In this document: positions 1 through 64,000 of the stretch, piece by piece
Position numbering within the stretch: the stretch's first letter is position 1
Layout: the number at the start of each line of letters is the position of its first letter
Origin: Methanolinea sp.
Lineage (GTDB): Archaea; Halobacteriota; Methanomicrobia; Methanomicrobiales; Methanospirillaceae
Direction of reading: 5' to 3'
Length of the DNA: 64,000 bases
Assembly: GCA_025453675.1 (NCBI GenBank)
Contig: JALOPW010000003.1
Span: 1-64,000 of the forward strand
Translations under genes and position numbers: made by a program
The notes under the pieces: generated by a model
Databases searched by the model: none
Seen by the model: only the letters and a program-made list of their open reading frames with translations
What the model was told of the DNA's origin: nothing

Positions 1-55
1 CAAGGAGGTCAATGGTGTCAAGCACCTGCAGACTGGTCTGCTGACTCGGGTTCAT
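1..55 (-). CDS. 5' end of an unidentified gene running off the window start
   Basis: An ATG on the minus strand at 55 opens a frame that stays open to base 1 and reads MNPSQQTSLQVLDTIDLL. The residue mix looks protein-like, but 18 codons are too few to assign a family. A purine-rich stretch (GGAGAG on the minus strand) lies about 20 bases upstream, rather far for a ribosome binding site. It is oriented like the histidine kinase that follows, so a signalling protein is possible, but that is only context. Confidence 0.35.
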   Translation of the reverse strand, partial: MNPSQQTSLQVLDTIDLL

Positions 56-467
56 GTGAGTATCATATGTGCGTCTCTCCTTACAAGAATATCGCATCCG
101 GCGATGAGATGGGAAAGGAGAAGAACCCCCGGGCCAGGGAGGTCTTTTTGATATGTTGTCGCAGGGATATGATGAGACCCTGCTGGATGAGAGTCCGGAC
201 CAGGATAGGGGCTTACGATCTCTGACAAATGGGGTATTGGTGATACTTCGTGGTACCCGCGCTTGAGAGGATGTGCAGATGATTCACAGTATGATTCGAG
301 GACGAGCGAATACATCCTGAAGAGATCCCGGGCCATTGTGTAGTTCCCGGTCTCCAACAGGAGGGGTCATCAGCTATGGTTTCGTAAATGAAATCGCAAG
401 CCCTCTGCAGTCTCTGACATACGACAAGTGAAAAGAAAGTGAGAGGGTAGAAAAATGGGGTGAGCGG
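56..467. other. Intergenic stretch without a supported gene
   Basis: Open frames here are short, rich in Pro, Ser and Arg, and overlap one another on both strands. None has a ribosome binding site or a recognisable domain. The segment lies between the stop of the histidine kinase (468) and the start of the partial gene at 55. I see no repeat or RNA gene in it. Confidence 0.4.
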
Positions 468-3134
468 TTACTTCCCGGGGAAGGCGTCGAAGCTGAAATA
501 AAACGTTGTACCCCGGTCCAACTCGGATTCAACCCATATGACCCCATTATGCCGCTGGATAATCCGCTGCACGATAGCCAGTCCGATCCCTGTCCCTTCG
601 TATTCCCGGGTGGAATGGAGCCTCTGGAAGACCCCGAATATTTTATCGCTGTATTGCATGTCAAATCCGATCCCGTTATCTCGGATATAATAGACCGTGC
701 GCCCTCTCCTCGTGGTGCTGCCGATTTCTATCATTGCGACCTCCCTCTGCTTGGTAAATTTCAGAGCGTTGGAGAGGAGATTTGAGAACACCTGCCTGAC
801 CAGTGAGGGATCTCCCATGAGCGGGGGAAGGTCGTTGATGCGGATCTCAACCTTTCGGCCTCCCTTCATGGGTTGCAGTTCATCGAGGATCTCCTTTGTC
901 ATGGAGGCGGGATAGATGGTCTGTGTGACCAGCGGTTGCCGGGACATCCGGGAGAAGTTGAGGATGGCATCAATAAGCGCTCCCATGTACTGGATGTTGT
1001 GCCGGATGCGCTCGAGGTACTGGATGCCCTCCTGGGGCATCTGCTGGGAATAATTGGAGAGGATCATGTAAGAAAAACCGTCGATAGCCCGGAGTGGGGC
1101 CCTCAGGTCATGGGAGACGGAGTAGCTGAAGGCTTCCAGTTCCCGGTTGGCGTTCTCCAGTTCGGAGGTGCGCTCGATTACCTTCTGCTCGAGCCTCTCG
1201 TTCAACTGCTGGAGTTCCTCATCCATCTCTTTCAGCCGGGTGATGTCGTTGCCCACCGAGAGCACCTCAAAAATACTGCCCCTGGCATCCAGGAGAACCT
1301 TGTTGGTCCAGGAAACCCATACCCGTCTCTTGTCGCGGGTGATGTTCTCATTCTGGCTTATCCTGTAGAGATCCGGATGTATGGAGATATCAAGGATCTT
1401 TTCCCGCAGGTTTTCACCACCACTGTCGATCTCAGGGACAATTGTTCCCACCATGTTCTTCCCGATGAGTTCATCCCTGGCGAATCCGAAGAAAGAGAGT
1501 GCATAGGGATTTGCGAAGGTGATAGTACCATCCGGCGTGAATCGAAGGATAATACTGTTTGCACTCTCCACCAGGGTCCGGTAATTCGTCTCGCTCTCCT
1601 GGAGAGCCCTCTCCATCATCTTCTTCTCGGTGATATCCCTTCCCACCGACTGGAACTCAATTATCTCTCCGGATGGTCCGAAGATGGCCCTGTCGTTCCA
1701 TTGTTGCCAGCGCACCTCCCCACCGGAAAGCACGATCCTGTGTTCAATGGTTCCATTCGGATGGTCAGGGGAGAATTCTGCAAAATAAGTGCACAGCATG
1801 GCCTGATCTTCACGGGGGATCAACGGTTTGAATTGTGTCCCGATGATCTGGTCACAGGAGAGCCCGAAATACCCACAATAGGCTTCATTGGTGAAGACAT
1901 GGGTCCCGTCGGGGAGGAACCGGGCGATCATCTCGGTCTGCTTCTCCACAACGGAGCGGTACCGCTCCTCGCTCTTCCTCAGCGCTTCCTCACTCTGCTG
2001 CAACTGTTTGATGGTTCCTTTGAGCGTCTGCACCATGGCGTTGATGCTCATCTCGATATTCTCGAACTCGACCGCGGTGGGTGGAGAGATGCGATGAGAA
2101 AGGTCTCCCTGGGCGATCTTGTTCACATCATCCACAATGCCCTGGATAGGACGGGAGAGCCTGCGGGACAGGGCAAACGCGAGGGCTCCCCCTCCAAGGA
2201 GCACTGCACACGCGACAAGCAGGTGGTAAAATACCAGTTGTTGCAGGTCTTTCTGTATCTTGGCCTCATTATAGATAATTTCCACGATCAGGCTCATATC
2301 TGCAGCATAAAGCGGGTCCAGCATATCTACGAAGAGCCACTTCCTCACCCTTGTTCCATCGGGGTCGGTAAACTCAAGACTGGTCCGCTCTGCAAGAATG
2401 GTATCCAGGATTTGTGATTGTTCGGCATCGGGCCGGTAGCTGGAATTTCCCACCACACGTTTCTGTTTCTGCCAGATGCGTATCTCCTCGATGTAGGGAT
2501 TGAAGTCAAGGGCTTCCTCCCTGACTTCCCCATACTTCAGGCCTTTCCTTTCTGCGGTGATCCGGTCTGAATGATAACCCAGTTCAATGACGTATCGCTC
2601 GTCGTAGGTTGGCATATACGCAAATTTAGTCAGCGAACCGTTCACCCATTCTGTCACCACCCTGTCAGGGTAAAATTCCGGAGTATACCAGATTTTCTTC
2701 AGGTATTCATAGAAATCAGGATAAATGAGAGAGAAATCAAGTCCCCTGTCAGGTGGAGAAGTAGAATATTCGATAACCCCGGAATGGTTAATGAGATAAA
2801 TGGACATTCCTGTGGTTCGGGAGAGCTCATCGAGGTCCATGCGGGAGGGATCCCCCCCGGAGCGGTTATATCCGGCCATCACTACCGAGAACCCTTCCCG
2901 CATCCGGTCATTGTAGGTGTTGTCATACATCTTCAGGCCGGTATCGATGCGGTGGAAGGATGAAGAGATGTAGGCTTCCGTCATAGCCCGAAGCGTCTGT
3001 TCATTCTCATGGTAATCATGGGCCATGATGGTGTAGTTGATCATGATCCCCGCTCCCACCAGGATGATGATGAGTGTGAATATTACCAGCATCAGTTGAG
3101 CACGGAAGGGTTGCCTCGGTGATAAAAGACTCAT
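468..3134 (-). CDS. Membrane-bound PAS sensor histidine kinase
   Basis: This is an 888-residue two-component sensor kinase. Residues 13-35 form a first membrane segment. A large extracytoplasmic sensor region of the Cache type (about 40-295) follows, then a second membrane segment (about 302-322) and a HAMP linker (about 323-375). Two PAS domains (about 390-510 and 515-640) precede a HisKA domain with the phosphoacceptor motif VSHDLRAPL (His675) and a HATPase domain with DNGIGFD and GTGIGLAIV boxes. It probably binds an external small ligand and phosphorylates itself in the cytoplasm. No response regulator is adjacent, so the partner is unknown. A TATA-like CCTATATGG lies about 70 bases upstream. 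Confidence 0.92.
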   Translation of the reverse strand: MSLLSPRQPFRAQLMLVIFTLIIILVGAGIMINYTIMAHDYHENEQTLRAMTEAYISSSFHRIDTGLKMYDNTYNDRMREGFSVVMAGYNRSGGDPSRMDLDELSRTTGMSIYLINHSGVIEYSTSPPDRGLDFSLIYPDFYEYLKKIWYTPEFYPDRVVTEWVNGSLTKFAYMPTYDERYVIELGYHSDRITAERKGLKYGEVREEALDFNPYIEEIRIWQKQKRVVGNSSYRPDAEQSQILDTILAERTSLEFTDPDGTRVRKWLFVDMLDPLYAADMSLIVEIIYNEAKIQKDLQQLVFYHLLVACAVLLGGGALAFALSRRLSRPIQGIVDDVNKIAQGDLSHRISPPTAVEFENIEMSINAMVQTLKGTIKQLQQSEEALRKSEERYRSVVEKQTEMIARFLPDGTHVFTNEAYCGYFGLSCDQIIGTQFKPLIPREDQAMLCTYFAEFSPDHPNGTIEHRIVLSGGEVRWQQWNDRAIFGPSGEIIEFQSVGRDITEKKMMERALQESETNYRTLVESANSIILRFTPDGTITFANPYALSFFGFARDELIGKNMVGTIVPEIDSGGENLREKILDISIHPDLYRISQNENITRDKRRVWVSWTNKVLLDARGSIFEVLSVGNDITRLKEMDEELQQLNERLEQKVIERTSELENANRELEAFSYSVSHDLRAPLRAIDGFSYMILSNYSQQMPQEGIQYLERIRHNIQYMGALIDAILNFSRMSRQPLVTQTIYPASMTKEILDELQPMKGGRKVEIRINDLPPLMGDPSLVRQVFSNLLSNALKFTKQREVAMIEIGSTTRRGRTVYYIRDNGIGFDMQYSDKIFGVFQRLHSTREYEGTGIGLAIVQRIIQRHNGVIWVESELDRGTTFYFSFDAFPGK

Positions 3135-3438
3135 TTTTCACTCACACAAGCCTGCTCCAGGGAAGCGGTAGAATGGCAGAGGGGCAATCCTTCACCCATT
3201 CCCATATAGGGTAGGATATGAGCCGGATCACATATACCTGCTGGAAGGAAAAGAGAAATTCCTGGTCGTTCTGCATTTCTCTGGGTGGAATCGGTGTATC
3301 ACAGGATATATACAGGGAAACGATTGTAGATGGGAGGAAATGTGGTCGCGTTCTTCGTTGTGAAGTCCCGCAGGTATGGCACGGAGCACATATGTGATCA
3401 GGAGGGAGGATAGAGTTTTTCTGCTACAACGATGCAAA

Positions 3439-3447
3439 ACTATATGA
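3439..3447 (+). promoter_or_regulatory. TATA box for the coiled-coil/polymerase pair
   Basis: AACTATATGA lies about 30 bases before the ATG at 3474, the usual spacing of an archaeal TATA box. An AAGGAG ribosome-binding stretch lies between them. This argues for the start at 3474 instead of the upstream in-frame ATG at 3432, which would lie upstream of the TATA box. Confidence 0.45.
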
Positions 3448-3473
3448 GTTCCGCTCAAGGAGCTGTAAGGAAC

Positions 3474-3698
3474 ATGGCTGACCAACCTGAACTACAGGAT
3501 CTTCAGCAATACGTGGAGAGACTTGAGCACCGCATAGAAATACTGGGAAATGAGAATTCAGCCCTCGCAGTGACTCTGAATAAATTGATGAGGGAGAATA
3601 TGAAACTGAAGGCTGAATTGAAGAACCTTGAGAAGAGGGTGGCTGCGATGAACGCCCTCTCTGAGGTTCGGATCGCCCCGGATAAAGATAAAGAATGA
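3474..3698 (+). CDS. Small coiled-coil protein
   Basis: A 74-residue protein whose centre (about residues 5-55) is a heptad-patterned helix, with segments such as YVERLEHRIEILGNEN and LKAELKNLEKRV. It resembles the N-terminal coiled coil of archaeal proteasome-activating ATPases, but it has no ATPase domain, so I make no functional claim. The start at 3474 is favoured by a TATA box 30 bases upstream and an AAGGAG stretch. Its stop overlaps the polymerase start (ATGA), so the two genes are probably translationally coupled and may act together. An in-frame ATG at 3432 is a less likely start. Confidence 0.65.
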   Translation: MADQPELQDLQQYVERLEHRIEILGNENSALAVTLNKLMRENMKLKAELKNLEKRVAAMNALSEVRIAPDKDKE

Positions 3699-4855
3699 AG
3701 GATTGCCCGTCTTTTATACTCACTACATTGTCAATGCAAAAAAATCAGGCAGAGAACCAGGAACTGCCGCCTGGTCCCCTGAAACACCGCATCATCCTCC
3801 ATGTTGATATGGACAGTTTTTACGCATCCGTGGAGGTCCGGGAGCATCCTGACCTGGCGGGAAAACCGTTGGTGATAGGGGCCGATCCGAGAGACGGAAG
3901 GGGACGGGGGGTTGTCTGTACCTGCTCTTACGAGGCGAGGAGCTATGGGGTACATTCCGCTATGCCTGTCTCCATTGCGTATCATCTCTGCCCGCATGCC
4001 ATCTTCTTATCGCCGCGTTTTCCGGTCTATGCTTCGGCTTCAAAACGAGTAATGGCCATATTGCGGGAGTATGCCGACCGGTTCCAGCAGGTGAGTATCG
4101 ACGAGGCGTACCTCGATCTCTCGTCTCTCCCGGATTACCCGCATGCAGCCGCGACTGCCAGGCAGATAAAGGACGATATTCTCTCCAGGGAGCACCTCAC
4201 GTGTTCCATAGGGATAGGGCCCGGGAAAACGATCGCAAAGATAGGATCTGACCTGCGGAAGCCCGGCGGCCTGGTAGTCATCCCCCCAGAGAAAATCGAG
4301 GAGATGGTATATCCCCTCCCGGCCGGCCGGATTCCGGGCATTGGGAAAAAGACAGGAGAGGCTTTGCAGCAGAAAGGGATCTTCACGATTGGGGACCTCG
4401 CGAAGGCGGATATTCAGCAACTCATGGAGATACTCGGAAAATGGGCAGTCCCTCTGCAGGACCTTGCACGAGGAAATGATGACTCCCAGGTCAGGGAGCA
4501 TTCCGGCAGCAAGTCTGTGAGCAGGGAGATCACATTTGACCAGGATTACGACAATCCGGAACTCATACTGGATACGCTCCGGGGCATGTCAAGAGATCTG
4601 TGCAAAGATTTGGAAGAACTGGATCTCTCTGCCCGGACGATAACGGTGAAGATCCGGTTCTTCGATTTTACAACGGTCAGCAGGGCACGATCACTCCCCT
4701 GCCGTTCGAGGGATCTCCCCGTAATACAGAGGACCGCAAGGGAACTTGCATTGCCCCTCCTTTCCGGGAAGAAAGTCCGGCTCGCAGGGCTGCGGTTGTC
4801 GTCACTGGATTCGCTTGACAGCGATCAGAAGAGTATTGGGGATTTTATCCGGTGA
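3695..4855 (+). CDS. dbh: DNA polymerase IV (Y-family, DinB/Dbh)
   Basis: A Y-family translesion DNA polymerase of 386 residues, a little longer than usual because of an N-terminal extension of about 30 residues. The palm carries the metal-binding motif HVDMDSFYASVE and the second acidic pair in SIDEAYLDLS. The thumb has helix-hairpin-helix motifs (IPGIGKKT), and a little-finger domain ends the protein. It copies damaged templates with low fidelity. It overlaps the upstream coiled-coil gene by ATGA. An in-frame ATG at 3734 gives a more typical length. No clear ribosome binding site decides between them. Confidence 0.93.
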   Translation: MKDCPSFILTTLSMQKNQAENQELPPGPLKHRIILHVDMDSFYASVEVREHPDLAGKPLVIGADPRDGRGRGVVCTCSYEARSYGVHSAMPVSIAYHLCPHAIFLSPRFPVYASASKRVMAILREYADRFQQVSIDEAYLDLSSLPDYPHAAATARQIKDDILSREHLTCSIGIGPGKTIAKIGSDLRKPGGLVVIPPEKIEEMVYPLPAGRIPGIGKKTGEALQQKGIFTIGDLAKADIQQLMEILGKWAVPLQDLARGNDDSQVREHSGSKSVSREITFDQDYDNPELILDTLRGMSRDLCKDLEELDLSARTITVKIRFFDFTTVSRARSLPCRSRDLPVIQRTARELALPLLSGKKVRLAGLRLSSLDSLDSDQKSIGDFIR

Positions 4856-4967
4856 ACCAGCAGGAGTTGGGCAACCTGCAGGAAAAGGGACAATAGTTCG
4901 ACTCATTGTGAGATGAGAGAGGAAAAAAGTATTGGTGCAGTTCCCATTCCAGGGAATGCATGCATCT

Positions 4968-5372
4968 TTATAGTATACACGAGACAGAGAAGAAGAAATT
5001 CTTTATCTGCCCGGTGGCGGTCACCTTCTGGTGGTACTCGATGTTGGTGACCACTCCGTTCGTGTTGCCCTGCAGAGTGTTCTGGTTCGCCCAGGCAGAG
5101 ATCGTTCCCTGCGTGGATGGGTGTGGGAAGGGGGCGGATGTGATAGTGTCCGACACACCCTGCGATGTGGTCCAGCTTTCTCCTGTCTGGATGGACGGGA
5201 TAGTGTTTGAGGAGTAGAGATAGTCCAGGGATCGGACGTATTCCTCCTGTGGGTCACAGAAGGGACCATCTCCCTGGCAGTCTGAGACCAGAGACGCTCC
5301 TGCTGCAGGAAGTATGAGCATGCATGTGAGTATGATGCCTTGCAGCATGAGATTCCGGTGATGGTACTCCAA
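4968..5372 (-). CDS. Small secreted protein of unknown function
   Basis: A 134-residue protein with an N-terminal signal peptide (hydrophobic core in LMLQGIILTCMLILPAAGA) and a Ser/Thr/Asn-rich mature part with three cysteines, two of them close together (DCQGDGPFCD). The start is a TTG at 5372: an excellent ribosome binding site, AGGAGGTGA, lies eight bases upstream of it, whereas the next in-frame ATG (5348) is too far. I recognise no family. It stands alone, divergent from the gene at 5608. Confidence 0.6.
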   Translation of the reverse strand: MEYHHRNLMLQGIILTCMLILPAAGASLVSDCQGDGPFCDPQEEYVRSLDYLYSSNTIPSIQTGESWTTSQGVSDTITSAPFPHPSTQGTISAWANQNTLQGNTNGVVTNIEYHQKVTATGQIKNFFFSVSCIL

Positions 5373-5515
5373 TGTGGTTTCACCTCCTGTATTTTAGGAT
5401 CGGGAAATTGCATGTCTGCGGTTACCCTCCGTAATAAAGAGAATCCGCCTGCCTCTCCCGGGCGTCAGGTTGAAGTGCGTGCACCTCCCCGGCGCCATGG
5501 AGTTATTGAAAAGGC

Positions 5516-5580
5516 GACCTATATATATTCATTGAACCACGGGGTTTGACGGTCGAAAAGAGCCGATCGGCAAAAGGCTC
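5516..5580 (+). promoter_or_regulatory. TATA box and leader hairpin before the 5608 gene
   Basis: CCTATATATATTC at about 5518-5530 is a strong archaeal TATA element. Between it and the ATG lies GAGCC (5560-5564) facing GGCTC (5576-5580), a short stem in what would be the leader of roughly 50 bases. The element is clear. The role of the stem is speculation. Confidence 0.4.
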
Positions 5581-5607
5581 AATTATTGCGAGGGCAAATC
5601 AGCACAT

Positions 5608-6102
5608 ATGCCGGGACCTGTTGCCAGGAAAGAGGATGCTGCGGTACTTGAGGAGTTGCGGCAATATCTGCAGGAGATAGATGTGGGAATACTCAGTGAG
5701 TTTGATGAAGGGGATTTTCGGGGCTTCTGGGTAAAGTTCGGAGATTTTCCTCTCATTCTCGAGAACCAGAAAGGTAAGATCTACTATATCGTAGCTTTCC
5801 AGATCACCCTTCCTGACGGACCTGAAAGAGATGCATTAAATGCGTATTATGAGAAGAAGGACCCTCATTTCATCTTCGAACTGACCAAGGCATTCACCTC
5901 ACCACTTACGGGGTTTTCACGTATTATCGAGGGTGGCAAAGTGGTCGGATTTACCCTGTCACGCTATATTTACCCCTATTACCATGATTTTTCCGTAAAA
6001 GACCTTGACCGGGCATTTCAGGCGGTGGTAAGCCAGGGGGCGGAAGGGATCGCTTTTTTAAAAACTATTCGCCCATCCCAGTCAGAGTCCCCCAGGGTAT
6101 GA
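5608..6102 (+). CDS. Conserved-looking hypothetical cytosolic protein
   Basis: A 164-residue soluble protein rich in aromatic and charged residues, without signal peptide, membrane segment or metal motif. Its alternating helix and strand pattern (KFGDFPLILENQKGKIYYIV, then FTLSRYIYPYYHDF) is that of a folded alpha/beta protein. It has its own TATA box and no close neighbours on the same strand. I do not recognise the family. Confidence 0.7.
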   Translation: MPGPVARKEDAAVLEELRQYLQEIDVGILSEFDEGDFRGFWVKFGDFPLILENQKGKIYYIVAFQITLPDGPERDALNAYYEKKDPHFIFELTKAFTSPLTGFSRIIEGGKVVGFTLSRYIYPYYHDFSVKDLDRAFQAVVSQGAEGIAFLKTIRPSQSESPRV

Positions 6103-6407
6103 GATACTAAGGAGGGGACCGGATACAGCGACTGCGGAACCATGATGATGATTCATTCCCAGGTTCTCATCAGGCATGGAAATATCCTTGTCACCTGGAA
6201 ATGAGCGCTGCATTCTTGTTCATTTGGGATGAGGGCATACGTATCTCATCAAAATCTGACCAGCAATTATCTGGCAGGTTTTTTTAATTTTTTCAGAACC
6301 CTCACATCGTATTAACATTCGATCCGGGAAAGGTGGCTTGTCATGCATCCGGGAGTGGCAGGATTCACTTGAATAAAGGATCTGGAAGGTATCTATGAAT
6401 GATCTTT
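6103..6407. other. Intergenic stretch, no gene seen
   Basis: An AT-rich stretch between the stop of the 5608 gene and repeat copy A. It contains T-runs after the stop (for example GGTTTTTTTAATTTTTTC near 6279-6295), which could end transcription of the plus-strand gene. No open frame with codon bias is visible. Confidence 0.4.
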
Positions 6408-6616
6408 AAAAAAACCTATATGATTCTCTTCGATACACACGCATATGCATTCATGAAAATGGCGCAGCCATTTTCATATTAACTTTATATGGACTCAGTT
6501 TCAGATTCCCGGCATAAATTATGAAAATCACGAAGTGATGTTGGTATGAAAACCGCATCCGTGGTTTTCATCAGGGGGTCAAGTGACCTGACAGTCTCAT
6601 GTGCGTTTCATTCGAA
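6408..6616 (+). repeat. Dispersed hairpin repeat, copy A (full length)
   Basis: One of two full copies (about 209 bases) of a repeat family found five times in the window. It holds three successive hairpins: a perfect 11-base stem ATGAAAATGGC/GCCATTTTCAT (6453-6477), a stem around ATCAC-GAA-GTGAT (about 6528-6540), and a stem ATGAAAACC.../...GGTTTTCAT (6546-6571). A conserved tail containing CATGTGCGTTTCATTCG follows. It lies between convergent genes, 20 bases from the stop of the PKD protein. No transposase is linked to it. Confidence 0.8.
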
Positions 6617-6636
6617 AAAGTGAGGGTGGTTGAAAG

Positions 6637-9600
6637 TTATCTGACATATATCCGGCGGGAGGTGGTGCTGCTCCCCGCAGCGTTCTGCACAGTCAGCACA
6701 GCGCTGTAGGTTCCAGAAGCAGTGTAGGTATGGGTGGGGTTCTTCTGAGATGAGCTGGACCCGTCACCAAAGTTCCATGCCCAGCTGATTGGACTGCCAA
6801 CAGACCTGTCAGTGAAGTGCACAGTCAAAGGCGCGAATCCCATCGTGCGATCGGTTATGAAGAACGCAATCGGAGATCTCGGTGCGGTGACCCAGACGGT
6901 GCGGGATAAGGAATTGCTCCCGCCGCTGTTATACACGGTCAGTGTTGCGGAATACTTACCTGGTGCAGTGTAGGTATGGACGGGGTTCTGGAGCGAAGAG
7001 CCGGAACCGTCACCGAAATTCCACTCCCACCTCGATGGCATACCTCGTGACAGGTCGGTGAAGGACACTGTCAGGGGAGCGGATCCGATACTCGGGGAAA
7101 GAGAGAAAGAGGCGACTGGTGGTGGTCCGAACGGGTTGACCGTGATGTAATCCGGTTTCACCTCAGTTGCCTGCCCCCCGGCATTCCCTACAGTGAGGCT
7201 CACAGAATAAGATTCCGGCAGCGAGTAGACGTGGGTGACTCCAGTGGTTGCATTTGCCCATGCTGAGGTCCCGTCACCAAAGTCCCACAAGCGGGAGGTG
7301 ACTGTTCCCGCAGAGGTGTCAGTGAAGCTGACCTCCAGCGGGGCGTTCCCTGAGAGGGGGGTCGCCACAAAGGCCGGCTCAGGGGGGAGTACCTGGGTTA
7401 CATTGATGAACTGCACTTTAGTGGTGGTATCGCTCCCGTATGGGCTGTTCACAGTGAGTGTGACGTTGTAGAGGCCTGGATTCTGGTATAAATGCTCAAC
7501 CCAGGGATAATCTTCGGTGACCCCTGAACCATCGCCAAAGTCCCATATCCACTCGTCATTGTAGTACCACCAGGAGGTATATGCGTCAAATTCGACCATC
7601 AGGGGAGCCGGCCCCTCGGTTGGGTAGGCATAGAAGTCCGCGACAGGTGGAGGGGGACTGACCTGGATGTAGTCTACTTTCTCAATCGTATCAGTCTCCC
7701 CGGTCCTGCTTACGGTGAGAGTCACGGAGTAGTTCCCCGGGGAGTTGTACGTCACTACAGGGTTCTTCTCGGATGATACCTGGCCGCCGGAATACGGATA
7801 GGCACTGTCCATCACTTCTCCATCCAGCACATAATAATACCCGGATTCGAAATACCAGGACCAGGAACTCGGGTTGCCCTCCGAAGCATCCAGGAACTGG
7901 ACTGTAAGAGGTACAGTCCCATTGGTCACATTGGAGGCGAAATCTGCATTCAGCGGAGCAACTGCGCCAACGATAATATAACCGTCTTTCGATTCGACAC
8001 TGCTCCCCCCGCCATTCGTTGCGGTCAGAGTGACATTATAGGTTCCCGCAGAGGCATACGCATGCACGGGGTTCTTCTCGGTTGAGCTCATGCCATCGCC
8101 GAAGTCCCACCCGTAAGTTATGAGGGGGGAACCGGATGTCTGATCTATGAAACTGACAGTCAGGGGCAGATCGCCGCTTCTTGGGGAGGCGGTGAATTCT
8201 GCCACTGGCGGTGGGGGTGACTGTGTCCCGATAAAATTCTCACGGACAACGGTGTCAGAGAGACCGTCGGCCGATACCGTGAGGATTACCGTATAGACCC
8301 CCGAATTCATGTAGGTATGCACTACCATATAGTCCGGACTCGTTGAATTGGGGCTGCCGTCCCCGAAGTCCCATTCATAGGAGAGGTTCTCGTAATACCC
8401 CCCATATGACCATTGTTGGAACGTCACTGTGAGTGGGAATGATCCGTCCATCGGCCAGGCATTAAAGTCTGCTTCTGGTGGATGAGGCGTCACAGTGAGG
8501 TAATCTGTTTTTAACTCAGTATCACTGCCAAAGGGATTTGTGACCGTCAGTGAGACGGTAAAATTCCCGGGCTCTGCATACCAGTGCCAGGGATCCATGT
8601 AAGTACTTGTAGAGCCGTCTCCGAAATCCCATATATATTCAGTCGGTTCTCCGGTTGAGAGATCGTGGAATACAACATATTGATTGGTATAGAGGGAAGT
8701 ACTGGTGACATTGAAATCAGCATGTGGGTGTTCACCGGTCGTTATATACTGGGCCTTCTCCATCGTGTCAGTCCCATAACTGTTCGAGACGGTGAGATTT
8801 ACGGTAAACACTCCCGGGAATGCGTATTGATGTGATGGATTCCGGGAGGTCGAGGTGTTCCCGTCACCAAAACTCCAGAGCCACGACGTGGGAGTGCCGG
8901 TTGAGAGGTCGGTGAAATTGACCGTCAACGGGATTGATCCCGAAGTGGGGGTGCCTGAGAAATCAGCCACGGGGATACGCTGGGAGACCTGGATATAATC
9001 CACTTTGGTAGTCGTATTGGTGCCACCCGAATTCCCCGAGGTAAGGCTCACTGTGTAGGCTCCCGGATTCTGGTAAGTATGAGCCGGGCTCTGCATGGAT
9101 GAACTCTGACCGTCGCCGAACTGCCATAACCAGGTTGAATGATTTCCGAGGGTGGTGTCATAGAACTGCACAGGGAGCGGCTCTCCCCCGGAGGTGGGAA
9201 CAGCAATGAAATCAGCCTGTGGTACCTGTTCGAAGACCCGGATATAGTCGTTCATGATCCTGGTACTGTTCCCCCCATCGTTTTCGACCATGAGGCTGAC
9301 CGAGTATGTGCCCGGGGTGTGGTAAACGTACAATGGGTCGGAGGCAGTCGAAGTGCCACCATCACCAAAAGTCCATGACCACCCCGTGATATCGACTCCT
9401 GACGAGGTGTCGGTGAAGAGTACGTGGAGGGGAGAGTTCCCTGCAGTGAGGTTTGCAGAGAAAGACGCGGTGGGAGGAGCATTGGTCACGGTGATATAAG
9501 AGGGAATGGAGTAAGTGTCGCTCCCTCCATCATTCCCGACCGTAAGGCTCACATTGTAACTTCCAGGGGCAGTATACGGATGAAGGGGATCTGAAGACGT

Positions 9601-10074
9601 GGAAGTGTTTCCATCGCCGAAGTCCCAGAGGTAACTGGTGATTACTCCCGTGGAGAGATCATTGAACTGCACAGGAAGCGGCACAGGGCCATTGAGGGGT
9701 GTTGCACTGAAGGCAGCCACGGGTGGCGGGTTGGTAACCTGTATATACCCTGCCCTTACCATCGTATCACTCCCGCTGCTGTTTGCAACGGTCAGGCTCA
9801 CCGTGAAATTTCCAGTAAGACCATACTGGTGCAGCGGATTCTGCAGGTTGGTGGATGTCCCGTCACCAAAATACCAGAGCCAGGAAGTGACACAGCCTGT
9901 GGAATGGTCGTTAAACTGTACATTGAGCGGAGTAACACCACTGAGGGGCGATGCGGTAAAATTCGAATACAGTACGTCTGCGCTCACGGGGACCAGCCCT
10001 GCGGTGATCAGGAGAAGGGCTGCAAGGAGGGTGATTCTCACCCTGCAGGATTGAGGGTTATACATAACATTCAT
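6637..10074 (-). CDS. Secreted multi-PKD-domain surface protein
   Basis: A 1145-residue exported protein. An N-terminal signal peptide (hydrophobic core ITLLAALLLITAGLVPVSA) is followed by 13 consecutive PKD domains of roughly 85 residues. Each is recognisable by a PL-V-F-D strand, a W-FGDG turn and an H-Y--PG-Y-V-LTV end. The sixth lacks the usual PL motif, and the ninth and tenth carry insertions. The last PKD runs to the C-terminus (SRRIYVR), and I see no membrane anchor or sorting signal. PKD arrays are known as adhesive or spacer modules of archaeal cell surfaces. Residues near the start may be trimmed, since ATG also occurs at codon 4. Confidence 0.9.
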   Translation of the reverse strand: MNVMYNPQSCRVRITLLAALLLITAGLVPVSADVLYSNFTASPLSGVTPLNVQFNDHSTGCVTSWLWYFGDGTSTNLQNPLHQYGLTGNFTVSLTVANSSGSDTMVRAGYIQVTNPPPVAAFSATPLNGPVPLPVQFNDLSTGVITSYLWDFGDGNTSTSSDPLHPYTAPGSYNVSLTVGNDGGSDTYSIPSYITVTNAPPTASFSANLTAGNSPLHVLFTDTSSGVDITGWSWTFGDGGTSTASDPLYVYHTPGTYSVSLMVENDGGNSTRIMNDYIRVFEQVPQADFIAVPTSGGEPLPVQFYDTTLGNHSTWLWQFGDGQSSSMQSPAHTYQNPGAYTVSLTSGNSGGTNTTTKVDYIQVSQRIPVADFSGTPTSGSIPLTVNFTDLSTGTPTSWLWSFGDGNTSTSRNPSHQYAFPGVFTVNLTVSNSYGTDTMEKAQYITTGEHPHADFNVTSTSLYTNQYVVFHDLSTGEPTEYIWDFGDGSTSTYMDPWHWYAEPGNFTVSLTVTNPFGSDTELKTDYLTVTPHPPEADFNAWPMDGSFPLTVTFQQWSYGGYYENLSYEWDFGDGSPNSTSPDYMVVHTYMNSGVYTVILTVSADGLSDTVVRENFIGTQSPPPPVAEFTASPRSGDLPLTVSFIDQTSGSPLITYGWDFGDGMSSTEKNPVHAYASAGTYNVTLTATNGGGSSVESKDGYIIVGAVAPLNADFASNVTNGTVPLTVQFLDASEGNPSSWSWYFESGYYYVLDGEVMDSAYPYSGGQVSSEKNPVVTYNSPGNYSVTLTVSRTGETDTIEKVDYIQVSPPPPVADFYAYPTEGPAPLMVEFDAYTSWWYYNDEWIWDFGDGSGVTEDYPWVEHLYQNPGLYNVTLTVNSPYGSDTTTKVQFINVTQVLPPEPAFVATPLSGNAPLEVSFTDTSAGTVTSRLWDFGDGTSAWANATTGVTHVYSLPESYSVSLTVGNAGGQATEVKPDYITVNPFGPPPVASFSLSPSIGSAPLTVSFTDLSRGMPSRWEWNFGDGSGSSLQNPVHTYTAPGKYSATLTVYNSGGSNSLSRTVWVTAPRSPIAFFITDRTMGFAPLTVHFTDRSVGSPISWAWNFGDGSSSSQKNPTHTYTASGTYSAVLTVQNAAGSSTTSRRIYVR

Positions 10075-10176
10075 CTCGGAGTGTTCACTCGGAGGATGGA
10101 TAAGTTGGAACTACCAGGCATGAATTACAGGCCCGGAAGCTCCTCATGAGCTATGCCTCTGAATGCCACCTTTCTA

Positions 10177-10206
10177 CGTGACCATTTATGGTCACGCCTT
10201 ATAAAC
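10177..10206. promoter_or_regulatory. Palindrome next to a TATA-like element in a divergent promoter region
   Basis: CGTGACCA (10177-10184) and TGGTCACG (10189-10196) form a perfect 8-base inverted repeat around TTTA. A TTATAAAC element (10199-10206) follows directly. The site lies between the divergent PKD gene (start 10074) and TPR gene (start 10340). A dimeric regulator bound here would cover the TATA element. That role is inferred from position and symmetry. Confidence 0.4.
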
Positions 10207-10339
10207 TTTTCTGCGGTCTCCTCCAAGAGATCCCCCTTCCTGACTCCCTACTACGAGTATATGACCAGCTATTCACTGGTTTTTTATTGTGAACTCCCGG
10301 GGAAATTCATTAAATATCATGGGGCATACCTTCACATTC

Positions 10340-10963
10340 ATGGAAGAGATGGACCTGGTGGAGAGAGCCCGCCGTGCAAAAAATATGGGGAAGCATGAAG
10401 AGGCGATTGCCGCGTATGCCGAAGTCCTGAAAACCGCCCCCCGTGACACCTCCATCATGGAGGCCATGGGGGACATCTATTACGAGATGGGGAGGCACGA
10501 GGAGGCATTATCTGTCTACGACGAAGCCCTGCGACAAGAACCCCATAATCTCCTGGTCCTTTTCAAGAAAGGGTATACTCTGAGAAAAATCCACCGGTGC
10601 GGGGATGCACTGGAGTGTTTTGACATTGCCCTGACGGTCAATCCTGGATTTCTCTATGCGCTCAATGACAGAGGGTACTGTCTGAACGAACTGGGTCGCT
10701 ATGATGAAGCGCTGAAATGTTTTGACCGTTCGCTCTCTCTCAGCCCCCGGAATATACGGGTCATCACCAGCAAAGGGATCGCGCTGCGGGAGCTCAACCG
10801 TCTGGAAGAGTCCCTGGCATGTTTCAACAGGGCACTCGAACTGAACGCGGTGAATGCCTTTGTGTATTACCAGAAATCCCTCACTCTCCGGGAGATGGGC
10901 AAGACAAAAGAGGCAGATGAATGCCTGAAAAGGATCAATTTTCCCTGGCCCAGGAAGGTATGA
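10340..10963 (+). CDS. Tetratricopeptide repeat protein
   Basis: A soluble protein of 207 residues made of about six TPR units of 34 residues. Each has the pattern A--Y-EAL---P, for example AIAAYAEVLKTAPRD, EALSVYDEALRQEPHN and EALKCFDRSLSLSPRN. TPR arrays are protein-binding scaffolds, and the partner is unknown. The ATG at 10340 is chosen because TTAAATAT at about 10310-10317 looks like its TATA box. In-frame GTG (10289) and ATG (10319) starts would give up to 17 more residues. Confidence 0.85.
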   Translation: MEEMDLVERARRAKNMGKHEEAIAAYAEVLKTAPRDTSIMEAMGDIYYEMGRHEEALSVYDEALRQEPHNLLVLFKKGYTLRKIHRCGDALECFDIALTVNPGFLYALNDRGYCLNELGRYDEALKCFDRSLSLSPRNIRVITSKGIALRELNRLEESLACFNRALELNAVNAFVYYQKSLTLREMGKTKEADECLKRINFPWPRKV

Positions 10964-11050
10964 ACATGCTCTTTTCACGAGATTGATGGGGAAAAACGGG
11001 AAAAAACCGCCTGCTTCTCATTTTTCCATACTGCAAGGGGGAGAGGAAAC

Positions 11051-11257
11051 AAAAAAACTACATGATTCCTTCGAGATATACGCATATGCATTCATGAAAA
11101 TGGCTCGGCCATACTCATATTCACACACTATGAATTCCTTTCAGGATTTCAGACATAAATTTCGAAAATCACGAGGTGATTTTGGTATGAAAACCGCATC
11201 CGCGGTTTTCATCAGGGGGGGCATGTGACCCGACGATCTCATGTGCGTTTCATTCGG
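11051..11257 (+). repeat. Dispersed hairpin repeat, copy B (full length)
   Basis: The second full copy (about 207 bases), in the same orientation as copy A. Its third hairpin is perfect: ATGAAAACCGC and GCGGTTTTCAT with loop ATCC (11187-11212). The middle hairpin is AAAATCAC-GAG-GTGATTTT. The first hairpin has two mismatches. The copy sits between the convergent TPR gene and the NifD-like gene and ends three bases before the latter's stop codon. Confidence 0.8.
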
Positions 11258-11260
11258 AAA

Positions 11261-12418
11261 TCAGGGACTTGTACGCTCCCTGATCATGCTGAGAACGGCA
11301 TTTCCGCCTTCAGGGCCTGCAGTCCTCTGGCTTCCGTGCATTACGTCGATGAGGGGGATCCCAAGCCTTGCGGCGAGAGGGCGCTCCATCAGCCCGCCGA
11401 TGATCAGCCCGATACGGTGACTTTTCAGGGAATCTTCAATATCATCCCAGTCAGGGGAGACCAGAAGAGTACATTCGTCACCTGCGGCAACCCTCACATC
11501 AGAAATGAGCGGAGTCTCAAAGTCGAGGATGATCATCACCGGGGCCATGCCATGGATGGAAAGGAACCGGGCAAGGGCAATCGCCCTGGTGGGGCCGGCA
11601 AAGAGTGCGACATGTGGTGGGTGAAGAGGCGCGCTGGTTTCCGGGGATTGGACTAAAAGTGAAGGGACGGAGGATATGTTGAGTGCAGAGGCCACGTGTA
11701 TCAGGAATTCCTGGCTCAATTCAGCACCGATAGGAAACACGCACCGTATATATGGTGTCCCAAATCGCTGCTGCAGGTATTGGGCGACCTGTAATCCTGA
11801 TGTTTCGCATATCACGATATTCAGAGACGCAGACCCGGTAGTGCGAAGCTGTGCGTATGATGCACCCGCAGGGATCACTACCCCCACAATAAGGCCAAGG
11901 AGCGAGAGAAGGCGGCGTATTTCACGCAGATCGGGCCCCGCCCTGAGCAATCCAATAATGTTAACGGTCCGGGGGATTGGCGTCTCCACAGGTTCTGCAA
12001 TCTCCGATACGATGGTGCTCAGGGTCCTGGCATATCCTTCGGTGAAATTGCCGGTAAAGCCACCCGCATCGATGCTGATCACTCTCGCCCGGGTCCGGGC
12101 GACCCGGCAGGCATTCTGGACATCCTCGCCGATTATCCCGGATGCACAGCAGGAGAGCACCACAATAATCTCCGGCTTTTTTCCGGCATCGAGGTCCTCG
12201 ATAGCCTGCTTCAACCGCTCTTCAGCCCCAAAGATGACGTCATGCTCATCCATGCAGGTGCAGTAGACCTGGCTGTGGTGGTCTCCCCGGAGCCCAAGGA
12301 TATAGTTGATATGGTACACGCACCCTTTTGGTCCATGCACGAGGATAACGGTGTCCTTCATGGTGGCTGCAGCCTTGATGGCCCCAAACAGGCTGCAGGT
12401 GAGGCGGGGGACCTCCAT
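11261..12418 (-). CDS. Solitary nitrogenase component-1-like (NifD-like) protein
   Basis: A member of the nitrogenase component-1 superfamily (385 residues from the ATG at 12418), the fold used by NifD/NifK, BchN/B and CfbD. It keeps all three cysteine positions that hold the P-cluster or a 4Fe-4S cluster in relatives: Cys8 in TCSLFGA, Cys33 in HGPKGC and Cys91 in LSCCASGIIGED, plus an additional CTC at 53-55. The start at 12418 places the first cysteine at the same distance from the N-terminus as in the paralogues at 44.9 and 45.9 kb. An in-frame ATG at 12538 would add 40 low-complexity residues. No NifH or second subunit is adjacent. The upstream same-strand gene is a LarE-type sulfur transferase 258 bases away. 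Substrate and cofactor are unknown. Confidence 0.8.
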   Translation of the reverse strand: MEVPRLTCSLFGAIKAAATMKDTVILVHGPKGCVYHINYILGLRGDHHSQVYCTCMDEHDVIFGAEERLKQAIEDLDAGKKPEIIVVLSCCASGIIGEDVQNACRVARTRARVISIDAGGFTGNFTEGYARTLSTIVSEIAEPVETPIPRTVNIIGLLRAGPDLREIRRLLSLLGLIVGVVIPAGASYAQLRTTGSASLNIVICETSGLQVAQYLQQRFGTPYIRCVFPIGAELSQEFLIHVASALNISSVPSLLVQSPETSAPLHPPHVALFAGPTRAIALARFLSIHGMAPVMIILDFETPLISDVRVAAGDECTLLVSPDWDDIEDSLKSHRIGLIIGGLMERPLAARLGIPLIDVMHGSQRTAGPEGGNAVLSMIRERTSP

Positions 12419-12676
12419 GGATTGAAGAGGAGTGGACACAGCAGAAGGATATGGTGAAGTGTGGAATGTAATAGTATCTCTTTGGGGAGGCCTCCACCTG
12501 CCCCATCCCCCTGTCATACCCACCGGGTAAATTGCCACGGATATCCCCCAATCCGGTTCACCTTAACGTCACAGGTCCTGCCACACATTCTTTTGGGAGA
12601 GTCATGAATAAGGAAAAGAGACCGAATGCCCCGATACTGCCCCCTTATTCTTCAAATGGTACGAACTCCCCGGGTG

Positions 12677-13507
12677 TCAGAGCGGCTCTCCTGTATGACC
12701 CCCGGGTAGGATCCCCCTGTCCATGCTCCCGCTGCGCAGCCCTTCCAGATCAAGGGTGCAGTAGAGGAGCCCGAGTTCCCGCATCCGGGTGGTGATAAAT
12801 TCCTTGTGCAGAATGAGGCGGGGCATATCCTCTTCTGGGACTTCGATCCGGGCAAGTGTTCCATGCACTCGCACTCTCACGCGGGGGAATCCTCTCTCCC
12901 CCAGGAACTGTTCCGCATCTTCAATCTTCTGCAGGAGATCCCTGGTGATGTGATCGCCGTAGGGTATACGGGTTGCCAGGCAGGGAGTGGACAAAAGGTT
13001 CCAAAATGTGTATCCCTTCTCCCTGGAGATGGCCCTTATCCTCGGTTTTTGTAAGCCGCATTCAGCAAGAGGGTGCAGGATGCCCTCTTCATCGGCTGCC
13101 CGCAAACCTGGCCGGAACTCTTCGAGGTCAGAGGGATTCACACCGTCCATGACCACCCCCAACCCATAATCTGTTGCTTTTCCCCGTAAGATTGCGGAGC
13201 TCCTCTTCTTGCATATATAACACCGGTGAGGGGGATTGTGCCGGAACTCTTCATCCTCGAGTATTGGGAACGGCACCACCTCGCAGGGTATTCCGAGAAA
13301 GGCCGCCCGGGCTTTTGCATCCTCAATGGTATGCCTTGGTACCAGCGGGGAGTCCAGCAACACGCATCTCACCCTCCCCGGAACCGTCTCCTCTGCAACT
13401 GCTGCCAGAAACGAGCTGTCCAGCCCGCCAGAGTAGGAGATGACCATGCCCCCGGATTCTTTCAGGTAGCGCTTGAGTGCCCGTATGGAATCTTCCCTGG
13501 AAATCAT
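12677..13507 (-). CDS. larE: LarE-type ATP-dependent sulfur transferase
   Basis: A PP-loop ATP pyrophosphatase of 276 residues with the motif SGGLDSS (residues 26-32). In LarE enzymes the tetrapyrrole-free nickel-pincer nucleotide precursor is adenylated and then thiolated. Cys176 in STPCLATR sits at the position known as the sacrificial cysteine of LarE. With the pair Cys96 and Cys99 (CYICK) it forms the three-cysteine pattern of LarE types that use a 4Fe-4S cluster instead of sacrificing a cysteine. No larB or larC is in the window. It is divergent from moeB and lies upstream of the NifD-like gene on the same strand, so a thiolation step linked to that protein or to MoaD-type sulfur chemistry is possible. 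Confidence 0.82.
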   Translation of the reverse strand: MISREDSIRALKRYLKESGGMVISYSGGLDSSFLAAVAEETVPGRVRCVLLDSPLVPRHTIEDAKARAAFLGIPCEVVPFPILEDEEFRHNPPHRCYICKKRSSAILRGKATDYGLGVVMDGVNPSDLEEFRPGLRAADEEGILHPLAECGLQKPRIRAISREKGYTFWNLLSTPCLATRIPYGDHITRDLLQKIEDAEQFLGERGFPRVRVRVHGTLARIEVPEEDMPRLILHKEFITTRMRELGLLYCTLDLEGLRSGSMDRGILPGGHTGEPL

Positions 13508-13588
13508 GCCCTCTGCTCCCTGATAACCGGCCGGAAAGTCCGGATGACCTCGGGATGGTTGTTACACACCATTATGTTTCAGGATGAC

Positions 13589-13598
13589 TAAATATACT
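13589..13598. promoter_or_regulatory. TATA box in the larE/moeB divergent promoter
   Basis: TAAATATACT lies in the 143-base space between larE (minus) and moeB (plus). It is about 55 bases before the moeB ATG and, read on the other strand, about 85 before larE. It is the only strong TATA-like element there, so it may serve one or both genes. Confidence 0.4.
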
Positions 13599-13650
13599 CT
13601 ACAATGCATGCCTCCGCGGGAATGCCTGATATGTAAATGGAGAGAACCTG

Positions 13651-14385
13651 ATGCTTTCTGAGAGAGAGCGCCAACGTTATATACGCCAATTACCCCTGAT
13701 TGGAGAAGAAGGGCAGGAACGTCTCCAGAGCGCATCAGTCTGCATCGCCGGTGCAGGCGGCCTGGGGTCGCCGGTCTCGCTCTACCTGGCCGCGGCAGGT
13801 GTCGGGCACATACGGCTGATCGATCCCGACCGGGTGGAGAGGAGCAACCTGAACCGGCAGATTCTGCATGCGGAACCAGATCTTTTCCGTTTCAAGGTAG
13901 AATCGGCTGCTGATAAACTCGAGGCGTTGAATCCTGATATTCGGATCGAGCCATTGCCTGTTGCGTTCAACGTTGAGAATGCCTCCCGGGTGGCATTCGG
14001 CATGGACCTTCTTCTGGATGCCCTTGACAACTACGAGGCCCGTTACCTCCTGAACAGGGTGGCATTCGATCAGGGCACCCCCCTTGTCCATGCAGCGGTG
14101 AGCGGATTTCATGGGCAGCTGACCACTCTCATCCCCGGCGAGACCCCCTGCCTGCAGTGCATCATGCCATATCCCCCTGAAGGAGAATATTCCCCGGTGC
14201 TTGGGGTCACGGCGGGAATATTAGGCCTCCTGCAGGCACTGGAGGCTATAAAATTACTGATCAGGGAGGGCGAATTAGCCACGAACATCCTGATGGTCTG
14301 GGATGGCAGGTGTGGCAGGCTTGATCAGATCCCTCTCACGAGAGACCTGGGATGCGTAGTGTGCGGAGCTGGTGGTAAAAAGTGA
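13651..14385 (+). CDS. moeB: MoeB/ThiF-type E1-like adenylyltransferase
   Basis: A 244-residue ubiquitin-activating-like enzyme that adenylates the C-terminal glycine of a MoaD/ThiS/SAMP-type carrier. It has the Arg finger region near the start (RYIRQLPLIG), the nucleotide-binding GAGGLGSPV (about 34-42), and DPDRVERSNLNRQ. Two Cys pairs (CLQC and CVVC) should bind zinc. There is no rhodanese domain. The stop overlaps the start of the following MoaD-like gene by one base, and moaE follows, so molybdopterin synthase activation is the likely role. ThiF-like or sampylation functions cannot be excluded. Confidence 0.88.
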   Translation: MLSERERQRYIRQLPLIGEEGQERLQSASVCIAGAGGLGSPVSLYLAAAGVGHIRLIDPDRVERSNLNRQILHAEPDLFRFKVESAADKLEALNPDIRIEPLPVAFNVENASRVAFGMDLLLDALDNYEARYLLNRVAFDQGTPLVHAAVSGFHGQLTTLIPGETPCLQCIMPYPPEGEYSPVLGVTAGILGLLQALEAIKLLIREGELATNILMVWDGRCGRLDQIPLTRDLGCVVCGAGGKK

Positions 14386-14666
14386 TGATAAAAGTGCATA
14401 TAAGATCCTTTGCGAGGTTCAGGGAGTTGTTTGGCGATCGCTTTGAGGTGGAAGTCTGTCAACCGGCCACCATACGCTCCGTGGTCCAGGCGGTGGGGCA
14501 GAGGAACAGGGATGGCCTGCAGGAACTGATGGATGGTGAGGGGAAGGTGAAACGGTCCGTGATTCTGCTTATAAACCGGGAACGAATCACTGGCGAGGGA
14601 AGGGAAAACCATCCGGTTGCCGAGGGTGACGAAGTGGCAATATACCCCCCGGTGGCAGGCGGATAA
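14385..14666 (+). CDS. moaD: MoaD-like sulfur carrier
   Basis: A 93-residue ubiquitin-fold protein ending in the exposed Gly-Gly tail (YPPVAGG) needed for adenylation and thiocarboxylation. The segment EGDEVAIYPPVAGG is typical of MoaD, the small subunit of molybdopterin synthase. The ATG at 14385 overlaps the moeB stop. A GTG three bases earlier is an alternative. MoeB should activate it and MoaE should accept it. Confidence 0.86.
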   Translation: MIKVHIRSFARFRELFGDRFEVEVCQPATIRSVVQAVGQRNRDGLQELMDGEGKVKRSVILLINRERITGEGRENHPVAEGDEVAIYPPVAGG

Positions 14667-14682
14667 TTGGAAGGTGACTGAT

Positions 14683-15084
14683 ATGATACGGATCACCAGG
14701 GAGGAATTTGACCCTGCAGGGCTCCTCGAGGAGGCACGGAGCGCAGAACTGGGAGCCCTTGTCAGCTTTCTCGGTATCGTGAGGGATGATGGGATTGAAA
14801 GGATGGATCTCGAGGCGCATGAGGAAGTAGCCGAGCAGGATCTTTTCCGCATAAGAAAAGAGGCTATTGCCAGGTTTGGTGTCCACCGGGTGGATATCGT
14901 GCACAGGATAGGATCGCTGTCGGTAGGCGATCATATTGTCATGATTATTGTCGGGGCCCCTCACCGGAAGGCCGCGTTCCAGGGATGCGAGTACGTCATT
15001 GATCAGATAAAGGAGTCTGTGCCGATCTGGAAGAAAGAGTACACTGCCCGGGGTTCACGATGGGTCCCGGGCGAGCATGAATGA
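14683..15084 (+). CDS. moaE: Molybdopterin synthase catalytic subunit MoaE
   Basis: The 133-residue large subunit of molybdopterin synthase, which turns cyclic pyranopterin monophosphate into molybdopterin with sulfur from MoaD thiocarboxylate. Family motifs are present: the early GALVSFLGIVRDD loop, IVGAPHRKAAF, and PIWKKEY with the catalytic lysine. The start at 14683 has GGAAGGTGA upstream. The longer open frame (from 14617) overlaps moaD and lacks family similarity. It completes a moeB-moaD-moaE operon, consistent with tungsto- or molybdopterin enzymes such as formylmethanofuran dehydrogenase in a methanogen. Confidence 0.9.
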   Translation: MIRITREEFDPAGLLEEARSAELGALVSFLGIVRDDGIERMDLEAHEEVAEQDLFRIRKEAIARFGVHRVDIVHRIGSLSVGDHIVMIIVGAPHRKAAFQGCEYVIDQIKESVPIWKKEYTARGSRWVPGEHE

Positions 15085-15242
15085 GCAACCGGGGGTATTC
15101 CTGGTCTATCAACTGCCATTCACACATGTGGCGTGAGGGGAACCTGGAACATGGATTGAGTCTCCCGCCCGACGGTTTTTTCCAATGAGCGGCAAATGAG
15201 TTCCTGGTTGTAAAAAGGGAGATCAAAAAAAATTGGAGCGAT

Positions 15243-16544
15243 CTATCCTCTCCACTCTCTTCTCACGAAGAAAAAAATCCCGGTAACGAGCAGTGCAACG
15301 GTACAGGGCCATACCGAGATCGGGATCGGGAAAGAGTCGGGGGTCAGCGCGACCTGTATCTGGGCAGTCTGGCCCGCGTTCAGGTTGAAGGTATTCTGGT
15401 AGTCCTGGTAGCCCTTCAATTGGAGGATAATGCTATGAGCGCCTGCAGGAATCGAGGGGATGGTCAGGGGAGTGATGCCTATGCACCTGTTGTCAATAAA
15501 GATGTTCGCCCCGGAGGGTTCGGAGGTGATCTGTACCGTTCCTGACCCTGCGGGTGCCTGGACAAGAGTGAGGCTTGCCCGGACGCTGGCCGTCTTTCCT
15601 GCCTGCACCTGCACCCGGGTGGAATATTCCTGGTAATTCTCCAGCTTGAATGTCAGCACATGCTCTCCGGGGGATATCCCCGTGAGGTCCAGCGGATTTC
15701 CTGCCTGGGTGACGCCCTGGTAGACTCCATCCACGTATACGGATGCCCCTGGTGGCGTTGAATCGATATTGATGAATCCTGTCTTCATACTCGTCTGGAC
15801 CTGCAGGGGCATATCAACGAAGGTCACCTGGTTGGGCCGCACATTCACGATACCGGACCAATCCTCGTATCCCACCAGTTTCAGGAGCACAAAATGGGAT
15901 CCTGCCGCAAGATTGCCTACAGTGGTGGCGGTCGATCCGCGGTATATACCATCCACGTAGACATCAGCTCCTCCGGGAGAGCTCTTGATCTGCAGGGTGC
16001 CCACGTCTGAGAGGGGTTTTAATACTGCCTCAACCGTGATGCTCCCGCTGGGAGGAACGTTGGTGATGGTGACATAAGGCTCGTATCCCGAGAGGAATGC
16101 CTGCACCAGGTGGCTCCCGGCGCGGATATCCTGGTAGGTCCAGGGTGCCTGCTGACCCTTGCCGCCATCAACGGTGATTAATGCCCCGCCGGGGGTTGAG
16201 GTGACCACCAGGGTGCCAAATGACTGGCTGGGTTCCAGATCTGTATAGACTCTGACAGTCTCGCCCGGCTGGGGATTGACCATGTACTGAGTAGTATACG
16301 GGTAATACCCGTTTGCGGCGATGGTGATGGTATGCTGCGGGCTTGCGGTTCCTGCAACAGGATAGGTGATGGGGGTGACGCCGATGAAGAGTCCATCGAT
16401 GATGACCTGGGCCCCTGATGGTGCGGATTCGATCAGGTAGAACCCTGTACTTCCCCCGACAGGCTGGGACCCCTGAACAGGGAGAGTTGCTGCCAGAACA
16501 AAAAAGAAGATCAAGGAAGTAAAAGCAAGTGCCTTCATTCGCAT
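15243..16544 (-). CDS. Exported PEGA-domain protein with C-terminal anchor
   Basis: A 433-residue surface protein: a signal peptide (residues about 3-25, ending near VQGSQ), five PEGA domains and a C-terminal membrane segment (CTVALLVTGIFFFV) followed by RREWRG. PEGA units show G-----S-P-GA-V-VDG---G-TP, for example SAPSGAQVIIDGLFIGVTP and SEPSGANIFIDNRCIGITP. The domains face outward and the Arg-rich tail stays inside. PEGA modules are common on methanogen surfaces, with an assumed adhesive or wall-binding role. GAGAGGTG lies upstream of the start. Confidence 0.88.
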   Translation of the reverse strand: MRMKALAFTSLIFFFVLAATLPVQGSQPVGGSTGFYLIESAPSGAQVIIDGLFIGVTPITYPVAGTASPQHTITIAANGYYPYTTQYMVNPQPGETVRVYTDLEPSQSFGTLVVTSTPGGALITVDGGKGQQAPWTYQDIRAGSHLVQAFLSGYEPYVTITNVPPSGSITVEAVLKPLSDVGTLQIKSSPGGADVYVDGIYRGSTATTVGNLAAGSHFVLLKLVGYEDWSGIVNVRPNQVTFVDMPLQVQTSMKTGFINIDSTPPGASVYVDGVYQGVTQAGNPLDLTGISPGEHVLTFKLENYQEYSTRVQVQAGKTASVRASLTLVQAPAGSGTVQITSEPSGANIFIDNRCIGITPLTIPSIPAGAHSIILQLKGYQDYQNTFNLNAGQTAQIQVALTPDSFPIPISVWPCTVALLVTGIFFFVRREWRG

Positions 16545-16578
16545 ATATGCACACCTCTCTCGCTCCAGCTACAAATAC

Positions 16579-16926
16579 TCATGGTGGTTTCCCTGGTGGA
16601 ACCATCGCCATACTGCCCGCATCATGTATGACACTGTACCAGGCCACATCCCGATAATTGCAGAAGGGACAACCCTGCGAGTGCCGGGCACAGTCATTGC
16701 AGAAGAGAAGACCGCATTTCCTGCATCGGACTCCCACCCCCTCACTATAGCCGGGTATGACCAGTACATGGACAGACCTGGTCTTTTTGACCATGCTCGT
16801 TCTGCATCGTGCACAGGACAACTCAGGTGAACAATTGGCATTCCCGGTTATGCCACCTGGTTTTTTTCCCTGTTGTAGATGATCAGACTCTGATGGAGGA
16901 GTCAGTACGCTGCAACTCCCCGGCAT
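16579..16926 (-). CDS. Small zinc-ribbon protein
   Basis: The C-terminal half shows well-spaced cysteines: CARC, CRKCG, CNDC and CPFC, a double zinc-ribbon or treble-clef pattern. The protein ends in VPPGKPP after a short hydrophobic stretch. The start is uncertain: ATG codons occur at 16956 and 16926, but the first 35 residues look non-coding, and a TTG directly before SCARC would also work. Cysteine spacing supports a real gene. The function is unknown, and nucleic-acid or protein binding is usual for such ribbons. Confidence 0.5.
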   Translation of the reverse strand: MPGSCSVLTPPSESDHLQQGKKPGGITGNANCSPELSCARCRTSMVKKTRSVHVLVIPGYSEGVGVRCRKCGLLFCNDCARHSQGCPFCNYRDVAWYSVIHDAGSMAMVPPGKPP

Positions 16927-17070
16927 TCTGAAATATGCACGCCACCCTGGTTCCATCCTTTGATGCCACCTGATGATCGATCTTTACCCGGCATTCCCTC
17001 ATATAGATTTCTCACCAGCAGCATTGTCCCCTGACCTATGGGTTTTGCAGAGGGTTTATGGGGCAGGAAT

Positions 17071-17170
17071 GTGCATATGAAACGTACATGGGACTTTCGG
17101 GTCACATGTTCCCCCTGATGAAAACCGCGGATGCGGTTTTCATACCAACCGCCTATGAACTCCTTTCTGG
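17071..17170 (-). repeat. Dispersed hairpin repeat, copy D (inverted, partial)
   Basis: It carries the tail and third hairpin of the repeat in inverted orientation. The stem ATGAAAACCGC/GCGGTTTTCAT with loop GGAT is perfect (17118-17143). Beyond it, CTATGAACTCCTTTC (17153-17167) matches the spacer of copy C in the forward, not the inverted, orientation, so the copy looks like a mosaic. The other stretches from 16957 to 17287 show no gene. Confidence 0.7.
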
Positions 17171-17287
17171 TGTGGCCTGTTCGCCTCTGGCAGGCAGAAG
17201 GGGTCATGAACGACGAATGTCCGTGGTCGGATGGGTTGATATGATACGGGTGGAATAAGTCCAGATCGAGAAGAATTGCGGAACATC

Positions 17288-17704
17288 ATGCTTGAACACT
17301 TGAATAAGTTCGAAAAATTCGTCTATTACACTCTTATCATCCTTCTGGCATTCGTCATATTCGTATCTGTGATCGAACTGGTTGTCATGATTGTGACCAG
17401 TCTGTTCCTGGAAAAGCCTTTTCGCCTGGATAACCATGAGATCCTGACCGTGTTTGGGTTCTTCCTCCTGGTTTTGATCGGGGTTGAACTTCTGGACACA
17501 ATAAAGGCCTACATAAAGAAGCAGGAGATCCATGTCGAGATTATTGTGCTTCTGGCAATCATTGCCGTTGCCAGGAAGATCATCCTCCTTGACCCATATG
17601 CCGACATGCCCCTCTCTGACCTCACTCTCTGGGGCCTTGGGGTTATTGTTCTCTGCCTGGCCGCAGCATATTACCTGATCAAAAAAGCAGGGGTATCACT
17701 CTGA
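17288..17704 (+). CDS. PsiE-family membrane protein
   Basis: A 138-residue protein with four predicted membrane segments (about 12-38, 54-72, 83-102 and 112-130). It matches the pattern of the phosphate-starvation-inducible PsiE family, including the acidic HEILTVFGFFLLVLIGVELLD stretch and the central HVEIIVLLAIIAVARKII helix. The biochemical role of the family is not established. I chose the ATG at 17288 over a TTG at 17276. No pho-type genes are adjacent. Confidence 0.8.
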   Translation: MLEHLNKFEKFVYYTLIILLAFVIFVSVIELVVMIVTSLFLEKPFRLDNHEILTVFGFFLLVLIGVELLDTIKAYIKKQEIHVEIIVLLAIIAVARKIILLDPYADMPLSDLTLWGLGVIVLCLAAAYYLIKKAGVSL

Positions 17705-17954
17705 AATGGGGATCCTTGTTCTGCTCCTCACCCCATGAGCCCCTGCCGGTCTTGTCAAACCATTCACCTCGCTCTTGGGCGAAGATCGGCCAATAGTCTC
17801 CCGGAAATGCCGGGGGTGCTCTCCCTCGTTTTCTTTACATTTCATCTGCGTCCGGGATCGGCCATACCCGGCGAGGATTCGTGGAGGTATGGCTAGGGCT
17901 GTGGAGGAGCTGTCCCAGTACTCCCTCCTCCTCTCATTATCCTGCATCACGTGG

Positions 17955-17963
17955 TTATTTATT
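17955..17963 (+). promoter_or_regulatory. TATA box for the exported protein at 17991
   Basis: TTATTTATT lies about 30 bases before the ATG at 17991, which puts transcription start almost at the initiation codon. This supports a leaderless or short-leader mRNA and argues against the much longer open frame that begins at 17775. Confidence 0.4.
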
Positions 17964-17990
17964 TTCATCATCCCATATCTCCCCACAATC

Positions 17991-18884
17991 ATGATCATCT
18001 CAAGAGAACTCCCACAATGGTATAGCAGGGGCTGTATAATCTCTGCAGCTCTCCTCCTCCTCCTCCTCCTGGTGATGCCCGGAGCGGCTGCAGTCCAGGA
18101 ACAGGTATACCTGGGCCGGATCACAGCACTTGATCCGCTCTCCAACACACTCACCATCAGGGCAGAGTCACAGTATTCCTGTGATTATTCCAGCGGAAAT
18201 ACCATCTGCCGTTTTACCTCCATGACGCCATTGCAGGTGGTGGGTAGCGTTACGGATGAGGGGATCTATAACACTTTCCGCAACGGTGACCAGGTGGTTG
18301 CCACCATCATGGGGGGTAGCGGTGGTTCCTGGGTGGGAATCGCCCTTGTTACTCCGACACCCGGCATAGAGAACTGGATGGCGACCGAAATCTACGGGGA
18401 TCCACGCTCCCTGCCGGTCCTCCTGGCAGGAGACTACCTGTTTGAGTATACCACCATCCCTGATTGCAGCAGGTGCACTGGATCCGTCTGCAAAGCACTG
18501 TCCGCACACATAATCCTTAAGAGTGCGGGGATCAAGGTCCTCGACCAATCCCTGAACTCCGGCCAGTCAACAAAGTATTCAGGGAGGAATGATGGATCAA
18601 GCGTGAGCGTACTTTACCTCACCGGTGAGGCGGAGGCTGGCCAATGTTCCCAGGCAGGACCCATTGCGGGCATTCAGCCCATATCCAACTTCATCATCCA
18701 TGTCGTCCCGCCAATAGGGCTGGTGGGTTCCCCGGGGGTTATCACGCAGCCGACTGCCGAAGGGATAGAGCCAAAAGTCACTCCGCAGTCCACCCCTGCC
18801 CCCACACAGGCGATATCCGGATATCTCCTCCCTGCAGGTGCGATCTGTATCCTTGCCCTGGGATTGAGGCGGAGATTCCTGTAA
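17991..18884 (+). CDS. Exported membrane-anchored protein of unknown function
   Basis: A 297-residue protein with a signal peptide whose hydrophobic core is an Ile/Ala/Leu run ending at MPGAAA, and a C-terminal membrane segment (LLPAGAICILALG) followed by LRRRFL. The mature domain is beta-rich with cysteines in pairs (SCDYSSGNTIC and CSRCTGSVC), suggesting disulfides outside the cell. A Thr/Pro-rich linker precedes the anchor. The leucine run is encoded by CTC repeats. I do not recognise the family. This is a typical archaeal surface-protein architecture. Confidence 0.75.
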   Translation: MIISRELPQWYSRGCIISAALLLLLLLVMPGAAAVQEQVYLGRITALDPLSNTLTIRAESQYSCDYSSGNTICRFTSMTPLQVVGSVTDEGIYNTFRNGDQVVATIMGGSGGSWVGIALVTPTPGIENWMATEIYGDPRSLPVLLAGDYLFEYTTIPDCSRCTGSVCKALSAHIILKSAGIKVLDQSLNSGQSTKYSGRNDGSSVSVLYLTGEAEAGQCSQAGPIAGIQPISNFIIHVVPPIGLVGSPGVITQPTAEGIEPKVTPQSTPAPTQAISGYLLPAGAICILALGLRRRFL

Positions 18885-19114
18885 GCGGAGCATTATCGGG
18901 AGAAGTATGAATCTCCATCCCTTTTCACCCGGACGTCCCGCCTTCTTGGTTCTCCCTTTGTGGTGGACAATGTATCAAAAGTGTGGTCTTCCCCTGAACT
19001 GGATTGACCATTCAACAGGTTCCAAGGCGGGTTTTACCAGGTGGTGTCGTTTCCGGTCTCATGAGGCCGGGACGGGGAACGGAGACATGAAGGAGTTACA
19101 TCGGGGTTAATTCC

Positions 19115-19711
19115 ATGGAACCTCCCCGCGGACATGAGTACGACCGGATACAGGAGGTGTGCGCCAGGTTGTCCAAGGCCCCTACAAGGGGCGAACTGGG
19201 CATACTCCTCTCAAGGGAGGTAGCTGCCTACTCGCTCTTCGATCTCCAGGTTATTATGGGCAGAACCAGGTATGAGATCCACCGCCTCCCCCCCGCTTAC
19301 CGGAGATCAGCGGGCCCGTACCTCCTCTCCCAGATTGTTGATGCGCACCATATGCTCCTTTCTATGTGTACACGTGGTGCATTCAACGAGATGCACCAGC
19401 CGGTGAAAGAGAGGGAAGCGTGTCTCTCTTATTTCAGCATGGTCCCCGAGGGATGTTATGCGTTTGATATCAGGGCAGAATACCTCCCCCAGTTCCATTC
19501 ACCAATGCACAGGTTATTTTATTACCTCCTGGGAGGTTTTGTCATGTTTGTACTTGATAAGCCAGGTCATCCGGTGGGAACTCCCTTCCCGGGAGGCCAG
19601 ATGGTTGAAGAACGGGACGGGAAGTTCTTCTGCCCTGTGAGGGATAAGCACAAGGACGTCTTTTTTGCCCTCTGCAATTTCTGCCCGGCAAGGCAGACGG
19701 AGGAGGGGTGA
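19115..19711 (+). CDS. DUF2115 (UPF0305) methanogen protein
   Basis: A 198-residue soluble protein of the UPF0305/DUF2115 family, found mainly in methanogens. The diagnostic C-terminus is FCPVRDKHKDVFFALCNFCP followed by ARQ, with three cysteines that could bind a metal or cluster. The N-terminal helical half holds further cysteines. The function is unknown. The start at 19115 lies after a purine-poor leader, and no clear ribosome binding site is seen. Confidence 0.85.
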   Translation: MEPPRGHEYDRIQEVCARLSKAPTRGELGILLSREVAAYSLFDLQVIMGRTRYEIHRLPPAYRRSAGPYLLSQIVDAHHMLLSMCTRGAFNEMHQPVKEREACLSYFSMVPEGCYAFDIRAEYLPQFHSPMHRLFYYLLGGFVMFVLDKPGHPVGTPFPGGQMVEERDGKFFCPVRDKHKDVFFALCNFCPARQTEEG

Positions 19712-19853
19712 CAAGAGCCTTCATTTACCCCTTATGTCTGGCATTTTCCTTTTCGCAGGAGAAGGATCGGCCCGGACCCAATACCCCGGACCACCGACGC
19801 AGCAATATATTCAAGGGGGTGCATACCTGAAATGTAGCAATGGTGAATGTACA

Positions 19854-20258
19854 ATGCTGAATCTGGAAGGAATAAGTGCCGAGGCCAAAATTGGCAAGAT
19901 CCTCATCCTGGTCTCCATCATACTCGGTATCCTCCTGCTCCTGTTCATTGGGGTGCTCGGGGGGATCATGTATACTGCCGGAACCCTCTTTGCTCTCAAT
20001 ATCAGCCTGACCATACCCCTACTTATCCTGGTTCCACTGTTCCTGGTCAAGGTAGTCGGGTTGGTCATGGGTTTTTTCGCACTCCTTGCTACTGAGAGGA
20101 GAGATTTTTCCAGGGCAGGGATATTTGCCATTATCTCCTGTGTATTGCCCCCCCTTGATCTGGTGATGCTCATTGGGGGGATATTCTTCCTGGTCTCCAG
20201 GGAGGCGAACGAGCAGAAGGCCGGAGGAGAGAGCGGAGCGAAAAGTGAAGCGGGGTGA
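19854..20258 (+). CDS. Small multi-spanning membrane protein (DUF4064-like)
   Basis: A protein of 134 residues with three to four membrane segments (about 16-43, 50-78 and 92-115) and a charged, Gly/Lys/Glu-rich cytosolic tail. Its Gly-rich first helix and general layout resemble DUF4064-type proteins, but the match is loose. The ATG at 19854 is chosen because TTCAAGG and the TATA-like CAATATATTC (19802-19811) precede it. The long in-frame extension overlaps the DUF2115 gene. It is convergent with the oxidoreductase at 20270. Confidence 0.65.
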   Translation: MLNLEGISAEAKIGKILILVSIILGILLLLFIGVLGGIMYTAGTLFALNISLTIPLLILVPLFLVKVVGLVMGFFALLATERRDFSRAGIFAIISCVLPPLDLVMLIGGIFFLVSREANEQKAGGESGAKSEAG

Positions 20259-20269
20259 AGGCCTGCACG

Positions 20270-20917
20270 TCACACAGGAAGGCTGGAAAGCACCAGTTCG
20301 TACTCTTTGAGGACCCGGGGGACCCGATTGGGGGGGAGTGCAGGGGCCCCGAATACAATAAATGGGGGAAGAACCTCGATCCCGGTGAATCCGAGAATGT
20401 TATGCTCGATCACAGAGAGGTGCCGGTGAAGATCACCATGTACCCCTTCCGGCGAGTACATCTCTTCCGGCGAGCCGCAAGTCACCACCAGCATCCCCCT
20501 CTTGCCCTTGAGGAGGCCATGTTGGTATACCTTCCCGGCCGCAATATCCACCACGAATCCCTGTACAAACACCCGGTCAAACCACCCTTTGAGGATGGCC
20601 GGCATTGATGACCACCAAAGGGGGAACTGGAAGATGAGGAGATCAGCCCATGCTATCTTTTCTATCTCTTCCTGGATATCTGGTGCCAGGCTTCCGGTAC
20701 TCATCCCGTGTATCTGTTCCATTGCAGGGTTGAAAATATCATGGCGCGCCCTGATTCGAAAATCCTGTGCATCCAGGACTGCCTTAAATCGCATGGCATA
20801 GAGATTCGATACCCTCACATCATGCCCCATATTGGCAAGCGTGACCATGGCCACATCCTTGAGGGCACCGTTGAAAGATTTCGGTTCAGGATGGGCATAG
20901 ATATACAGTACCTTCAT
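20270..20917 (-). CDS. Flavodoxin-fold NAD(P)H-quinone oxidoreductase family protein
   Basis: A 215-residue member of the NQO1/KefF/MdaB family. The FMN-binding start VLYIYAHPEPKSFNGAL is followed by the usual WADLLIFQFPLWWSSMPA and KGWFDRVFVQGF segments and GKRGMLVVTCGSPEEMY. Such enzymes reduce quinones or other electrophiles with NAD(P)H by two electrons. It precedes the MFS pump on the same strand's downstream side (182 bases apart), so a shared detoxification role is possible. Confidence 0.85.
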   Translation of the reverse strand: MKVLYIYAHPEPKSFNGALKDVAMVTLANMGHDVRVSNLYAMRFKAVLDAQDFRIRARHDIFNPAMEQIHGMSTGSLAPDIQEEIEKIAWADLLIFQFPLWWSSMPAILKGWFDRVFVQGFVVDIAAGKVYQHGLLKGKRGMLVVTCGSPEEMYSPEGVHGDLHRHLSVIEHNILGFTGIEVLPPFIVFGAPALPPNRVPRVLKEYELVLSSLPV

Positions 20918-21099
20918 TGGACATCCCTGGAATGGAGATGGTCTGTATTCTTCTTAATGGCATCCCATGAGTGCCCTGTCCAAGTATACGATCATTGAAC
21001 TGTCCCCTTCTCATCGAGGTTCTCATTCTGGCTCGAGTGAACATGATGCCCCTTGAAGGTAAATTCCTGCCGTATCTACGGATGGGTTCTCTCAATGTT

Positions 21100-22527
21100 T
21101 CATTTCCTGTCGACAAGGAGATTTTTCACAAGGTAGAATGCGCCTCCCAGACCACACAAAGCTGCCCCAATCAAAAGGATGGTTGAGATTGCCCCTGCAA
21201 GGATGCCGGGTGCCGCATCCTGGACCGGGCCTGTGTATCCCTTGCCATAGAGTTCCATCGTCAGGAGAATTCCTGCTACAGAGACACCAAGTGTCATCCC
21301 AAGGTTCCGGAGGGTTGCGCTCACACTTGAGGCAAGACCTGCCATCTCAAGGGGAAGTGCCCGCATGATATCGGTACTGCTTGAGCTATGAAAGAGAGAA
21401 CCACCGATGGAGAGGGGTACAAAGAGGAGGACGATAAGGGCCAGATCCTGTCTCAATACTGCATAGTTGAGCAGGAGGAGCGAGATGCCTGTGAGTAGTA
21501 TCCCTGCAGCCGGGAGGGATCGCAGGGAATAGTGATCATACACCCATCCTGAGAGGGGGGAGGCAATGACCATGATAAGGGGGGCAATAAAAAATACGAG
21601 GCCTACCTGTGAGGGTTTCAAGTCCATCACCCCTTCAAAATAGAAAGGTCCGATAAGATTCAGCATGAAAAATGCCATGTAGATACAGACCATTGCAAGG
21701 TTGGGGAGGGTGAAGCCCAGGTTCCTGAATACCGAGAGATCGAGGAGCGGGTGGGCACTCCTCGATTCTGCATATAAAAAGAGGAGGAGAGAGAGGATGG
21801 ATATGAAAAGGTAGAGGCCGGCCTCGAAAGACCAGATAAGCGCTGATGAAAGTTCGACCAGAAATAGTACGAGAAAGAGGAGAGAAATGGCCATTGCTGC
21901 AGAGCCGGGCCAGTCCATGCATATGCAGTGTTCACGTCGCTCTTCTGAAGGGAAATGGCGGGCAAACAGAACCAGCCCGAGAATCCCGATGGGAACATTG
22001 ATCAGGAATATGTACTCCCACCCCAGTGAATCCGTGATCAGTCCGCCGAGGATAGGTGCTGCGATACCGGCAGCCGCGGTCACTGCCCCGATATACCCCA
22101 TGGTTCTCCCCTGGCTACCCGGACTGGAGATTTCAAAGAGCATAGCTCCGCTGATGGAGAATATCATGGCAGATCCACATGCCTGTAAGACCCGGAATAC
22201 GATCAGTTCAGAGAGGGTGGTCGAGAGGCCGCAGGCAAGAGATGCGGTGGTGAAAAGGACAAGCCCTGCAAGAAAGAGCGTTCTTTTCCCCGTATAATGT
22301 GATACACTCCCAAAAAGGAGGAGCAGGCTTGTCTCCGTGACAAGATAGGCGGTGATGATCCACTGGGACTGGGCAACATCTGCAACAAAGTCCCGGGTAA
22401 TGGTTGGAAGGGCGATACTCACTACGATTCCGTCTATCACGGCCATGGCTATTGCGGCCAGTATAACGGACTGTATGATGCCCACTCGCAGTCCGGTGCC
22501 ATCCTTCTCGGAGATCATACTACCCAT
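21100..22527 (-). CDS. MFS drug transporter, DHA2 (14-TM) family
   Basis: A 475-residue major facilitator with about 14 membrane segments, resembling EmrB/QacA proton-driven exporters. Visible motifs are DGIVVSIALPTITRDF in TM1, the QWIITAYLV segment of TM2, LFLAGLVLF after the A-motif region, and LGGLITDSLGWEYIFLINVP (motif C region and TM6). Substrates cannot be read from sequence. There is no periplasmic adaptor or TolC, as expected in an archaeon. Confidence 0.88.
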   Translation of the reverse strand: MGSMISEKDGTGLRVGIIQSVILAAIAMAVIDGIVVSIALPTITRDFVADVAQSQWIITAYLVTETSLLLLFGSVSHYTGKRTLFLAGLVLFTTASLACGLSTTLSELIVFRVLQACGSAMIFSISGAMLFEISSPGSQGRTMGYIGAVTAAAGIAAPILGGLITDSLGWEYIFLINVPIGILGLVLFARHFPSEERREHCICMDWPGSAAMAISLLFLVLFLVELSSALIWSFEAGLYLFISILSLLLFLYAESRSAHPLLDLSVFRNLGFTLPNLAMVCIYMAFFMLNLIGPFYFEGVMDLKPSQVGLVFFIAPLIMVIASPLSGWVYDHYSLRSLPAAGILLTGISLLLLNYAVLRQDLALIVLLFVPLSIGGSLFHSSSSTDIMRALPLEMAGLASSVSATLRNLGMTLGVSVAGILLTMELYGKGYTGPVQDAAPGILAGAISTILLIGAALCGLGGAFYLVKNLLVDRK

Positions 22528-22927
22528 TGATGAATGATCGAGCAGAGATTTGGATCCCTGATGATGAAATCCTTCCTCTTTCAGATAAAAAAAAGATCTT
22601 CAAAGTATATTCCATCCGGGATAGGACTTACATGGGTGATCAAAAAGTCCCTGGCGTCATGAAAAGCGGGCGTTTTTGAAACGCTCAATGAGCCTACAAA
22701 CGACCATTTGATCGAAGTGATGGCAGCCCTTTGTAGTTAGAAGGAGAAACATGAAAAGGAACCATATCCCTATTCAAACCACCAAAATATATGCTTCTTC
22801 CAGTTCCATTGACACACGCCCTGCTGGAGACGGGTGCACTGGCAGAGTGGGGCCGGGACTCCTCCCTGCGTCGAGCTGCCTCGATCTAAGAAAGGGGAGT
22901 ATCTTCACATTCGCAATAAGGGTACCA
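22528..22927. other. Intergenic region with a small hairpin and no supported gene
   Basis: A 400-base stretch between the MFS pump and the stress protein. It includes GCGTTT-TTG-AAACGC (about 22669-22683), a short stem, and AAGGAGAAACATG (about 22740), which looks like a ribosome binding site and start. The frame after it overlaps the stress-protein gene on the other strand and has no protein-like composition. It may be a decayed gene end. Confidence 0.35.
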
Positions 22928-23353
22928 TCATGGCCCGGGTTTTACGACCATGGTGGTAATCGGGCAGTGGGTGACCACGAATGTGGAGACACTCCCTGTG
23001 ATCATTCTCTTCACCTGGCTCTTGCCTATTGATCCAAGGATCACCATGTCCGCACCGATATCAATGGCACAATCCACAATCCGGTCTCCCGGGTGTCCCC
23101 TGAGAAGGTGAGGTGTGGCTTCTCCTCCCTGCGCTTCAGCCTCTGCCTTCATAGAGGAGAGGAGCGATGCCGCCTCCTCCTCCAGGTCGCGTATGGCCAG
23201 CTCCCTCGCCACATCACCTTCTGCCCACCCGTTCTCAATGACATGGACTATATGGAGTTCTGCACCATGGCACCTGGCTTCCTCGACGGCCGCCCTGATC
23301 ACGTTGCGTGTGAGAGGGGAACCATCAACTGCCACAAGTATCTTATTTGTCAT
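22928..23353 (-). CDS. Universal stress protein (UspA family)
   Basis: A 141-residue single-domain Usp. The start MTNKILVAVDGS, the ADMVILGSIGKS strand, and the ATP-binding pattern GSIGKSQVKRMITGSVS (G-2x-G-9x-GS) place it in the nucleotide-binding branch. It is probably a cytosolic homodimer with a stress-related role. The in-frame ATG nine codons upstream (23380) is less likely because family members begin just before the first beta strand. Confidence 0.9.
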   Translation of the reverse strand: MTNKILVAVDGSPLTRNVIRAAVEEARCHGAELHIVHVIENGWAEGDVARELAIRDLEEEAASLLSSMKAEAEAQGGEATPHLLRGHPGDRIVDCAIDIGADMVILGSIGKSQVKRMITGSVSTFVVTHCPITTMVVKPGP

Positions 23354-23488
23354 ACGTCTACACAGCCCCCCGCGGTTCAAGAAACCCTCCCTGCAGAGTA
23401 TCTTCCATAGGATGGGTCTCTCTTATGGGTGTAAGAGCATGGGAGCAGATAAGTGCTCCGGAAACTTGTACCGGATATTTTTATTTTA

Positions 23489-24259
23489 TCAGAGAGAGTC
23501 CGCTGGAGATTCGCTGTCTCCGGGGGGCGAATGGCCAAGTGCCCTGAGAGCCGCGAGCGCAGCGTTCTGGGTAGCTCTGGCCTTGCTATGCCCTCTGCCC
23601 TCGCCGTAGACCTTTCCCCCGAGGAGAACCGCGTAAGTGAAAACAGGCCGGTGGTCAGGCCCCTCCTTCTCTCTGAGTACATACACGGGTAAAATTCCCG
23701 GGTATCTCTGTACCTCTTCCTGCAGCATCTTCTTGTAATTGTCACCAGGGGAGAAGGACGAGATCTCATCTCCCATAAGCCGCATGATCAGGTCCCTGGT
23801 GGCATTTAGACCCCCATCGAGGTAATAGGCCCCCATAAATGCTTCGAATGATGCTGCGATAATCCTGGTGGTCCTCTCCTGGTTTCGCCCCAGCTGTATC
23901 ATTTCAGGGAATCCGATACAGAGAGAAGGCACAATGGCGCCAAGGTGCTGGTTCTTCACCACCTCCATGCGGGAGGTCATGCTCCCCTCGCTCTGGTGGC
24001 CATCAGAAAAGAGATACTCAGCTACCACCAGGTTGAGTACCCTGTCACCAAGAAATTCCAGCCGCTCGTAATCTTCGGTGCCTGGTGATGCACCTTCCTT
24101 CCTCGGGTGATCCTGGATGTAAGACGGATGGGTGAGTGCATTCCCGTATCGCTCCAGAGCCTCCGGTGTGGGATTTTTGCATCCGATTGAAGGTTGCTGC
24201 AGGAAGATTCTCAACCTCTCTTTCCGGCGGTGTTCCAGTGGGTTATGTACGGGCGGCAT
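23489..24259 (-). CDS. rnc: Ribonuclease III
   Basis: A 256-residue RNase III. The catalytic domain has the family signature YERLEFLGDRVLNLVV (about 64-79), which includes the conserved acidic residues, and the second site SFEAFMGAYYLDGG with its glutamate. A C-terminal double-stranded RNA-binding domain follows (about 180-245), with the typical KARATQNAALAALRAL end. It cleaves double-stranded RNA in bacteria. In archaea this enzyme is uncommon and patchily distributed, so acquisition by transfer is likely in this lineage. Codon use does not look foreign by eye. The gene stands alone, 43 bases before the next minus-strand stop. Confidence 0.9.
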   Translation of the reverse strand: MPPVHNPLEHRRKERLRIFLQQPSIGCKNPTPEALERYGNALTHPSYIQDHPRKEGASPGTEDYERLEFLGDRVLNLVVAEYLFSDGHQSEGSMTSRMEVVKNQHLGAIVPSLCIGFPEMIQLGRNQERTTRIIAASFEAFMGAYYLDGGLNATRDLIMRLMGDEISSFSPGDNYKKMLQEEVQRYPGILPVYVLREKEGPDHRPVFTYAVLLGGKVYGEGRGHSKARATQNAALAALRALGHSPPGDSESPADSL

Positions 24260-24302
24260 CAGCGGAATCTGGCAGGAATGAAGTCACTTGTCTATCCGGC
24301 AT

Positions 24303-24620
24303 TTATCTGATCCGGATCTTCTTCTCCTTTCCTCCCGGGTCATCCCCCTCCTTCTCTTCTTTTCCGGTTCGCAGGATCTCGGAGAGGGCGCTCTCGACCT
24401 GTGAAGCCGCCTGATTTATCTGTTTCTCTATGTGGGCATGCCCTTCCGGGGTGGTGATGAGATCCCTTGCAAGGCCAAGAACCTGGTGAAGGGAGGTGGA
24501 AACCAGGCTAGATACCTGATCGATCCGCTGATCAATGGGAGCACTCCCCTTCTCCTCTCTGGATTCCCGTTTGTCTTCAATCCATGCACCCTGTACAAAC
24601 TTCCCCTGCTTCTCTTCCAT
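24303..24620 (-). CDS. Small charged hypothetical protein
   Basis: A 105-residue soluble protein, strongly charged at both ends (EDKRESREEKGS and GKEEKEGDDPGGKEKK), with an amphipathic helical middle (QVSSLVSTSLHQVLGLARDL). No motif is recognised. It is followed by RNase III on the same strand. The length, helical middle and ATG start argue for a real gene of unknown role. Confidence 0.6.
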   Translation of the reverse strand: MEEKQGKFVQGAWIEDKRESREEKGSAPIDQRIDQVSSLVSTSLHQVLGLARDLITTPEGHAHIEKQINQAASQVESALSEILRTGKEEKEGDDPGGKEKKIRIR

Positions 24621-24800
24621 GACTCGCCATCCTTATCGGGTTCTGTTTTACACCTGCTCCTTGTTCTCCCCTGCAGGCCATACTCCGGGCAGGTATGGTA
24701 GTTGTTTGTGTTCGGTGCACAAAAAGAGTTCCGGCATTCCTTTCGGATGTCCGGATCAACTCTTTTTTCATCTCCTCCATGGTAATCACCTACAGAAATT

Positions 24801-24995
24801 ATGTGTCGGTGTATCCAGTACAGGAAACACAGAGAGGAATATGTGTGCGTCCGGATCGATGAGAACGGCCTCGAAGAAGAAGTGACAAGGGGAACCGCAG
24901 ATGAGATGGTTGCGTACCTGCACGAGCACGGACTCGGATATGTATCCCGGGATCTGGTAAAGAGGAACATTGAGTACTGGTGCAGGAATTCCTGA
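24801..24995 (+). CDS. Small hypothetical protein with cysteines
   Basis: A 64-residue frame starting MCRCIQYRKHREEYVCVR and ending EYWCRNS. It has four cysteines and the composition of a small folded domain (EEEVTRGTADEMVAYLHEHGLG). No ribosome binding site stands out. Domain family not recognised. It is one of three short Cys-bearing genes in this part of the window. Confidence 0.5.
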   Translation: MCRCIQYRKHREEYVCVRIDENGLEEEVTRGTADEMVAYLHEHGLGYVSRDLVKRNIEYWCRNS

Positions 24996-25242
24996 AAATG
25001 TCATCTCCACAGGTGCAGTTCATGGCCCTTTGATCCACGGACAACCATGCACATGAGATGCCCATAGCAAGGTTCCGTCCAGTTTACCCCATCCTTCATA
25101 CACGATACACGGCGGCGGTCCCACACCTTTCTCTCCCTGCAGGCTTTTCTCATGATAGAGACGAGAGGGGGATTCTCCTCGTCTGTACCCGCCATTCCAG
25201 GAAGATTCCGGCAGGTATTTTTCTCTCCGTTCACAGGATATC

Positions 25243-25446
25243 ATGCATATGGAGAGAGAGGAGTATTCGGTTACCTGCACTTGCGGCATCACCCAATATT
25301 CCATCTCTCTTGAGTTGGATCCAGGGAATGAAGCCATTCCACGAAGACTCATCATCAGGTGCAGCCGGTGTGGGCGGATGCGGTATATGATGGAAGAGCA
25401 CGAGGGAGACCTCTGGCACGTGTATGAAAGAATGCCATTCCATTAA
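25243..25446 (+). CDS. Small zinc-ribbon protein
   Basis: A 67-residue protein with one zinc ribbon: CTCG near residue 12 and CSRCG near residue 40, separated by a beta-rich stretch, and an aromatic C-terminus. Single zinc ribbons of this size often bind nucleic acid or serve as subunits. The function is unknown. The ATG follows AGGATATC, with no strong ribosome binding site. Confidence 0.65.
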   Translation: MHMEREEYSVTCTCGITQYSISLELDPGNEAIPRRLIIRCSRCGRMRYMMEEHEGDLWHVYERMPFH

Positions 25447-25590
25447 ACAGATGCTGAAGATTTGGGCAGTGTGTTCGAACAGGTAAAGGCTTTTCGCGAA
25501 TACGTAAAAATAAGCGCTCTCCATTAAACCCGTAGTATACGGTGCGGTTCGCATTCCTGTATCAAAAGCCTCAGAAGCCACAGGATTATC

Positions 25591-25724
25591 AAAAAAACTA
25601 CATGATTCCCTTCGAGACACACGCATACAGAATGAAAACGGCGGAGCCGTTTTCAGAGTAACAACTATGAACTCCTTTCAGGATTTCGGACATAAATCAT
25701 GAAAATGGCGAAGCCATTTTCATT
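25591..25724 (+). repeat. Dispersed hairpin repeat, copy C (3'-truncated)
   Basis: It starts with the family's AAAAAAACTACATGATTCC and holds hairpins 1 and 2 but lacks hairpin 3 and the tail. Hairpin 1 is TGAAAACGGC/GCCGTTTTCA (25633-25655). Hairpin 2 is ATGAAAATGGC/GCCATTTTCAT (25699-25723). Compared with copies A and B both stems differ but remain paired. It lies in a convergent gap (25447-25972) that otherwise holds no gene I can support. Confidence 0.78.
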
Positions 25725-25972
25725 AGAAAAGAAGAGTGGTGGCTTTCTCCTCAATTGAGGGAATGTAAGTTTGGCCTGTCAAATGCGAAGGCAGGTTGCA
25801 CGGTCCACATTGGTGGGTCAGGGCGCCGGAATCGATCGGGAATCTCATTTGCATTCCTGATCCATGAGACTGTGCCTGGCAAACAGAACAAATAGGTCTA
25901 AACTCGTTAGAAACGGATTTTCCTCTGGTGGGAACGGGAACGCACTTGGTCCGGAAAGGATGGCGGGCGCTC

Positions 25973-26965
25973 TCACCGGGGAGGGAGCCTGAACGATCCC
26001 TGGGGAATAACCAGTTCAAACCTGGCGCCCTCCCCCGGGATACCAGTCTCCTGGATCTGAATGCCGGTGATCCCGAGGATCTCCCGGGATAAGAAAAGCC
26101 CGAATCCCGAGTGCTGGAAGTATTCCCGGTTAAAAATTGCAGTCTTTTTATCATGGGGGATACCCGCACCATCATCACAGCATGATATCACCAGATTGCC
26201 GTCACGTGTTCCGGACTCGAACCAGATCCTGGTGATTTTTCCTCCATGGCGGATGGCATTCTCCATGAGGTTGTAAAAGACCTTCTCGACCAGGGGGTCT
26301 GCAAATATCTCCACATCAGGAAGATCGATATCAATGCGGATATCCGACCTCTCTACCCTGCTTCGCACCTCCTTTATCAGGAGCGGAACCAAGAACCATC
26401 CTGGAGATTTTACCCCTACATCCTGGTAATCCCTGGTGAATTCTATCTGCTTCCTGATATTCTGTGCTGCCCTCATTTCAGCATTGATATAATCTTTCAT
26501 CCTGGGATCTTTGACATCGTCCAGGGAAAGTTCGAGGAATCCAAGGAGTGCGGTGAGGGAATTGAGAATATCGTGGCGCGTAATGCTGTTCAGCAGGTTC
26601 AATTTCCTGTTTGCTTGCTGAAGAGCGATTTCAGCCCGTTTCCTCTCTGAAATATCCCTTGGAATGCTGAGTATGGCAGGCTTTCCCTGGTACCTGATGA
26701 GTGTGGCATGTACTTCTGTGGGGATCAACTCCCCTGTCTTTGGCCGGTGCACTGTCTCGAAGAGGATTCTTCCCGCACCCTCCAGTTCACGAATTCTTTC
26801 CGCAACCAGAGATGCATATTCCGGTATATCGATATCCTGGATGTGCATGTGGATAAGTTCATCCCTGGAATAGCCAAGCCTCTTCTCTGCGGTGCTGTTC
26901 ACCTCCATGATCGCCCCCTTCATGTCATGAATCATGATGGGATCACCCCTGAATTCAAAGAGCAT
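25973..26965 (-). CDS. Histidine kinase, C-terminal part of a gene split by an in-frame TAG
   Basis: A 330-residue product from the ATG at 26965: a PAS domain (about 1-110), a HisKA-type helix with His131 in SITRHDILNSLTALLGFLE, and a HATPase domain with NAIRHGG, DDGAGIP and GFGLFLSREIL. It lies in the same reading frame as the upstream 27676-26975 frame. The two are separated only by TAG and three codons, and the residues around the stop (TSE, stop, KFRMLFE) read like the continuous start of a PAS repeat. The ATG lacks a ribosome binding site. So this is either a separately reinitiated kinase, a pseudogene half or a readthrough product. Confidence 0.75.
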   Translation of the reverse strand: MLFEFRGDPIMIHDMKGAIMEVNSTAEKRLGYSRDELIHMHIQDIDIPEYASLVAERIRELEGAGRILFETVHRPKTGELIPTEVHATLIRYQGKPAILSIPRDISERKRAEIALQQANRKLNLLNSITRHDILNSLTALLGFLELSLDDVKDPRMKDYINAEMRAAQNIRKQIEFTRDYQDVGVKSPGWFLVPLLIKEVRSRVERSDIRIDIDLPDVEIFADPLVEKVFYNLMENAIRHGGKITRIWFESGTRDGNLVISCCDDGAGIPHDKKTAIFNREYFQHSGFGLFLSREILGITGIQIQETGIPGEGARFELVIPQGSFRLPPR

Positions 26966-26974
26966 GCGAAACTT

Positions 26975-27676
26975 CTATTCGCTGGTTTTAATTGCCTCTT
27001 CAGCCCTTTTTCGAATGGAAATGTCCTGCAGGGTTACAGTCCCGATGCCATATTCCGCGGACCCGGTGGAGAAGAGCACAGTCCTTATGGTTCCGTCTTT
27101 GTGCCTGATCACCGCTTCAAAATGCTGGACGAATCCAGTCCCCCCAATGAAATATGACCCCATACCATCCCCTTGAATAAAAAGGTCCGGGACTTTGAAC
27201 GTGCACAGTTCCTCCATGGTGTACCCGGTAATCTCAAAAGATTGAGGATTTGCCTCGATGATCTCAAGTGTATCTTTCCTGTAGAGGAGAATACCTGATT
27301 CGGATGTGGAGAAGATGCCCTTATACCTGGATTTCTCCCTGGAAATGGTCTCTGAAAGATAGGTCACCAGCATCGCGATGAGGAGGAAGAAGAGGACCCG
27401 GACCATTCCCTGAAGCATAATATCGGGGGAAGAGAAAGTCAGTACAAGGGAAAAAAAGTAGATGCAGATAAGTCCGACAGAGAAATAAAGACCCTTTCTC
27501 TGGAAAAAATAGCAGGCCAGGATTATGGGGATATAGTAGGCATTCTGGTAGATGATGGTGATTCCGGAGTGGAGTGCGAGAATTGTCAACGCTACTATCC
27601 CAAGGGTAGTGACGGCTACCAAAAATAGAGGAATAAATGAGTGTTCGGGTTGAGAATTCCAGCCGGAAGTCTTCAT
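26975..27676 (-). CDS. Membrane and PAS sensor part of the same split kinase
   Basis: A 233-residue product with four hydrophobic segments (about 15-115, an MASE-like membrane sensor) and one PAS domain (about 118-228) that ends at AEEAIKTSE before a TAG stop. A complete protein would run on to the kinase module, 567 residues in all. On its own it has no output domain. A good TATA box lies about 37 bases upstream, so the locus may still be expressed. Confidence 0.75.
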   Translation of the reverse strand: MKTSGWNSQPEHSFIPLFLVAVTTLGIVALTILALHSGITIIYQNAYYIPIILACYFFQRKGLYFSVGLICIYFFSLVLTFSSPDIMLQGMVRVLFFLLIAMLVTYLSETISREKSRYKGIFSTSESGILLYRKDTLEIIEANPQSFEITGYTMEELCTFKVPDLFIQGDGMGSYFIGGTGFVQHFEAVIRHKDGTIRTVLFSTGSAEYGIGTVTLQDISIRKRAEEAIKTSE

Positions 27677-27705
27677 GCAGTCAGTTCTTACCGGTGTTGG
27701 AAGGA

Positions 27706-27720
27706 TTATTATATAAGTAT
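27706..27720 (-). promoter_or_regulatory. TATA box for the split kinase
   Basis: On the minus strand ATACTTATATAATAAT lies about 37 bases before the ATG at 27676, giving a short leader. It is among the clearest TATA elements in the window. Confidence 0.5.
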
Positions 27721-27870
27721 ACGTGTCACCAGGGGACTGCAGGAAACAGCCGCAAGGATCTCCTGGAAGGATATCCCCTCATCAGATCCAGTAACTGATG
27801 TGGGGGTGAATGCCCCCTTTCCGGTCCGTGATATGTTCACCGGATGGGAGGGTTTTTGAGTGGGATATGT

Positions 27871-28080
27871 TCACTTTGCTGATGATTCGGGTTCGAATCC
27901 CCTGGCAAATCCTCTCTTATAGAGGTTTTCATTCTGTTCCAGCCAACTGGCGGCATGGAGATACCCATTGTCTATGGCTTTCTGTATCACCTGGGAATAG
28001 TCAAGGGTGTAGTGAATTTCCCTGTTGATGGCGACCAGCTCACGGTAGACTTCAGGAGGAACTCTGACTTTCTCTATCAT
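27871..28080 (-). CDS. Small hypothetical protein
   Basis: A 69-residue helical protein beginning MIEKVRVPPEVYRELVAINR and ending RGFEPESSAK. The first 20 residues resemble ribbon-helix-helix-type or antitoxin-like N-termini, but no toxin gene is adjacent. A TTTAAGTAT element lies about 35 bases upstream on the minus strand. The function is unknown. Confidence 0.6.
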   Translation of the reverse strand: MIEKVRVPPEVYRELVAINREIHYTLDYSQVIQKAIDNGYLHAASWLEQNENLYKRGFARGFEPESSAK

Positions 28081-28187
28081 ATCAGGTCTTATTGGAAATT
28101 TTGACAGTATACATACTTAAACGCTGTTCATTCGGATTTTCGAAAATTTACATGATGTCTGGATCCCCATTTCAATGATCCCGGGAA

Positions 28188-28262
28188 GCATGAAACGCAT
28201 ATGATATCGTCAGGTCACATGCTCTCCTGGTGAAAACCGCGGATGCGGTTTTCATGCCAAAA
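28188..28262 (-). repeat. Dispersed hairpin repeat, copy E (inverted, partial)
   Basis: It includes the tail (GAAACGCATATGA, TCACATG) and hairpin 3, with a 10-base stem TGAAAACCGC/GCGGTTTTCA (28231-28254). It has the same orientation as copy D and lacks hairpins 1 and 2. Confidence 0.7.
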
Positions 28263-28662
28263 ATGCCAGGATATGAACATTCCAACCATTACACTGGATA
28301 ATTTGCCTCCTCGCTGTTTTGTGTGGGGAGACTGAATCGAGGTTGTTATTTGCATACCAATTCAGTCACTCCAACCGCCGCCGCTTTTCGTGTATGGTAC
28401 ATGGTTTCAGGATAACCCTCCCATCAAGGAAAATCCATTGGCAGCCGAAGTGCTGCCTCAGTTTCGAAAGGTGGAACTTTCCCGGCAATTTCGGGGGCGG
28501 CGGCCCGGCATTGCATATGGGGGTGTGGGGGCGGACAGCCCCAACAATTTGTATCCGGTTCATCAATCCTTCCCACAACAGATGCCGAAGAGCCGATAAT
28601 TTTAAGGGGAAGATCTATTTTCAGGTAATTTGAGTGCAGCCGAAAAATTGGAGAAGAAGAAG
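28263..28662. other. Intergenic stretch before tRNA-Glu, no gene seen
   Basis: Frames on both strands are short and mutually overlapping, with no start signals. I see G/C-rich and AT-rich blocks (TTTTAAGGGG near 28603) but no domain, repeat or RNA structure. It lies downstream of the tRNA gene. Confidence 0.35.
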
Positions 28663-28737
28663 TGCTGCTATGGGGATTCGAACCCCAGTCGCCGGCGTGA
28701 AAGGCCGGCATGATTGGCCGGACTACACTATAGCAGC
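28663..28737 (-). tRNA. tRNA-Glu (anticodon UUC)
   Basis: The minus strand folds into a complete cloverleaf: acceptor arms GCTGCTA and TAGCAGC pair perfectly, the anticodon stem CCGGC/GCCGG holds the loop CTTTCAC with anticodon TTC, and the T arm is GGGTTCGAATCCC. The D-arm region GTGTAGTCCGGCCAATCAT is typical of archaeal tRNA-Glu. The 3' CCA is not encoded, and there is no intron. Confidence 0.95.
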
Positions 28738-28806
28738 AATTGCTCTTTTTTATAGGTTGTTCACGGTAAAAAGAGTTGTGGAGCCGGTTGTCTGGAGAGA
28801 ACCCAT

Positions 28807-29673
28807 TCAATAGACCGGGGTGCCTTCTTTCTCGGTGACGGTCTTGAAGGCAGCCATCAGCTGACGGGTGATGGGGCCTGGCCGGCCGGATCCGATGCTC
28901 CTTCCATCGATGAGGACGATGGGAGCAACCTCTGCGGCAGTCCCGGTGACAAAGACCTCGTCTGCAGTGTAGAGGTCAAAATAACCGAGATTTGTCTCAT
29001 GGACCGGGATCCCGAGATGAGCGGCAATCTCCAGCACCACCAAGCGGGTGATCCCTCTCAGGTTGTTCAGGGTGGGAGGTGTCAGGATAACCCCGTTCTT
29101 TACGATATAGATGTTGTCGCCTGATCCCTCTGAGATGTTCCCCTGCATGTCGAACATGATGGCCTCGTCCCCACCCTTGCAGTTGGCCTCGATCTTGGCC
29201 AGGATGTTGTTTAAGTAGTTGAGAGACTTCACGTTTGGCGGCAGGGAGCAGCAGGGGTTCCTCCTGATAGAGACCGTCACGCCGCGGAGCCCCTTCTCAT
29301 AGAGGTCCCCATACATGGCCCCCCATTCGGTAGCGATGATGATAACGGTAGCCTTCGGGCATTTCGTGGGACAGAGCCCGAGGTCCCCCACCCCCCGGGT
29401 GACGAGAGGCCGGATATATGCATTCTTCAGGTCGTTCTTTCGACAGGTATCCACAATGGCCCGGGTCATCTCTTCCTTGCTCATGGGAATACAGAGGTCG
29501 ATGGTCTTCGCCGAGTCGTAGAGCCGGTCCAAATGTTCGGGGAGCCGGAATATACGCCCGTTGTACATACGTATCCCCTCGAAGACCCCGTCCCCATAGA
29601 GGAGGCCGTGGTCGAAGACAGAGATCTTGGCCTCCTCTTTTGGATAGAACTTCCCGTCGATATACACAAACAT
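28807..29673 (-). CDS. ilvE: Branched-chain amino acid aminotransferase
   Basis: A 288-residue class IV PLP aminotransferase that transfers amino groups between glutamate and the oxo acids of Val, Leu and Ile. Family features are the start [33 protein letters not shown], the PLP lysine in KSLNYLNN, and [17 protein letters not shown]. It has the usual length. It lies 45 bases downstream of cfbB on the same strand and may be read from the same transcript. The leu genes at 48-51 kb belong to the same pathway. Confidence 0.92.
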
Positions 29674-29718
29674 GAGATGAATGTTTATTCTCCTGGTATT
29701 TTTTACCTGCTGATTGAT

Positions 29719-31101
29719 TCAGGCATTCCTGGCCTGCCGGCAGGTGGCGAGGAATTGCAGGAACATGGGGAGGCTTGCCACAGGATGGAGATGGGTATAA
29801 CTTCCGATGGTCCTGTCCAGCAAGGCGCCGTCAGCTCCCCTGGAGATACCCTCGCCCCTGGAGAGGGAATAGACAAACTGTGTGCCCGGGTGAAGGGAAA
29901 CATCTGAATAATGGAACTCGTGCCCCCTGAAACAGTGATCCCCCATGGGAGAGCCGGGCAGGCTCCTCCCCTCCACATACGCGACCACCCTCCTGGCAGG
30001 CATGGTGGTCTTTCCGTGGAAGATACCACACATGGGGTGGCGTACTTCCTCCTTCTGCCCGCGCCAGCCCGCGTTCAGGACGATCTCGTCAGTAAGGTAC
30101 ATCAGCCCCCCGCACTCGGCATAGACAGGGACGCCCTGTGCGGAGGCTTCGCGAAGATCCCGTTTCATGTTGACATTTGCGGCAAGACCCGGGAGGAAGA
30201 GCTCAGGGTATCCCCCTCCAAAGATATAGCCATCGGCCTCTGGAAGCGGGTCACGGAGCGGGCTGAAGAACACGGTGCTGGCCCCCCCTGCGTGCAGGAC
30301 ATCAAAGAGGTCGGCATAATAGAAATTGAACGCCTCGTCAAACGCAATGCCAATCGTGAGGTCGGGGTCTTTTCTCGGTGCAAAAAGACCAGATGATGGT
30401 GCCGCTCGTGTGACGGTACAGGCCACAGAGAGGAGCTGGTCAAGGTTTACGTGCTCTCCAATCCTTTCTGTCACAATTAGTATCCTGTCTTGAAAGTCCC
30501 GGTTCTCCTGCCCCTCCCGGTAGGGCATCAAGCCGAGGTGGCGCATGGCCAGTTCCATCTCGGCCATGCGGGGGATTGCCCCGATCACCGGGATGCCGCA
30601 ATAATGCTCAATAGCAGTGCTTGCCTTCTTGATATGCTTCTCTCCCGCCACATTGTTCAGGATGACTCCGGCAATCCTGATCTGAGGATCGAATCCCTGG
30701 AATCCCCTGACCAGTGCAGCGGCACTCCTGGTGATACTCCGGGCATTCACCACCAGCACAACAGGGAGATCCAGGATCCTCGCCACCGAGGCGCTGCTCC
30801 CGCTCTCATCCAGGGCTTCAGCCCCCTCGTAGAGCCCTCGCACGCCCTCAACGAGAGCCAGGTCGGCACCGGTGCAGCCATGGTCGAATATCGTATGCAC
30901 CTGGCTCTCGTCCATGACATAGGTATCCAGGTTGCGGCAGGGGCGTCCGGTGACCCCGGAGAGGTAGGAGGGATCTATATAATCCATTCCCACCTTGAAG
31001 GTCTGGACAGTCATTTTCCGGGAGAGGAGTGCGGCAATTGCCAGGGTAATGCTGGTCTTCCCGCTCCCTGAACGGTCCCCGGCAATCATCAGGGCTCTCA
31101 T
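29719..31101 (-). CDS. cfbB: Ni-sirohydrochlorin a,c-diamide synthase CfbB
   Basis: A 460-residue enzyme of the CobB/CbiA family. The N-terminal domain has the P-loop GDRSGSGKTS and the C-terminal glutaminase domain carries the cysteine in VPVYAECGGLMYL. It amidates the a and c acetate side chains of Ni-sirohydrochlorin with glutamine and ATP. The cobyrinate diamide synthase CbiA is similar, but linkage to cfbA, cfbE and cfbD points to F430 synthesis. The start overlaps the cfbD stop by four bases. Confidence 0.9.
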   Translation of the reverse strand: MRALMIAGDRSGSGKTSITLAIAALLSRKMTVQTFKVGMDYIDPSYLSGVTGRPCRNLDTYVMDESQVHTIFDHGCTGADLALVEGVRGLYEGAEALDESGSSASVARILDLPVVLVVNARSITRSAAALVRGFQGFDPQIRIAGVILNNVAGEKHIKKASTAIEHYCGIPVIGAIPRMAEMELAMRHLGLMPYREGQENRDFQDRILIVTERIGEHVNLDQLLSVACTVTRAAPSSGLFAPRKDPDLTIGIAFDEAFNFYYADLFDVLHAGGASTVFFSPLRDPLPEADGYIFGGGYPELFLPGLAANVNMKRDLREASAQGVPVYAECGGLMYLTDEIVLNAGWRGQKEEVRHPMCGIFHGKTTMPARRVVAYVEGRSLPGSPMGDHCFRGHEFHYSDVSLHPGTQFVYSLSRGEGISRGADGALLDRTIGSYTHLHPVASLPMFLQFLATCRQARNA

Positions 31102-32177
31102 GCCATGCTCCGCACCACTGCACCGAGTTCGCTCTCCACGATCTGCTGGACACCCAGGGTCCGGGGGTGGAGATCCACCTCCACCACCACATAGCGATGC
31201 CCAGTCTCCCTCAGCGGCTCAACCTGCCGGGGACCGTTGGTGACCGAGATACACTCCACCCCTTCCAGGTAGTGTGGGGGGATGGCATGCGGTACACCGA
31301 CAATGAACGCAAATTCAGGTGAAAGCGCCCTGATCTGTTCCCCGAGCGCATCACCATTGGCTCCATACTCGTCAAGCGCCCCGCAGAGTGTGGGGATAAG
31401 CCCCTTGTCCCGCAGTTCATCTCTTATTCGCCGGCAATCCTGCCTCACTTTGGGGAGGCCCCTCTCTTCCAGGTTGGCGATATAGGTGACGCGGGCATCG
31501 GGGCAGACCTGGTGCAGCGCCAGCAGCTCATCGGCGAACATGTAGGCCGTCTCTTTCTTGGCATTCATGATGGCAACTCCCCGCCTGCCGCTTCGCGCAA
31601 GGTTCAGGAGTCGTTCGGCTGCCAGATGCTTTAAGTCACCCCGGGAGGGCTCGATATATGGCCTGGATGCCGCCCCCCTGAGCCTCTCCACCTCGTTCGC
31701 ACTGGCAAGGAGCATCTTCTGCCGGTTCAGTTCAGCTTCACTTATCCAGCCAGCTGCGGCGGCAGGCTCGAGTGTGGCAATAACCCCCTCGATATTCTCC
31801 GGGAACCCTGCGTGGATCTCTACTGAAATGGTGGGGGTTGAGATACCTGCGTTTCCTATCGCGGACTGGAGATCCTCCCCGATGATCATGGATACGCATG
31901 TCCCGACCACTGCCATTCTGCGGGGAGAAAATGTCTTTTCAGCGTACCTGAGCACCGCCTCCAGGGGCTGCTGGCCGCCGAAGATAAACTCATGATCGGC
32001 AAGCGAGGTGGTCAGGACCCGCATCCCATCCTCCTCCAGGAGCCGGGCATGCTTGAAGGAACATCCCGATGGGCCGTGCAGGATAGCGACATCCACATCC
32101 AGGTCTCTTGCGGTATAGAGGGCCGCAACGATGGAACTGGGCCGCGGCTGCATGTACTTCATAGGATTCACCGCCAT
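31098..32177 (-). CDS. cfbD: Ni-sirohydrochlorin a,c-diamide reductive cyclase subunit CfbD
   Basis: A 359-residue NifD-like protein. With the NifH-like CfbC it carries out the reduction and lactam ring formation that give seco-F430. It keeps two of the three nitrogenase-type cysteines, Cys39 in HGPSGC and Cys94 in GTCVSMIIGED, while the N-terminal one is absent. That is the CfbD pattern of a homodimer with one 4Fe-4S cluster. It overlaps cfbE by ten bases and cfbB by four. Its reductase partner CfbC is not in this operon. Confidence 0.9.
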   Translation of the reverse strand: MAVNPMKYMQPRPSSIVAALYTARDLDVDVAILHGPSGCSFKHARLLEEDGMRVLTTSLADHEFIFGGQQPLEAVLRYAEKTFSPRRMAVVGTCVSMIIGEDLQSAIGNAGISTPTISVEIHAGFPENIEGVIATLEPAAAAGWISEAELNRQKMLLASANEVERLRGAASRPYIEPSRGDLKHLAAERLLNLARSGRRGVAIMNAKKETAYMFADELLALHQVCPDARVTYIANLEERGLPKVRQDCRRIRDELRDKGLIPTLCGALDEYGANGDALGEQIRALSPEFAFIVGVPHAIPPHYLEGVECISVTNGPRQVEPLRETGHRYVVVEVDLHPRTLGVQQIVESELGAVVRSMA

Positions 32178-33376
32178 GTCTTCACCGCGAGCACCACCAT
32201 CCGTCCTTTCGCCTCCTTCAAAGCCAGGGCCTCGCCTTCTGCGAGGCTGTTACACCACTCGATGTGCAGATCGTTCTGTAAGGAAGAGAATATATGAGTG
32301 TCATATCCCTGCCCCACCAGGATGACATTGTCCGGCCGCTCCGACTGTACCACTCCCACGATGTCTTCTGCGGGAAATCCCTCGCAGATTGCCCCATCCT
32401 CCTTGCCGATGACAAGGGTGAGTGGGCCCCTGAAACCAGATGCCCGCCTGGCGAACCGTATAGCCTCTCTCGCCGTCAGGGCACAGGTTCCGGAGTTGGA
32501 ATCATCCACTACCGCGGTGTCACCATGCCACGAGAATGCCATCCTTCCCTTGAGTGAGGAGAACGTGGAGAGGGGTGACGGATCCAGACCCATGATGCAG
32601 GCAGCAGCAGCAGCGAGGGCAATCGGATTCCGGTAAGCTTCGGTCTCAAGGAGAGGGTTGGAAAATTTCCCCCGAATCCCCTCCCAGGTATACCTGCATA
32701 CGTCACCATCCACGCTGGCGATATCGTCCGCCGGCACCGTATTGCCACCAAGAACCGTTCCCGGTGGGGTGATTATCCTCGGGAGCAGAGACCCGGAGCG
32801 GAGCTTCTCCCCCAGCGCATCCTTCTCTCCTCCGGCAAAGCGATACGTGTCCCCGGAGGTCAGGATACCCAGTTGACCGGCACCAATGAACCCGAGCGAG
32901 ATCTCCGCAATCATCCATCCGCCAACAGTATGAGCGGCAGAAGCGGCTTTGATAAGAGATGCCGGGGTGATCCCGTCATGTCCGTGGAGATTCTTCCCGG
33001 GAAAGGAGACGGTTCCCATTGAGGTATGGAGAACGCCAGGGCCTTTCATCAGGTGGGCCAGCGCATGGGCCGTGGTGGTCTTTCCCCGGGCGCCGGTAAT
33101 CTCGACCAGGGGGGAAGGGAGTTCTCTTCCCATTACCCACCTCACTGCCTGGTGATGGGTGACCGCAGGTGCGGGAATTGACCTGAGCAGAGGATATCCC
33201 GGGTACAGGTGCACCGGTGCGATCACGAGGTCATAGTCCGATCTCTCCGCAGAACGGGGACTTATTCCTTCTTTTCCCCGATACACATCCACCATCTCCA
33301 CCAAGTACCCGCGCTCCAGCAGTGCCCTGGCTATGATCTTCCCCCCGTGGATGGTATCCAGTACCAGGATTCGCAT
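32168..33376 (-). CDS. cfbE: Coenzyme F430 synthetase CfbE (MurF-like)
   Basis: A 402-residue Mur-ligase-like ATP-dependent enzyme that closes the six-membered carbocyclic ring of F430 (15,17(3)-seco-F430-17(3)-acid to F430). The P-loop is EITGARGKTTTAHALAH (about 112-128). The central region includes HGDTAVVDDSNSGTCALTAREA as in Mur ligases. Linked genes place it in F430 synthesis and not in cell-wall synthesis. The start lies four bases downstream of the cfbA stop. Confidence 0.88.
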   Translation of the reverse strand: MRILVLDTIHGGKIIARALLERGYLVEMVDVYRGKEGISPRSAERSDYDLVIAPVHLYPGYPLLRSIPAPAVTHHQAVRWVMGRELPSPLVEITGARGKTTTAHALAHLMKGPGVLHTSMGTVSFPGKNLHGHDGITPASLIKAASAAHTVGGWMIAEISLGFIGAGQLGILTSGDTYRFAGGEKDALGEKLRSGSLLPRIITPPGTVLGGNTVPADDIASVDGDVCRYTWEGIRGKFSNPLLETEAYRNPIALAAAAACIMGLDPSPLSTFSSLKGRMAFSWHGDTAVVDDSNSGTCALTAREAIRFARRASGFRGPLTLVIGKEDGAICEGFPAEDIVGVVQSERPDNVILVGQGYDTHIFSSLQNDLHIEWCNSLAEGEALALKEAKGRMVVLAVKTWR

Positions 33377-33380
33377 ACCT

Positions 33381-33782
33381 TCACAGTGTCGAGAGGGCCC
33401 GTTCGGCGTTCTTGACCATCAGTTCTGCGAGCAGGGGGTCGCTTCCGATGGGGTCTGCATAAAGGAGCGGAATGGTGCGCCCATTCAAAGTAAAAAATCC
33501 TTTGTTCTTCCCCTCCTCGAGGCCGATTACTGCAGGGATGTCCTTGACGATATGTACCCCCTTTGCAAGGAACAGGGGCACCACTACCAGGACATCGATA
33601 GCCTCTTTCTGGAACTCTGCCATCGTCTCCTCGATGCTTGGAGAATTCATGTTCATGAACCCGCATTTGACAATAAATCCGGGGTATTTCCCTGCAATGA
33701 GGCGGGCAGTATTCTCCACCAGGTCCTTATTATACGGGAGTTTGCTTCCATGTCCTACCAGTAACAGTCCCTTCTTACTCAT
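33381..33782 (-). CDS. cfbA: Sirohydrochlorin nickelochelatase CfbA
   Basis: A 133-residue short-type chelatase of the CbiX-S/CfbA family that inserts nickel into sirohydrochlorin as the first dedicated F430 step. The catalytic histidines are those in LLVGHGSKLPYNKDL and in FLAKGVHIVKDIP. It leads the cfbA-E-D-B operon. Cobalt insertion for B12 is a known side activity of the family. Confidence 0.92.
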   Translation of the reverse strand: MSKKGLLLVGHGSKLPYNKDLVENTARLIAGKYPGFIVKCGFMNMNSPSIEETMAEFQKEAIDVLVVVPLFLAKGVHIVKDIPAVIGLEEGKNKGFFTLNGRTIPLLYADPIGSDPLLAELMVKNAERALSTL

Positions 33783-34178
33783 ATGCTCATAAGTAGTACT
33801 GGCAGGGGTAAAATGATTACCGGTTTTCCCTGCACGCGCGTTTTCCAGGGGAGGGGAATGTATTGGCCAATCCCCGGGAATGGCTCTCTATTGAATTATA
33901 TGACACCTTCCGGGGGTATTTAATGAATTTTGGAATGGGATGTGTCGAGTAAGGCCTCATGAACGTTCTTTCACGGGGATGTTGGTTATTCTCGGTTGTT
34001 AACCCTGTATGCGCATTTGTATGGGGGGATATCCTAAATCGAGCCTTATTTGGAGCCCGATAATATGCGTGGCAGAGGGAAATAAGTCAAGACTGGATAT
34101 CCAACTTTTTATAACCATGAAAAATCATATTTATAAGAACTTCGGAGACCCCGGGCTTTCGAAGACGAGAGTTCTTTC
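33783..34178. other. Divergent promoter region between cfbA and marker 9
   Basis: This stretch separates two divergent operons. ATTATATGAC (about 33895-33904) is AT-rich on both strands, and the region holds two TATA-like elements on the plus side, TTTTTATAACC (about 34106) and ATATTTATAAG (34127-34137). No gene is seen. Confidence 0.4.
34127..34137 (+). promoter_or_regulatory. TATA box for the marker-9 operon
   Basis: ATATTTATAAG lies about 45 bases before the ATG at 34179, which would give a leader of about 20 bases. A second, weaker TTTTTATAACC lies 20 bases further upstream. Confidence 0.45.
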
Positions 34179-35321
34179 ATGGAAGCGATGCGCAGTTACG
34201 ATCGGTACGGCCTGCTGCTGAACGAGAGGGTGGTGAAAACCCCGCTGGTGATATCGGCAATGGCAGGAATAGTGGACGCGGAATATGCCCTTGCCCGCGC
34301 TGCCCATATTGGTGCCGCATTCCTGGGAGGATACTCTATTGATACGCCTACACTGGATGCAAGCCGAAGCCTGGAGGCATCGGGCCGGAAAGAGTTCCTC
34401 TATGATGATCCAGTGGAAGAACTCGGCAGGCAGGTTTCGCGCATGTCGCCTTCCAATGTGGTCTGCGGGTTGAATATGAGAGGGAGTTGTGCCGAGTCTT
34501 TTTCTCTCATCGCATCGCAGTTGGGTGACCGCGTTATCTACGAGATAGATGCCCACTGCCGCCAGGAGCCCCTGGTAAATGCACGATGCGGGGAATTTCT
34601 CCTCCACCATACGGACCTTCTCTCCGAGTATATAAAAGCCCTGAAGAAGGAGGATGTCTCAGTCTCCGTGAAGATAAGGGCAGGAGTAAGCACCGACGAC
34701 CGTCTCCTGGCAAAAAAGATCTGGAAGGCCGGTGCCGATATCATCCATGTGGACGTTATGGATTTTGGGTACCAGAAGGTAAAACAGATACGGAATAGTT
34801 GTCCCCTGGTTGTCATCGCCAATAATTCCATCAACAATTTCGAGAAGATGAAGGACATGCTCTCCCATGGGGCGGACCTAATATCCCTCGCCCGGCATTC
34901 GGACGAGAGGACTCTCTCCGGTCTCGATGCCGCCATATCGCGTTTTACCGATGAGCACGGCTGGTACAATGCCCCGAAACAGCTCTGCAGGGGGGGAGAT
35001 ATCCGGTCCCTGACATTCTGCTGCATGCCAGTGAAGAACTGCCCGCTTATCCCGATGCTTGAGAAGATCGGGCTCTCCAGGGAAGATTACCTGGCATTCA
35101 AACAGGAGGCAGTAGGGGGCACTCCACTGGACACTGGGGCACAGACCTGTTTTGGGAGCCTTGCCTGGTGCTGCAAGGACTCTTCACCCTGCATGTTCAG
35201 GGAGATGACACTCCGGGAGGCGGGACTCTCCAACAGGGAGTACATGCGCCAGAAGAAACAGCTGGCTGATAAGATTATGCAGCATCTCTTTGATGAGCAT
35301 GCGGACAATCACTCGTGCTGA
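34179..35321 (+). CDS. Methanogenesis marker 9 protein
   Basis: A 380-residue protein with a dihydrouridine-synthase-like TIM barrel (about 1-265; VISAMAGI, VSVKIRAG and DIIHVDVMDFG strands) and the C-terminal cysteine-rich marker-9 domain (about 275-350; CCMPVKNCPL, CFGSLAWCCKDSSPC). The domain is a signature of methanogens with unknown function, and the cysteines suggest an Fe-S cluster. It heads an operon with a CitG-like and a DUF447 gene. Confidence 0.9.
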   Translation: MEAMRSYDRYGLLLNERVVKTPLVISAMAGIVDAEYALARAAHIGAAFLGGYSIDTPTLDASRSLEASGRKEFLYDDPVEELGRQVSRMSPSNVVCGLNMRGSCAESFSLIASQLGDRVIYEIDAHCRQEPLVNARCGEFLLHHTDLLSEYIKALKKEDVSVSVKIRAGVSTDDRLLAKKIWKAGADIIHVDVMDFGYQKVKQIRNSCPLVVIANNSINNFEKMKDMLSHGADLISLARHSDERTLSGLDAAISRFTDEHGWYNAPKQLCRGGDIRSLTFCCMPVKNCPLIPMLEKIGLSREDYLAFKQEAVGGTPLDTGAQTCFGSLAWCCKDSSPCMFREMTLREAGLSNREYMRQKKQLADKIMQHLFDEHADNHSC

Positions 35322-36114
35322 GCGGGCTCAGCTGGCAATGGTCCTGGAAGTCTCTGCATATCCAAAGCCCGGGAATGTGGATCGTTGCCACGATTATGAG
35401 ACGACACGGCTTGAACATTTTCTCGCATCAGCCATCCTCGCCCGCCCTGCCCTGGAGGCGGCGGAGAGGGGTGATACTGGCCCCGGTTTTCTCATCCATC
35501 AGGCGGTGGAGTGTACAGGCGGTCACCGGGGGGGCAATACACATTTCGGGGCGTTTATTCTCCTGATACCCCTGGTTATGGGGGGAGACATCAAGGGAGC
35601 GACCAAAGTTGCGGACAGCACTACTCTCGAGGATGCAGTCGAGTTCTACAAGGCATTTGCAAAGACTGAAGTGAGAGTCATCCCCGGGCACGAGCTTGAT
35701 GTGCATGACCCGGCGTCACTTATAGAACTTCGGTCACGGGGCATGACCCTCCATGATGTTATGCTCTATTCAGCACCGAGAGACCTGGTGGCAAGGGAAT
35801 GGATCAACGGTTTCCAGATGACCCGGAGGGGGGCTGATCTCATCCATGCTGCCGGATGCGGCCGGGAGGCTGTGGTAGAGGCGTTTCTCGGTTTGCTGGC
35901 ACTCGAACCTGATACCTTCATCATCAAGAAACACGGCCCGGACGTGGCATGGAAGATCATGGAGAAGGCCAGGGAAGTCAGGGAGGGGCTGCGGGACCTC
36001 CAGGCGTTTGACCAGGAGTGTATCGAGCGTGGGATCAACCCCGGCTCGATCGCAGATATTATCATAGCCTCTATCTACTTAGCCCTGGGAGAGGGATGGG
36101 AGTGGGACTGTTAA
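35299..36114 (+). CDS. CitG-like triphosphoribosyl-dephospho-CoA synthase family protein
   Basis: A 271-residue member of the CitG/MdcB family (start AERAQLAMVLEVSAYPKPGNVD, then GHRGGNTHFGAFILLIPL). In citrate and malonate metabolism the family makes a CoA-derived prosthetic group, but methanogens lack those enzymes. Homologues in the H4MPT gene sets of methylotrophic bacteria suggest a part in methanopterin-type cofactor synthesis. The start overlaps the marker-9 gene by about 23 bases. An ATG at 35293 and a TTG at 35290 are alternatives. Confidence 0.82.
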   Translation: MRTITRAERAQLAMVLEVSAYPKPGNVDRCHDYETTRLEHFLASAILARPALEAAERGDTGPGFLIHQAVECTGGHRGGNTHFGAFILLIPLVMGGDIKGATKVADSTTLEDAVEFYKAFAKTEVRVIPGHELDVHDPASLIELRSRGMTLHDVMLYSAPRDLVAREWINGFQMTRRGADLIHAAGCGREAVVEAFLGLLALEPDTFIIKKHGPDVAWKIMEKAREVREGLRDLQAFDQECIERGINPGSIADIIIASIYLALGEGWEWDC

Positions 36115-36674
36115 AGGACGGAATCAATGAAGTGATTGCAACCACTCACTGGAATGCCGCTCCGATGGGAATTATCAGCAGGGATAACACGCTGAAGATG
36201 GTGGTGTTCCGTGGGAGTCATACTGCGGCTAATATCAGCAGCCATGGGTGGGTGGTCGCCAACATCATATTCGACCCGGTTATCTATGTGGAGTCTGCGT
36301 TTGGGGATCTGGCGAAGGAGCATTTTGTTCCCGAGAAAATTGGAGACCAGTGGGTTCACAGGCTCGCGGGGGCAGAAGCCTGGGCGGCATTTTCTGCCAG
36401 GGTGACCCGGGAGACCGATGATACTATTATGGTGGAACTCACCCCGCTGTATGAGCAGATGCTCACCTGTGCGGTACATCCTGTGAACAGGGGATTTTAC
36501 AGCATTATAGAAGCAACGGTCCACGCGACACGGTACGTGAGGAGAAGGGATCCCGCCCTGATGCGCCTTATCGACCACCACGCGTCTCTCGTCCGCCGGT
36601 GCGGAGGATCGCGGGAGATGGAAGCCCTGGCTCTCCTGCAGGCACACCTGTCCGGGGAGAGGGGTTCCCCCTGA
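36096..36674 (+). CDS. DUF447 family protein
   Basis: A 192-residue protein of the DUF447 family, a flavin-binding-like split barrel: MGVGLLKDGINEVIATT, then AANISSHGWVVANIIFDPVIYVESAFGD. It overlaps the CitG-like gene by 19 bases. The pairing of these two families, together with the RFA-P synthase 2 kb away, suggests a role in tetrahydromethanopterin synthesis, but this is inference. The ATG at 36096 follows GGGAGAGGG. Confidence 0.82.
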   Translation: MGVGLLKDGINEVIATTHWNAAPMGIISRDNTLKMVVFRGSHTAANISSHGWVVANIIFDPVIYVESAFGDLAKEHFVPEKIGDQWVHRLAGAEAWAAFSARVTRETDDTIMVELTPLYEQMLTCAVHPVNRGFYSIIEATVHATRYVRRRDPALMRLIDHHASLVRRCGGSREMEALALLQAHLSGERGSP

Positions 36675-36675
36675 T

Positions 36676-37671
36676 TCAACAGACCCTCGGGACCGGGTCC
36701 CCCACGGGGGGTTCGATGAAACGCTCTCCTCCAATGGATGTCTCCATGATTACGTGGGTTCCGGCGACCACCTCTCCGATGATGGCAGATTCCCTTCCAT
36801 AGGGGTGTGAACGCATCGCCTCAAGGATTACCCCGGCATCCTTTGCAGGGACCCCCATCACCACTTTGCCCTCGTTTGCAACCTGGAGAGGGTCGATGCC
36901 CAGCATCTCGGCGGCGCTCTTCACGCTCCTCCTGACCGGGAGATCCGTTTCAGATATCCGCACCTGTACATGACTTTTCCTGGCCATCTCGTTGATGGCA
37001 CTGGCAAACCCGCCGCGGGTCGGGTCTTTCATAGCATGGATCTCACCTGCGTGCATGGCCTTCTCCACGAGCCCCCAGAGGGGGGCGACATCTGATTTGA
37101 GCTGTTCGCCGAGCGAGAGGCCCGCTCTTTCAGTCATAATGGTCATTCCGTGGTCTCCCAGGGTCCCGTTCACCAGAATAAGGTCCCCTGGCTGCAGGCC
37201 ATTGTCCCGAATGACCCGGTCAGCAATGCCTATCCCGGAGGTATTCACTGCGATCCCATCGAGGGCACCCTTTTCCAGTACCTTGGTATCACCTGTCACC
37301 AGGCTGGCCCCGCATTCACCCAGTGCCACGTCCATGGATCTTACGATACGCTCCAGGTCACCGGTCTCAAACCCCTCCTCTATTATCATGCCGCAGGAGA
37401 GCGCGATCGGCCTCCCGCCCATCATTGCCAGGTCATTCACGGTCCCGCACACCGCGATCCTCCCGATATCCCCTCCCGGGAAGAATATCGGCCGGACCAC
37501 ATGGGAATCGGTGGTAAATACCACGTTCAGGCCGCCCAGGGGGATGACTGCACCGTCATCGAGCGCTTCCAGGCCCACGCCGCCGGCATTGTTGTGCTCG
37601 AGCCTGGTGAGTATCTGGAGGAGCTCGCCCATAACCTCTCCCCCAGCGCCATGCATGAGATTGACCTTCAT
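36676..37671 (-). CDS. hypE: Hydrogenase maturation protein HypE
   Basis: A 331-residue PurM-like enzyme that dehydrates the carbamoyl group placed on its own C-terminal cysteine to make the cyanide ligand of NiFe hydrogenase. The C-terminal motif PVPRVC is intact, and the ATP-binding part starts MHGAGGEVMGELLQILTR with DDGAVI following. The start overlaps the hypA stop by four bases. HypF, HypC and HypD are not in the window. Confidence 0.94.
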   Translation of the reverse strand: MKVNLMHGAGGEVMGELLQILTRLEHNNAGGVGLEALDDGAVIPLGGLNVVFTTDSHVVRPIFFPGGDIGRIAVCGTVNDLAMMGGRPIALSCGMIIEEGFETGDLERIVRSMDVALGECGASLVTGDTKVLEKGALDGIAVNTSGIGIADRVIRDNGLQPGDLILVNGTLGDHGMTIMTERAGLSLGEQLKSDVAPLWGLVEKAMHAGEIHAMKDPTRGGFASAINEMARKSHVQVRISETDLPVRRSVKSAAEMLGIDPLQVANEGKVVMGVPAKDAGVILEAMRSHPYGRESAIIGEVVAGTHVIMETSIGGERFIEPPVGDPVPRVC

Positions 37672-38009
37672 TCCTCTGCCACCTCGATCTCGATATTGGT
37701 CACCAGAATCTCCCTTCCCTTCAGCAGTTCAGGGAGTCCACCGCACCGCGGGCACACAAAACGATCAGGCCCCTCATACCCGCAGGTGCAGCGGGTCAGG
37801 GGTGGAGTCACGGTCCATTTGAGACTGGCCCCCTTCATTATTGGATCGTCCTCAATGAGGGTGTCAAAGAGGAAACGGACCTGGTCGGGACTTACCATTG
37901 CCATCTCTCCGAATTCCACGCACACCGATCTGACCTCGCTGGCCTTGTGCTCGAGAGCGGCCTTCCGGGCAGTGGCATAGATATCATACGCGATACTGAA
38001 TTCATGCAT
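37668..38009 (-). CDS. hypA: Hydrogenase nickel insertion protein HypA
   Basis: A 113-residue protein beginning MHEFSIAYDIYATA, where the N-terminal Met and His2 bind nickel. The zinc domain is CTCGYEG...FVCPRCGG. It delivers nickel to the hydrogenase large subunit with HypB. The start at 38009 is set by the MHE motif. A longer in-frame extension upstream has no family similarity. Confidence 0.94.
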   Translation of the reverse strand: MHEFSIAYDIYATARKAALEHKASEVRSVCVEFGEMAMVSPDQVRFLFDTLIEDDPIMKGASLKWTVTPPLTRCTCGYEGPDRFVCPRCGGLPELLKGREILVTNIEIEVAEE

Positions 38010-38255
38010 GCAGGAGTGCCTCGTGAAGATCCCCGCCTGTCCGCCGGCTACCCCGGAAAATGGGAGGGATACCGGAGAAATTTTGGGGATGTAATGAGTG
38101 TACATATGGAGAGGAGTCCGGCATAAATCATTCCCCCCCCTTATTCTTTCCAGTGAGATAACCCGTGATTCTGTTCTTTGCCGGGATACCGGACTTTCGG
38201 TTTTATTCAACCAGTCTCTCTTCATCTCCGGGAACGGGTTCTCTTTCCCGGGCCT

Positions 38256-39344
38256 TCACCGGGATTTTTCTTCATGGTGAGTGACCTGCAGTCCCCGGTT
38301 GTCTACCGCGGTTATGACTGCAATCTCGAGACCGAGACCCCGGATGATCCCTTCCACTTCTCTCTTCTCTTTGGCGGTAATGATGGCAATTGACGGTCCG
38401 ACCGAACTCATTCCCACAAACTCGAGGCCGGCTTCACGCAACTGGCTCATGTAACGATAGATGGCATAGCTGTGGTGCTCCACCTCCGCCCTCTTTGAAC
38501 CTCGGAACTCAATCTCCCAGATGGTATTGCCGATCTTTTCGAGATCCCCTTTTTCAAGGGCAGGGATGAGGTCCATCATGATCATGTAGGCCTTGATCTC
38601 CCGATCCCGGTAATCAAGAACCCGTGCCTTGTTCATCAGCAGGTCAAATTCCTGCGTGCCGGCAGATGAGATGTCGCTCGGGGGGATCACGATAAAGACA
38701 TTTTTCCCGGCCGCAAACGGGTGATGGTAGATGAGCGCAAGCTCGTCACCCATGATGGCCATGCCGCCGTGGATGCTCACCGCCGGCCCTACTCCCGTCT
38801 CAAAGCCGAAGACCACGTTTCCTTCAACGGTCTCCTCCACGTAGTTATACCCGATCATCTTTCGGAGCTGATCGCTGGTAAAGGGAGATCCCACTGCGTA
38901 GTTGAGGGCGTGCGAAAGGGCGATCATGATGGTGCTGGTTGAGCCAAGGCCAACGTGCTGGTGCTGGTGATCGGTGGCCCTGATGGAGAAGCCACCCCGG
39001 TATCCCGATATCTTCCTGAAGACCTCGACAAAATGCCTGAGAATGGTCGGGCGGCTGTAATCTATCTCCAGGCCACGCTCTATGCACCTGACCTCCACGC
39101 TGCAGTAGAGCTGGATGGCAAAGCCCACCCCGCCTCCACCGGGGCGGGAAGGCGAGAACCTGTTCATGTCCAGCACTGTCAGATGTATCCGGGCCGGTGC
39201 CCGCACGGTGACCGTGCCCTTGATGGGGGCAAGCGGGGTGGCACACTCAATTCCAAGGGTCCGTACCTGTTCTCCCGGGGGAAAGGAGTTGAACTCGTAT
39301 TCGACCAGGTCCAGGTCACCGCCCCGTATCTTCAAAACTGCCAT
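38256..39344 (-). CDS. Beta-ribofuranosylaminobenzene 5'-phosphate synthase
   Basis: A 362-residue GHMP-kinase-like enzyme that joins 4-hydroxybenzoate or pABA with PRPP in the first dedicated step of methanopterin synthesis. The family motifs are VTVRAPARIHLTVLDMN, the substrate loop VGLGSTSTIMIALSHALN, and GPAVSIHGGMA. It follows the DUF2148 gene after 21 bases, in one operon. Confidence 0.92.
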   Translation of the reverse strand: MAVLKIRGGDLDLVEYEFNSFPPGEQVRTLGIECATPLAPIKGTVTVRAPARIHLTVLDMNRFSPSRPGGGGVGFAIQLYCSVEVRCIERGLEIDYSRPTILRHFVEVFRKISGYRGGFSIRATDHQHQHVGLGSTSTIMIALSHALNYAVGSPFTSDQLRKMIGYNYVEETVEGNVVFGFETGVGPAVSIHGGMAIMGDELALIYHHPFAAGKNVFIVIPPSDISSAGTQEFDLLMNKARVLDYRDREIKAYMIMMDLIPALEKGDLEKIGNTIWEIEFRGSKRAEVEHHSYAIYRYMSQLREAGLEFVGMSSVGPSIAIITAKEKREVEGIIRGLGLEIAVITAVDNRGLQVTHHEEKSR

Positions 39345-39365
39345 AAATGTATTCCTGACATGAGA

Positions 39366-39911
39366 TCACTGTCGATCAAAGTAAATGTTTTTGCCAGATG
39401 CCGCGAGCGGGATCCCATATGCCACTGTGCATCCGGTGAGCCATCCAAGGGAGAGGGCCGCGGCGCCTGCCGTGTACATCACCCTGTTGTCGACATTATG
39501 GATAGATGCGGTTTTGACCGCGGAGCCGACTGCGATGCCGAGGTCTGTAATTTTTATGATGCAGTTCGGCCCTTTGAACGGGGCAGTCTGTTCACCTGTC
39601 CCTGTTGCCCCCAGCATCCCGTCGCATGAGGCAAACCCGCATCCCTGGCAGTTGATGCCAACCGGTTCCCGGCCCCTGACTCCAATGACAAGGCAGGCCT
39701 CTGACGAAGAGATATTTTTCGCATCCCTGGAGAATATGGAGAGGTTCAGGCTCCCGGAGAGCCGCTCCATCTCTTTCGAGAGCAGGGGGAGATCTTCGGG
39801 TCCCGCGATGCTGCACACAAGAGAATCCTTCCCTTTTCCTTTCGGTGCAGTACGGGCAGAGAGTGCCATCAACCGGGCTACCAGAATGACCCCATCGTGT
39901 TCATCATGCAT
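39366..39911 (-). CDS. DUF2148 ferredoxin-domain protein
   Basis: A 181-residue protein of the DUF2148 family. The metal or cluster-binding segment is NCQGCGFASCDGM, and the conserved C-terminal part reads NCIIKITDLGIAVGSAVKTA. Five or more cysteines suggest an Fe-S cluster. The function is unknown, and it pairs here with the methanopterin gene downstream. Confidence 0.85.
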   Translation of the reverse strand: MHDEHDGVILVARLMALSARTAPKGKGKDSLVCSIAGPEDLPLLSKEMERLSGSLNLSIFSRDAKNISSSEACLVIGVRGREPVGINCQGCGFASCDGMLGATGTGEQTAPFKGPNCIIKITDLGIAVGSAVKTASIHNVDNRVMYTAGAAALSLGWLTGCTVAYGIPLAASGKNIYFDRQ

Positions 39912-40055
39912 GGAACTGAATCGACCTCCACGAATATGAGGTGAATGCTTCCCGGAAAGAGGTGTCCCGCATGGAAATCATTATGCTGGTGGCTTCTGAT
40001 GGATACACTGCGTCATTTAATCCCACCAAAATCACGTACAGGAGAGGAACAGCGA

Positions 40056-40214
40056 ATGGACTCGTATATATGCACGATCTGCGGGCACGTCTATGACCCT
40101 GGCAGGGGTGAGCCGTCAATGGATATTCCACCCGGCATCGACTTCCAAACCCTCCCCCAGGGCTGGAGGTGCCCGGTGTGCCAGGCAATCCCCGAAAAGT
40201 TCAGAAAGGTATGA
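40056..40214 (+). CDS. Rubredoxin
   Basis: A 52-residue rubredoxin with the two iron-binding knuckles CTICGH and CPVCQA, spaced as usual, and the PGIDFQTLP loop. It carries single electrons. The ATG at 40056 has AGGAGAGG eight bases upstream. It lies nine bases before fprA, so it should be the electron donor or a partner in oxygen detoxification. Confidence 0.95.
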   Translation: MDSYICTICGHVYDPGRGEPSMDIPPGIDFQTLPQGWRCPVCQAIPEKFRKV

Positions 40215-40223
40215 GAGACCCCT

Positions 40224-41420
40224 ATGGCAGTTCGCGAGATAGTACCTGATATATTCTCCGTAGGGGCGCTTGACTTTGACAGGCGCCTTTTTGACAGCCT
40301 GATTCCGCTTCCTCATGGGACAAGCTACAATGCCTACCTTGTGAAGGGAAAGAAAAAGACGGCCCTGATCGACACGGTTGACCCGACCCGGGAACTGGAG
40401 CTTGTGACAAACCTGGTCAAGGCCAGGGTGGACACCATCGATTACCTGATAGTCAATCATGCCGAGCAGGACCACTCCGGGTCTCTCCCTATGATTGCCG
40501 AGCTCTTCCCCCAGGCGAAAATAGTGGTGAATGAGAAATGCCTGGACATGGTGACCCACCTCCTGGACATCAGCAGGGAGCGCTGCATGGTGATCAAGGA
40601 CCGCGAGACGCTCGATCTTGGGGGAAAGACCCTGGAGTTTCTCATCACTCCCTGGGTACACTGGCCTGAGACCATGCTGACCTATGCCAGGGAAGACAGG
40701 ATACTCTTCTCCTGCGATCTCTTCGGTTCGCACATAGCGGAGAGCACCCTGCTGGTGAATGATTTGAAAGAGGTGTATCATGCAGCGAAACGGTATTACG
40801 CGGAGATCATGATGCCGTTTCGATCCAGCATAAGGGAGCACCTGGAGAAGGTGGGCGCCCTTGACATCGCCATGGTGGCACCAAGCCACGGCCCCATGTA
40901 CGCGCAGCCGCCCCTCATCCTGGACGCCTACCGGGACTGGACCGGCGATCAGGTCAAAAACGAGGTGGTCATCCCTTACGTGAGCATGCATGGGAGTACA
41001 GAGAAGATGGTGCAGCACCTGACTGAAGCATTGATTGAACGGGGAATCCGGGTCCACCCTTTCAACCTGGTGGCCACCGACATAGGAGAACTGGCCATGG
41101 CGCTTGTTGATGCGGCAACCGTCGTGATAGGGGCCCCTACCGTGATATTCGGACCTCATCCCCAGGCGGTGTATGCCACCTATCTTGCCAACCTGCTCCG
41201 TCCAAAGACCCGTTTCGTCTCCATCATAGGCTCTTATGGGTGGGGGGGCACGACGGTTGAGACCCTGAAGGGGATGCTCACCCGGATACAGCCGGAACTC
41301 CTGGATCCTGTCTATATCAAGGGAGCCCCCGGGGTACAGGATCTCAGGAACCTGGACATCCTCGCAGACACCATCGCCAGGAAGCACAGGGAGATCGGGG
41401 CACTCACACAGGCAAAGTGA
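40224..41420 (+). CDS. fprA: F420H2 oxidase FprA (flavodiiron protein)
   Basis: A 398-residue flavodiiron protein that reduces O2 to water with F420H2. The beta-lactamase-like diiron domain holds HAEQDHSG (about 80-85), the WVHWPET histidine, the CDLFG aspartate and the PSHGPMY histidine. The C-terminal flavodoxin domain binds FMN (SMHGSTEKM). The N-terminal half reads YNAYLVKGKKKTALIDT, as expected. The pairing with rubredoxin is typical for methanogens. Confidence 0.94.
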   Translation: MAVREIVPDIFSVGALDFDRRLFDSLIPLPHGTSYNAYLVKGKKKTALIDTVDPTRELELVTNLVKARVDTIDYLIVNHAEQDHSGSLPMIAELFPQAKIVVNEKCLDMVTHLLDISRERCMVIKDRETLDLGGKTLEFLITPWVHWPETMLTYAREDRILFSCDLFGSHIAESTLLVNDLKEVYHAAKRYYAEIMMPFRSSIREHLEKVGALDIAMVAPSHGPMYAQPPLILDAYRDWTGDQVKNEVVIPYVSMHGSTEKMVQHLTEALIERGIRVHPFNLVATDIGELAMALVDAATVVIGAPTVIFGPHPQAVYATYLANLLRPKTRFVSIIGSYGWGGTTVETLKGMLTRIQPELLDPVYIKGAPGVQDLRNLDILADTIARKHREIGALTQAK

Positions 41421-41524
41421 GGGGGGGGGCACTCCCCATGAAATAGGGGGGTGGGGAGCACCCCCGGGTCATAGAGAAGGCCAAAGGGCTACCGACATCG
41501 AAGAAGACGGTTCACAGGTGCGGC

Positions 41525-42487
41525 ATGAGAGTGGGTTCCGGTTTTTGCGAGGTTCTTTCGGCATCCGGCTACGTATATATCATCGGTGTAGCAGGGGATA
41601 GCGGATCAGGAAAGACCACTTTCACTGCGGCCATCAGGAACCTTATTGGAGAGGATCTGGTATCCACCATTACTCTTGACGACTACCACCTCTTTGACCG
41701 GGAGGAGAGGAACGCCCTGCAGATCACCCCCCTCTCTCCCCGGGCGAATGATATCAGCCGCCTGGAGCGCGATATCGGGAGACTGAAACAGGGGAAGGGG
41801 GTTGAGAAGATGAGGTACAATCACACGAACGGGACGATTGAGGGTCCGTTCTTCTTCCCACCCTCAAAGATAGTCATCGTCGAGGGCCTTCACTCTCTCT
41901 TTACTCCAAAGCTCCGTTCCCTTCTTGATTTCTCATTTTTTGTCGATCCTTCTCCGGATGTAAAGAGGGAGTGGAAACTCAAACGGGACATGGGGGCCAG
42001 GGGCTACACCGAGCAGCAGGTCCGAAGGGAGATGGCCCTGCGCGAGTCGGATTATCTCGCGTATATTGCCCCCCAGCGGGAATGCGCACAGGGAATCATC
42101 GGGATATCGTTCTCGCGGTTCGGGCGGCATCTTGGCTGGGAGGAGAACATATACAGGGTTTCCCTGGCCCTGGAGCCATTGCGAGGGGTAGGGGAGAGAA
42201 TCTGGGTGCAATTTGATTTCAGGGCGGTCATCACCGGGCATCCAAGACCCTTCAGTGTTGAATACAGGCCAGTGGTGGAGAAAGGGCGCCTGTTGGGGAG
42301 CATAGAACTCGATGGCGGCTTCCCCTGCGAATCGGCCGATACGCTGGTCTCCCTCCTGCACCACCAGACAGGAGTGGATCCCAGGGATTTCCTGCCGCAA
42401 TGCCCCCTGCTGACCCCGACTGATCTCATGCAACTGGTGGTCTGCTGGAGGATCATCTCCCACAGGCTTTCACTCGCCGGGCAATAG
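41525..42487 (+). CDS. prk: Archaeal phosphoribulokinase
   Basis: A 320-residue P-loop kinase of the phosphoribulokinase/uridine kinase family, with Walker A GVAGDSGSGKTT (21-32) and VEGLHSLFTPKLR. Archaeal enzymes of this type in Methanospirillum hungatei phosphorylate ribulose 5-phosphate to ribulose 1,5-bisphosphate in the reductive hexulose-phosphate pathway. The sequence features RANDISRLERDI and GDSGSGKTTFTAAI agree with that branch. No RuBisCO is in the window. The ATG is at 41525, and a G-run lies in the leader at about 41423-41430. Confidence 0.85.
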   Translation: MRVGSGFCEVLSASGYVYIIGVAGDSGSGKTTFTAAIRNLIGEDLVSTITLDDYHLFDREERNALQITPLSPRANDISRLERDIGRLKQGKGVEKMRYNHTNGTIEGPFFFPPSKIVIVEGLHSLFTPKLRSLLDFSFFVDPSPDVKREWKLKRDMGARGYTEQQVRREMALRESDYLAYIAPQRECAQGIIGISFSRFGRHLGWEENIYRVSLALEPLRGVGERIWVQFDFRAVITGHPRPFSVEYRPVVEKGRLLGSIELDGGFPCESADTLVSLLHHQTGVDPRDFLPQCPLLTPTDLMQLVVCWRIISHRLSLAGQ

Positions 42488-42533
42488 GCGATTTTCGGAT
42501 CAGCAGTGCAGGCAAACATACATCAGGCTGAAA

Positions 42534-44012
42534 ATGCCAACCATTCTGGTAGGAATGGGCAGGATACGGTATTTCTCCACTGTTCTCGGCGAGCTCGGCG
42601 AGATGCTGGTCTTCATCAGCCCGCTCACCCTGCTTCCACTCCCGGTTGCCGTGATCTTCCAGGAATGGGAAATGTTCGTACCCCTGGCCATCGTGCCTGC
42701 ACTGTTCTTCTGTAGCGGAATTCTTTTGAATTACCTCCCCAGGAAGAAGGAGGACGTCCGGTTTTCCGCAGCACTCTGTTCTGTAGCCCTGGTATGGCTG
42801 GCGTTTGCCCTCATCTCCTGCATCCCTTTCCTGATGGTGCTGGATATCTCCCTTTCAGATGCCCTCTTCGAGGCCATGGCAGGCTGGACCGGGACCGGTT
42901 TCTCTCTCCTCACGAATTACGATACACTTCCCGAGAGCCTGCTCTTCTGGCGAACCTATATGCAGTGGATCGGAGGCCTGGCGGTGATATCCCTCTCACT
43001 CACGATAGCCTTCCGTTCAGGGCTTGACAAGTCATCCCTCTTCCGGGCGGAGAGGAGGGCAGAACGGATCCTCCCGAGCGTTATCGCTAATGGAAAGGAG
43101 ATATGGGCAGTATATATCCTCCTCACTGTAATTTCAGTGGGGCTGATCATGATGGCCCGGGTTCCATTATGGGACGCGCTGAATCTTGCCCTCTCTGCCA
43201 TCTCCACCGGGGGTTTCATTCCCAAATACGGCGGAATACTCTATTACCAGAACCCCTTCCTCGAGTTCGTCCTCATACCGGTGATGATCCTCGGTTCTAC
43301 TCCCTTTACCCTCTACTACATGACCTACCGGAGCAGGAAAATCTCCTTCTTCTCTGAAGAGCAGGTCAGGCTTCTCTTTATCTTCCTTATCTTCGGCGCC
43401 CTCCTGGTTATTGCAGATCTCATCTTTCTTGCCGGGTTCTCAGTGGAGCAATCGCTAAGGCAGGGGATATTCATGACTGCTGCTGCTATCAGCACCACTG
43501 GATTCCAGAATGGAAATCCCCATCTCTACCCCAGCGTGACGGTGGTCTTCCTGACCATGCTCATCTTTATAGGGGGAGCGAGCGGGAGCACGGCTGGGGG
43601 TATCCGGCTTTCCAGGATCGCCCTTGGCTACCGGGGTATCATCTGGTGGTTCAAAAGGGTCTTTGTCCGCAGCAGGGTGCTGGTGCCTTTCAAATACGAA
43701 GGGAGAAATGTCCCGGTGGAGGTTGCCGAGCCGGAACTCTCAAAGAGTATGCTTGTCATCATCCTCTCTGTCATCACCGTCTTTATCGCCACCATGCTGG
43801 TTCTGCAGGTGCATATCATCTCGTTCGGGCTCACGGATCTCATTTTTGATATCGTCTCTGCCCTGAGTTCATGCGGGATCACCACGGGGTACGTGAATCC
43901 CTCCATGCCCCTGCTCTCCAAGTGGGTGTTCATCGTGGTGATGTGGGTCGGGCGACTGGAGGTCATACCCGTGTTTGTCCTTATCATGGGGCTGGTGCGG
44001 GGGTCGGACTGA
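42534..44012 (+). CDS. trkH: TrkH-type potassium transporter subunit
   Basis: A 492-residue membrane protein of the Trk/Ktr/HKT family with four M1-P-M2 repeats. The selectivity glycine loops can be seen: GWTGTGFS, AISTGGFIP, AISTTGFQN and SSCGITTG. It takes up K+ driven by ion gradients. TrkA, the regulatory partner, is not adjacent. An ATG at 42555 is an alternative start. Confidence 0.9.
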   Translation: MPTILVGMGRIRYFSTVLGELGEMLVFISPLTLLPLPVAVIFQEWEMFVPLAIVPALFFCSGILLNYLPRKKEDVRFSAALCSVALVWLAFALISCIPFLMVLDISLSDALFEAMAGWTGTGFSLLTNYDTLPESLLFWRTYMQWIGGLAVISLSLTIAFRSGLDKSSLFRAERRAERILPSVIANGKEIWAVYILLTVISVGLIMMARVPLWDALNLALSAISTGGFIPKYGGILYYQNPFLEFVLIPVMILGSTPFTLYYMTYRSRKISFFSEEQVRLLFIFLIFGALLVIADLIFLAGFSVEQSLRQGIFMTAAAISTTGFQNGNPHLYPSVTVVFLTMLIFIGGASGSTAGGIRLSRIALGYRGIIWWFKRVFVRSRVLVPFKYEGRNVPVEVAEPELSKSMLVIILSVITVFIATMLVLQVHIISFGLTDLIFDIVSALSSCGITTGYVNPSMPLLSKWVFIVVMWVGRLEVIPVFVLIMGLVRGSD

Positions 44013-44090
44013 CAAGGGATACCCATCTATTCAACTTTACTTTTGTTAACATCAGAATAGCTCATTACCAATCCCATCCAATACTGGGTG

Positions 44091-44906
44091 ATGAAACAGA
44101 TAGCCCTGTACGGGAAAGGCGGTATCGGGAAGTCAACCACTTCGGCCAACCTCTCTGCTGCTCTCTCCGAGCAGGGGCTCGACGTGTTGCAGATCGGGTG
44201 TGATCCCAAGCGTGACAGCACAAGGATGCTGATGCAGGGGAGGCTGATTCCCACCGTCATGGACCTGGTCCGGGAACAGGGGGACCGGACGCTCACCCTT
44301 GAAGATGTAGTCTACCGGGGATATCACGGAGTCAGGTGCGTGGAGGCAGGAGGTCCCGAACCCGGCGTTGGGTGTGCAGGACGGGGGATCATCGCCACGT
44401 TCCAGATCCTCGAGAGGCTGGGAGCGCTTCGTGCCGACGTGGTGGTCTATGATGTTCTCGGGGATGTTGTCTGTGGAGGATTTGCCATGCCCATGAGGGA
44501 AGGGTATGCAGAAGAGGTCTATCTGGTGACCTCCGGGGAACTGATGTCCCTGTATGCGGCAAATAATATCTGCAAGGCAATATCGAGGCTCTCTTCCCGG
44601 GCCCGGAGCAGGTGCCGCCTGGCAGGGGTGATCTGCAATGCAAAGAACCTGCCCCGGGAAGAGGAGCTGGTCGCTGAATTTGCACAGAAAATTGGCAGTT
44701 CCATGGTCCAGTTCATTCCAAGGGACCAGGTGGTCCAGCAGGCCGAACTGAACAAAAAGACGGTCGTGCAATATGCCCCGGCATCAGGCCAGGCAGAGAT
44801 CTACCGGTCACTTGCCCGGCAGATCACGGGGAACTGCCGGCTGGACATCCCAGTTCCGCTGGAAATTGAAGATCTGGAAGCACTTGCGTATGACTTCTCT
44901 CTATGA
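44091..44906 (+). CDS. NifH-like ATP-dependent electron donor of an uncharacterised nitrogenase-like system
   Basis: A 271-residue protein of the NifH/BchL/CfbC family. The P-loop [15 protein letters not shown] (residues 7-21), the cluster cysteines Cys95 in [12 protein letters not shown] and Cys128 in [10 protein letters not shown], and the switch motif DPKRDST all fit a homodimer with a bridging 4Fe-4S cluster that passes single electrons with ATP hydrolysis. It overlaps the next gene by 17 bases. The linked NifD- and NifK-like genes are its likely clients. It could also be CfbC, serving cfbD, since no other NifH is in the window. True nitrogen fixation is unlikely, because nifE/N/B are absent. 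The ATG at 44091 is chosen over a GTG three bases before it. Confidence 0.9.
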
Positions 44907-45909
44907 TGATGGGTGCACGCTGACAGGAGCGCTCTCGGTGACCACCGAGATCGCCCGGTGCATCACGCTCATTCATGGACCTTCCGGATGTGCACACCAT
45001 AATTTCTCCCTCCTCCACGCGCTTCATGCGGCACAGGGTCGGATGGTCCCGCCTCTCCTCATATCCACGGACATGACGGAGAAAGAGGTCATCTTCGGGG
45101 GTGAGCGTCTGCTTGAGGAGACCATCCGCAGTGTAGTAAAAAGAAGACCTGATCTGGTCTGCGTGCTCTCCACCTGTGTCACCGCGACTATCGGTGATGA
45201 TGTGGACGCAGTATGCCATGGGTCGTATCAGACGCCGGTGGTGCATATACCCACAGGAGGATTTATTGGGGGGGGTTTCCTTGATGGGCATATCCAGGCT
45301 CTTGTTTCCTTGTCCCTCCCTGCAAAAGAGAGTGAGAAGACCCCATCTGTCAACCTTATCGGGGAGAAAACCCTGGAGTATGAGGTGAATGAGCATTACC
45401 AGGAAATAAAGCGGCTTCTCTCCCTCGTTGGCGTCCCGGTGAATGTCCGGTTTGTCTCTGGGACGACGTTTCATGATCTTGCGCATCTCGGGAGGGCGTC
45501 ATTGAATATTCTTCGGGATCCATCCATGGTGCCGGTGGGAGAGCATCTCAAACGGGAATTTGGTACTCCGTTTATCGAATCCTTTCCCCTCGGCATGGAG
45601 GGTACGCTCCGGTTCCTGGAGAGGGTGGGTTCCCACTTTTCGATTGACGTGACCGGGGCCGTGACAGGTGAAGAGGCAATTCAGAAGGCGATGGTGCAGG
45701 ATTTCTCCTCCCTGAAGGGGAAGAGGATCATATTCGATGCATCCCCGATGACGGATGTGCATTCCTGTTACGGGTACGAGCTGGCAGAGATGCTCGAACT
45801 GGAGATTCACGAACAGGGAGACCCTGTCCCTCTCCCTGATCCCTTCCCTGTCGGCACATCGGGGATTCGAAGGTTGTTGCAGCGGTGGAGGAGGAGATGC
45901 CATGCCTGA
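44890..45909 (+). CDS. NifD-like subunit of an uncharacterised nitrogenase-like system
   Basis: A 339-residue component-1 protein, much shorter than NifD (about 480) and near CfbD in length. Unlike CfbD it keeps three cluster-type cysteines: Cys9 in GCTLTGA, Cys34 in HGPSGC and Cys96 in [11 protein letters not shown]. The C-terminus ends in basic residues and has no counterpart of the NifD segment with the FeMo-cofactor histidine. The real start is the ATG at 44890, inside the nifH-like gene's end. Residues upstream in the longer frame are the nifH-like gene read out of frame. It overlaps the next gene by eight bases. Substrate unknown. Confidence 0.85.
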
Positions 45910-47065
45910 ATGTGCCGGGCCGCTGTGGCCGTGCAGTCTGACGGGGGCGGCAGCGTGCCTTTCGGGTGTGAGGGGGATGGGGGTGATCATCCATGGGTCT
46001 GCGGGGTGCTATTTTTACCCGGCAACTACCCTTCACAGCCCTCTGTACTGCACTTCCCTCTCAGACCAGGATATCATCCTTGGAACAGATGAGGCCCTGG
46101 TCAGGACCATTGACTCCCTCCAGGGGAAATACCACTCTCTCTCAGTCCTGTGTACCTGTACTCCCGCAATCACGGGAGAGGATATTCGTGCGGTTCTCGA
46201 GGAGCGTTACGGGGAGTCTGCCCGGATACTCGTGCTCGATGCACCAGGGTTCACCGGCGAGTACGAGGAAGGATTCATGGCAGGCATCTCTGCGCTGCGG
46301 TTATGTGCATCAGAGGGTCTTTTACAATCCGTAAATATTGATGGACTCTCACTTATGGACCCTTTCTGGAGGGGAAACCTGCAGGAAATCCAGCGACTTC
46401 TCCGGCTGGCTGGTGCGGGATGCGGAGCAACTCTCTGTGCCGGAGAGTTTTCCTGTGATTCCGGGCTTTCCCCATGCACCGTCCATGCGAATCCAGACCT
46501 CCGGTCCAGCTATGGCGGGTCCCTCGGATCAATGCTCGGGATCTCAAGGTTAAAAAAGACCCTCCCGCTTCTCGAGGATCGGTATGGAGATGGTGGAGGG
46601 AGACTCTCGGAGCATATCCTTCCTGATGCGGAGGAGCGGATTTGCGCCGCGTGCGACAAATATCTCAAAAGGTTCAATCCTCCATCTGTGGGATTGTTCG
46701 GGCAGTGTGCGTCCATGCAGGAGATCGCGTCCATGCTGGACGAGTACCTCGGGGTGGAGGTCTTGTTCATCGCGTCCAGGAATACGCCTTTCAATGGACC
46801 TTTCCCGGTAGAGATGGTCCGGGATTATGGAAAAGTCCAGGAGATGCTGGAGCGGGAGCGCCCCGATCTTATACTTGGATCTTCATTTGAACAGACTGCC
46901 TGCCCTTCTGCAGCCTTCGTGGGAGTGACACCGCCGTTGCGGGGAATGGTGAAGCTCCATGCACGCCCTATGGCAGGGATAGAAGGTGCCCTTGCGCTCG
47001 TGGAATCCGTGCTGAATGCCTGCATGGATCATCAGAGATCCCCGTATTCTGGTATCCGGTGCTGA
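45902..47065 (+). CDS. NifK-like subunit of an uncharacterised nitrogenase-like system
   Basis: A 387-residue component-1 protein, the second subunit of the pair. It also has three cluster-type cysteines: Cys11 in PCSLTGA, Cys36 in HGSAGC and Cys86 in CTCTPAITGED. Additional cysteines are in the C-terminal half (ERICAACDKY). The start ATG at 45902 overlaps the preceding stop (ATGCCTGA). A heterodimer or heterotetramer with the NifD-like protein is expected, with a 4Fe-4S or P-cluster-like center at the interface. No known cofactor assembly genes are linked. Confidence 0.85.
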   Translation: MPECAGPLWPCSLTGAAACLSGVRGMGVIIHGSAGCYFYPATTLHSPLYCTSLSDQDIILGTDEALVRTIDSLQGKYHSLSVLCTCTPAITGEDIRAVLEERYGESARILVLDAPGFTGEYEEGFMAGISALRLCASEGLLQSVNIDGLSLMDPFWRGNLQEIQRLLRLAGAGCGATLCAGEFSCDSGLSPCTVHANPDLRSSYGGSLGSMLGISRLKKTLPLLEDRYGDGGGRLSEHILPDAEERICAACDKYLKRFNPPSVGLFGQCASMQEIASMLDEYLGVEVLFIASRNTPFNGPFPVEMVRDYGKVQEMLERERPDLILGSSFEQTACPSAAFVGVTPPLRGMVKLHARPMAGIEGALALVESVLNACMDHQRSPYSGIRC

Positions 47066-47111
47066 AATTCCATCTCTTTTTAAATTCACTTTCACCCCGC
47101 GCTCATCGAGA

Positions 47112-47121
47112 CTTTATATAC
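47112..47121 (+). promoter_or_regulatory. TATA box for the gene at 47161
   Basis: CTTTATATAC lies about 45 bases before the ATG at 47161 and is followed by AGGAGAGGTGG (47145-47155). Together they support a separate promoter and the 47161 start, rather than the upstream GTG at 47059 that overlaps the NifK-like gene. Confidence 0.45.
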
Positions 47122-47160
47122 TCATTGCTCCAGACAGAGGATGCAGGAGAGGTGGATGAA

Positions 47161-47607
47161 ATGCAAAGGGCAGGATATCTCAGCCGGGATGGAAAGAAAG
47201 TCCTTGATGCGGACGGAATTCCACGGGAGATTCTTGATCTTCATATCTATGGAGCGCGGCTCTGCATACTCATCGATGACCTCATACACTCTATTCAGAA
47301 GGGGACCTCTGCCAGTGTGGAGAGGGTCAAGCAGAACTGGATGGAATATCTTGGTGGACAGGCGGGGAAGGCACGGGTTTCCCGATCAGGAAAGGCCCTC
47401 AACATTGAACTGGTGAACGGTGACCGGTACACCCTCTCGCTTGATTCGCTGCGGGAGGTTCTCGGGTACAGGGAACGTGTTGCCCGGATCATGGAACTTC
47501 CCCCCACATTGCAACAGGAGGGAGCCAGGGATCGCCTCATCACCGATTACTGCCTGCCACTCCCGCCTTTCTGCTCCTCAGAGACTGCGGACAGGATGGC
47601 AGCCTGA
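47161..47607 (+). CDS. Hypothetical protein downstream of the nitrogenase-like genes
   Basis: A 148-residue soluble protein (start MQRAGYLSRDGKKVLDADG). No family recognised. A possible beta-barrel-like segment is GKARVSRSGKALNIELVNGD with a helix-rich N-terminal half. AGGAGAGGTGG precedes the start and a TATA box lies upstream, so the gene may have its own promoter, though the longer GTG start at 47059 would couple it to the NifK-like gene. Its position suggests an accessory role. Confidence 0.65.
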   Translation: MQRAGYLSRDGKKVLDADGIPREILDLHIYGARLCILIDDLIHSIQKGTSASVERVKQNWMEYLGGQAGKARVSRSGKALNIELVNGDRYTLSLDSLREVLGYRERVARIMELPPTLQQEGARDRLITDYCLPLPPFCSSETADRMAA

Positions 47608-47875
47608 GCGGCAACTGGGGTGAGATGGAAACCGCCTCGCCTCATGCGTGCAGGGATTTAGAAATACCGGGACGTCTCTGCCTCTCTGTCCGGGGTTGGG
47701 CACCATTTCTCCACATTCCTGTTGCGAGGATAATCTGCGGACAGGGGAAGTAAGGGTAATTGAAGGGGGAGGTTCCCCGCACTGGACCCCATAGCAATGA
47801 GAAGTCAGCCACGATGACGTGGCAAAACCCAGGGGACAGAAAAAAGGACTGGAGAGGGTATCCCTCGCCGGTCCT

Positions 47876-48991
47876 CTACTGCCGCCTGATCAACGCGGCA
47901 ACATAGTCTCCCACGTCAGAGGTCCGGGCGGAACCTCCCATGTCCCTGGTCACCACACCGTCGAGGATTGACTGGCCGAGTGCCTTCAGGACTCCTTCGG
48001 CCGCCTCGTACTCCCCAAGATGATCGAGGAGCATGGAACCGGCCCAGACAGTAGCCATGGGGTTGGCTACCCCCTGGCCTTTATATTTGGGTGCGGACCC
48101 ATGAATGGGTTCAAACATAGATGTTCCCGTGGGATTGATATTCCCTCCCGGTGCCAGCCCCATCCCCCCCTGGATCATGGCACCCAGGTCGGTGATGATA
48201 TCCCCGAACATGTTGGGGGTGACCACCACATCAAACCACTCGGGGTTCTTCACGAACCACATGGTGACGGCATCCACGAAATTGAACTCCGTGGTGATGT
48301 CCGGGTAACTGGCTGTCACTTCTGAGAATACCTCCCTCCAGAGCCCATACACATCGGAGAGTACGTTTGCCTTGTCCACGGAGGTGAGTTTCTTCCTTCT
48401 CCTCTCTGCCTGTTCGCAGGCGAACCTGATCACCCTGCGGGAACCCTCACGGGTGATAATCCCTATCTGGTACGCGATCTCCTCGGCATCGCTCTCCACG
48501 TCAAGCCCGAACCTGACACTGTACAGTTCCCTCTGTACCTCGAGCGTGGCCTTCTGCGATCCCCGGAAACGTCCACCCATGCCGACATAAAAATCCTCGG
48601 TATTCTCTCTTACCACGACGAAATCGATATCCGCGGGCTTTTTCCCGGCAAGGGGTGTGGTGACCCCTTCCAGCAGCCGGATGGGGCGCAGGTTGATATA
48701 CTGGTCGAAATGAAAACGGAGGGCAAGGAGGATTCCTTTTTCCAGGATCCCCGGTTGAACCCGTTCGTCCCCTATTGCCCCGAAGTAAATCGCTCTGAAC
48801 CGGGAGAGTTCCAATTTATCATCCTCGGTCAGCAGTTCTCCGGTTGAAAGGTAGCGGTCTGCACCGAGTTCAAATTCTTCCCATCCAAGAGAGAACCCGA
48901 ACCGATCTCCCGCCGCATCCAGGACTTTTGTTCCTTCCCTGATGATCTCGGGACCGATCCCGTCCCCCCCTATGACTGCGACCCGGTGCAT
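47876..48991 (-). CDS. leuB: 3-isopropylmalate dehydrogenase family protein
   Basis: A 371-residue isocitrate/isopropylmalate dehydrogenase. Features are [17 protein letters not shown], the [11 protein letters not shown] segment, and the metal-binding [18 protein letters not shown] signature. It oxidises 3-isopropylmalate in leucine synthesis. Homoisocitrate or malate-type use (AksF, coenzyme B route) cannot be excluded from sequence alone. The operon leuC-leuD-leuB supports leucine. The start overlaps the leuD stop by 22 bases. Confidence 0.9.
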
Positions 48992-49467
48992 GTCTTCACC
49001 TCCGAGAGATTTCGTGCATATTCCACCAGGCCGTCTGCATCCACTATCTCCTGCAGGAATGCCGGCACCGGCTCGACATCATACCTCTTGCCCCCCGATT
49101 CAATATACCCGTCCTTTGTGTTCACGACGAGTTCAGACCCGTCACTGATCTTGTCTGCGTCATTGCACACGAGGGGAAGTAGGCCCACATTGATGGCATT
49201 CCGGTAAAAGATCCGGGCAAATGACCTGGCTACTATTATCCGCACCCCCGCCCCGGAGAGGGCGAGGGGCGCGTGCTCGCGGGATGATCCGCACCCGAAA
49301 TTCCGGCCGGCAACGATAATATCCCCCTCACATACATCCCTGGCAAACTCGTTCCTCGTGCCCTCGAATGCATGGGACGCCAGCGTGCGGGGGTCATAGA
49401 TGACCAGGTATCTCCCTGGGATGATAGCATCGGTATCGATATTGTCTCCAAACTTCCATGTCCTCAT
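48970..49467 (-). CDS. leuD: 3-isopropylmalate dehydratase small subunit
   Basis: A 165-residue aconitase-family swivel subunit. [16 protein letters not shown] begins the protein, [14 protein letters not shown] is the substrate loop. The specificity loop reads YLVI, closer to the YLV-type described for isopropylmalate isomerase than to the YLRT of homoaconitase small subunits. The ATG at 49467 has GGGAGGTGTGAAG upstream, and the longer frame lacks similarity. Confidence 0.9.
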
Positions 49468-49469
49468 CT

Positions 49470-50750
49470 TCACACCTCCCTTGGGTCTGTGATCTCTCCA
49501 CGGACCGCACTTGCCGCAGCGGTGGCCGGTGAGCAGAGGTAGACCATTGACTCGGCGCTCCCCTGACGTCCCCGGAAATTGCGGTTGGAGGTCGAGAGTG
49601 AGACCTCTCCCGGAGCCAGAAGTCCGAAGGCCCCTCCCATGCACGGCCCGCAGCAGGGAGCCTCGACGAGGGCCCCTGCGGCCACGAATTGCTCGATAAG
49701 TCCGGCCCGCAGGGCTTTTAAGTATTCAATCCGGGAAGCGGGTATCACCAGCACCCGGACCGAATCATGGAAAGACCGGTTGCCAAGGACCTCTGCAGCC
49801 TCGCGGAGGTCCTCGAACCTGCCATTGGTACATGAGCCGATGAAGACCTGGTCGATCTTTGTCCCCGCGACCTTTGCCACGTCCACGACAAGGTCCACAT
49901 TGTGGGGTAATGCTACCTTCGGGGAGAGGTGGCCCGCGTCAAACTGGTGCAGGGAGGTGAATCTGGCGTCAGGGTCACTTGTAAGAGAGAATGGGTTTAC
50001 TGCCCGCCTGGCCCGCAGGTACTCCCAGGTGATCCCGTCTGGCGGGACGATGCCCGCTTTTGCGCCCATCTCTACGGCCATGTTGCAACACGTCATCCTG
50101 CCGGCCATGTCCATACCCTCCATCGTACTTCCCGCAAACTCGAGTGCCTGGTAATTGGCCCCGTCTGCCCTTATCTCCCCTGCTATTGCCAGAATAAGGT
50201 CTTTTGGCCCGACCCTCGGGCTGAACGCGCCATTGACCTCAACCCGGATGGTCATAGGGACCCGGAAATACAAGGCCCCGAACTTGAGGACAAAACCCAT
50301 GTCTGTGGAGCCAATGCCGGTGGAAAACGCTCCCGCCGCACCATACATGCAGGTATGGGAATCGGCTCCGACCACGATTTCACCGGGCCCTGCCCTCCCT
50401 CTCTCCATCACCACCTGGTGGCATATCCCTTCCTTGATGTCCAGGTTGTGGATATTTTGTTCGGCTGCGAATTTTCTCAGGAATACATGGTTCTCAGCTG
50501 CGGGAAGAGAATCTGCGGGGATCTGGTGATCAAAGAGGAGCACTACCTTTTCCGGATCAAATACTCTTGTTCCACCCATCTCGCGAAATTTCTGGACTGC
50601 CAGCGGTCCGGTGATGTCATGGATCATGGCGGTGTCTACGGGTGCCATGATCACATCACCTGCCCTGACTGGGTGTCCGCATCTCCTTGAGAATATCTTC
50701 TCGACAAGCGTTGCTGCCATGTAAGGTTCACCAATGTATGCTCCCTCCAT
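49470..50750 (-). CDS. leuC: 3-isopropylmalate dehydratase large subunit
   Basis: A 426-residue aconitase-family protein with the 4Fe-4S cysteines in GSCTNGR and in CCGPCMG, and HDITGPLAVQKF at the start. With LeuD it isomerises 2- to 3-isopropylmalate. Homoaconitase (AksD) is closely related, and the operon with YLVI-type leuD and leuB favours leucine synthesis. An ATG at codon 11 is an alternative start. CAATATATCC lies 20-28 bases upstream of the ATG, which suggests leaderless mRNA. Confidence 0.92.
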   Translation of the reverse strand: MEGAYIGEPYMAATLVEKIFSRRCGHPVRAGDVIMAPVDTAMIHDITGPLAVQKFREMGGTRVFDPEKVVLLFDHQIPADSLPAAENHVFLRKFAAEQNIHNLDIKEGICHQVVMERGRAGPGEIVVGADSHTCMYGAAGAFSTGIGSTDMGFVLKFGALYFRVPMTIRVEVNGAFSPRVGPKDLILAIAGEIRADGANYQALEFAGSTMEGMDMAGRMTCCNMAVEMGAKAGIVPPDGITWEYLRARRAVNPFSLTSDPDARFTSLHQFDAGHLSPKVALPHNVDLVVDVAKVAGTKIDQVFIGSCTNGRFEDLREAAEVLGNRSFHDSVRVLVIPASRIEYLKALRAGLIEQFVAAGALVEAPCCGPCMGGAFGLLAPGEVSLSTSNRNFRGRQGSAESMVYLCSPATAAASAVRGEITDPREV

Positions 50751-50884
50751 GTTCTTCTATTTTGGGGATATATTGGTTGAAAAGGGCAGCCGGACCCGCA
50801 TATAAGGGGAGTGAAATCCGATGGGTGCAGCTTTTTTCGTATTCAAAGAAAAGTATTTGAATTTTCAGGCGGAAAGTGGAGTTG

Positions 50885-51622
50885 ATGTCAATGTCGCGTT
50901 CACAAATACCCCTCATCGCTCTCATTCTCCTGCTGGGAGTCGCACTCCTGGCAACGGGTGTATCCGCTGCAGAAAATAGTGACAGGGTTATCTCCACTTC
51001 TGCGACCGCCGAGATGATGGTGACACCTGACCGGGCCCAGGTTACGGTCTCTGTCCAGACAGAGAATGCCGATGTAAAGGTTGCCCAGGCTGAGAATGCA
51101 AGGATGATGGATGCTGTGGTAAATGCACTTGAATCGGCCGGGATCGCCCGTGCCGACATGAAGACCACCGGTTATTCCATTTATCCCGTGTATGATGATT
51201 CAAATTCTCTCTTCAGGCAGAAGGTAAAGTATTATCGCGTCACCAACAGCCTCCAGGTGACCGCCCGTGATGTCTCGCGGACCGGGGAGATTATTGATAT
51301 CGCTGTCGGCGCAGGGGCAAACCAGGTCGATACCATCATGTTCATGGTGAGCGAGGAACTGGAACAGACCATCAGGGCAGATGTGCTCTCGAAAGCGGTG
51401 AAGAAGGCACGTGCCGACGCTGATGTGGTTGCCGGGGCGGCAGGAGTTACGATCTCCGGTGTGAAGGAGATCTCGGTGGGCAGCTACTACCCCCCCGTGC
51501 TTTACGAGAATGCCAGGGTGGGTGCTGCTGACATGAAGGGTGCATCGGCAGTCCCGACCCCCGTGGAGCCCGGGCAGGTAAAGATCACAGCCCAGGTCAC
51601 GGCTACATATCTCATCAATTGA
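50885..51622 (+). CDS. Exported SIMPL-domain (DUF541) protein
   Basis: A 245-residue protein with a signal peptide (LIALILLLGVALLATGVSA) and a SIMPL domain (VISTSATAEMMVTPDRAQVTVSVQTE, then KAVKKARADADVVAGAAGV). SIMPL proteins are extracytoplasmic and of poorly known role, possibly stress related. The ATG at 50885 has GTGGAG upstream. It is divergent from leuC. Confidence 0.88.
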   Translation: MSMSRSQIPLIALILLLGVALLATGVSAAENSDRVISTSATAEMMVTPDRAQVTVSVQTENADVKVAQAENARMMDAVVNALESAGIARADMKTTGYSIYPVYDDSNSLFRQKVKYYRVTNSLQVTARDVSRTGEIIDIAVGAGANQVDTIMFMVSEELEQTIRADVLSKAVKKARADADVVAGAAGVTISGVKEISVGSYYPPVLYENARVGAADMKGASAVPTPVEPGQVKITAQVTATYLIN

Positions 51623-51629
51623 GGTATCT

Positions 51630-51657
51630 CCTCAATTGAGGCATCCCCCCAATTTTT
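51630..51657 (+). terminator. Possible terminator after the SIMPL gene
   Basis: CCTCAATTGAGG (51630-51641) is a perfect 12-base palindrome eight bases after the stop and is followed by a T-run (51653-51657). Archaeal termination needs mainly the T-run, so the role of the palindrome is uncertain. A second CAATTGAGG partially overlaps the gene end. The rest of the 51623-51954 gap is AT-rich and shows no gene. Confidence 0.4.
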
Positions 51658-51954
51658 CATTTGGACCCATATTGTGAAACAAAGCCACGTGTAAGAATGA
51701 TAGGCGCCATTTTGGTTTCTGTCGCATTCTAAAAAACAATTAAGTGATATATCCCATCAGAGCACATCCTTTCACCGGGCGCAGTGCCCGGTCACCCTTC
51801 CCCCCAGAAAGCCGTTTCCAGAAGACCTGGCTGGTGAAAAGAGCAGGTCTATCTTCGAATTTCCAATAGGATATATATTTTTCCGGCATTCCCATGTGTC
51901 ATTGCCAATCTTTTAATTCCTGCTCTCTCCCACATATATACGAAGGACAGGTAA

Positions 51955-52407
51955 ATGGAACGTACAATAGGGTTCAAGGAACGGCGATATATAGAGGAAT
52001 TACGCATCCTGACCAGGGCCACCGCACTGGATTGCATTATTGACGAGCGATTCGAGCGGGTTATCTATGTCATCAGGCAGGGAGATATGGGGCTTGCGAT
52101 TGGAAAGAAGGGGGAGAACATTCGCAGGCTCCAGAATGTGCTGGGAAAAAAGGTGGAGATGGTCGAATATGCCGAGGATGTCAGGCAGTTCATCTCCAAT
52201 ATGTTCAAACCTGCAGAAGTGACAGGAATCGAGGATGCAGAAACCGCAGGGATCTTGAACATCATGGTAAAACAGAAGGGCGATCTCGGTCTGGCGATTG
52301 GAAAAGGTGGTGCCACTATCGAGAAGGCAAGGATACTGTTACGCAGGTATCAGGGTTTTGAGATCGGGGATGTCATAGTGGAGGGAAAGACCATTGACCC
52401 GGTATGA
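51955..52407 (+). CDS. nusA: NusA-like KH-domain transcription factor
   Basis: A 150-residue archaeal NusA of two KH domains, without the bacterial RNAP-binding and S1 domains. The two KH GxxG loops are LAIGKKGENIRRLQ and LAIGKGGATIEKAR. Archaeal NusA often lies with rpo and ribosomal genes, but here it is next to hisE. GAAGGACAGG precedes the ATG. It likely binds RNA during transcription. Confidence 0.88.
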   Translation: MERTIGFKERRYIEELRILTRATALDCIIDERFERVIYVIRQGDMGLAIGKKGENIRRLQNVLGKKVEMVEYAEDVRQFISNMFKPAEVTGIEDAETAGILNIMVKQKGDLGLAIGKGGATIEKARILLRRYQGFEIGDVIVEGKTIDPV

Positions 52408-52687
52408 GGTGCTTGCGGAACTCTGGGATGTCATAAGTGACCGGGTACGAGATCCAAAAGAGGCTTCCTACATTGCCTCGCTTCTGCGAGATCCCAAGGG
52501 CATTGATCGCGTCCTCGAGAAAGTGGGTGAAGAGGCCACTGAGTATATTCTGGCCGTCAAGAATGGCCGCGAACGAGAGATCATCATGGAGGCGGCCGAT
52601 CTCCAGTTCCATCTGCTCGTCAGCCTGAAAGCAGCAGGTCTCGAGTTCTCTGAAGTGCTCAGAGAACTGGAGTCGAGGAGGAGATAG
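52394..52687 (+). CDS. hisE: Phosphoribosyl-ATP pyrophosphatase
   Basis: A 97-residue all-alpha MazG-like hydrolase that removes pyrophosphate from phosphoribosyl-ATP in histidine synthesis. Typical is EKVGEEATEYILAVKNG with the metal-binding glutamates, and ADLQFHLLVSL. The start is TTG at 52394, overlapping nusA by 14 bases. A GTG at 52409 is the alternative. No other his genes are in the window. Confidence 0.9.
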   Translation: MTRYEVLAELWDVISDRVRDPKEASYIASLLRDPKGIDRVLEKVGEEATEYILAVKNGREREIIMEAADLQFHLLVSLKAAGLEFSEVLRELESRRR

Positions 52688-53143
52688 TCATCCCGTCAGG
52701 TAGGTATCCAGGTCCTCCAATCCGGCAATCTCTGAGAAGCTGACAGAGCAATCTGCTGCCACACCCGGATCTATCAGGAGGGCTGCTCCACACCTGAGGG
52801 AGAGTGCGATGCCGTCGCTGGGGCGGCAGTCCATGCTCATCTGTTGGTGGTCCCTGACCAGGATTAACCGGGCATAGTAAATTCCATCCTCGAGCGAATC
52901 GATGACCAGCTCCTTGAGCACGATGTGAAAAGACCTCATGAATTCCACGAAGAGATCGTGGGTGAGTGGCCTGGGAGGGATTTCCTGTTTCAGCGCATTG
53001 CGGATGGATATTGCCTCCCAGAGCCCGATGTAGATAGGCATGCAGGTCTCCTCACCCTCAAGGGAGAGGATAACTGCCGGGGACGCCCCGAGCGGCCCTA
53101 CTGCCATAAATACCCCTTTCACAGAGCACCGCACAGGATCCAT
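52688..53143 (-). CDS. DUF151 bifunctional-nuclease-domain protein
   Basis: A 151-residue member of the DUF151 family (LPIYIGLWEAISI-type core, here MPIYIGLWEAISIRNAL, and DCRPSDGIALSLRCGA). Some plant and bacterial members degrade nucleic acids; the archaeal function is unknown. It starts 31 bases from the flippase-like gene stop and is likely in its operon. Confidence 0.85.
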   Translation of the reverse strand: MDPVRCSVKGVFMAVGPLGASPAVILSLEGEETCMPIYIGLWEAISIRNALKQEIPPRPLTHDLFVEFMRSFHIVLKELVIDSLEDGIYYARLILVRDHQQMSMDCRPSDGIALSLRCGAALLIDPGVAADCSVSFSEIAGLEDLDTYLTG

Positions 53144-53174
53144 GGGTCGCTACAATGGATTACCCGGGACGGAC

Positions 53175-54206
53175 TTAAGGTTTGTTCTGGCCTTCACCCG
53201 CAGCTTCCCTGCGTACGATGCGAAGGCTCCCCAGGAGGCCGAGGAGAATATTCGCATAAAAGAGGATGCTCCTCCACAGGACCACCAGGATGCCTACCAG
53301 CGAAGTGGGGACAAAAATACTGTACATTGAGGTGAAGAGAATCTCGGCGATTCCTGACCCTCCCGGTGTCAGCGGGATCATCATGATGACTGCGATGATA
53401 AGCTGGATAATCAACGATTCCACCAGTATGGGAGGCTGGCCGAGGCCGATGAGTATGACAGAGACAATAATCGCCTCCAGGAACCAGAAAATGGCGGTGC
53501 ACACCAGTCCCAGGAACAGCCCGGTCTTCCCTTGCGTTATGAACATGGAGAGAGTACTGTGAAAATTGTCCACCTCTCTGTCGATCACCTGTTCGTACTT
53601 CTCAATCCTCGTCTTTCCCCGGATCCGGGCAATGGAATTTACAACCTTCAGGAGGAATTTTTTCAGGATAAGGGGATTTTTTACGGAATAAAGGAAAATG
53701 AGGACGATTCCGGTGATCATTATCCATGATGCATACATAAAATAACTGTACACGGATCCAATCTGCTGCCATATGCTCCCCAGTACCAGCATAAAGAATG
53801 CTCCGCCCAGTCCGAGCACAAAGCCGTCAAGGATCCGTTCGGTGATCACAATGGCAGTGGCATCACCAACCCTGACCCCTGCTTTATAAAGTTCATGGAC
53901 CCGAACCGGTTCTCCGCCCGCCTGCGATGGTGTGATAGCCGCGACCAGCAGGTTGGCAAAGACCAGGTTGAGGCAGTGGAAGAAAGATACCCTGTAACCC
54001 AGCCCCCAGCTCATCCATTTGATCCGCAGCGCCCAGAAACCAAGGGCAAGGATATGGATGAGGAGGGCCAGGATGAAAAATACAGGGTCTACCTCTCTCA
54101 AAAGGGAGAATGTGGTAGCATCTACGGTGAAGAACAGGATGATGACCAGGACTAGCAGGGAGAACCCAAGTGACAGCCAGAGCCAGCGCCTCTCATTCTT
54201 CTTCAT
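53175..54206 (-). CDS. Flippase-like membrane protein (UPF0104, LPG-synthase TM type)
   Basis: A 343-residue protein with about eight membrane segments. The family signatures are FHCLNLVFANLLVAAITPSQAGGEPVRVHEL and the C-terminal PLTPGGSGIAEIL. The family includes the membrane domain of lysyl-phosphatidylglycerol synthase and AglD-like glycosyltransfer helpers. Substrate unknown. Confidence 0.88.
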   Translation of the reverse strand: MKKNERRWLWLSLGFSLLVLVIILFFTVDATTFSLLREVDPVFFILALLIHILALGFWALRIKWMSWGLGYRVSFFHCLNLVFANLLVAAITPSQAGGEPVRVHELYKAGVRVGDATAIVITERILDGFVLGLGGAFFMLVLGSIWQQIGSVYSYFMYASWIMITGIVLIFLYSVKNPLILKKFLLKVVNSIARIRGKTRIEKYEQVIDREVDNFHSTLSMFITQGKTGLFLGLVCTAIFWFLEAIIVSVILIGLGQPPILVESLIIQLIIAVIMMIPLTPGGSGIAEILFTSMYSIFVPTSLVGILVVLWRSILFYANILLGLLGSLRIVRREAAGEGQNKP

Positions 54207-54305
54207 GGTGAACTACTCTTTGAAAAAGGAGTATAAACGAAATATATAGGGTCTCGGCGGAGGATATACGTTTTGAATTGGGGATGCATATGACTGGTCT
54301 CTTTT

Positions 54306-54878
54306 CTATACCGCGAATATCTCCCGTGAACCGGTCACCCTGAGAAGGCCTGCCCGTATTCCCGCGTCGAGCCATGCATGGCTATAACTGAATGCTCCCA
54401 GGGCATTGGGCATTCTGCCGGAGGAGAGAAAGAAAATCCCATAGTTTCCCAAGACCCCTGATGCCATGCAGAATCGATCCGCGGCATCATGCAGTCCCGT
54501 GTCTGTTTCAGGGGCCGGAGTAGCCGAGTTGAGTGCGGTAGAAAGAAGGCGGGCATACCTTTCCGTCTTTTCCCGTAACTTCTGGTCCAGATCAGCAGTG
54601 ATGGATATGTGAGAGAAGATCCAGCCGTTGTCATGGCTCTGGGTGTCGATAAGACCAAGACTCATCCCGGCATCCAGCCAGCCAAGGGCATATGACCAGG
54701 ATGCAAGGGCATTTACGGCATCCTGGCAGGAGAGGAAATGGTCTCCATCGTTGAGATATGAGATGGCCATCCCATGCAACTCACCTGCAATAGAAAAGAG
54801 GACGGTCCGTCGTGATATCGGTATTGTGAGGTGCTGGAGCCTGAACTTCAGTTCCTTCTTCCATACCCAAAGGGTCAT
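54306..54878 (-). CDS. DUF357 family protein
   Basis: A 190-residue protein with the DUF357 pattern of long helices and a duplicated motif: [19 protein letters not shown] near residue 55 and [17 protein letters not shown] near residue 165. The function is unknown. The start overlaps the dphB stop by four bases. Confidence 0.82.
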
Positions 54879-55624
54879 AATCCTCCGAATAATTCAAGGT
54901 ACTCCTGTTCCATGACATGCAGGGGCCCGGGTACCACCAGGATGTGGAGGGGCGGTCCAAAATCTGCCTTGCACACTTTTTCCGCGGATCCTGCACACAC
55001 CACGGGGTCCTGGGATCCGGCCCGTGCCACTCCCACAAAGAGGGGGATGGAGATCCCCGTTCTCTTTGCCAGGTCCTCGAGCAGGGTCACTGCTTCGGGG
55101 ACGGTCATGCAACGATCTTCCTGGATATCGAGGTACACCAGGGTATGGAGCCCCTGTGAGAGGTTCTTCCCGATCACTTCGACGGGAGTGACCGGAGACC
55201 AGTTCTTCCTGGGAAAAGGGAGTGAACAGGATTTTCCAAACCGGTAATTCTGGAGGCCGGTCAGGCCGCACACGGCACTTGATATAGAGGCCCCATGGAT
55301 AATTCCAGTCCGTATACCACGTAGTTTTGCACGGATGCGCAAATCTGCATGGGTGGTGGAGACCATGGGATCTCCTCCTGTGAGAAAGGCCACATCACCT
55401 GACATGGCAGGGTCAAGGATCAACTCGGGATGCTGCTCTACGTCCTCGCGGCCGAGGATCTGTATGGGTCGCCCGAAATATGTCGCCATTGTGCTCTCAT
55501 TGGTGCCTTCCAGCCGGGAGGTGTACCCTTCCAGAAATACGTGGTCCGCATGTCGTATGTATTCCAGTCCGCGAACAGAGACATCCTTGTGGTCATAGAG
55601 GCCCAGGCCGATAAAGGTGAGCAT
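54875..55624 (-). CDS. dphB: Diphthine synthase
   Basis: A 249-residue SAM-dependent methyltransferase of the precorrin-like fold that methylates the modified histidine of elongation factor 2. Typical are [20 protein letters not shown] at the start and [17 protein letters not shown]. The C-terminal [23 protein letters not shown] is diagnostic. It forms an operon with the DUF357 gene downstream. Confidence 0.94.
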
Positions 55625-55675
55625 GTTTCTTTTTCAGTTCAGGAGTGAGTACACTGCATCCTTCTCTCTTCACCG

Positions 55676-56839
55676 TCAGTAAGGGTGGCGGGTGATGCGG
55701 TCCACCATCGATTCTATCACATAATGCACGTCAGAACGTTTGAGCGAGCTGATGAAGAATAGGGGGACCTCATCCCGGAGTTTCAGGGTCTCTCTGATCA
55801 TCACCTCGTCCATCTGGTGAGGGAGGTCGGATTTATTCACCGCGATGACCAGGGGGAGTTTTGCTGCATATGCCAGGGCCAGGAGTTCTCTTGCCCGCAA
55901 CAGGGTGTCAGGGCTGGTCGCATCAATCATCAGGATGATCCCCATAGCGTTTTTTACCAGTTGGGGAAGGATGGGATCGAACCTTGGCTGGCCGGGGGTC
56001 CCGAATATGGTGATATCAAACCCCCTGAAATGGAGCCATCCAAGGTCCATCGCGACAGTAGTCCGGTATCCATCAAGATCGCCGCGGTCAACAGAGATAC
56101 CGCTGTCAGATGCATTGGAGACAAAGGTTGATTTTCCTGATGATGCGGGTCCGGTAACGATTATTTTTGGTATATAGAGCCGTATGCTCTGGCCTGCGAT
56201 GGTATACGGTATTGAGCGGCGTGGCATCCTTGCCCATGAGACATATTCCAGGGTGAAGAAATTGAAGAATGGGGCCAGGGTAAATGCAGAGTGGACTGAA
56301 AGAATGAGGTCAAAGGTCTTCTCAGATGCAAACCTTGCGATAAGACTGTCTCCCTCAAGATTCAGGTGTTCCACGACTGTGGTGATATTGTGCTGCCCTT
56401 CTGCAGGAGGAAGGAGATCCAGTGCTCTCTCAAGACCCAGATCTTCATAGAGGAGATCGAAATAGACAAACAGCACATCGATGGAATGCTTCCCCAACTC
56501 ATCCTGAATGAGATCCTTCCAGGCCTTTTTCCGTGAATTTACCTTCTTCTCACGTGTATTGAGTGTTTCACGTACGACACTATCCAGTATGACTACCTCT
56601 CCTCCTATCTTCGAGATATCAATATTGAGGAACTCGGCATATTCCGACAAAAATGCTCTCTTTGTGGAATGGGGGGCGACGATCAGGATGTTCTTCTTTT
56701 CCTGCAGCACGGAAACAATGGTCCTGTACATGAACAGGCGTCCTTCAACTCCTGGTTCAAGGGAGAAGATGACTCTCGTCCCTTTCGGTATCCCGGAGCC
56801 CAGCATCTCATCTATCCCGGTAATGCCTGTCCGAATCAT
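55676..56839 (-). CDS. Fusion of a degenerate RecA-like domain and a small GTPase
   Basis: A 387-residue two-domain protein. Residues 1-225 are RAD55/KaiC-like (start TGITGIDEMLGSGIPKGT) but the Walker A position reads LEPGVEGRL, without the GK-S/T. Residues 225-387 are a Ras-like GTPase with G1 GPASSGKS (230-237), a G2 threonine near 260, G3 GTPGQ (280-284) and G4 NKSD (335-338), resembling MglA- and Arf-type switches. The ATG at 56839 overlaps the preceding stop (ATGA), so it is coupled to the RecA-like gene. An ATG at 56884 would add 15 residues. Function unknown. A switch in cell polarity or surface organisation is one option. Confidence 0.8.
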   Translation of the reverse strand: MIRTGITGIDEMLGSGIPKGTRVIFSLEPGVEGRLFMYRTIVSVLQEKKNILIVAPHSTKRAFLSEYAEFLNIDISKIGGEVVILDSVVRETLNTREKKVNSRKKAWKDLIQDELGKHSIDVLFVYFDLLYEDLGLERALDLLPPAEGQHNITTVVEHLNLEGDSLIARFASEKTFDLILSVHSAFTLAPFFNFFTLEYVSWARMPRRSIPYTIAGQSIRLYIPKIIVTGPASSGKSTFVSNASDSGISVDRGDLDGYRTTVAMDLGWLHFRGFDITIFGTPGQPRFDPILPQLVKNAMGIILMIDATSPDTLLRARELLALAYAAKLPLVIAVNKSDLPHQMDEVMIRETLKLRDEVPLFFISSLKRSDVHYVIESMVDRITRHPY

Positions 56840-57543
56840 GCCGTCAACTCCAGTGTCCCCTGGTGAATCCGGAACGGGACCCATTCCTGTGATACGCCCG
56901 TAACTCCACGGATACGGAGGAAGTCCCCGTGTTGTTCGGTCTTCACCTCTATCACTACATTCATCAGCTGTTTCATTAAAGAAAGTGTCCTCTCGTCAAA
57001 GGACTCGTTGTTCAGTATGTAAATCCCAATGGCCTCCATCTTCTTCAATTTGGAGGTCAACACATGGAGGAACTGGTACAATACCTCAAGTTTCCGGTAC
57101 ATGAGCAGGGTGGTGAGGGAGTCGATGTAGAATCTGATCGGTGGTGGGAAGAGGGCCTGATCGGCGCTCGGGAATTCACCATTGAACATACTCTCGATCA
57201 GCGCAGAGAATTTTATCCCGATACCCGTGAGATCGCTTGGACTGGATACAAATTTGATCTGTGTATTGTCATTGACATCAGGGGTAGAGAGTTTGGTGAC
57301 GGAATCGATAACCCCTATGAGATCCCTGTTGAACTGTTCGGATGAGAAATAATCCATCAGGTCGACTGAACGCATCACGGTGGAGAGAATAAGGGCATAT
57401 TCTCCAGGAAGAGGCCGCGTGAGGGCATACCCCAGTTGCTCCCCACTGCTCATTGACGGGGCCAGTATGAGGATGTTGCTTCCAGGGGGAATTCCCCCCT
57501 TCACTTCATCGATGAGACTGATTCCCGTCTTATATGTGTACAT
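56836..57543 (-). CDS. Degenerate RecA/RAD55-like protein
   Basis: A 235-residue protein with a RAD55/KaiC-like fold. The start YKTGISLIDEVKGGIPPGSN is followed by ILILAPSMSSGEQLG where the Walker A lysine should be, so ATP hydrolysis is doubtful. The Walker B-like strand is PIRFYIDSLTTLL. It overlaps the fusion gene by ATGA and begins ten bases after feoB. It probably pairs with the RecA-like half of its neighbour. Confidence 0.8.
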   Translation of the reverse strand: MYTYKTGISLIDEVKGGIPPGSNILILAPSMSSGEQLGYALTRPLPGEYALILSTVMRSVDLMDYFSSEQFNRDLIGVIDSVTKLSTPDVNDNTQIKFVSSPSDLTGIGIKFSALIESMFNGEFPSADQALFPPPIRFYIDSLTTLLMYRKLEVLYQFLHVLTSKLKKMEAIGIYILNNESFDERTLSLMKQLMNVVIEVKTEQHGDFLRIRGVTGVSQEWVPFRIHQGTLELTA

Positions 57544-57553
57544 CTCTGGATCA

Positions 57554-59404
57554 TCATTTTATGAGCATGTTTATAAGCGCTCCTATGACAATGCCCAGAA
57601 TCAGGGTGTAGAGGGATACAAGGAGGGTGATGCGTGCTCCGACGACGCGTGCAAGCACCCCTATGGTGGAGATACAGGGGATGAAAAGGACACTCACCAC
57701 CGCGAACACGTAAATCTGTCCTCCCGAGAGCACCGTGGAGAGATCTGCAGTCCCTGCCAGGATGACCAGCGTCTCCAGTGCCATCTCCTTCCGCAGGATG
57801 CCAAACAGGAGTGCGGTCGCAGCATAACCGGGCAGGCCAAGCACGGATTCAGACACCGGTGATATTGCCTGCTGGAAGAGATCAAAAAAACCAGCATACT
57901 GTAAAAATCCCAAGACAAGGCTGGCGACAATGAGCAGGGGCATGGCGATGAAAAGAAACTCACGAATGCGGTACCATGATTTTGCGAAAACATTCGATAT
58001 ACGGGGAACCCGCAGGGGAGCTAGCTCGAGGATCATGCCGTACTGCTCGCCCGGGGTGATGCGGGAGAGCACAAGGCCGGTCACAATGACCAGGCCGAGA
58101 GTGATGAAATAGATGCTCATTGCTGCCGCAATTCCCACAAACGCGGCAACAATGCCTGCGATGATGACCGTTCTCGCAGAACAGGGGACCATGCTCACCA
58201 GGAATGAGGCGATGACCCGTTCCCTCCTGGTTCGCAGGAGGCGGATTCCCATGATTGCCGGCACATTGCACCCGAATCCAAGGATGAGGGGTATAAGCCC
58301 CTGGCCATGCATCCCCAGGCGGTGCATGGCCCTGTCGGCCAGGAATGCCGCCCTCGTGAGATACCCGGAGTCCTCCAGTAGCGAGATGAAGAGGTAGAAA
58401 GTAAAAATAAACGGGAACGCGATCCCAAGCCCTGCCTGCAACGCCAGGAGGAACGCCAGCCCCATCTGCTGGGGGAGAGCATCCAACGGGAGGGCAAGGA
58501 ATGGGGTAATAACCACTGTTTCGAACAACTGGACCAGGATCTCCTCCAGGAAAGATCCAATGAGAAAGACGGCTATCAGGATGGAGAGGAGAGTGGTGGC
58601 GAGAATGATGGGGCCCCATCTCCGGGAGGTGAGGACGGAGTCCAGTGTGTCGCGTTTCACTTCCTCCCGTTCCTGGCTGACCTCACGGGCAATGGTATGT
58701 GCACAGTGGTGCCTGTTCCCGGCGATGATCTGTGACACCGACATGCGATGCATCTCCTCTATCTCAGGGGTGAGTGCACCTGCCAATTCAACTGCTTCCG
58801 CGTCGCTCCCAATCCCCTGGAGTGCCTGCAGTGCCTGGAGCCTGGTGACCGGGTGGACGGACTGAATGCTCCGGATGGCGGCCTCGATATGGTGGTCATA
58901 CTGGACCTGGACCCGGGGCGGATGGGCCCGTGAGAGTGCGGCAGGGATGATTCCCGAGATATTTTTCCCCTGTATGGCCGCCGCGGGGATCACCTCCACA
59001 CCAAGAATGGCCGAGATTCGCTCGATATCGATCTCTTTCCCCTTCTTCGCCGCCTCATCCATCAGGTTCAGCACCACCACCAGGGGCTTGCCATACTCTG
59101 CCACCTGGAGGAGGAGGTAGAGGTTTCGCTCCAGGTGAGTGGCATCGAGGACCGCGATGAGCACCTCGGCTTCTTTCTCCTGGATGAAGGTCCGGACCAT
59201 CTCCTCTTCGGGTGAACTTCCCTCCAGGGAGTAGATCCCAGGGAGGTCCACGAGTTCCAGCCGTTCATTCTGGAAGCAGAGATTCCCCCGCATCAGGTCG
59301 ACCGTGGTCCCGGGGTAATTGCTCACCTCTACTCCGAGGCCGGTGAGCTGGTGAAAAATGAGAGACTTCCCAACATTGGGGTTTCCAATGAGCCCAAGCC
59401 TCAT
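57554..59404 (-). CDS. feoB: Ferrous iron transporter FeoB
   Basis: A 616-residue protein with a cytoplasmic G-protein domain (GNPNVGKS, DLPGIYSL, NLMDEA) and a membrane domain with Gate motifs (around GFGCNVPAIMG and MVPCSARTVI). It imports Fe2+. The ATG at 59404 is chosen because it begins the G domain and overlaps the stop of the regulator (ATGA). The longer frame is its upstream neighbour out of frame. Confidence 0.93.
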   Translation of the reverse strand: MRLGLIGNPNVGKSLIFHQLTGLGVEVSNYPGTTVDLMRGNLCFQNERLELVDLPGIYSLEGSSPEEEMVRTFIQEKEAEVLIAVLDATHLERNLYLLLQVAEYGKPLVVVLNLMDEAAKKGKEIDIERISAILGVEVIPAAAIQGKNISGIIPAALSRAHPPRVQVQYDHHIEAAIRSIQSVHPVTRLQALQALQGIGSDAEAVELAGALTPEIEEMHRMSVSQIIAGNRHHCAHTIAREVSQEREEVKRDTLDSVLTSRRWGPIILATTLLSILIAVFLIGSFLEEILVQLFETVVITPFLALPLDALPQQMGLAFLLALQAGLGIAFPFIFTFYLFISLLEDSGYLTRAAFLADRAMHRLGMHGQGLIPLILGFGCNVPAIMGIRLLRTRRERVIASFLVSMVPCSARTVIIAGIVAAFVGIAAAMSIYFITLGLVIVTGLVLSRITPGEQYGMILELAPLRVPRISNVFAKSWYRIREFLFIAMPLLIVASLVLGFLQYAGFFDLFQQAISPVSESVLGLPGYAATALLFGILRKEMALETLVILAGTADLSTVLSGGQIYVFAVVSVLFIPCISTIGVLARVVGARITLLVSLYTLILGIVIGALINMLIK

Positions 59405-60036
59405 TATGTCTTCTCCACGAAGATACACGAGGCGATCTCGGGAGAGAGTGCGATATCGCATCCCTTTACCTGTATCACCACAGCCTTGTTATTGAGCGTA
59501 TGAATGATCTTGATTCTTTCCCCCGGGAATATGCCCATATCTGAGAGTCTCTGGCAGCCCCCGGGACATTTTACGGTGAGAATTTTCAATTCGGTGCCTT
59601 CCGGGAATTGAAGAAGCGTGGGCATATGAGGCCAACGGCGTTGCATTCTGAATCCTCTGCCCCCTGGTCTCTTGATATACCTGTCCAACCGCTCGACCGC
59701 CTCATCAGAGATGTCGTGCTCAAGGACGCACGCCTCTTCAGATGCGGTTCCGGGATCCATTCCCAGTATCTCCGAGAGAAAGCATTCCAGTACCTGGTGC
59801 TTCCTCATCACGCGGCAGCCGATATGTGATCCCTGTTCCGTTAGTTCCACGCGGTCCTCTGGTTGGATGTGAAGATCCCCCTGCTGCTCCATGAGCCCGA
59901 GCTGGTTGCGGGTTTCCACCGGGCTGAGGGAGAGGTAGAGCGAAAGGTCGTCGATAGTTGTGATATTTGACTTTGTCCGGGACAACACGCAGAGTGCTTC
60001 AAGAAAATCTTCCCGGGTGGAGGTCTTCATGCTCAT
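59404..60036 (-). CDS. DtxR-family metal regulator fused to a FeoA domain
   Basis: A 210-residue protein with a DtxR/MntR winged helix (about 1-65) and dimerisation region with His/Glu metal ligands (HQVLECFLSEILGMD, ACVLEHDISDEAVERL), then a C-terminal FeoA/SH3-like domain (LKILTVKCPGGCQRLSDMGIFPGERIKII). It probably senses Fe2+ and controls feoB, with which it overlaps. ATG codons at 60054 and 60030 also fit. A TATA-like GTATAATTTT lies on the minus strand at about 60093. Confidence 0.88.
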   Translation of the reverse strand: MSMKTSTREDFLEALCVLSRTKSNITTIDDLSLYLSLSPVETRNQLGLMEQQGDLHIQPEDRVELTEQGSHIGCRVMRKHQVLECFLSEILGMDPGTASEEACVLEHDISDEAVERLDRYIKRPGGRGFRMQRRWPHMPTLLQFPEGTELKILTVKCPGGCQRLSDMGIFPGERIKIIHTLNNKAVVIQVKGCDIALSPEIASCIFVEKT

Positions 60037-60189
60037 AAGTATGGGAGAAGGCATTATTTGAGAATTTGTATGAAGTCAATACAGGAGGAAAATTATACCT
60101 CACGTTTGCCTCAACATGCCGCACGATATCGCATCGTATTTCATTATTCAACACTTTTGTTATTCATTTCTAGTAACTATTAACAATCA

Positions 60190-60199
60190 TTTAATATAG
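60190..60199 (+). promoter_or_regulatory. TATA box for the chemoreceptor operon
   Basis: TTTAATATAG lies about 35-40 bases before the ATG at 60233, with GAGGTG as ribosome binding site four bases upstream of the ATG. The upstream sequence from 60055 to 60190 is AT-rich and shared with the divergent metal regulator. Confidence 0.45.
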
Positions 60200-60232
60200 G
60201 ACTTCGGAGACACTATCATGAAATGAGGTGGC

Positions 60233-61813
60233 ATGGTGAAAAAGAGTAGTCTTGCGGACATACAGGATGCCATAAAGAAACGGATGTCCTACCATGTGGT
60301 GCTGGATACCGAAAAGGTAGATCCCGGATGCCGTGAATATGCTGAAACTATCAATTCACTCCTGAAAATCGCAGAGGATCTCCGGATCCGCACCCAGATC
60401 GTGTTTGCAGAAAACCCTCTCCCGATCCTGATCTTTGATAAAAACTGGAATATTCTCACAGCAAACCAGGCCTACAGCGACCTCTCCGGAATAGAGCGAA
60501 ACGCGCTCCGGAAGATGAATGCAAAGAGCTTCAAAGTACTGGACCAGAAAGGGGAAGGGCTCAAGGCAGCATTTGTGAACAAGAAACGGAGTTACGGAGA
60601 GGTCACTGTCGAGATGCCTGCCGGGACCCGGATTCTTGAACAGTACGGTATCCCTATACTCGATGACACTGGAGAGGTCCAGACACTCTTTGTTATTTAT
60701 AATAATATCACGGAAAGAAGGACCCTTGAGGACAGGCTGAAGAGGAGTGTCTCCGAGATTGGGGAGGTGCTCTCCAATTTATCCAGAGGAGATCTTACCA
60801 GGAAAGCGCCGATATTTGAGAATGATCCCCTGGAGAAGGTCAAGCGTGATCTCAATTTGAGCATCGACAAACTGACGGAGCTGATCTCCGAGACTATAGA
60901 AATGGTGGGGGATCTTGATCAGGCGATGACAGATATTCTGTCGGGAACTGACGAGATTGCCAGGGCTTCCCAGACGGTAGCCACCACTGCCCAGAAGACT
61001 TCGGATGATGCCAAGAACCAGCTTTTACAACTGGAGCAGGTCACGAGGGAGATATCCGAAATGAGTGCGGCAGTGGAGAGGATCGCGAGAACTTCCCAGG
61101 AGATGGCAGAGACATCGCGCAATGTCCTGAGCGCAGAGGAGAGCGCAAGGAAGCTTGGCAAGGATGCGACCGGGAAGATGAATATTGTGCAGGACCTCTC
61201 CCGCAGGGCGATGGATGAGATGGTAATCCTGGATGGAAAAACCCAGGAGATCAGCAATATCGTGAAGGTCATCACTGATATTGCCAACCAGACGAATCTC
61301 CTGGCACTGAATGCTGCCATCGAGGCTGCAAGGGCAGGGGAGCACGGCAGGGGATTTGCCGTAGTTGCGGGAGAGGTGCGGAACCTTGCGGGGGGTTCCA
61401 AGAATGCAACCAAGAATATTGACAATGTCATTCGTGATATATCCAATTCCAGCGGTCAGACTGTAAATTCCATGAAAAAAGCGTATGAAGAGATTGTAAC
61501 AGGTATCCGTAGCGTGGAGATCACCATCGAGGCGCTGAACCAGATGGCTGCGGGCATCAGAACCACCGCAGAGAGCATTACAGATATCTCGAAGGCAACA
61601 GAGAACCAGGCTGTGGCGACAGGGAACGTGATGAGCAATGTGGACCTGATCCACACACTGATCGTGAAGAACGAGAGGAATACCGAGCATCTCGCTGCCC
61701 TTGCAGAGGAGAGCAGCGCCTCGATCGAAGAGATAGCCAGTGCGACCAATGAGATCAAGATCAAGACCGGTCACTGCCGTGAAATTATGGATTCATTCAA
61801 ACTGAAGACATAG
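60233..61813 (+). CDS. Soluble PAS-containing methyl-accepting chemotaxis protein
   Basis: A 526-residue receptor without membrane segments. A PAS domain (about 58-165, with [21 protein letters not shown]) senses an internal signal, a HAMP-like linker follows ([15 protein letters not shown]), and the coiled-coil signalling domain has the hairpin tip [20 protein letters not shown] and [14 protein letters not shown]. Clients are CheA and CheW, and CheW follows after 14 bases. It probably senses redox or cofactor state. Confidence 0.92.
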
Positions 61814-61827
61814 AAGAGCAGCATATC

Positions 61828-62310
61828 ATGCCGAAGATCCTGGAGTTCGAACTGAATGGTAATTATTACGCCATGGAGATCCATCTCACCAGGGAGATCG
61901 TCGAGTCCCTACCCATCACACCCATCCCCAGGACGCCCGGCTATATTGCGGGTATGACCAATATCCGGGGTGAGATAACCACACTCATCGCCATCGATGA
62001 ATTGATCGGGATACGGGAACATGAGAGGTCCCCTTCCCAGAAATTCATCATCTTCATGCCAGAAGCAGCCAGGGGAAATAATATCGGCATGATTGTGGAT
62101 GAGGTATACAGCGTCCTGGAGGTCGATGAGAGTGATATCGAGTATACGGGAAATGGAGGTGGGACAGCGAAGAGGTCATTTGTAAAAGGGATTATTCGTA
62201 TACATACTGCTTCTGATGATGGGGCCGGAGCCGAAGTATCCCAAAGGCTCGTTTTATATCTTGACATCGACAACCTGATCGCATATCTCTTCGAGATGGC
62301 CTCACGTTGA
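61828..62310 (+). CDS. cheW: CheW coupling protein
   Basis: A 160-residue CheW that bridges receptor and CheA. It has the typical double SH3-like barrel (MEIHLTREIVESLPITPIPRTPGYIAGMTNIRGEIT, then IGMIVDEVYSVLEVDESDI). It lies between receptor and cheR in one operon. Confidence 0.92.
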   Translation: MPKILEFELNGNYYAMEIHLTREIVESLPITPIPRTPGYIAGMTNIRGEITTLIAIDELIGIREHERSPSQKFIIFMPEAARGNNIGMIVDEVYSVLEVDESDIEYTGNGGGTAKRSFVKGIIRIHTASDDGAGAEVSQRLVLYLDIDNLIAYLFEMASR

Positions 62311-62324
62311 GATGATGGGGATTC

Positions 62325-63125
62325 ATGGACGAATTTCAGAGCTTACTCCAGACAATACAACGTCTTTTCAACATCCAGTGCTCGAATTACAAGGAAGATT
62401 ATATCAAGCGCCGGCTTGCATCAAGGATGAACTCCAGGCGTATCCCAACTTATAAAGAGTACCAGGAATACCTCCTCAAGAACAAAGAAGAGCATGAAGC
62501 GCTGAAGAATGCACTTACGATCAATGTCACGAAGTTCTTTCGTGACCCCCCTGTCTTCGAGGTTGTAAAGACAGAGATTTTCTCTCCAATATTACGTAAG
62601 AAAAAGAAACTACGCCTCTGGAGTGCCGGATGTTCCTCTGGGGAGGAGCCCTATTCCTATGCGATCATGCTCTATGACCTCACCGCCATCCAAAAAGACG
62701 TGGACTGGATGGTAATTGCCACCGATATCGATGATACCATACTCAGAAAGGCAAAAGAAGGGGTGTATGAGAAAACATCCCTCGAACTGGTGTCAGAGAG
62801 CCAGCTCCGCCGTCATTTCAAGCAGAGGGATGATGGGAAGTACGAGATCAAGCCGCATATCAGGGAGAAAGTCAAGTTCCAGCACCATGACCTGATGTCG
62901 GGGGTTCCTGCCAGCCGTTTCTTTGATGTCGTCTCCTGCCGGAATGTCACCATCTATTTCAATGACAGGCAGAAGACCGATCTGGTGCATATGTTTTACC
63001 AGGGGCTCAGCCCGGGCGGCTATTACGTGATGGGAATGTCTGAATTCTTAAGCCGGGAAGTGGAGGATCTCTTTGCACCCTTTCGGCCTCTCCAGAAGAT
63101 ATTTGTACGAAAGGATACCAAATAG
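62325..63125 (+). CDS. cheR: Chemotaxis protein methyltransferase CheR
   Basis: A 266-residue SAM-dependent enzyme that methylates receptor glutamates. Typical are NVTKFFRDPPVF, LWSAGCSSGEEPYSYAIML, ATDIDDTILRKA and DVVSCRNVTIYF. The operon has no cheA, cheB or cheY in this window, so the kinase must be encoded elsewhere. Confidence 0.94.
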   Translation: MDEFQSLLQTIQRLFNIQCSNYKEDYIKRRLASRMNSRRIPTYKEYQEYLLKNKEEHEALKNALTINVTKFFRDPPVFEVVKTEIFSPILRKKKKLRLWSAGCSSGEEPYSYAIMLYDLTAIQKDVDWMVIATDIDDTILRKAKEGVYEKTSLELVSESQLRRHFKQRDDGKYEIKPHIREKVKFQHHDLMSGVPASRFFDVVSCRNVTIYFNDRQKTDLVHMFYQGLSPGGYYVMGMSEFLSREVEDLFAPFRPLQKIFVRKDTK

Positions 63126-63136
63126 CCGCCCCACTC

Positions 63137-64000
63137 TTATAATGCCTCCTTTTCCCTCCAGTTCCCTGCAGGAACAAGTAGCTCGAATCTTGCCCCCCTG
63201 CCGTATGTCCCTGTCTCCCTGATCGAGATATCAGTGACAGCCAGTATCTGCCGGGAGAGGAAGAGCGAATGTGCTTTGTGGATGCCATGCCCCCACTCAA
63301 AGAGTGTTGCCTTCTCCCTCTCCGGAATCCCCACGCCATCATCCTCATAGGTGATGCACAGGGCTTCCTCCCTCTCCTTCGAGGTCACCCGTATTGATGT
63401 GACTTTCTTTCCATGCACGATGGAGTTCTCGAGGAGCGTGGAGAAGATCCGCCCGCAATCCCGGTCCGTGAAGACTTCGACCCCCCTGATATCAGAAAAA
63501 AACCGGATGTGGGCCAGTTTTTGAGAGGAGAGTGACCTGGTGAGGATATCCTCAATGAGGTACCATCCGGGTACTTTGATATCATCATCAAGGTACTCCT
63601 CGATGAGGTTGAGGTGAAACCTGAGGTTCTCGAGAATCATCGTCTCTTCCTGCAGGAGTTGATGGACCATCTCCTGGTTTGCTGACTGTTCCACTCTCTT
63701 CAGAGTGTCTGTTGCAAGCGAGAGCTGGTTTAAGGAGAACCTCCGGAAGAGTGCACTCAGCTGGAATGACTGCTTGCACGCCCGGATGTACGATGGATCG
63801 ATCTCTCCGCCCTTCGCATGCACCCCCTCATGCAGACCCTCGCCAGGTGAAGTGACCCTGAATATGATACCAGTTCCCGGTTTCCCGGACTGGAACTGCA
63901 GAGGGATTATCTTTTTCCTGACGGCCCATGTATCCTGGCCAAGGGTGAGGGATCCTTCAATCTCGCGTTCGCCGCTTTCCGGTATTTCCCGGAGGCTGCT
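63137..64000 (-). CDS. Sensor histidine kinase, C-terminal part cut by the window end
   Basis: The minus frame is open from base 64000 to the stop at 63137 (287 residues seen). The first 60 residues read like the end of a PAS domain (SLTLGQDTWAVRKKII, then TGIIFRVTSPGEG). A helical segment and a HATPase domain with LLENSIVHG, YEDDGVGIP and SLFLSRQILAVT follow. A typical HisKA H-box is not visible: the helical region has only MVHQLLQEETM and FHLNLIEEYL. A GTG at 63823 would make a 228-residue product, but the open upstream frame makes that unlikely. Convergent with cheR, 11 bases apart. Confidence 0.85.
   Translation of the reverse strand, partial: SSLREIPESGEREIEGSLTLGQDTWAVRKKIIPLQFQSGKPGTGIIFRVTSPGEGLHEGVHAKGGEIDPSYIRACKQSFQLSALFRRFSLNQLSLATDTLKRVEQSANQEMVHQLLQEETMILENLRFHLNLIEEYLDDDIKVPGWYLIEDILTRSLSSQKLAHIRFFSDIRGVEVFTDRDCGRIFSTLLENSIVHGKKVTSIRVTSKEREEALCITYEDDGVGIPEREKATLFEWGHGIHKAHSLFLSRQILAVTDISIRETGTYGRGARFELLVPAGNWREKEAL

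Follow-up and report, generated by a model that had tools for sequence, protein, structure and literature searches.

An orphan lineage of nitrogenase component-1-like proteins in Methanomicrobiales with aligned candidate cluster ligands and linkage to F430 genes

In NifE, Cys37, Cys62, and Cys124 hold the O-cluster, and Cys250 and Gln419 hold the L-cluster (PMC13031127). The NifD positions Cys62, Cys88, and Cys154 are those of the P-cluster, and in NifD and MarD, the active-site cluster is anchored by a cysteine (PMC12552129). Among members of the family, only CfbD is regarded as a homodimer, and NifB is thought to supply clusters for the activation of MCR even in methanogens that are free of nitrogenase (PMC12176620), which makes an orphan protein with the ligand set described here of interest. 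This protein, D1, is encoded in the window that we analyzed, a 64,000-nucleotide stretch of DNA from Methanolinea sp. (contig JALOPW010000003.1), and we found no published description of its lineage in the literature searched.

An earlier note on this window had pointed to a lone component-1 protein within 11261-13507, and the open reading frame at 11261-12538 on the minus strand indeed matches PF00148 over its full length with 278 bits (cut-off, 28.6). Since the orthologues begin at an equivalent GTG, the gene is most likely 11261..12439 (minus strand) rather than the longest open reading frame, which reaches 12538. It encodes 392 amino acids, numbered here from the GTG at 12439. The AlphaFold2 model, built from 20 sequences (pLDDT, 86.5; pTM, 0.85), has the component-1 fold, and the closest solved structures in a Foldseek comparison were BchB, NifK/AnfK, NifEN, and NifD chains, with TM scores of about 0.8. 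With both a profile score above the gathering score and the three-domain fold, D1 is a member of the PF00148 superfamily. No curated family covered D1 at its cut-off in the NCBIfam search; the top NCBIfam model was BchB with 149 bits, a small margin ahead of NifE with 143 and both far under their cut-offs, and the best PDB profile match was NifE with 178 bits. Judged from its sequence, D1 lies outside each named nitrogenase subfamily tested and clearly within the superfamily. A sigma-70 and terminator scan of 11150-13800, with models that are unsuited to archaea, gave nothing better than shuffled sequence.

The assembly (1.84 Mb, 94% complete) encodes exactly four PF00148 proteins, all on one contig, and D1 is the fourth component-1 protein as the earlier note had counted it, beside D2, K2, and CfbD. 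CfbD (31098..32177, minus strand; TIGR03282, 497 bits over 268) belongs to a cfbE-cfbD-cfbB-ilvE cluster at 28807-33376 on the same strand, in which F430 genes are joined by a branched-chain aminotransferase gene and which is conserved, with cfbA in front of it, in Methanoculleus-type genomes. A 128-amino-acid open reading frame with no family match (28424-28810, minus strand) overlaps the ilvE stop by 4 bp. CfbC (44088..44906, plus strand; NF033200, 419.7 bits over 402) heads an operon at 44088-47607 on the plus strand together with the D-type component-1 protein D2 (44773..45909, plus strand; PF00148, 205 bits), the K-type protein K2 (45755..47065, plus strand; PF00148, 115 bits), and a 182-amino-acid protein without a family. 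D2 forms a clade separate from D1, matched no named subfamily, and was present in 105 of 121 Methanomicrobiales genomes.

CfbC, the single strong PF00142 match and the one NifH-family reductase that the genome was found to encode, is the candidate electron donor for D1, and K2 is the only possible partner for D1 on the K side. A NifB is encoded (355 bits; cut-off, 344), and a profile search of the genome found no canonical nif genes, NifD included. In complete genomes with D1, the PF00148 set consists of D1, D2, K2, and CfbD, while in complete relatives that lack both D1 and other nitrogenase-like operons, it consists of D2, K2, and CfbD; the one set is the other plus D1, so no K-type partner comes with D1. 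Having no such partner of its own, D1 would be either homomeric, like CfbD, or sharing K2. The suggestion that D1 is the missing subunit of the 44-kb operon was not supported and was rejected, as CfbC, a D-type protein, and a K-type protein are already there, and complete genomes without D1 keep D2, K2, and CfbD. D1 was present in 39 and D2 in 105 of the same 121 genomes. The observation that the earlier note had named as refuting its idea, a lack of the operon in genomes that retain D1, was not made either: the operon was present in 37 of the 39 genomes with D1, the two exceptions being drafts (67% and 91% complete).

Five residues of D1, Cys15, Cys40, Cys98, Cys211, and His368, were invariant in all 32 orthologues inspected. 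The first three are the cysteines that had been listed at 8, 33, and 91, as counted from a methionine seven codons downstream of the GTG. With NifE numbered in the A. vinelandii register, Cys15 (codon 12395..12397; this and the following codons are on the minus strand) is aligned with NifE Cys37 and NifD Cys62, Cys40 (12320..12322) with NifE Cys62 and NifD Cys88, and Cys98 (12146..12148) with NifE Cys124 and NifD Cys154, and the 25 residues from Cys15 to Cys40 are identical to the spacing of Cys37 and Cys62 in NifE. Cys211 (11807..11809) is aligned with NifE Cys250 and NifD Cys275, an L/M-cluster ligand, and His368 (11336..11338) is aligned with NifE Gln419, one residue off NifD His442. In the secondary structure of the AlphaFold2 model, Cys211 and His368 each come just after a strand, which would be consistent with both facing one cavity. 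The family alignment has Tyr at the Cys211 position in BchB and Gln in BchN, and the equivalent residue is missing from CfbD, D2, and K2; CfbD also lacks the first interface cysteine. The sequence argues for an 8Fe-type cluster in D1, and against a tetrapyrrole, chiefly through the absence of a Cys211 equivalent from all five of these proteins; that D1 binds such a cluster is our inference from the alignment. What appears to be unusual in D1 is that a dedicated partner is absent while the set of aligned cluster ligands is complete.

A separate linkage of D1 emerged in two other GTDB families, represented by Methanoculleus-type genomes and a genus of the Methanomicrobiaceae. There, the order cfbA-cfbE-cfbD-cfbB-ilvE-D1 on one strand was found in 13 of 14 genomes with D1, contig ends cutting the view in a few. 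The gap between ilvE and D1 is mostly about 60 to 185 bp (59 to 567 bp overall), the 3' flank of D1 is variable at these loci, and the sequence that follows ilvE in relatives without D1 is unrelated. This gene order may derive from just one or two arrangements in their ancestors, and the 13 cases are therefore not independent. Of the earlier idea of a thio-modified tetrapyrrole, the link to tetrapyrroles is the part that gains support here, on evidence other than that which had prompted it.

A position directly 3' of the F430 genes would also suit a D1 that is itself a tetrapyrrole reductase, that is, a second CfbD-like catalytic subunit that would produce a modified F430 by working with CfbC to reduce or tailor F430 itself or one of its intermediates. 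CfbC, the sole reductase available, is known from a tetrapyrrole enzyme, BchB is the closest fold and its model scores slightly ahead of that of NifE, and a clade of D1 with CfbD was not rejected by the tree tests described below. However, the invariant Cys211 and His368 occupy cluster-ligand positions that are absent from tetrapyrrole reductases. Modified F430s whose enzymes have not yet been identified do exist, but the reports of them concern Methanococcales, ANME-1, and an ethanotroph, not Methanomicrobiales (PMC9081873). We consider this explanation, the main rival of the one favored below, unlikely.

Scanning 84,980 species yielded 60 loci. Every strong one was in a Methanomicrobiales-type assembly (Methanolinea, Methanoregula, Methanoculleus, Methanospirillum, and relatives); three weak ones were clostridial nitrogenase-like operons. 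Clostridial NifH-D-K-like operons at three loci (L152, L153, and L154) have one component-1 protein with the D1 motifs HGPKGCVY and LNVVIC. In the class as a whole, D1 was present in 56 of 232 genomes, from four families of the single order Methanomicrobiales. All 13 Methanolinea genomes have D1, and its distribution in other genera is patchy. In a tree of 60 sequences, D1 formed a single clade (support, 100/100), which fell on the D/E side of a split with weak support. The best tree placed it with D2 at a support of 54/48; in AU tests, D1 with NifE was rejected (P = 1.6e-4), while D1 with CfbD (P = 0.36) and D1 with K2 (P = 0.11) were not. D1 belongs to an uncharacterized orphan lineage of component-1-like proteins that is confined to Methanomicrobiales.

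Within the set of 121 genomes, canonical nif genes and D1 were mutually exclusive (0 of 39 genomes with D1 and 19 of 82 without it; P = 4e-4), and one genome with D1 encoded a NifD-family protein that scored under the nifD cut-off. D1 was associated with a separate nitrogenase-like operon (c15/c21; 14/18, P = 2e-5), whose D-type protein carries a cysteine equivalent to Cys211; both P values are from Fisher tests, which ignore shared ancestry. This second operon of Methanomicrobiales, seen at six loci (7755-11368 in L074; L073, L075, L072, L069, and L070), consists of a D-type protein, a K-type protein, and often a NifH, and it scores under every named subfamily cut-off.

The co-occurrence with c15/c21, together with the NifE-like ligand set of D1, the presence of NifB without nif genes, and the F430 gene linkage, could also point to a NifE-like scaffold or carrier that passes the NifB cluster on, either to the MCR activation complex (McrC/Mmp7) or to this second operon. 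In methanogens, McrC/Mmp7 has been described with L-type clusters (PMC12176620). However, all methanogens activate MCR, and not all have D1; c15/c21 is missing from most Methanolinea genomes with D1, and the clade of D1 with NifE was rejected. The weak Gln ligand of A. vinelandii NifE (PMC13031127) is replaced by His in D1, which suggests firm anchoring. A role as a scaffold, the next rival, is, in our judgment, improbable.

LarE is an enzyme of nickel-pincer nucleotide synthesis. The LarE that lies upstream of D1 (12677..13507, minus strand; 276 amino acids) is of the [4Fe-4S] type of ATP-dependent sulfur insertase, as the earlier note had read it: it scores 270 bits on TIGR00268 (cut-off, 150) and has the PP-loop SGGXDS motif and a CXXC-C motif formed by Cys96, Cys99, and Cys176. 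In the LarE of Thermotoga, the CXXC-C motif binds a [4Fe-4S] cluster (PMC9283937). The divergent moeB, moaD, and moaE genes are likewise present, encoding a MoeB/ThiF-type adenylyltransferase (13651..14385, plus strand; PF00899, 223 bits), a MoaD-type small modifier (14382..14666, plus strand; TIGR01687, 51.1 bits over 49.5), and MoaE (open reading frame 14617..15084, plus strand; PF02391, 115.7 bits; start probably at Met23). On the other side of D1, a 1,145-amino-acid protein with tandem PKD-like repeats (6637-10074, minus strand) is conserved near D1 across Methanolinea, and the neighbors of D1 in other genera (k14, k48, k49, k60, and k70) showed no consistent functional theme.

The expected neighborhood of larE and D1 does recur elsewhere, but a functional tie between the two does not follow from it. 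Of the 56 genomes with D1, 13 have larE upstream of it in the same orientation: 8 of the 13 Methanolinea genomes and 5 from two related genera. The 237 bp between the larE stop and the D1 start make an operon of the two genes not evident here, a gene for a TPR protein or tauE (TauE/SafE family) often intervenes, and D1 keeps its place where larE is elsewhere. In two Methanoregulaceae genera (seven loci), D1 is closely preceded by a gene for a TauE/SafE-family transporter. LarE was found in 113 of the 121 genomes, 36 of 39 with D1 and 77 of 82 without it (P = 0.7), so a partnership by phylogenetic profile was rejected. The reading that D1 and LarE together make a sulfur-containing cofactor, or that D1 serves the 44-47-kb operon as a subunit or scaffold, can appeal to the recurrent gene order, at times with the gene for a sulfur-compound transporter in between, and to the presence of larC in a genome in which no larA homologue was found. 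With LarE independent of D1, a linkage limited to related genera, and an operon that is nearly universal and already complete with D2 and K2, we hold it to be very improbable. The best explanation is that LarE is a chromosomal neighbor of D1 and not a functional partner.

The explanation that we favor, with somewhat less than even confidence, is that D1 is an orphan nitrogenase-superfamily protein that is fed by CfbC, carries a NifB-derived cluster, and is tied to F430 or MCR biology. D1 would most likely be an ATP-dependent redox protein on which CfbC docks, with electrons passing first to an Fe-S cluster that Cys15, Cys40, and Cys98 hold at the dimer interface and then to a NifB-derived cluster of the [8Fe-9S-C] type, which has Cys211 and His368 as its anchors. 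At this second cluster, D1 may either reduce a substrate or keep the cluster for the machinery that matures F430 or MCR. It would probably be a homodimer like CfbD or borrow K2. Counting against this explanation are the closest folds, which are BchB and NifK and not NifE, the slight lead of the BchB model over that of NifE, the rejected clade with NifE, and the fact that CfbC, the only reductase at hand, is known from a tetrapyrrole enzyme. As D1 is present in only about a quarter of the genomes, it cannot be essential for F430 or MCR. The full combination, a homomeric D1 with both the interface cluster and the [8Fe-9S-C] cluster that works with CfbC in F430 or MCR biology, is doubtful as a whole. 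If it is true, D1 would exemplify a step that has been postulated between F430 synthesis and nitrogenase, a CfbD-like homomer loaded with clusters. D1 keeps ligand positions that CfbD lacks, and it offers a concrete protein with which to test this proposal and the partner needs of nitrogenase-like enzymes, and it may reveal a new ATP-driven reduction in widespread methanogens.

Compared with known systems, the neighboring LarE shares the SGGXDS and CXXC-C motifs with LarE of Thermotoga maritima and differs in that no larA was found here. D1 shares with NifE the component-1 fold and the equivalents of Cys37, Cys62, Cys124, and Cys250, with His at the position of Gln419, but it scores 142.6 bits against a cut-off of 505.1 on the NifE model, has no NifN partner, and occurs in a host without nif genes. 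An identification of D1 as NifE or a nif remnant was rejected on the lack of canonical nif genes, the rejected clade, and the mutual exclusion of nif and D1. BchB (or ChlB) of the dark-operative protochlorophyllide reductase is the closest fold, with a TM score of about 0.8, but has Tyr at the position of Cys211 and an obligate partner, BchN; the BchB model gives 149 bits on D1 where 490 are required, and the genome has no BchN-type protein. In MarD of methylthio-alkane reductase, Cys270, the equivalent of the NifD Cys275 with which Cys211 of D1 is aligned, anchors the [Fe8S9C] cluster, but MarD is paired with MarK, comes with a MarH and a MarB of its own, and takes its His ligand from another loop (PMC12552129); no H, K, or B genes of its own were seen beside D1 in the loci inspected. 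D1 was also rejected as CfbD itself, as it reaches only 76.4 bits against a cut-off of 268.4 on TIGR03282 and the genuine CfbD is encoded elsewhere in the window. D1 resembles CfbD in being encoded as a lone component-1 protein for which CfbC is the available reductase, though it may pair with K2, and in its place beside the F430 genes in Methanoculleus-type genomes.
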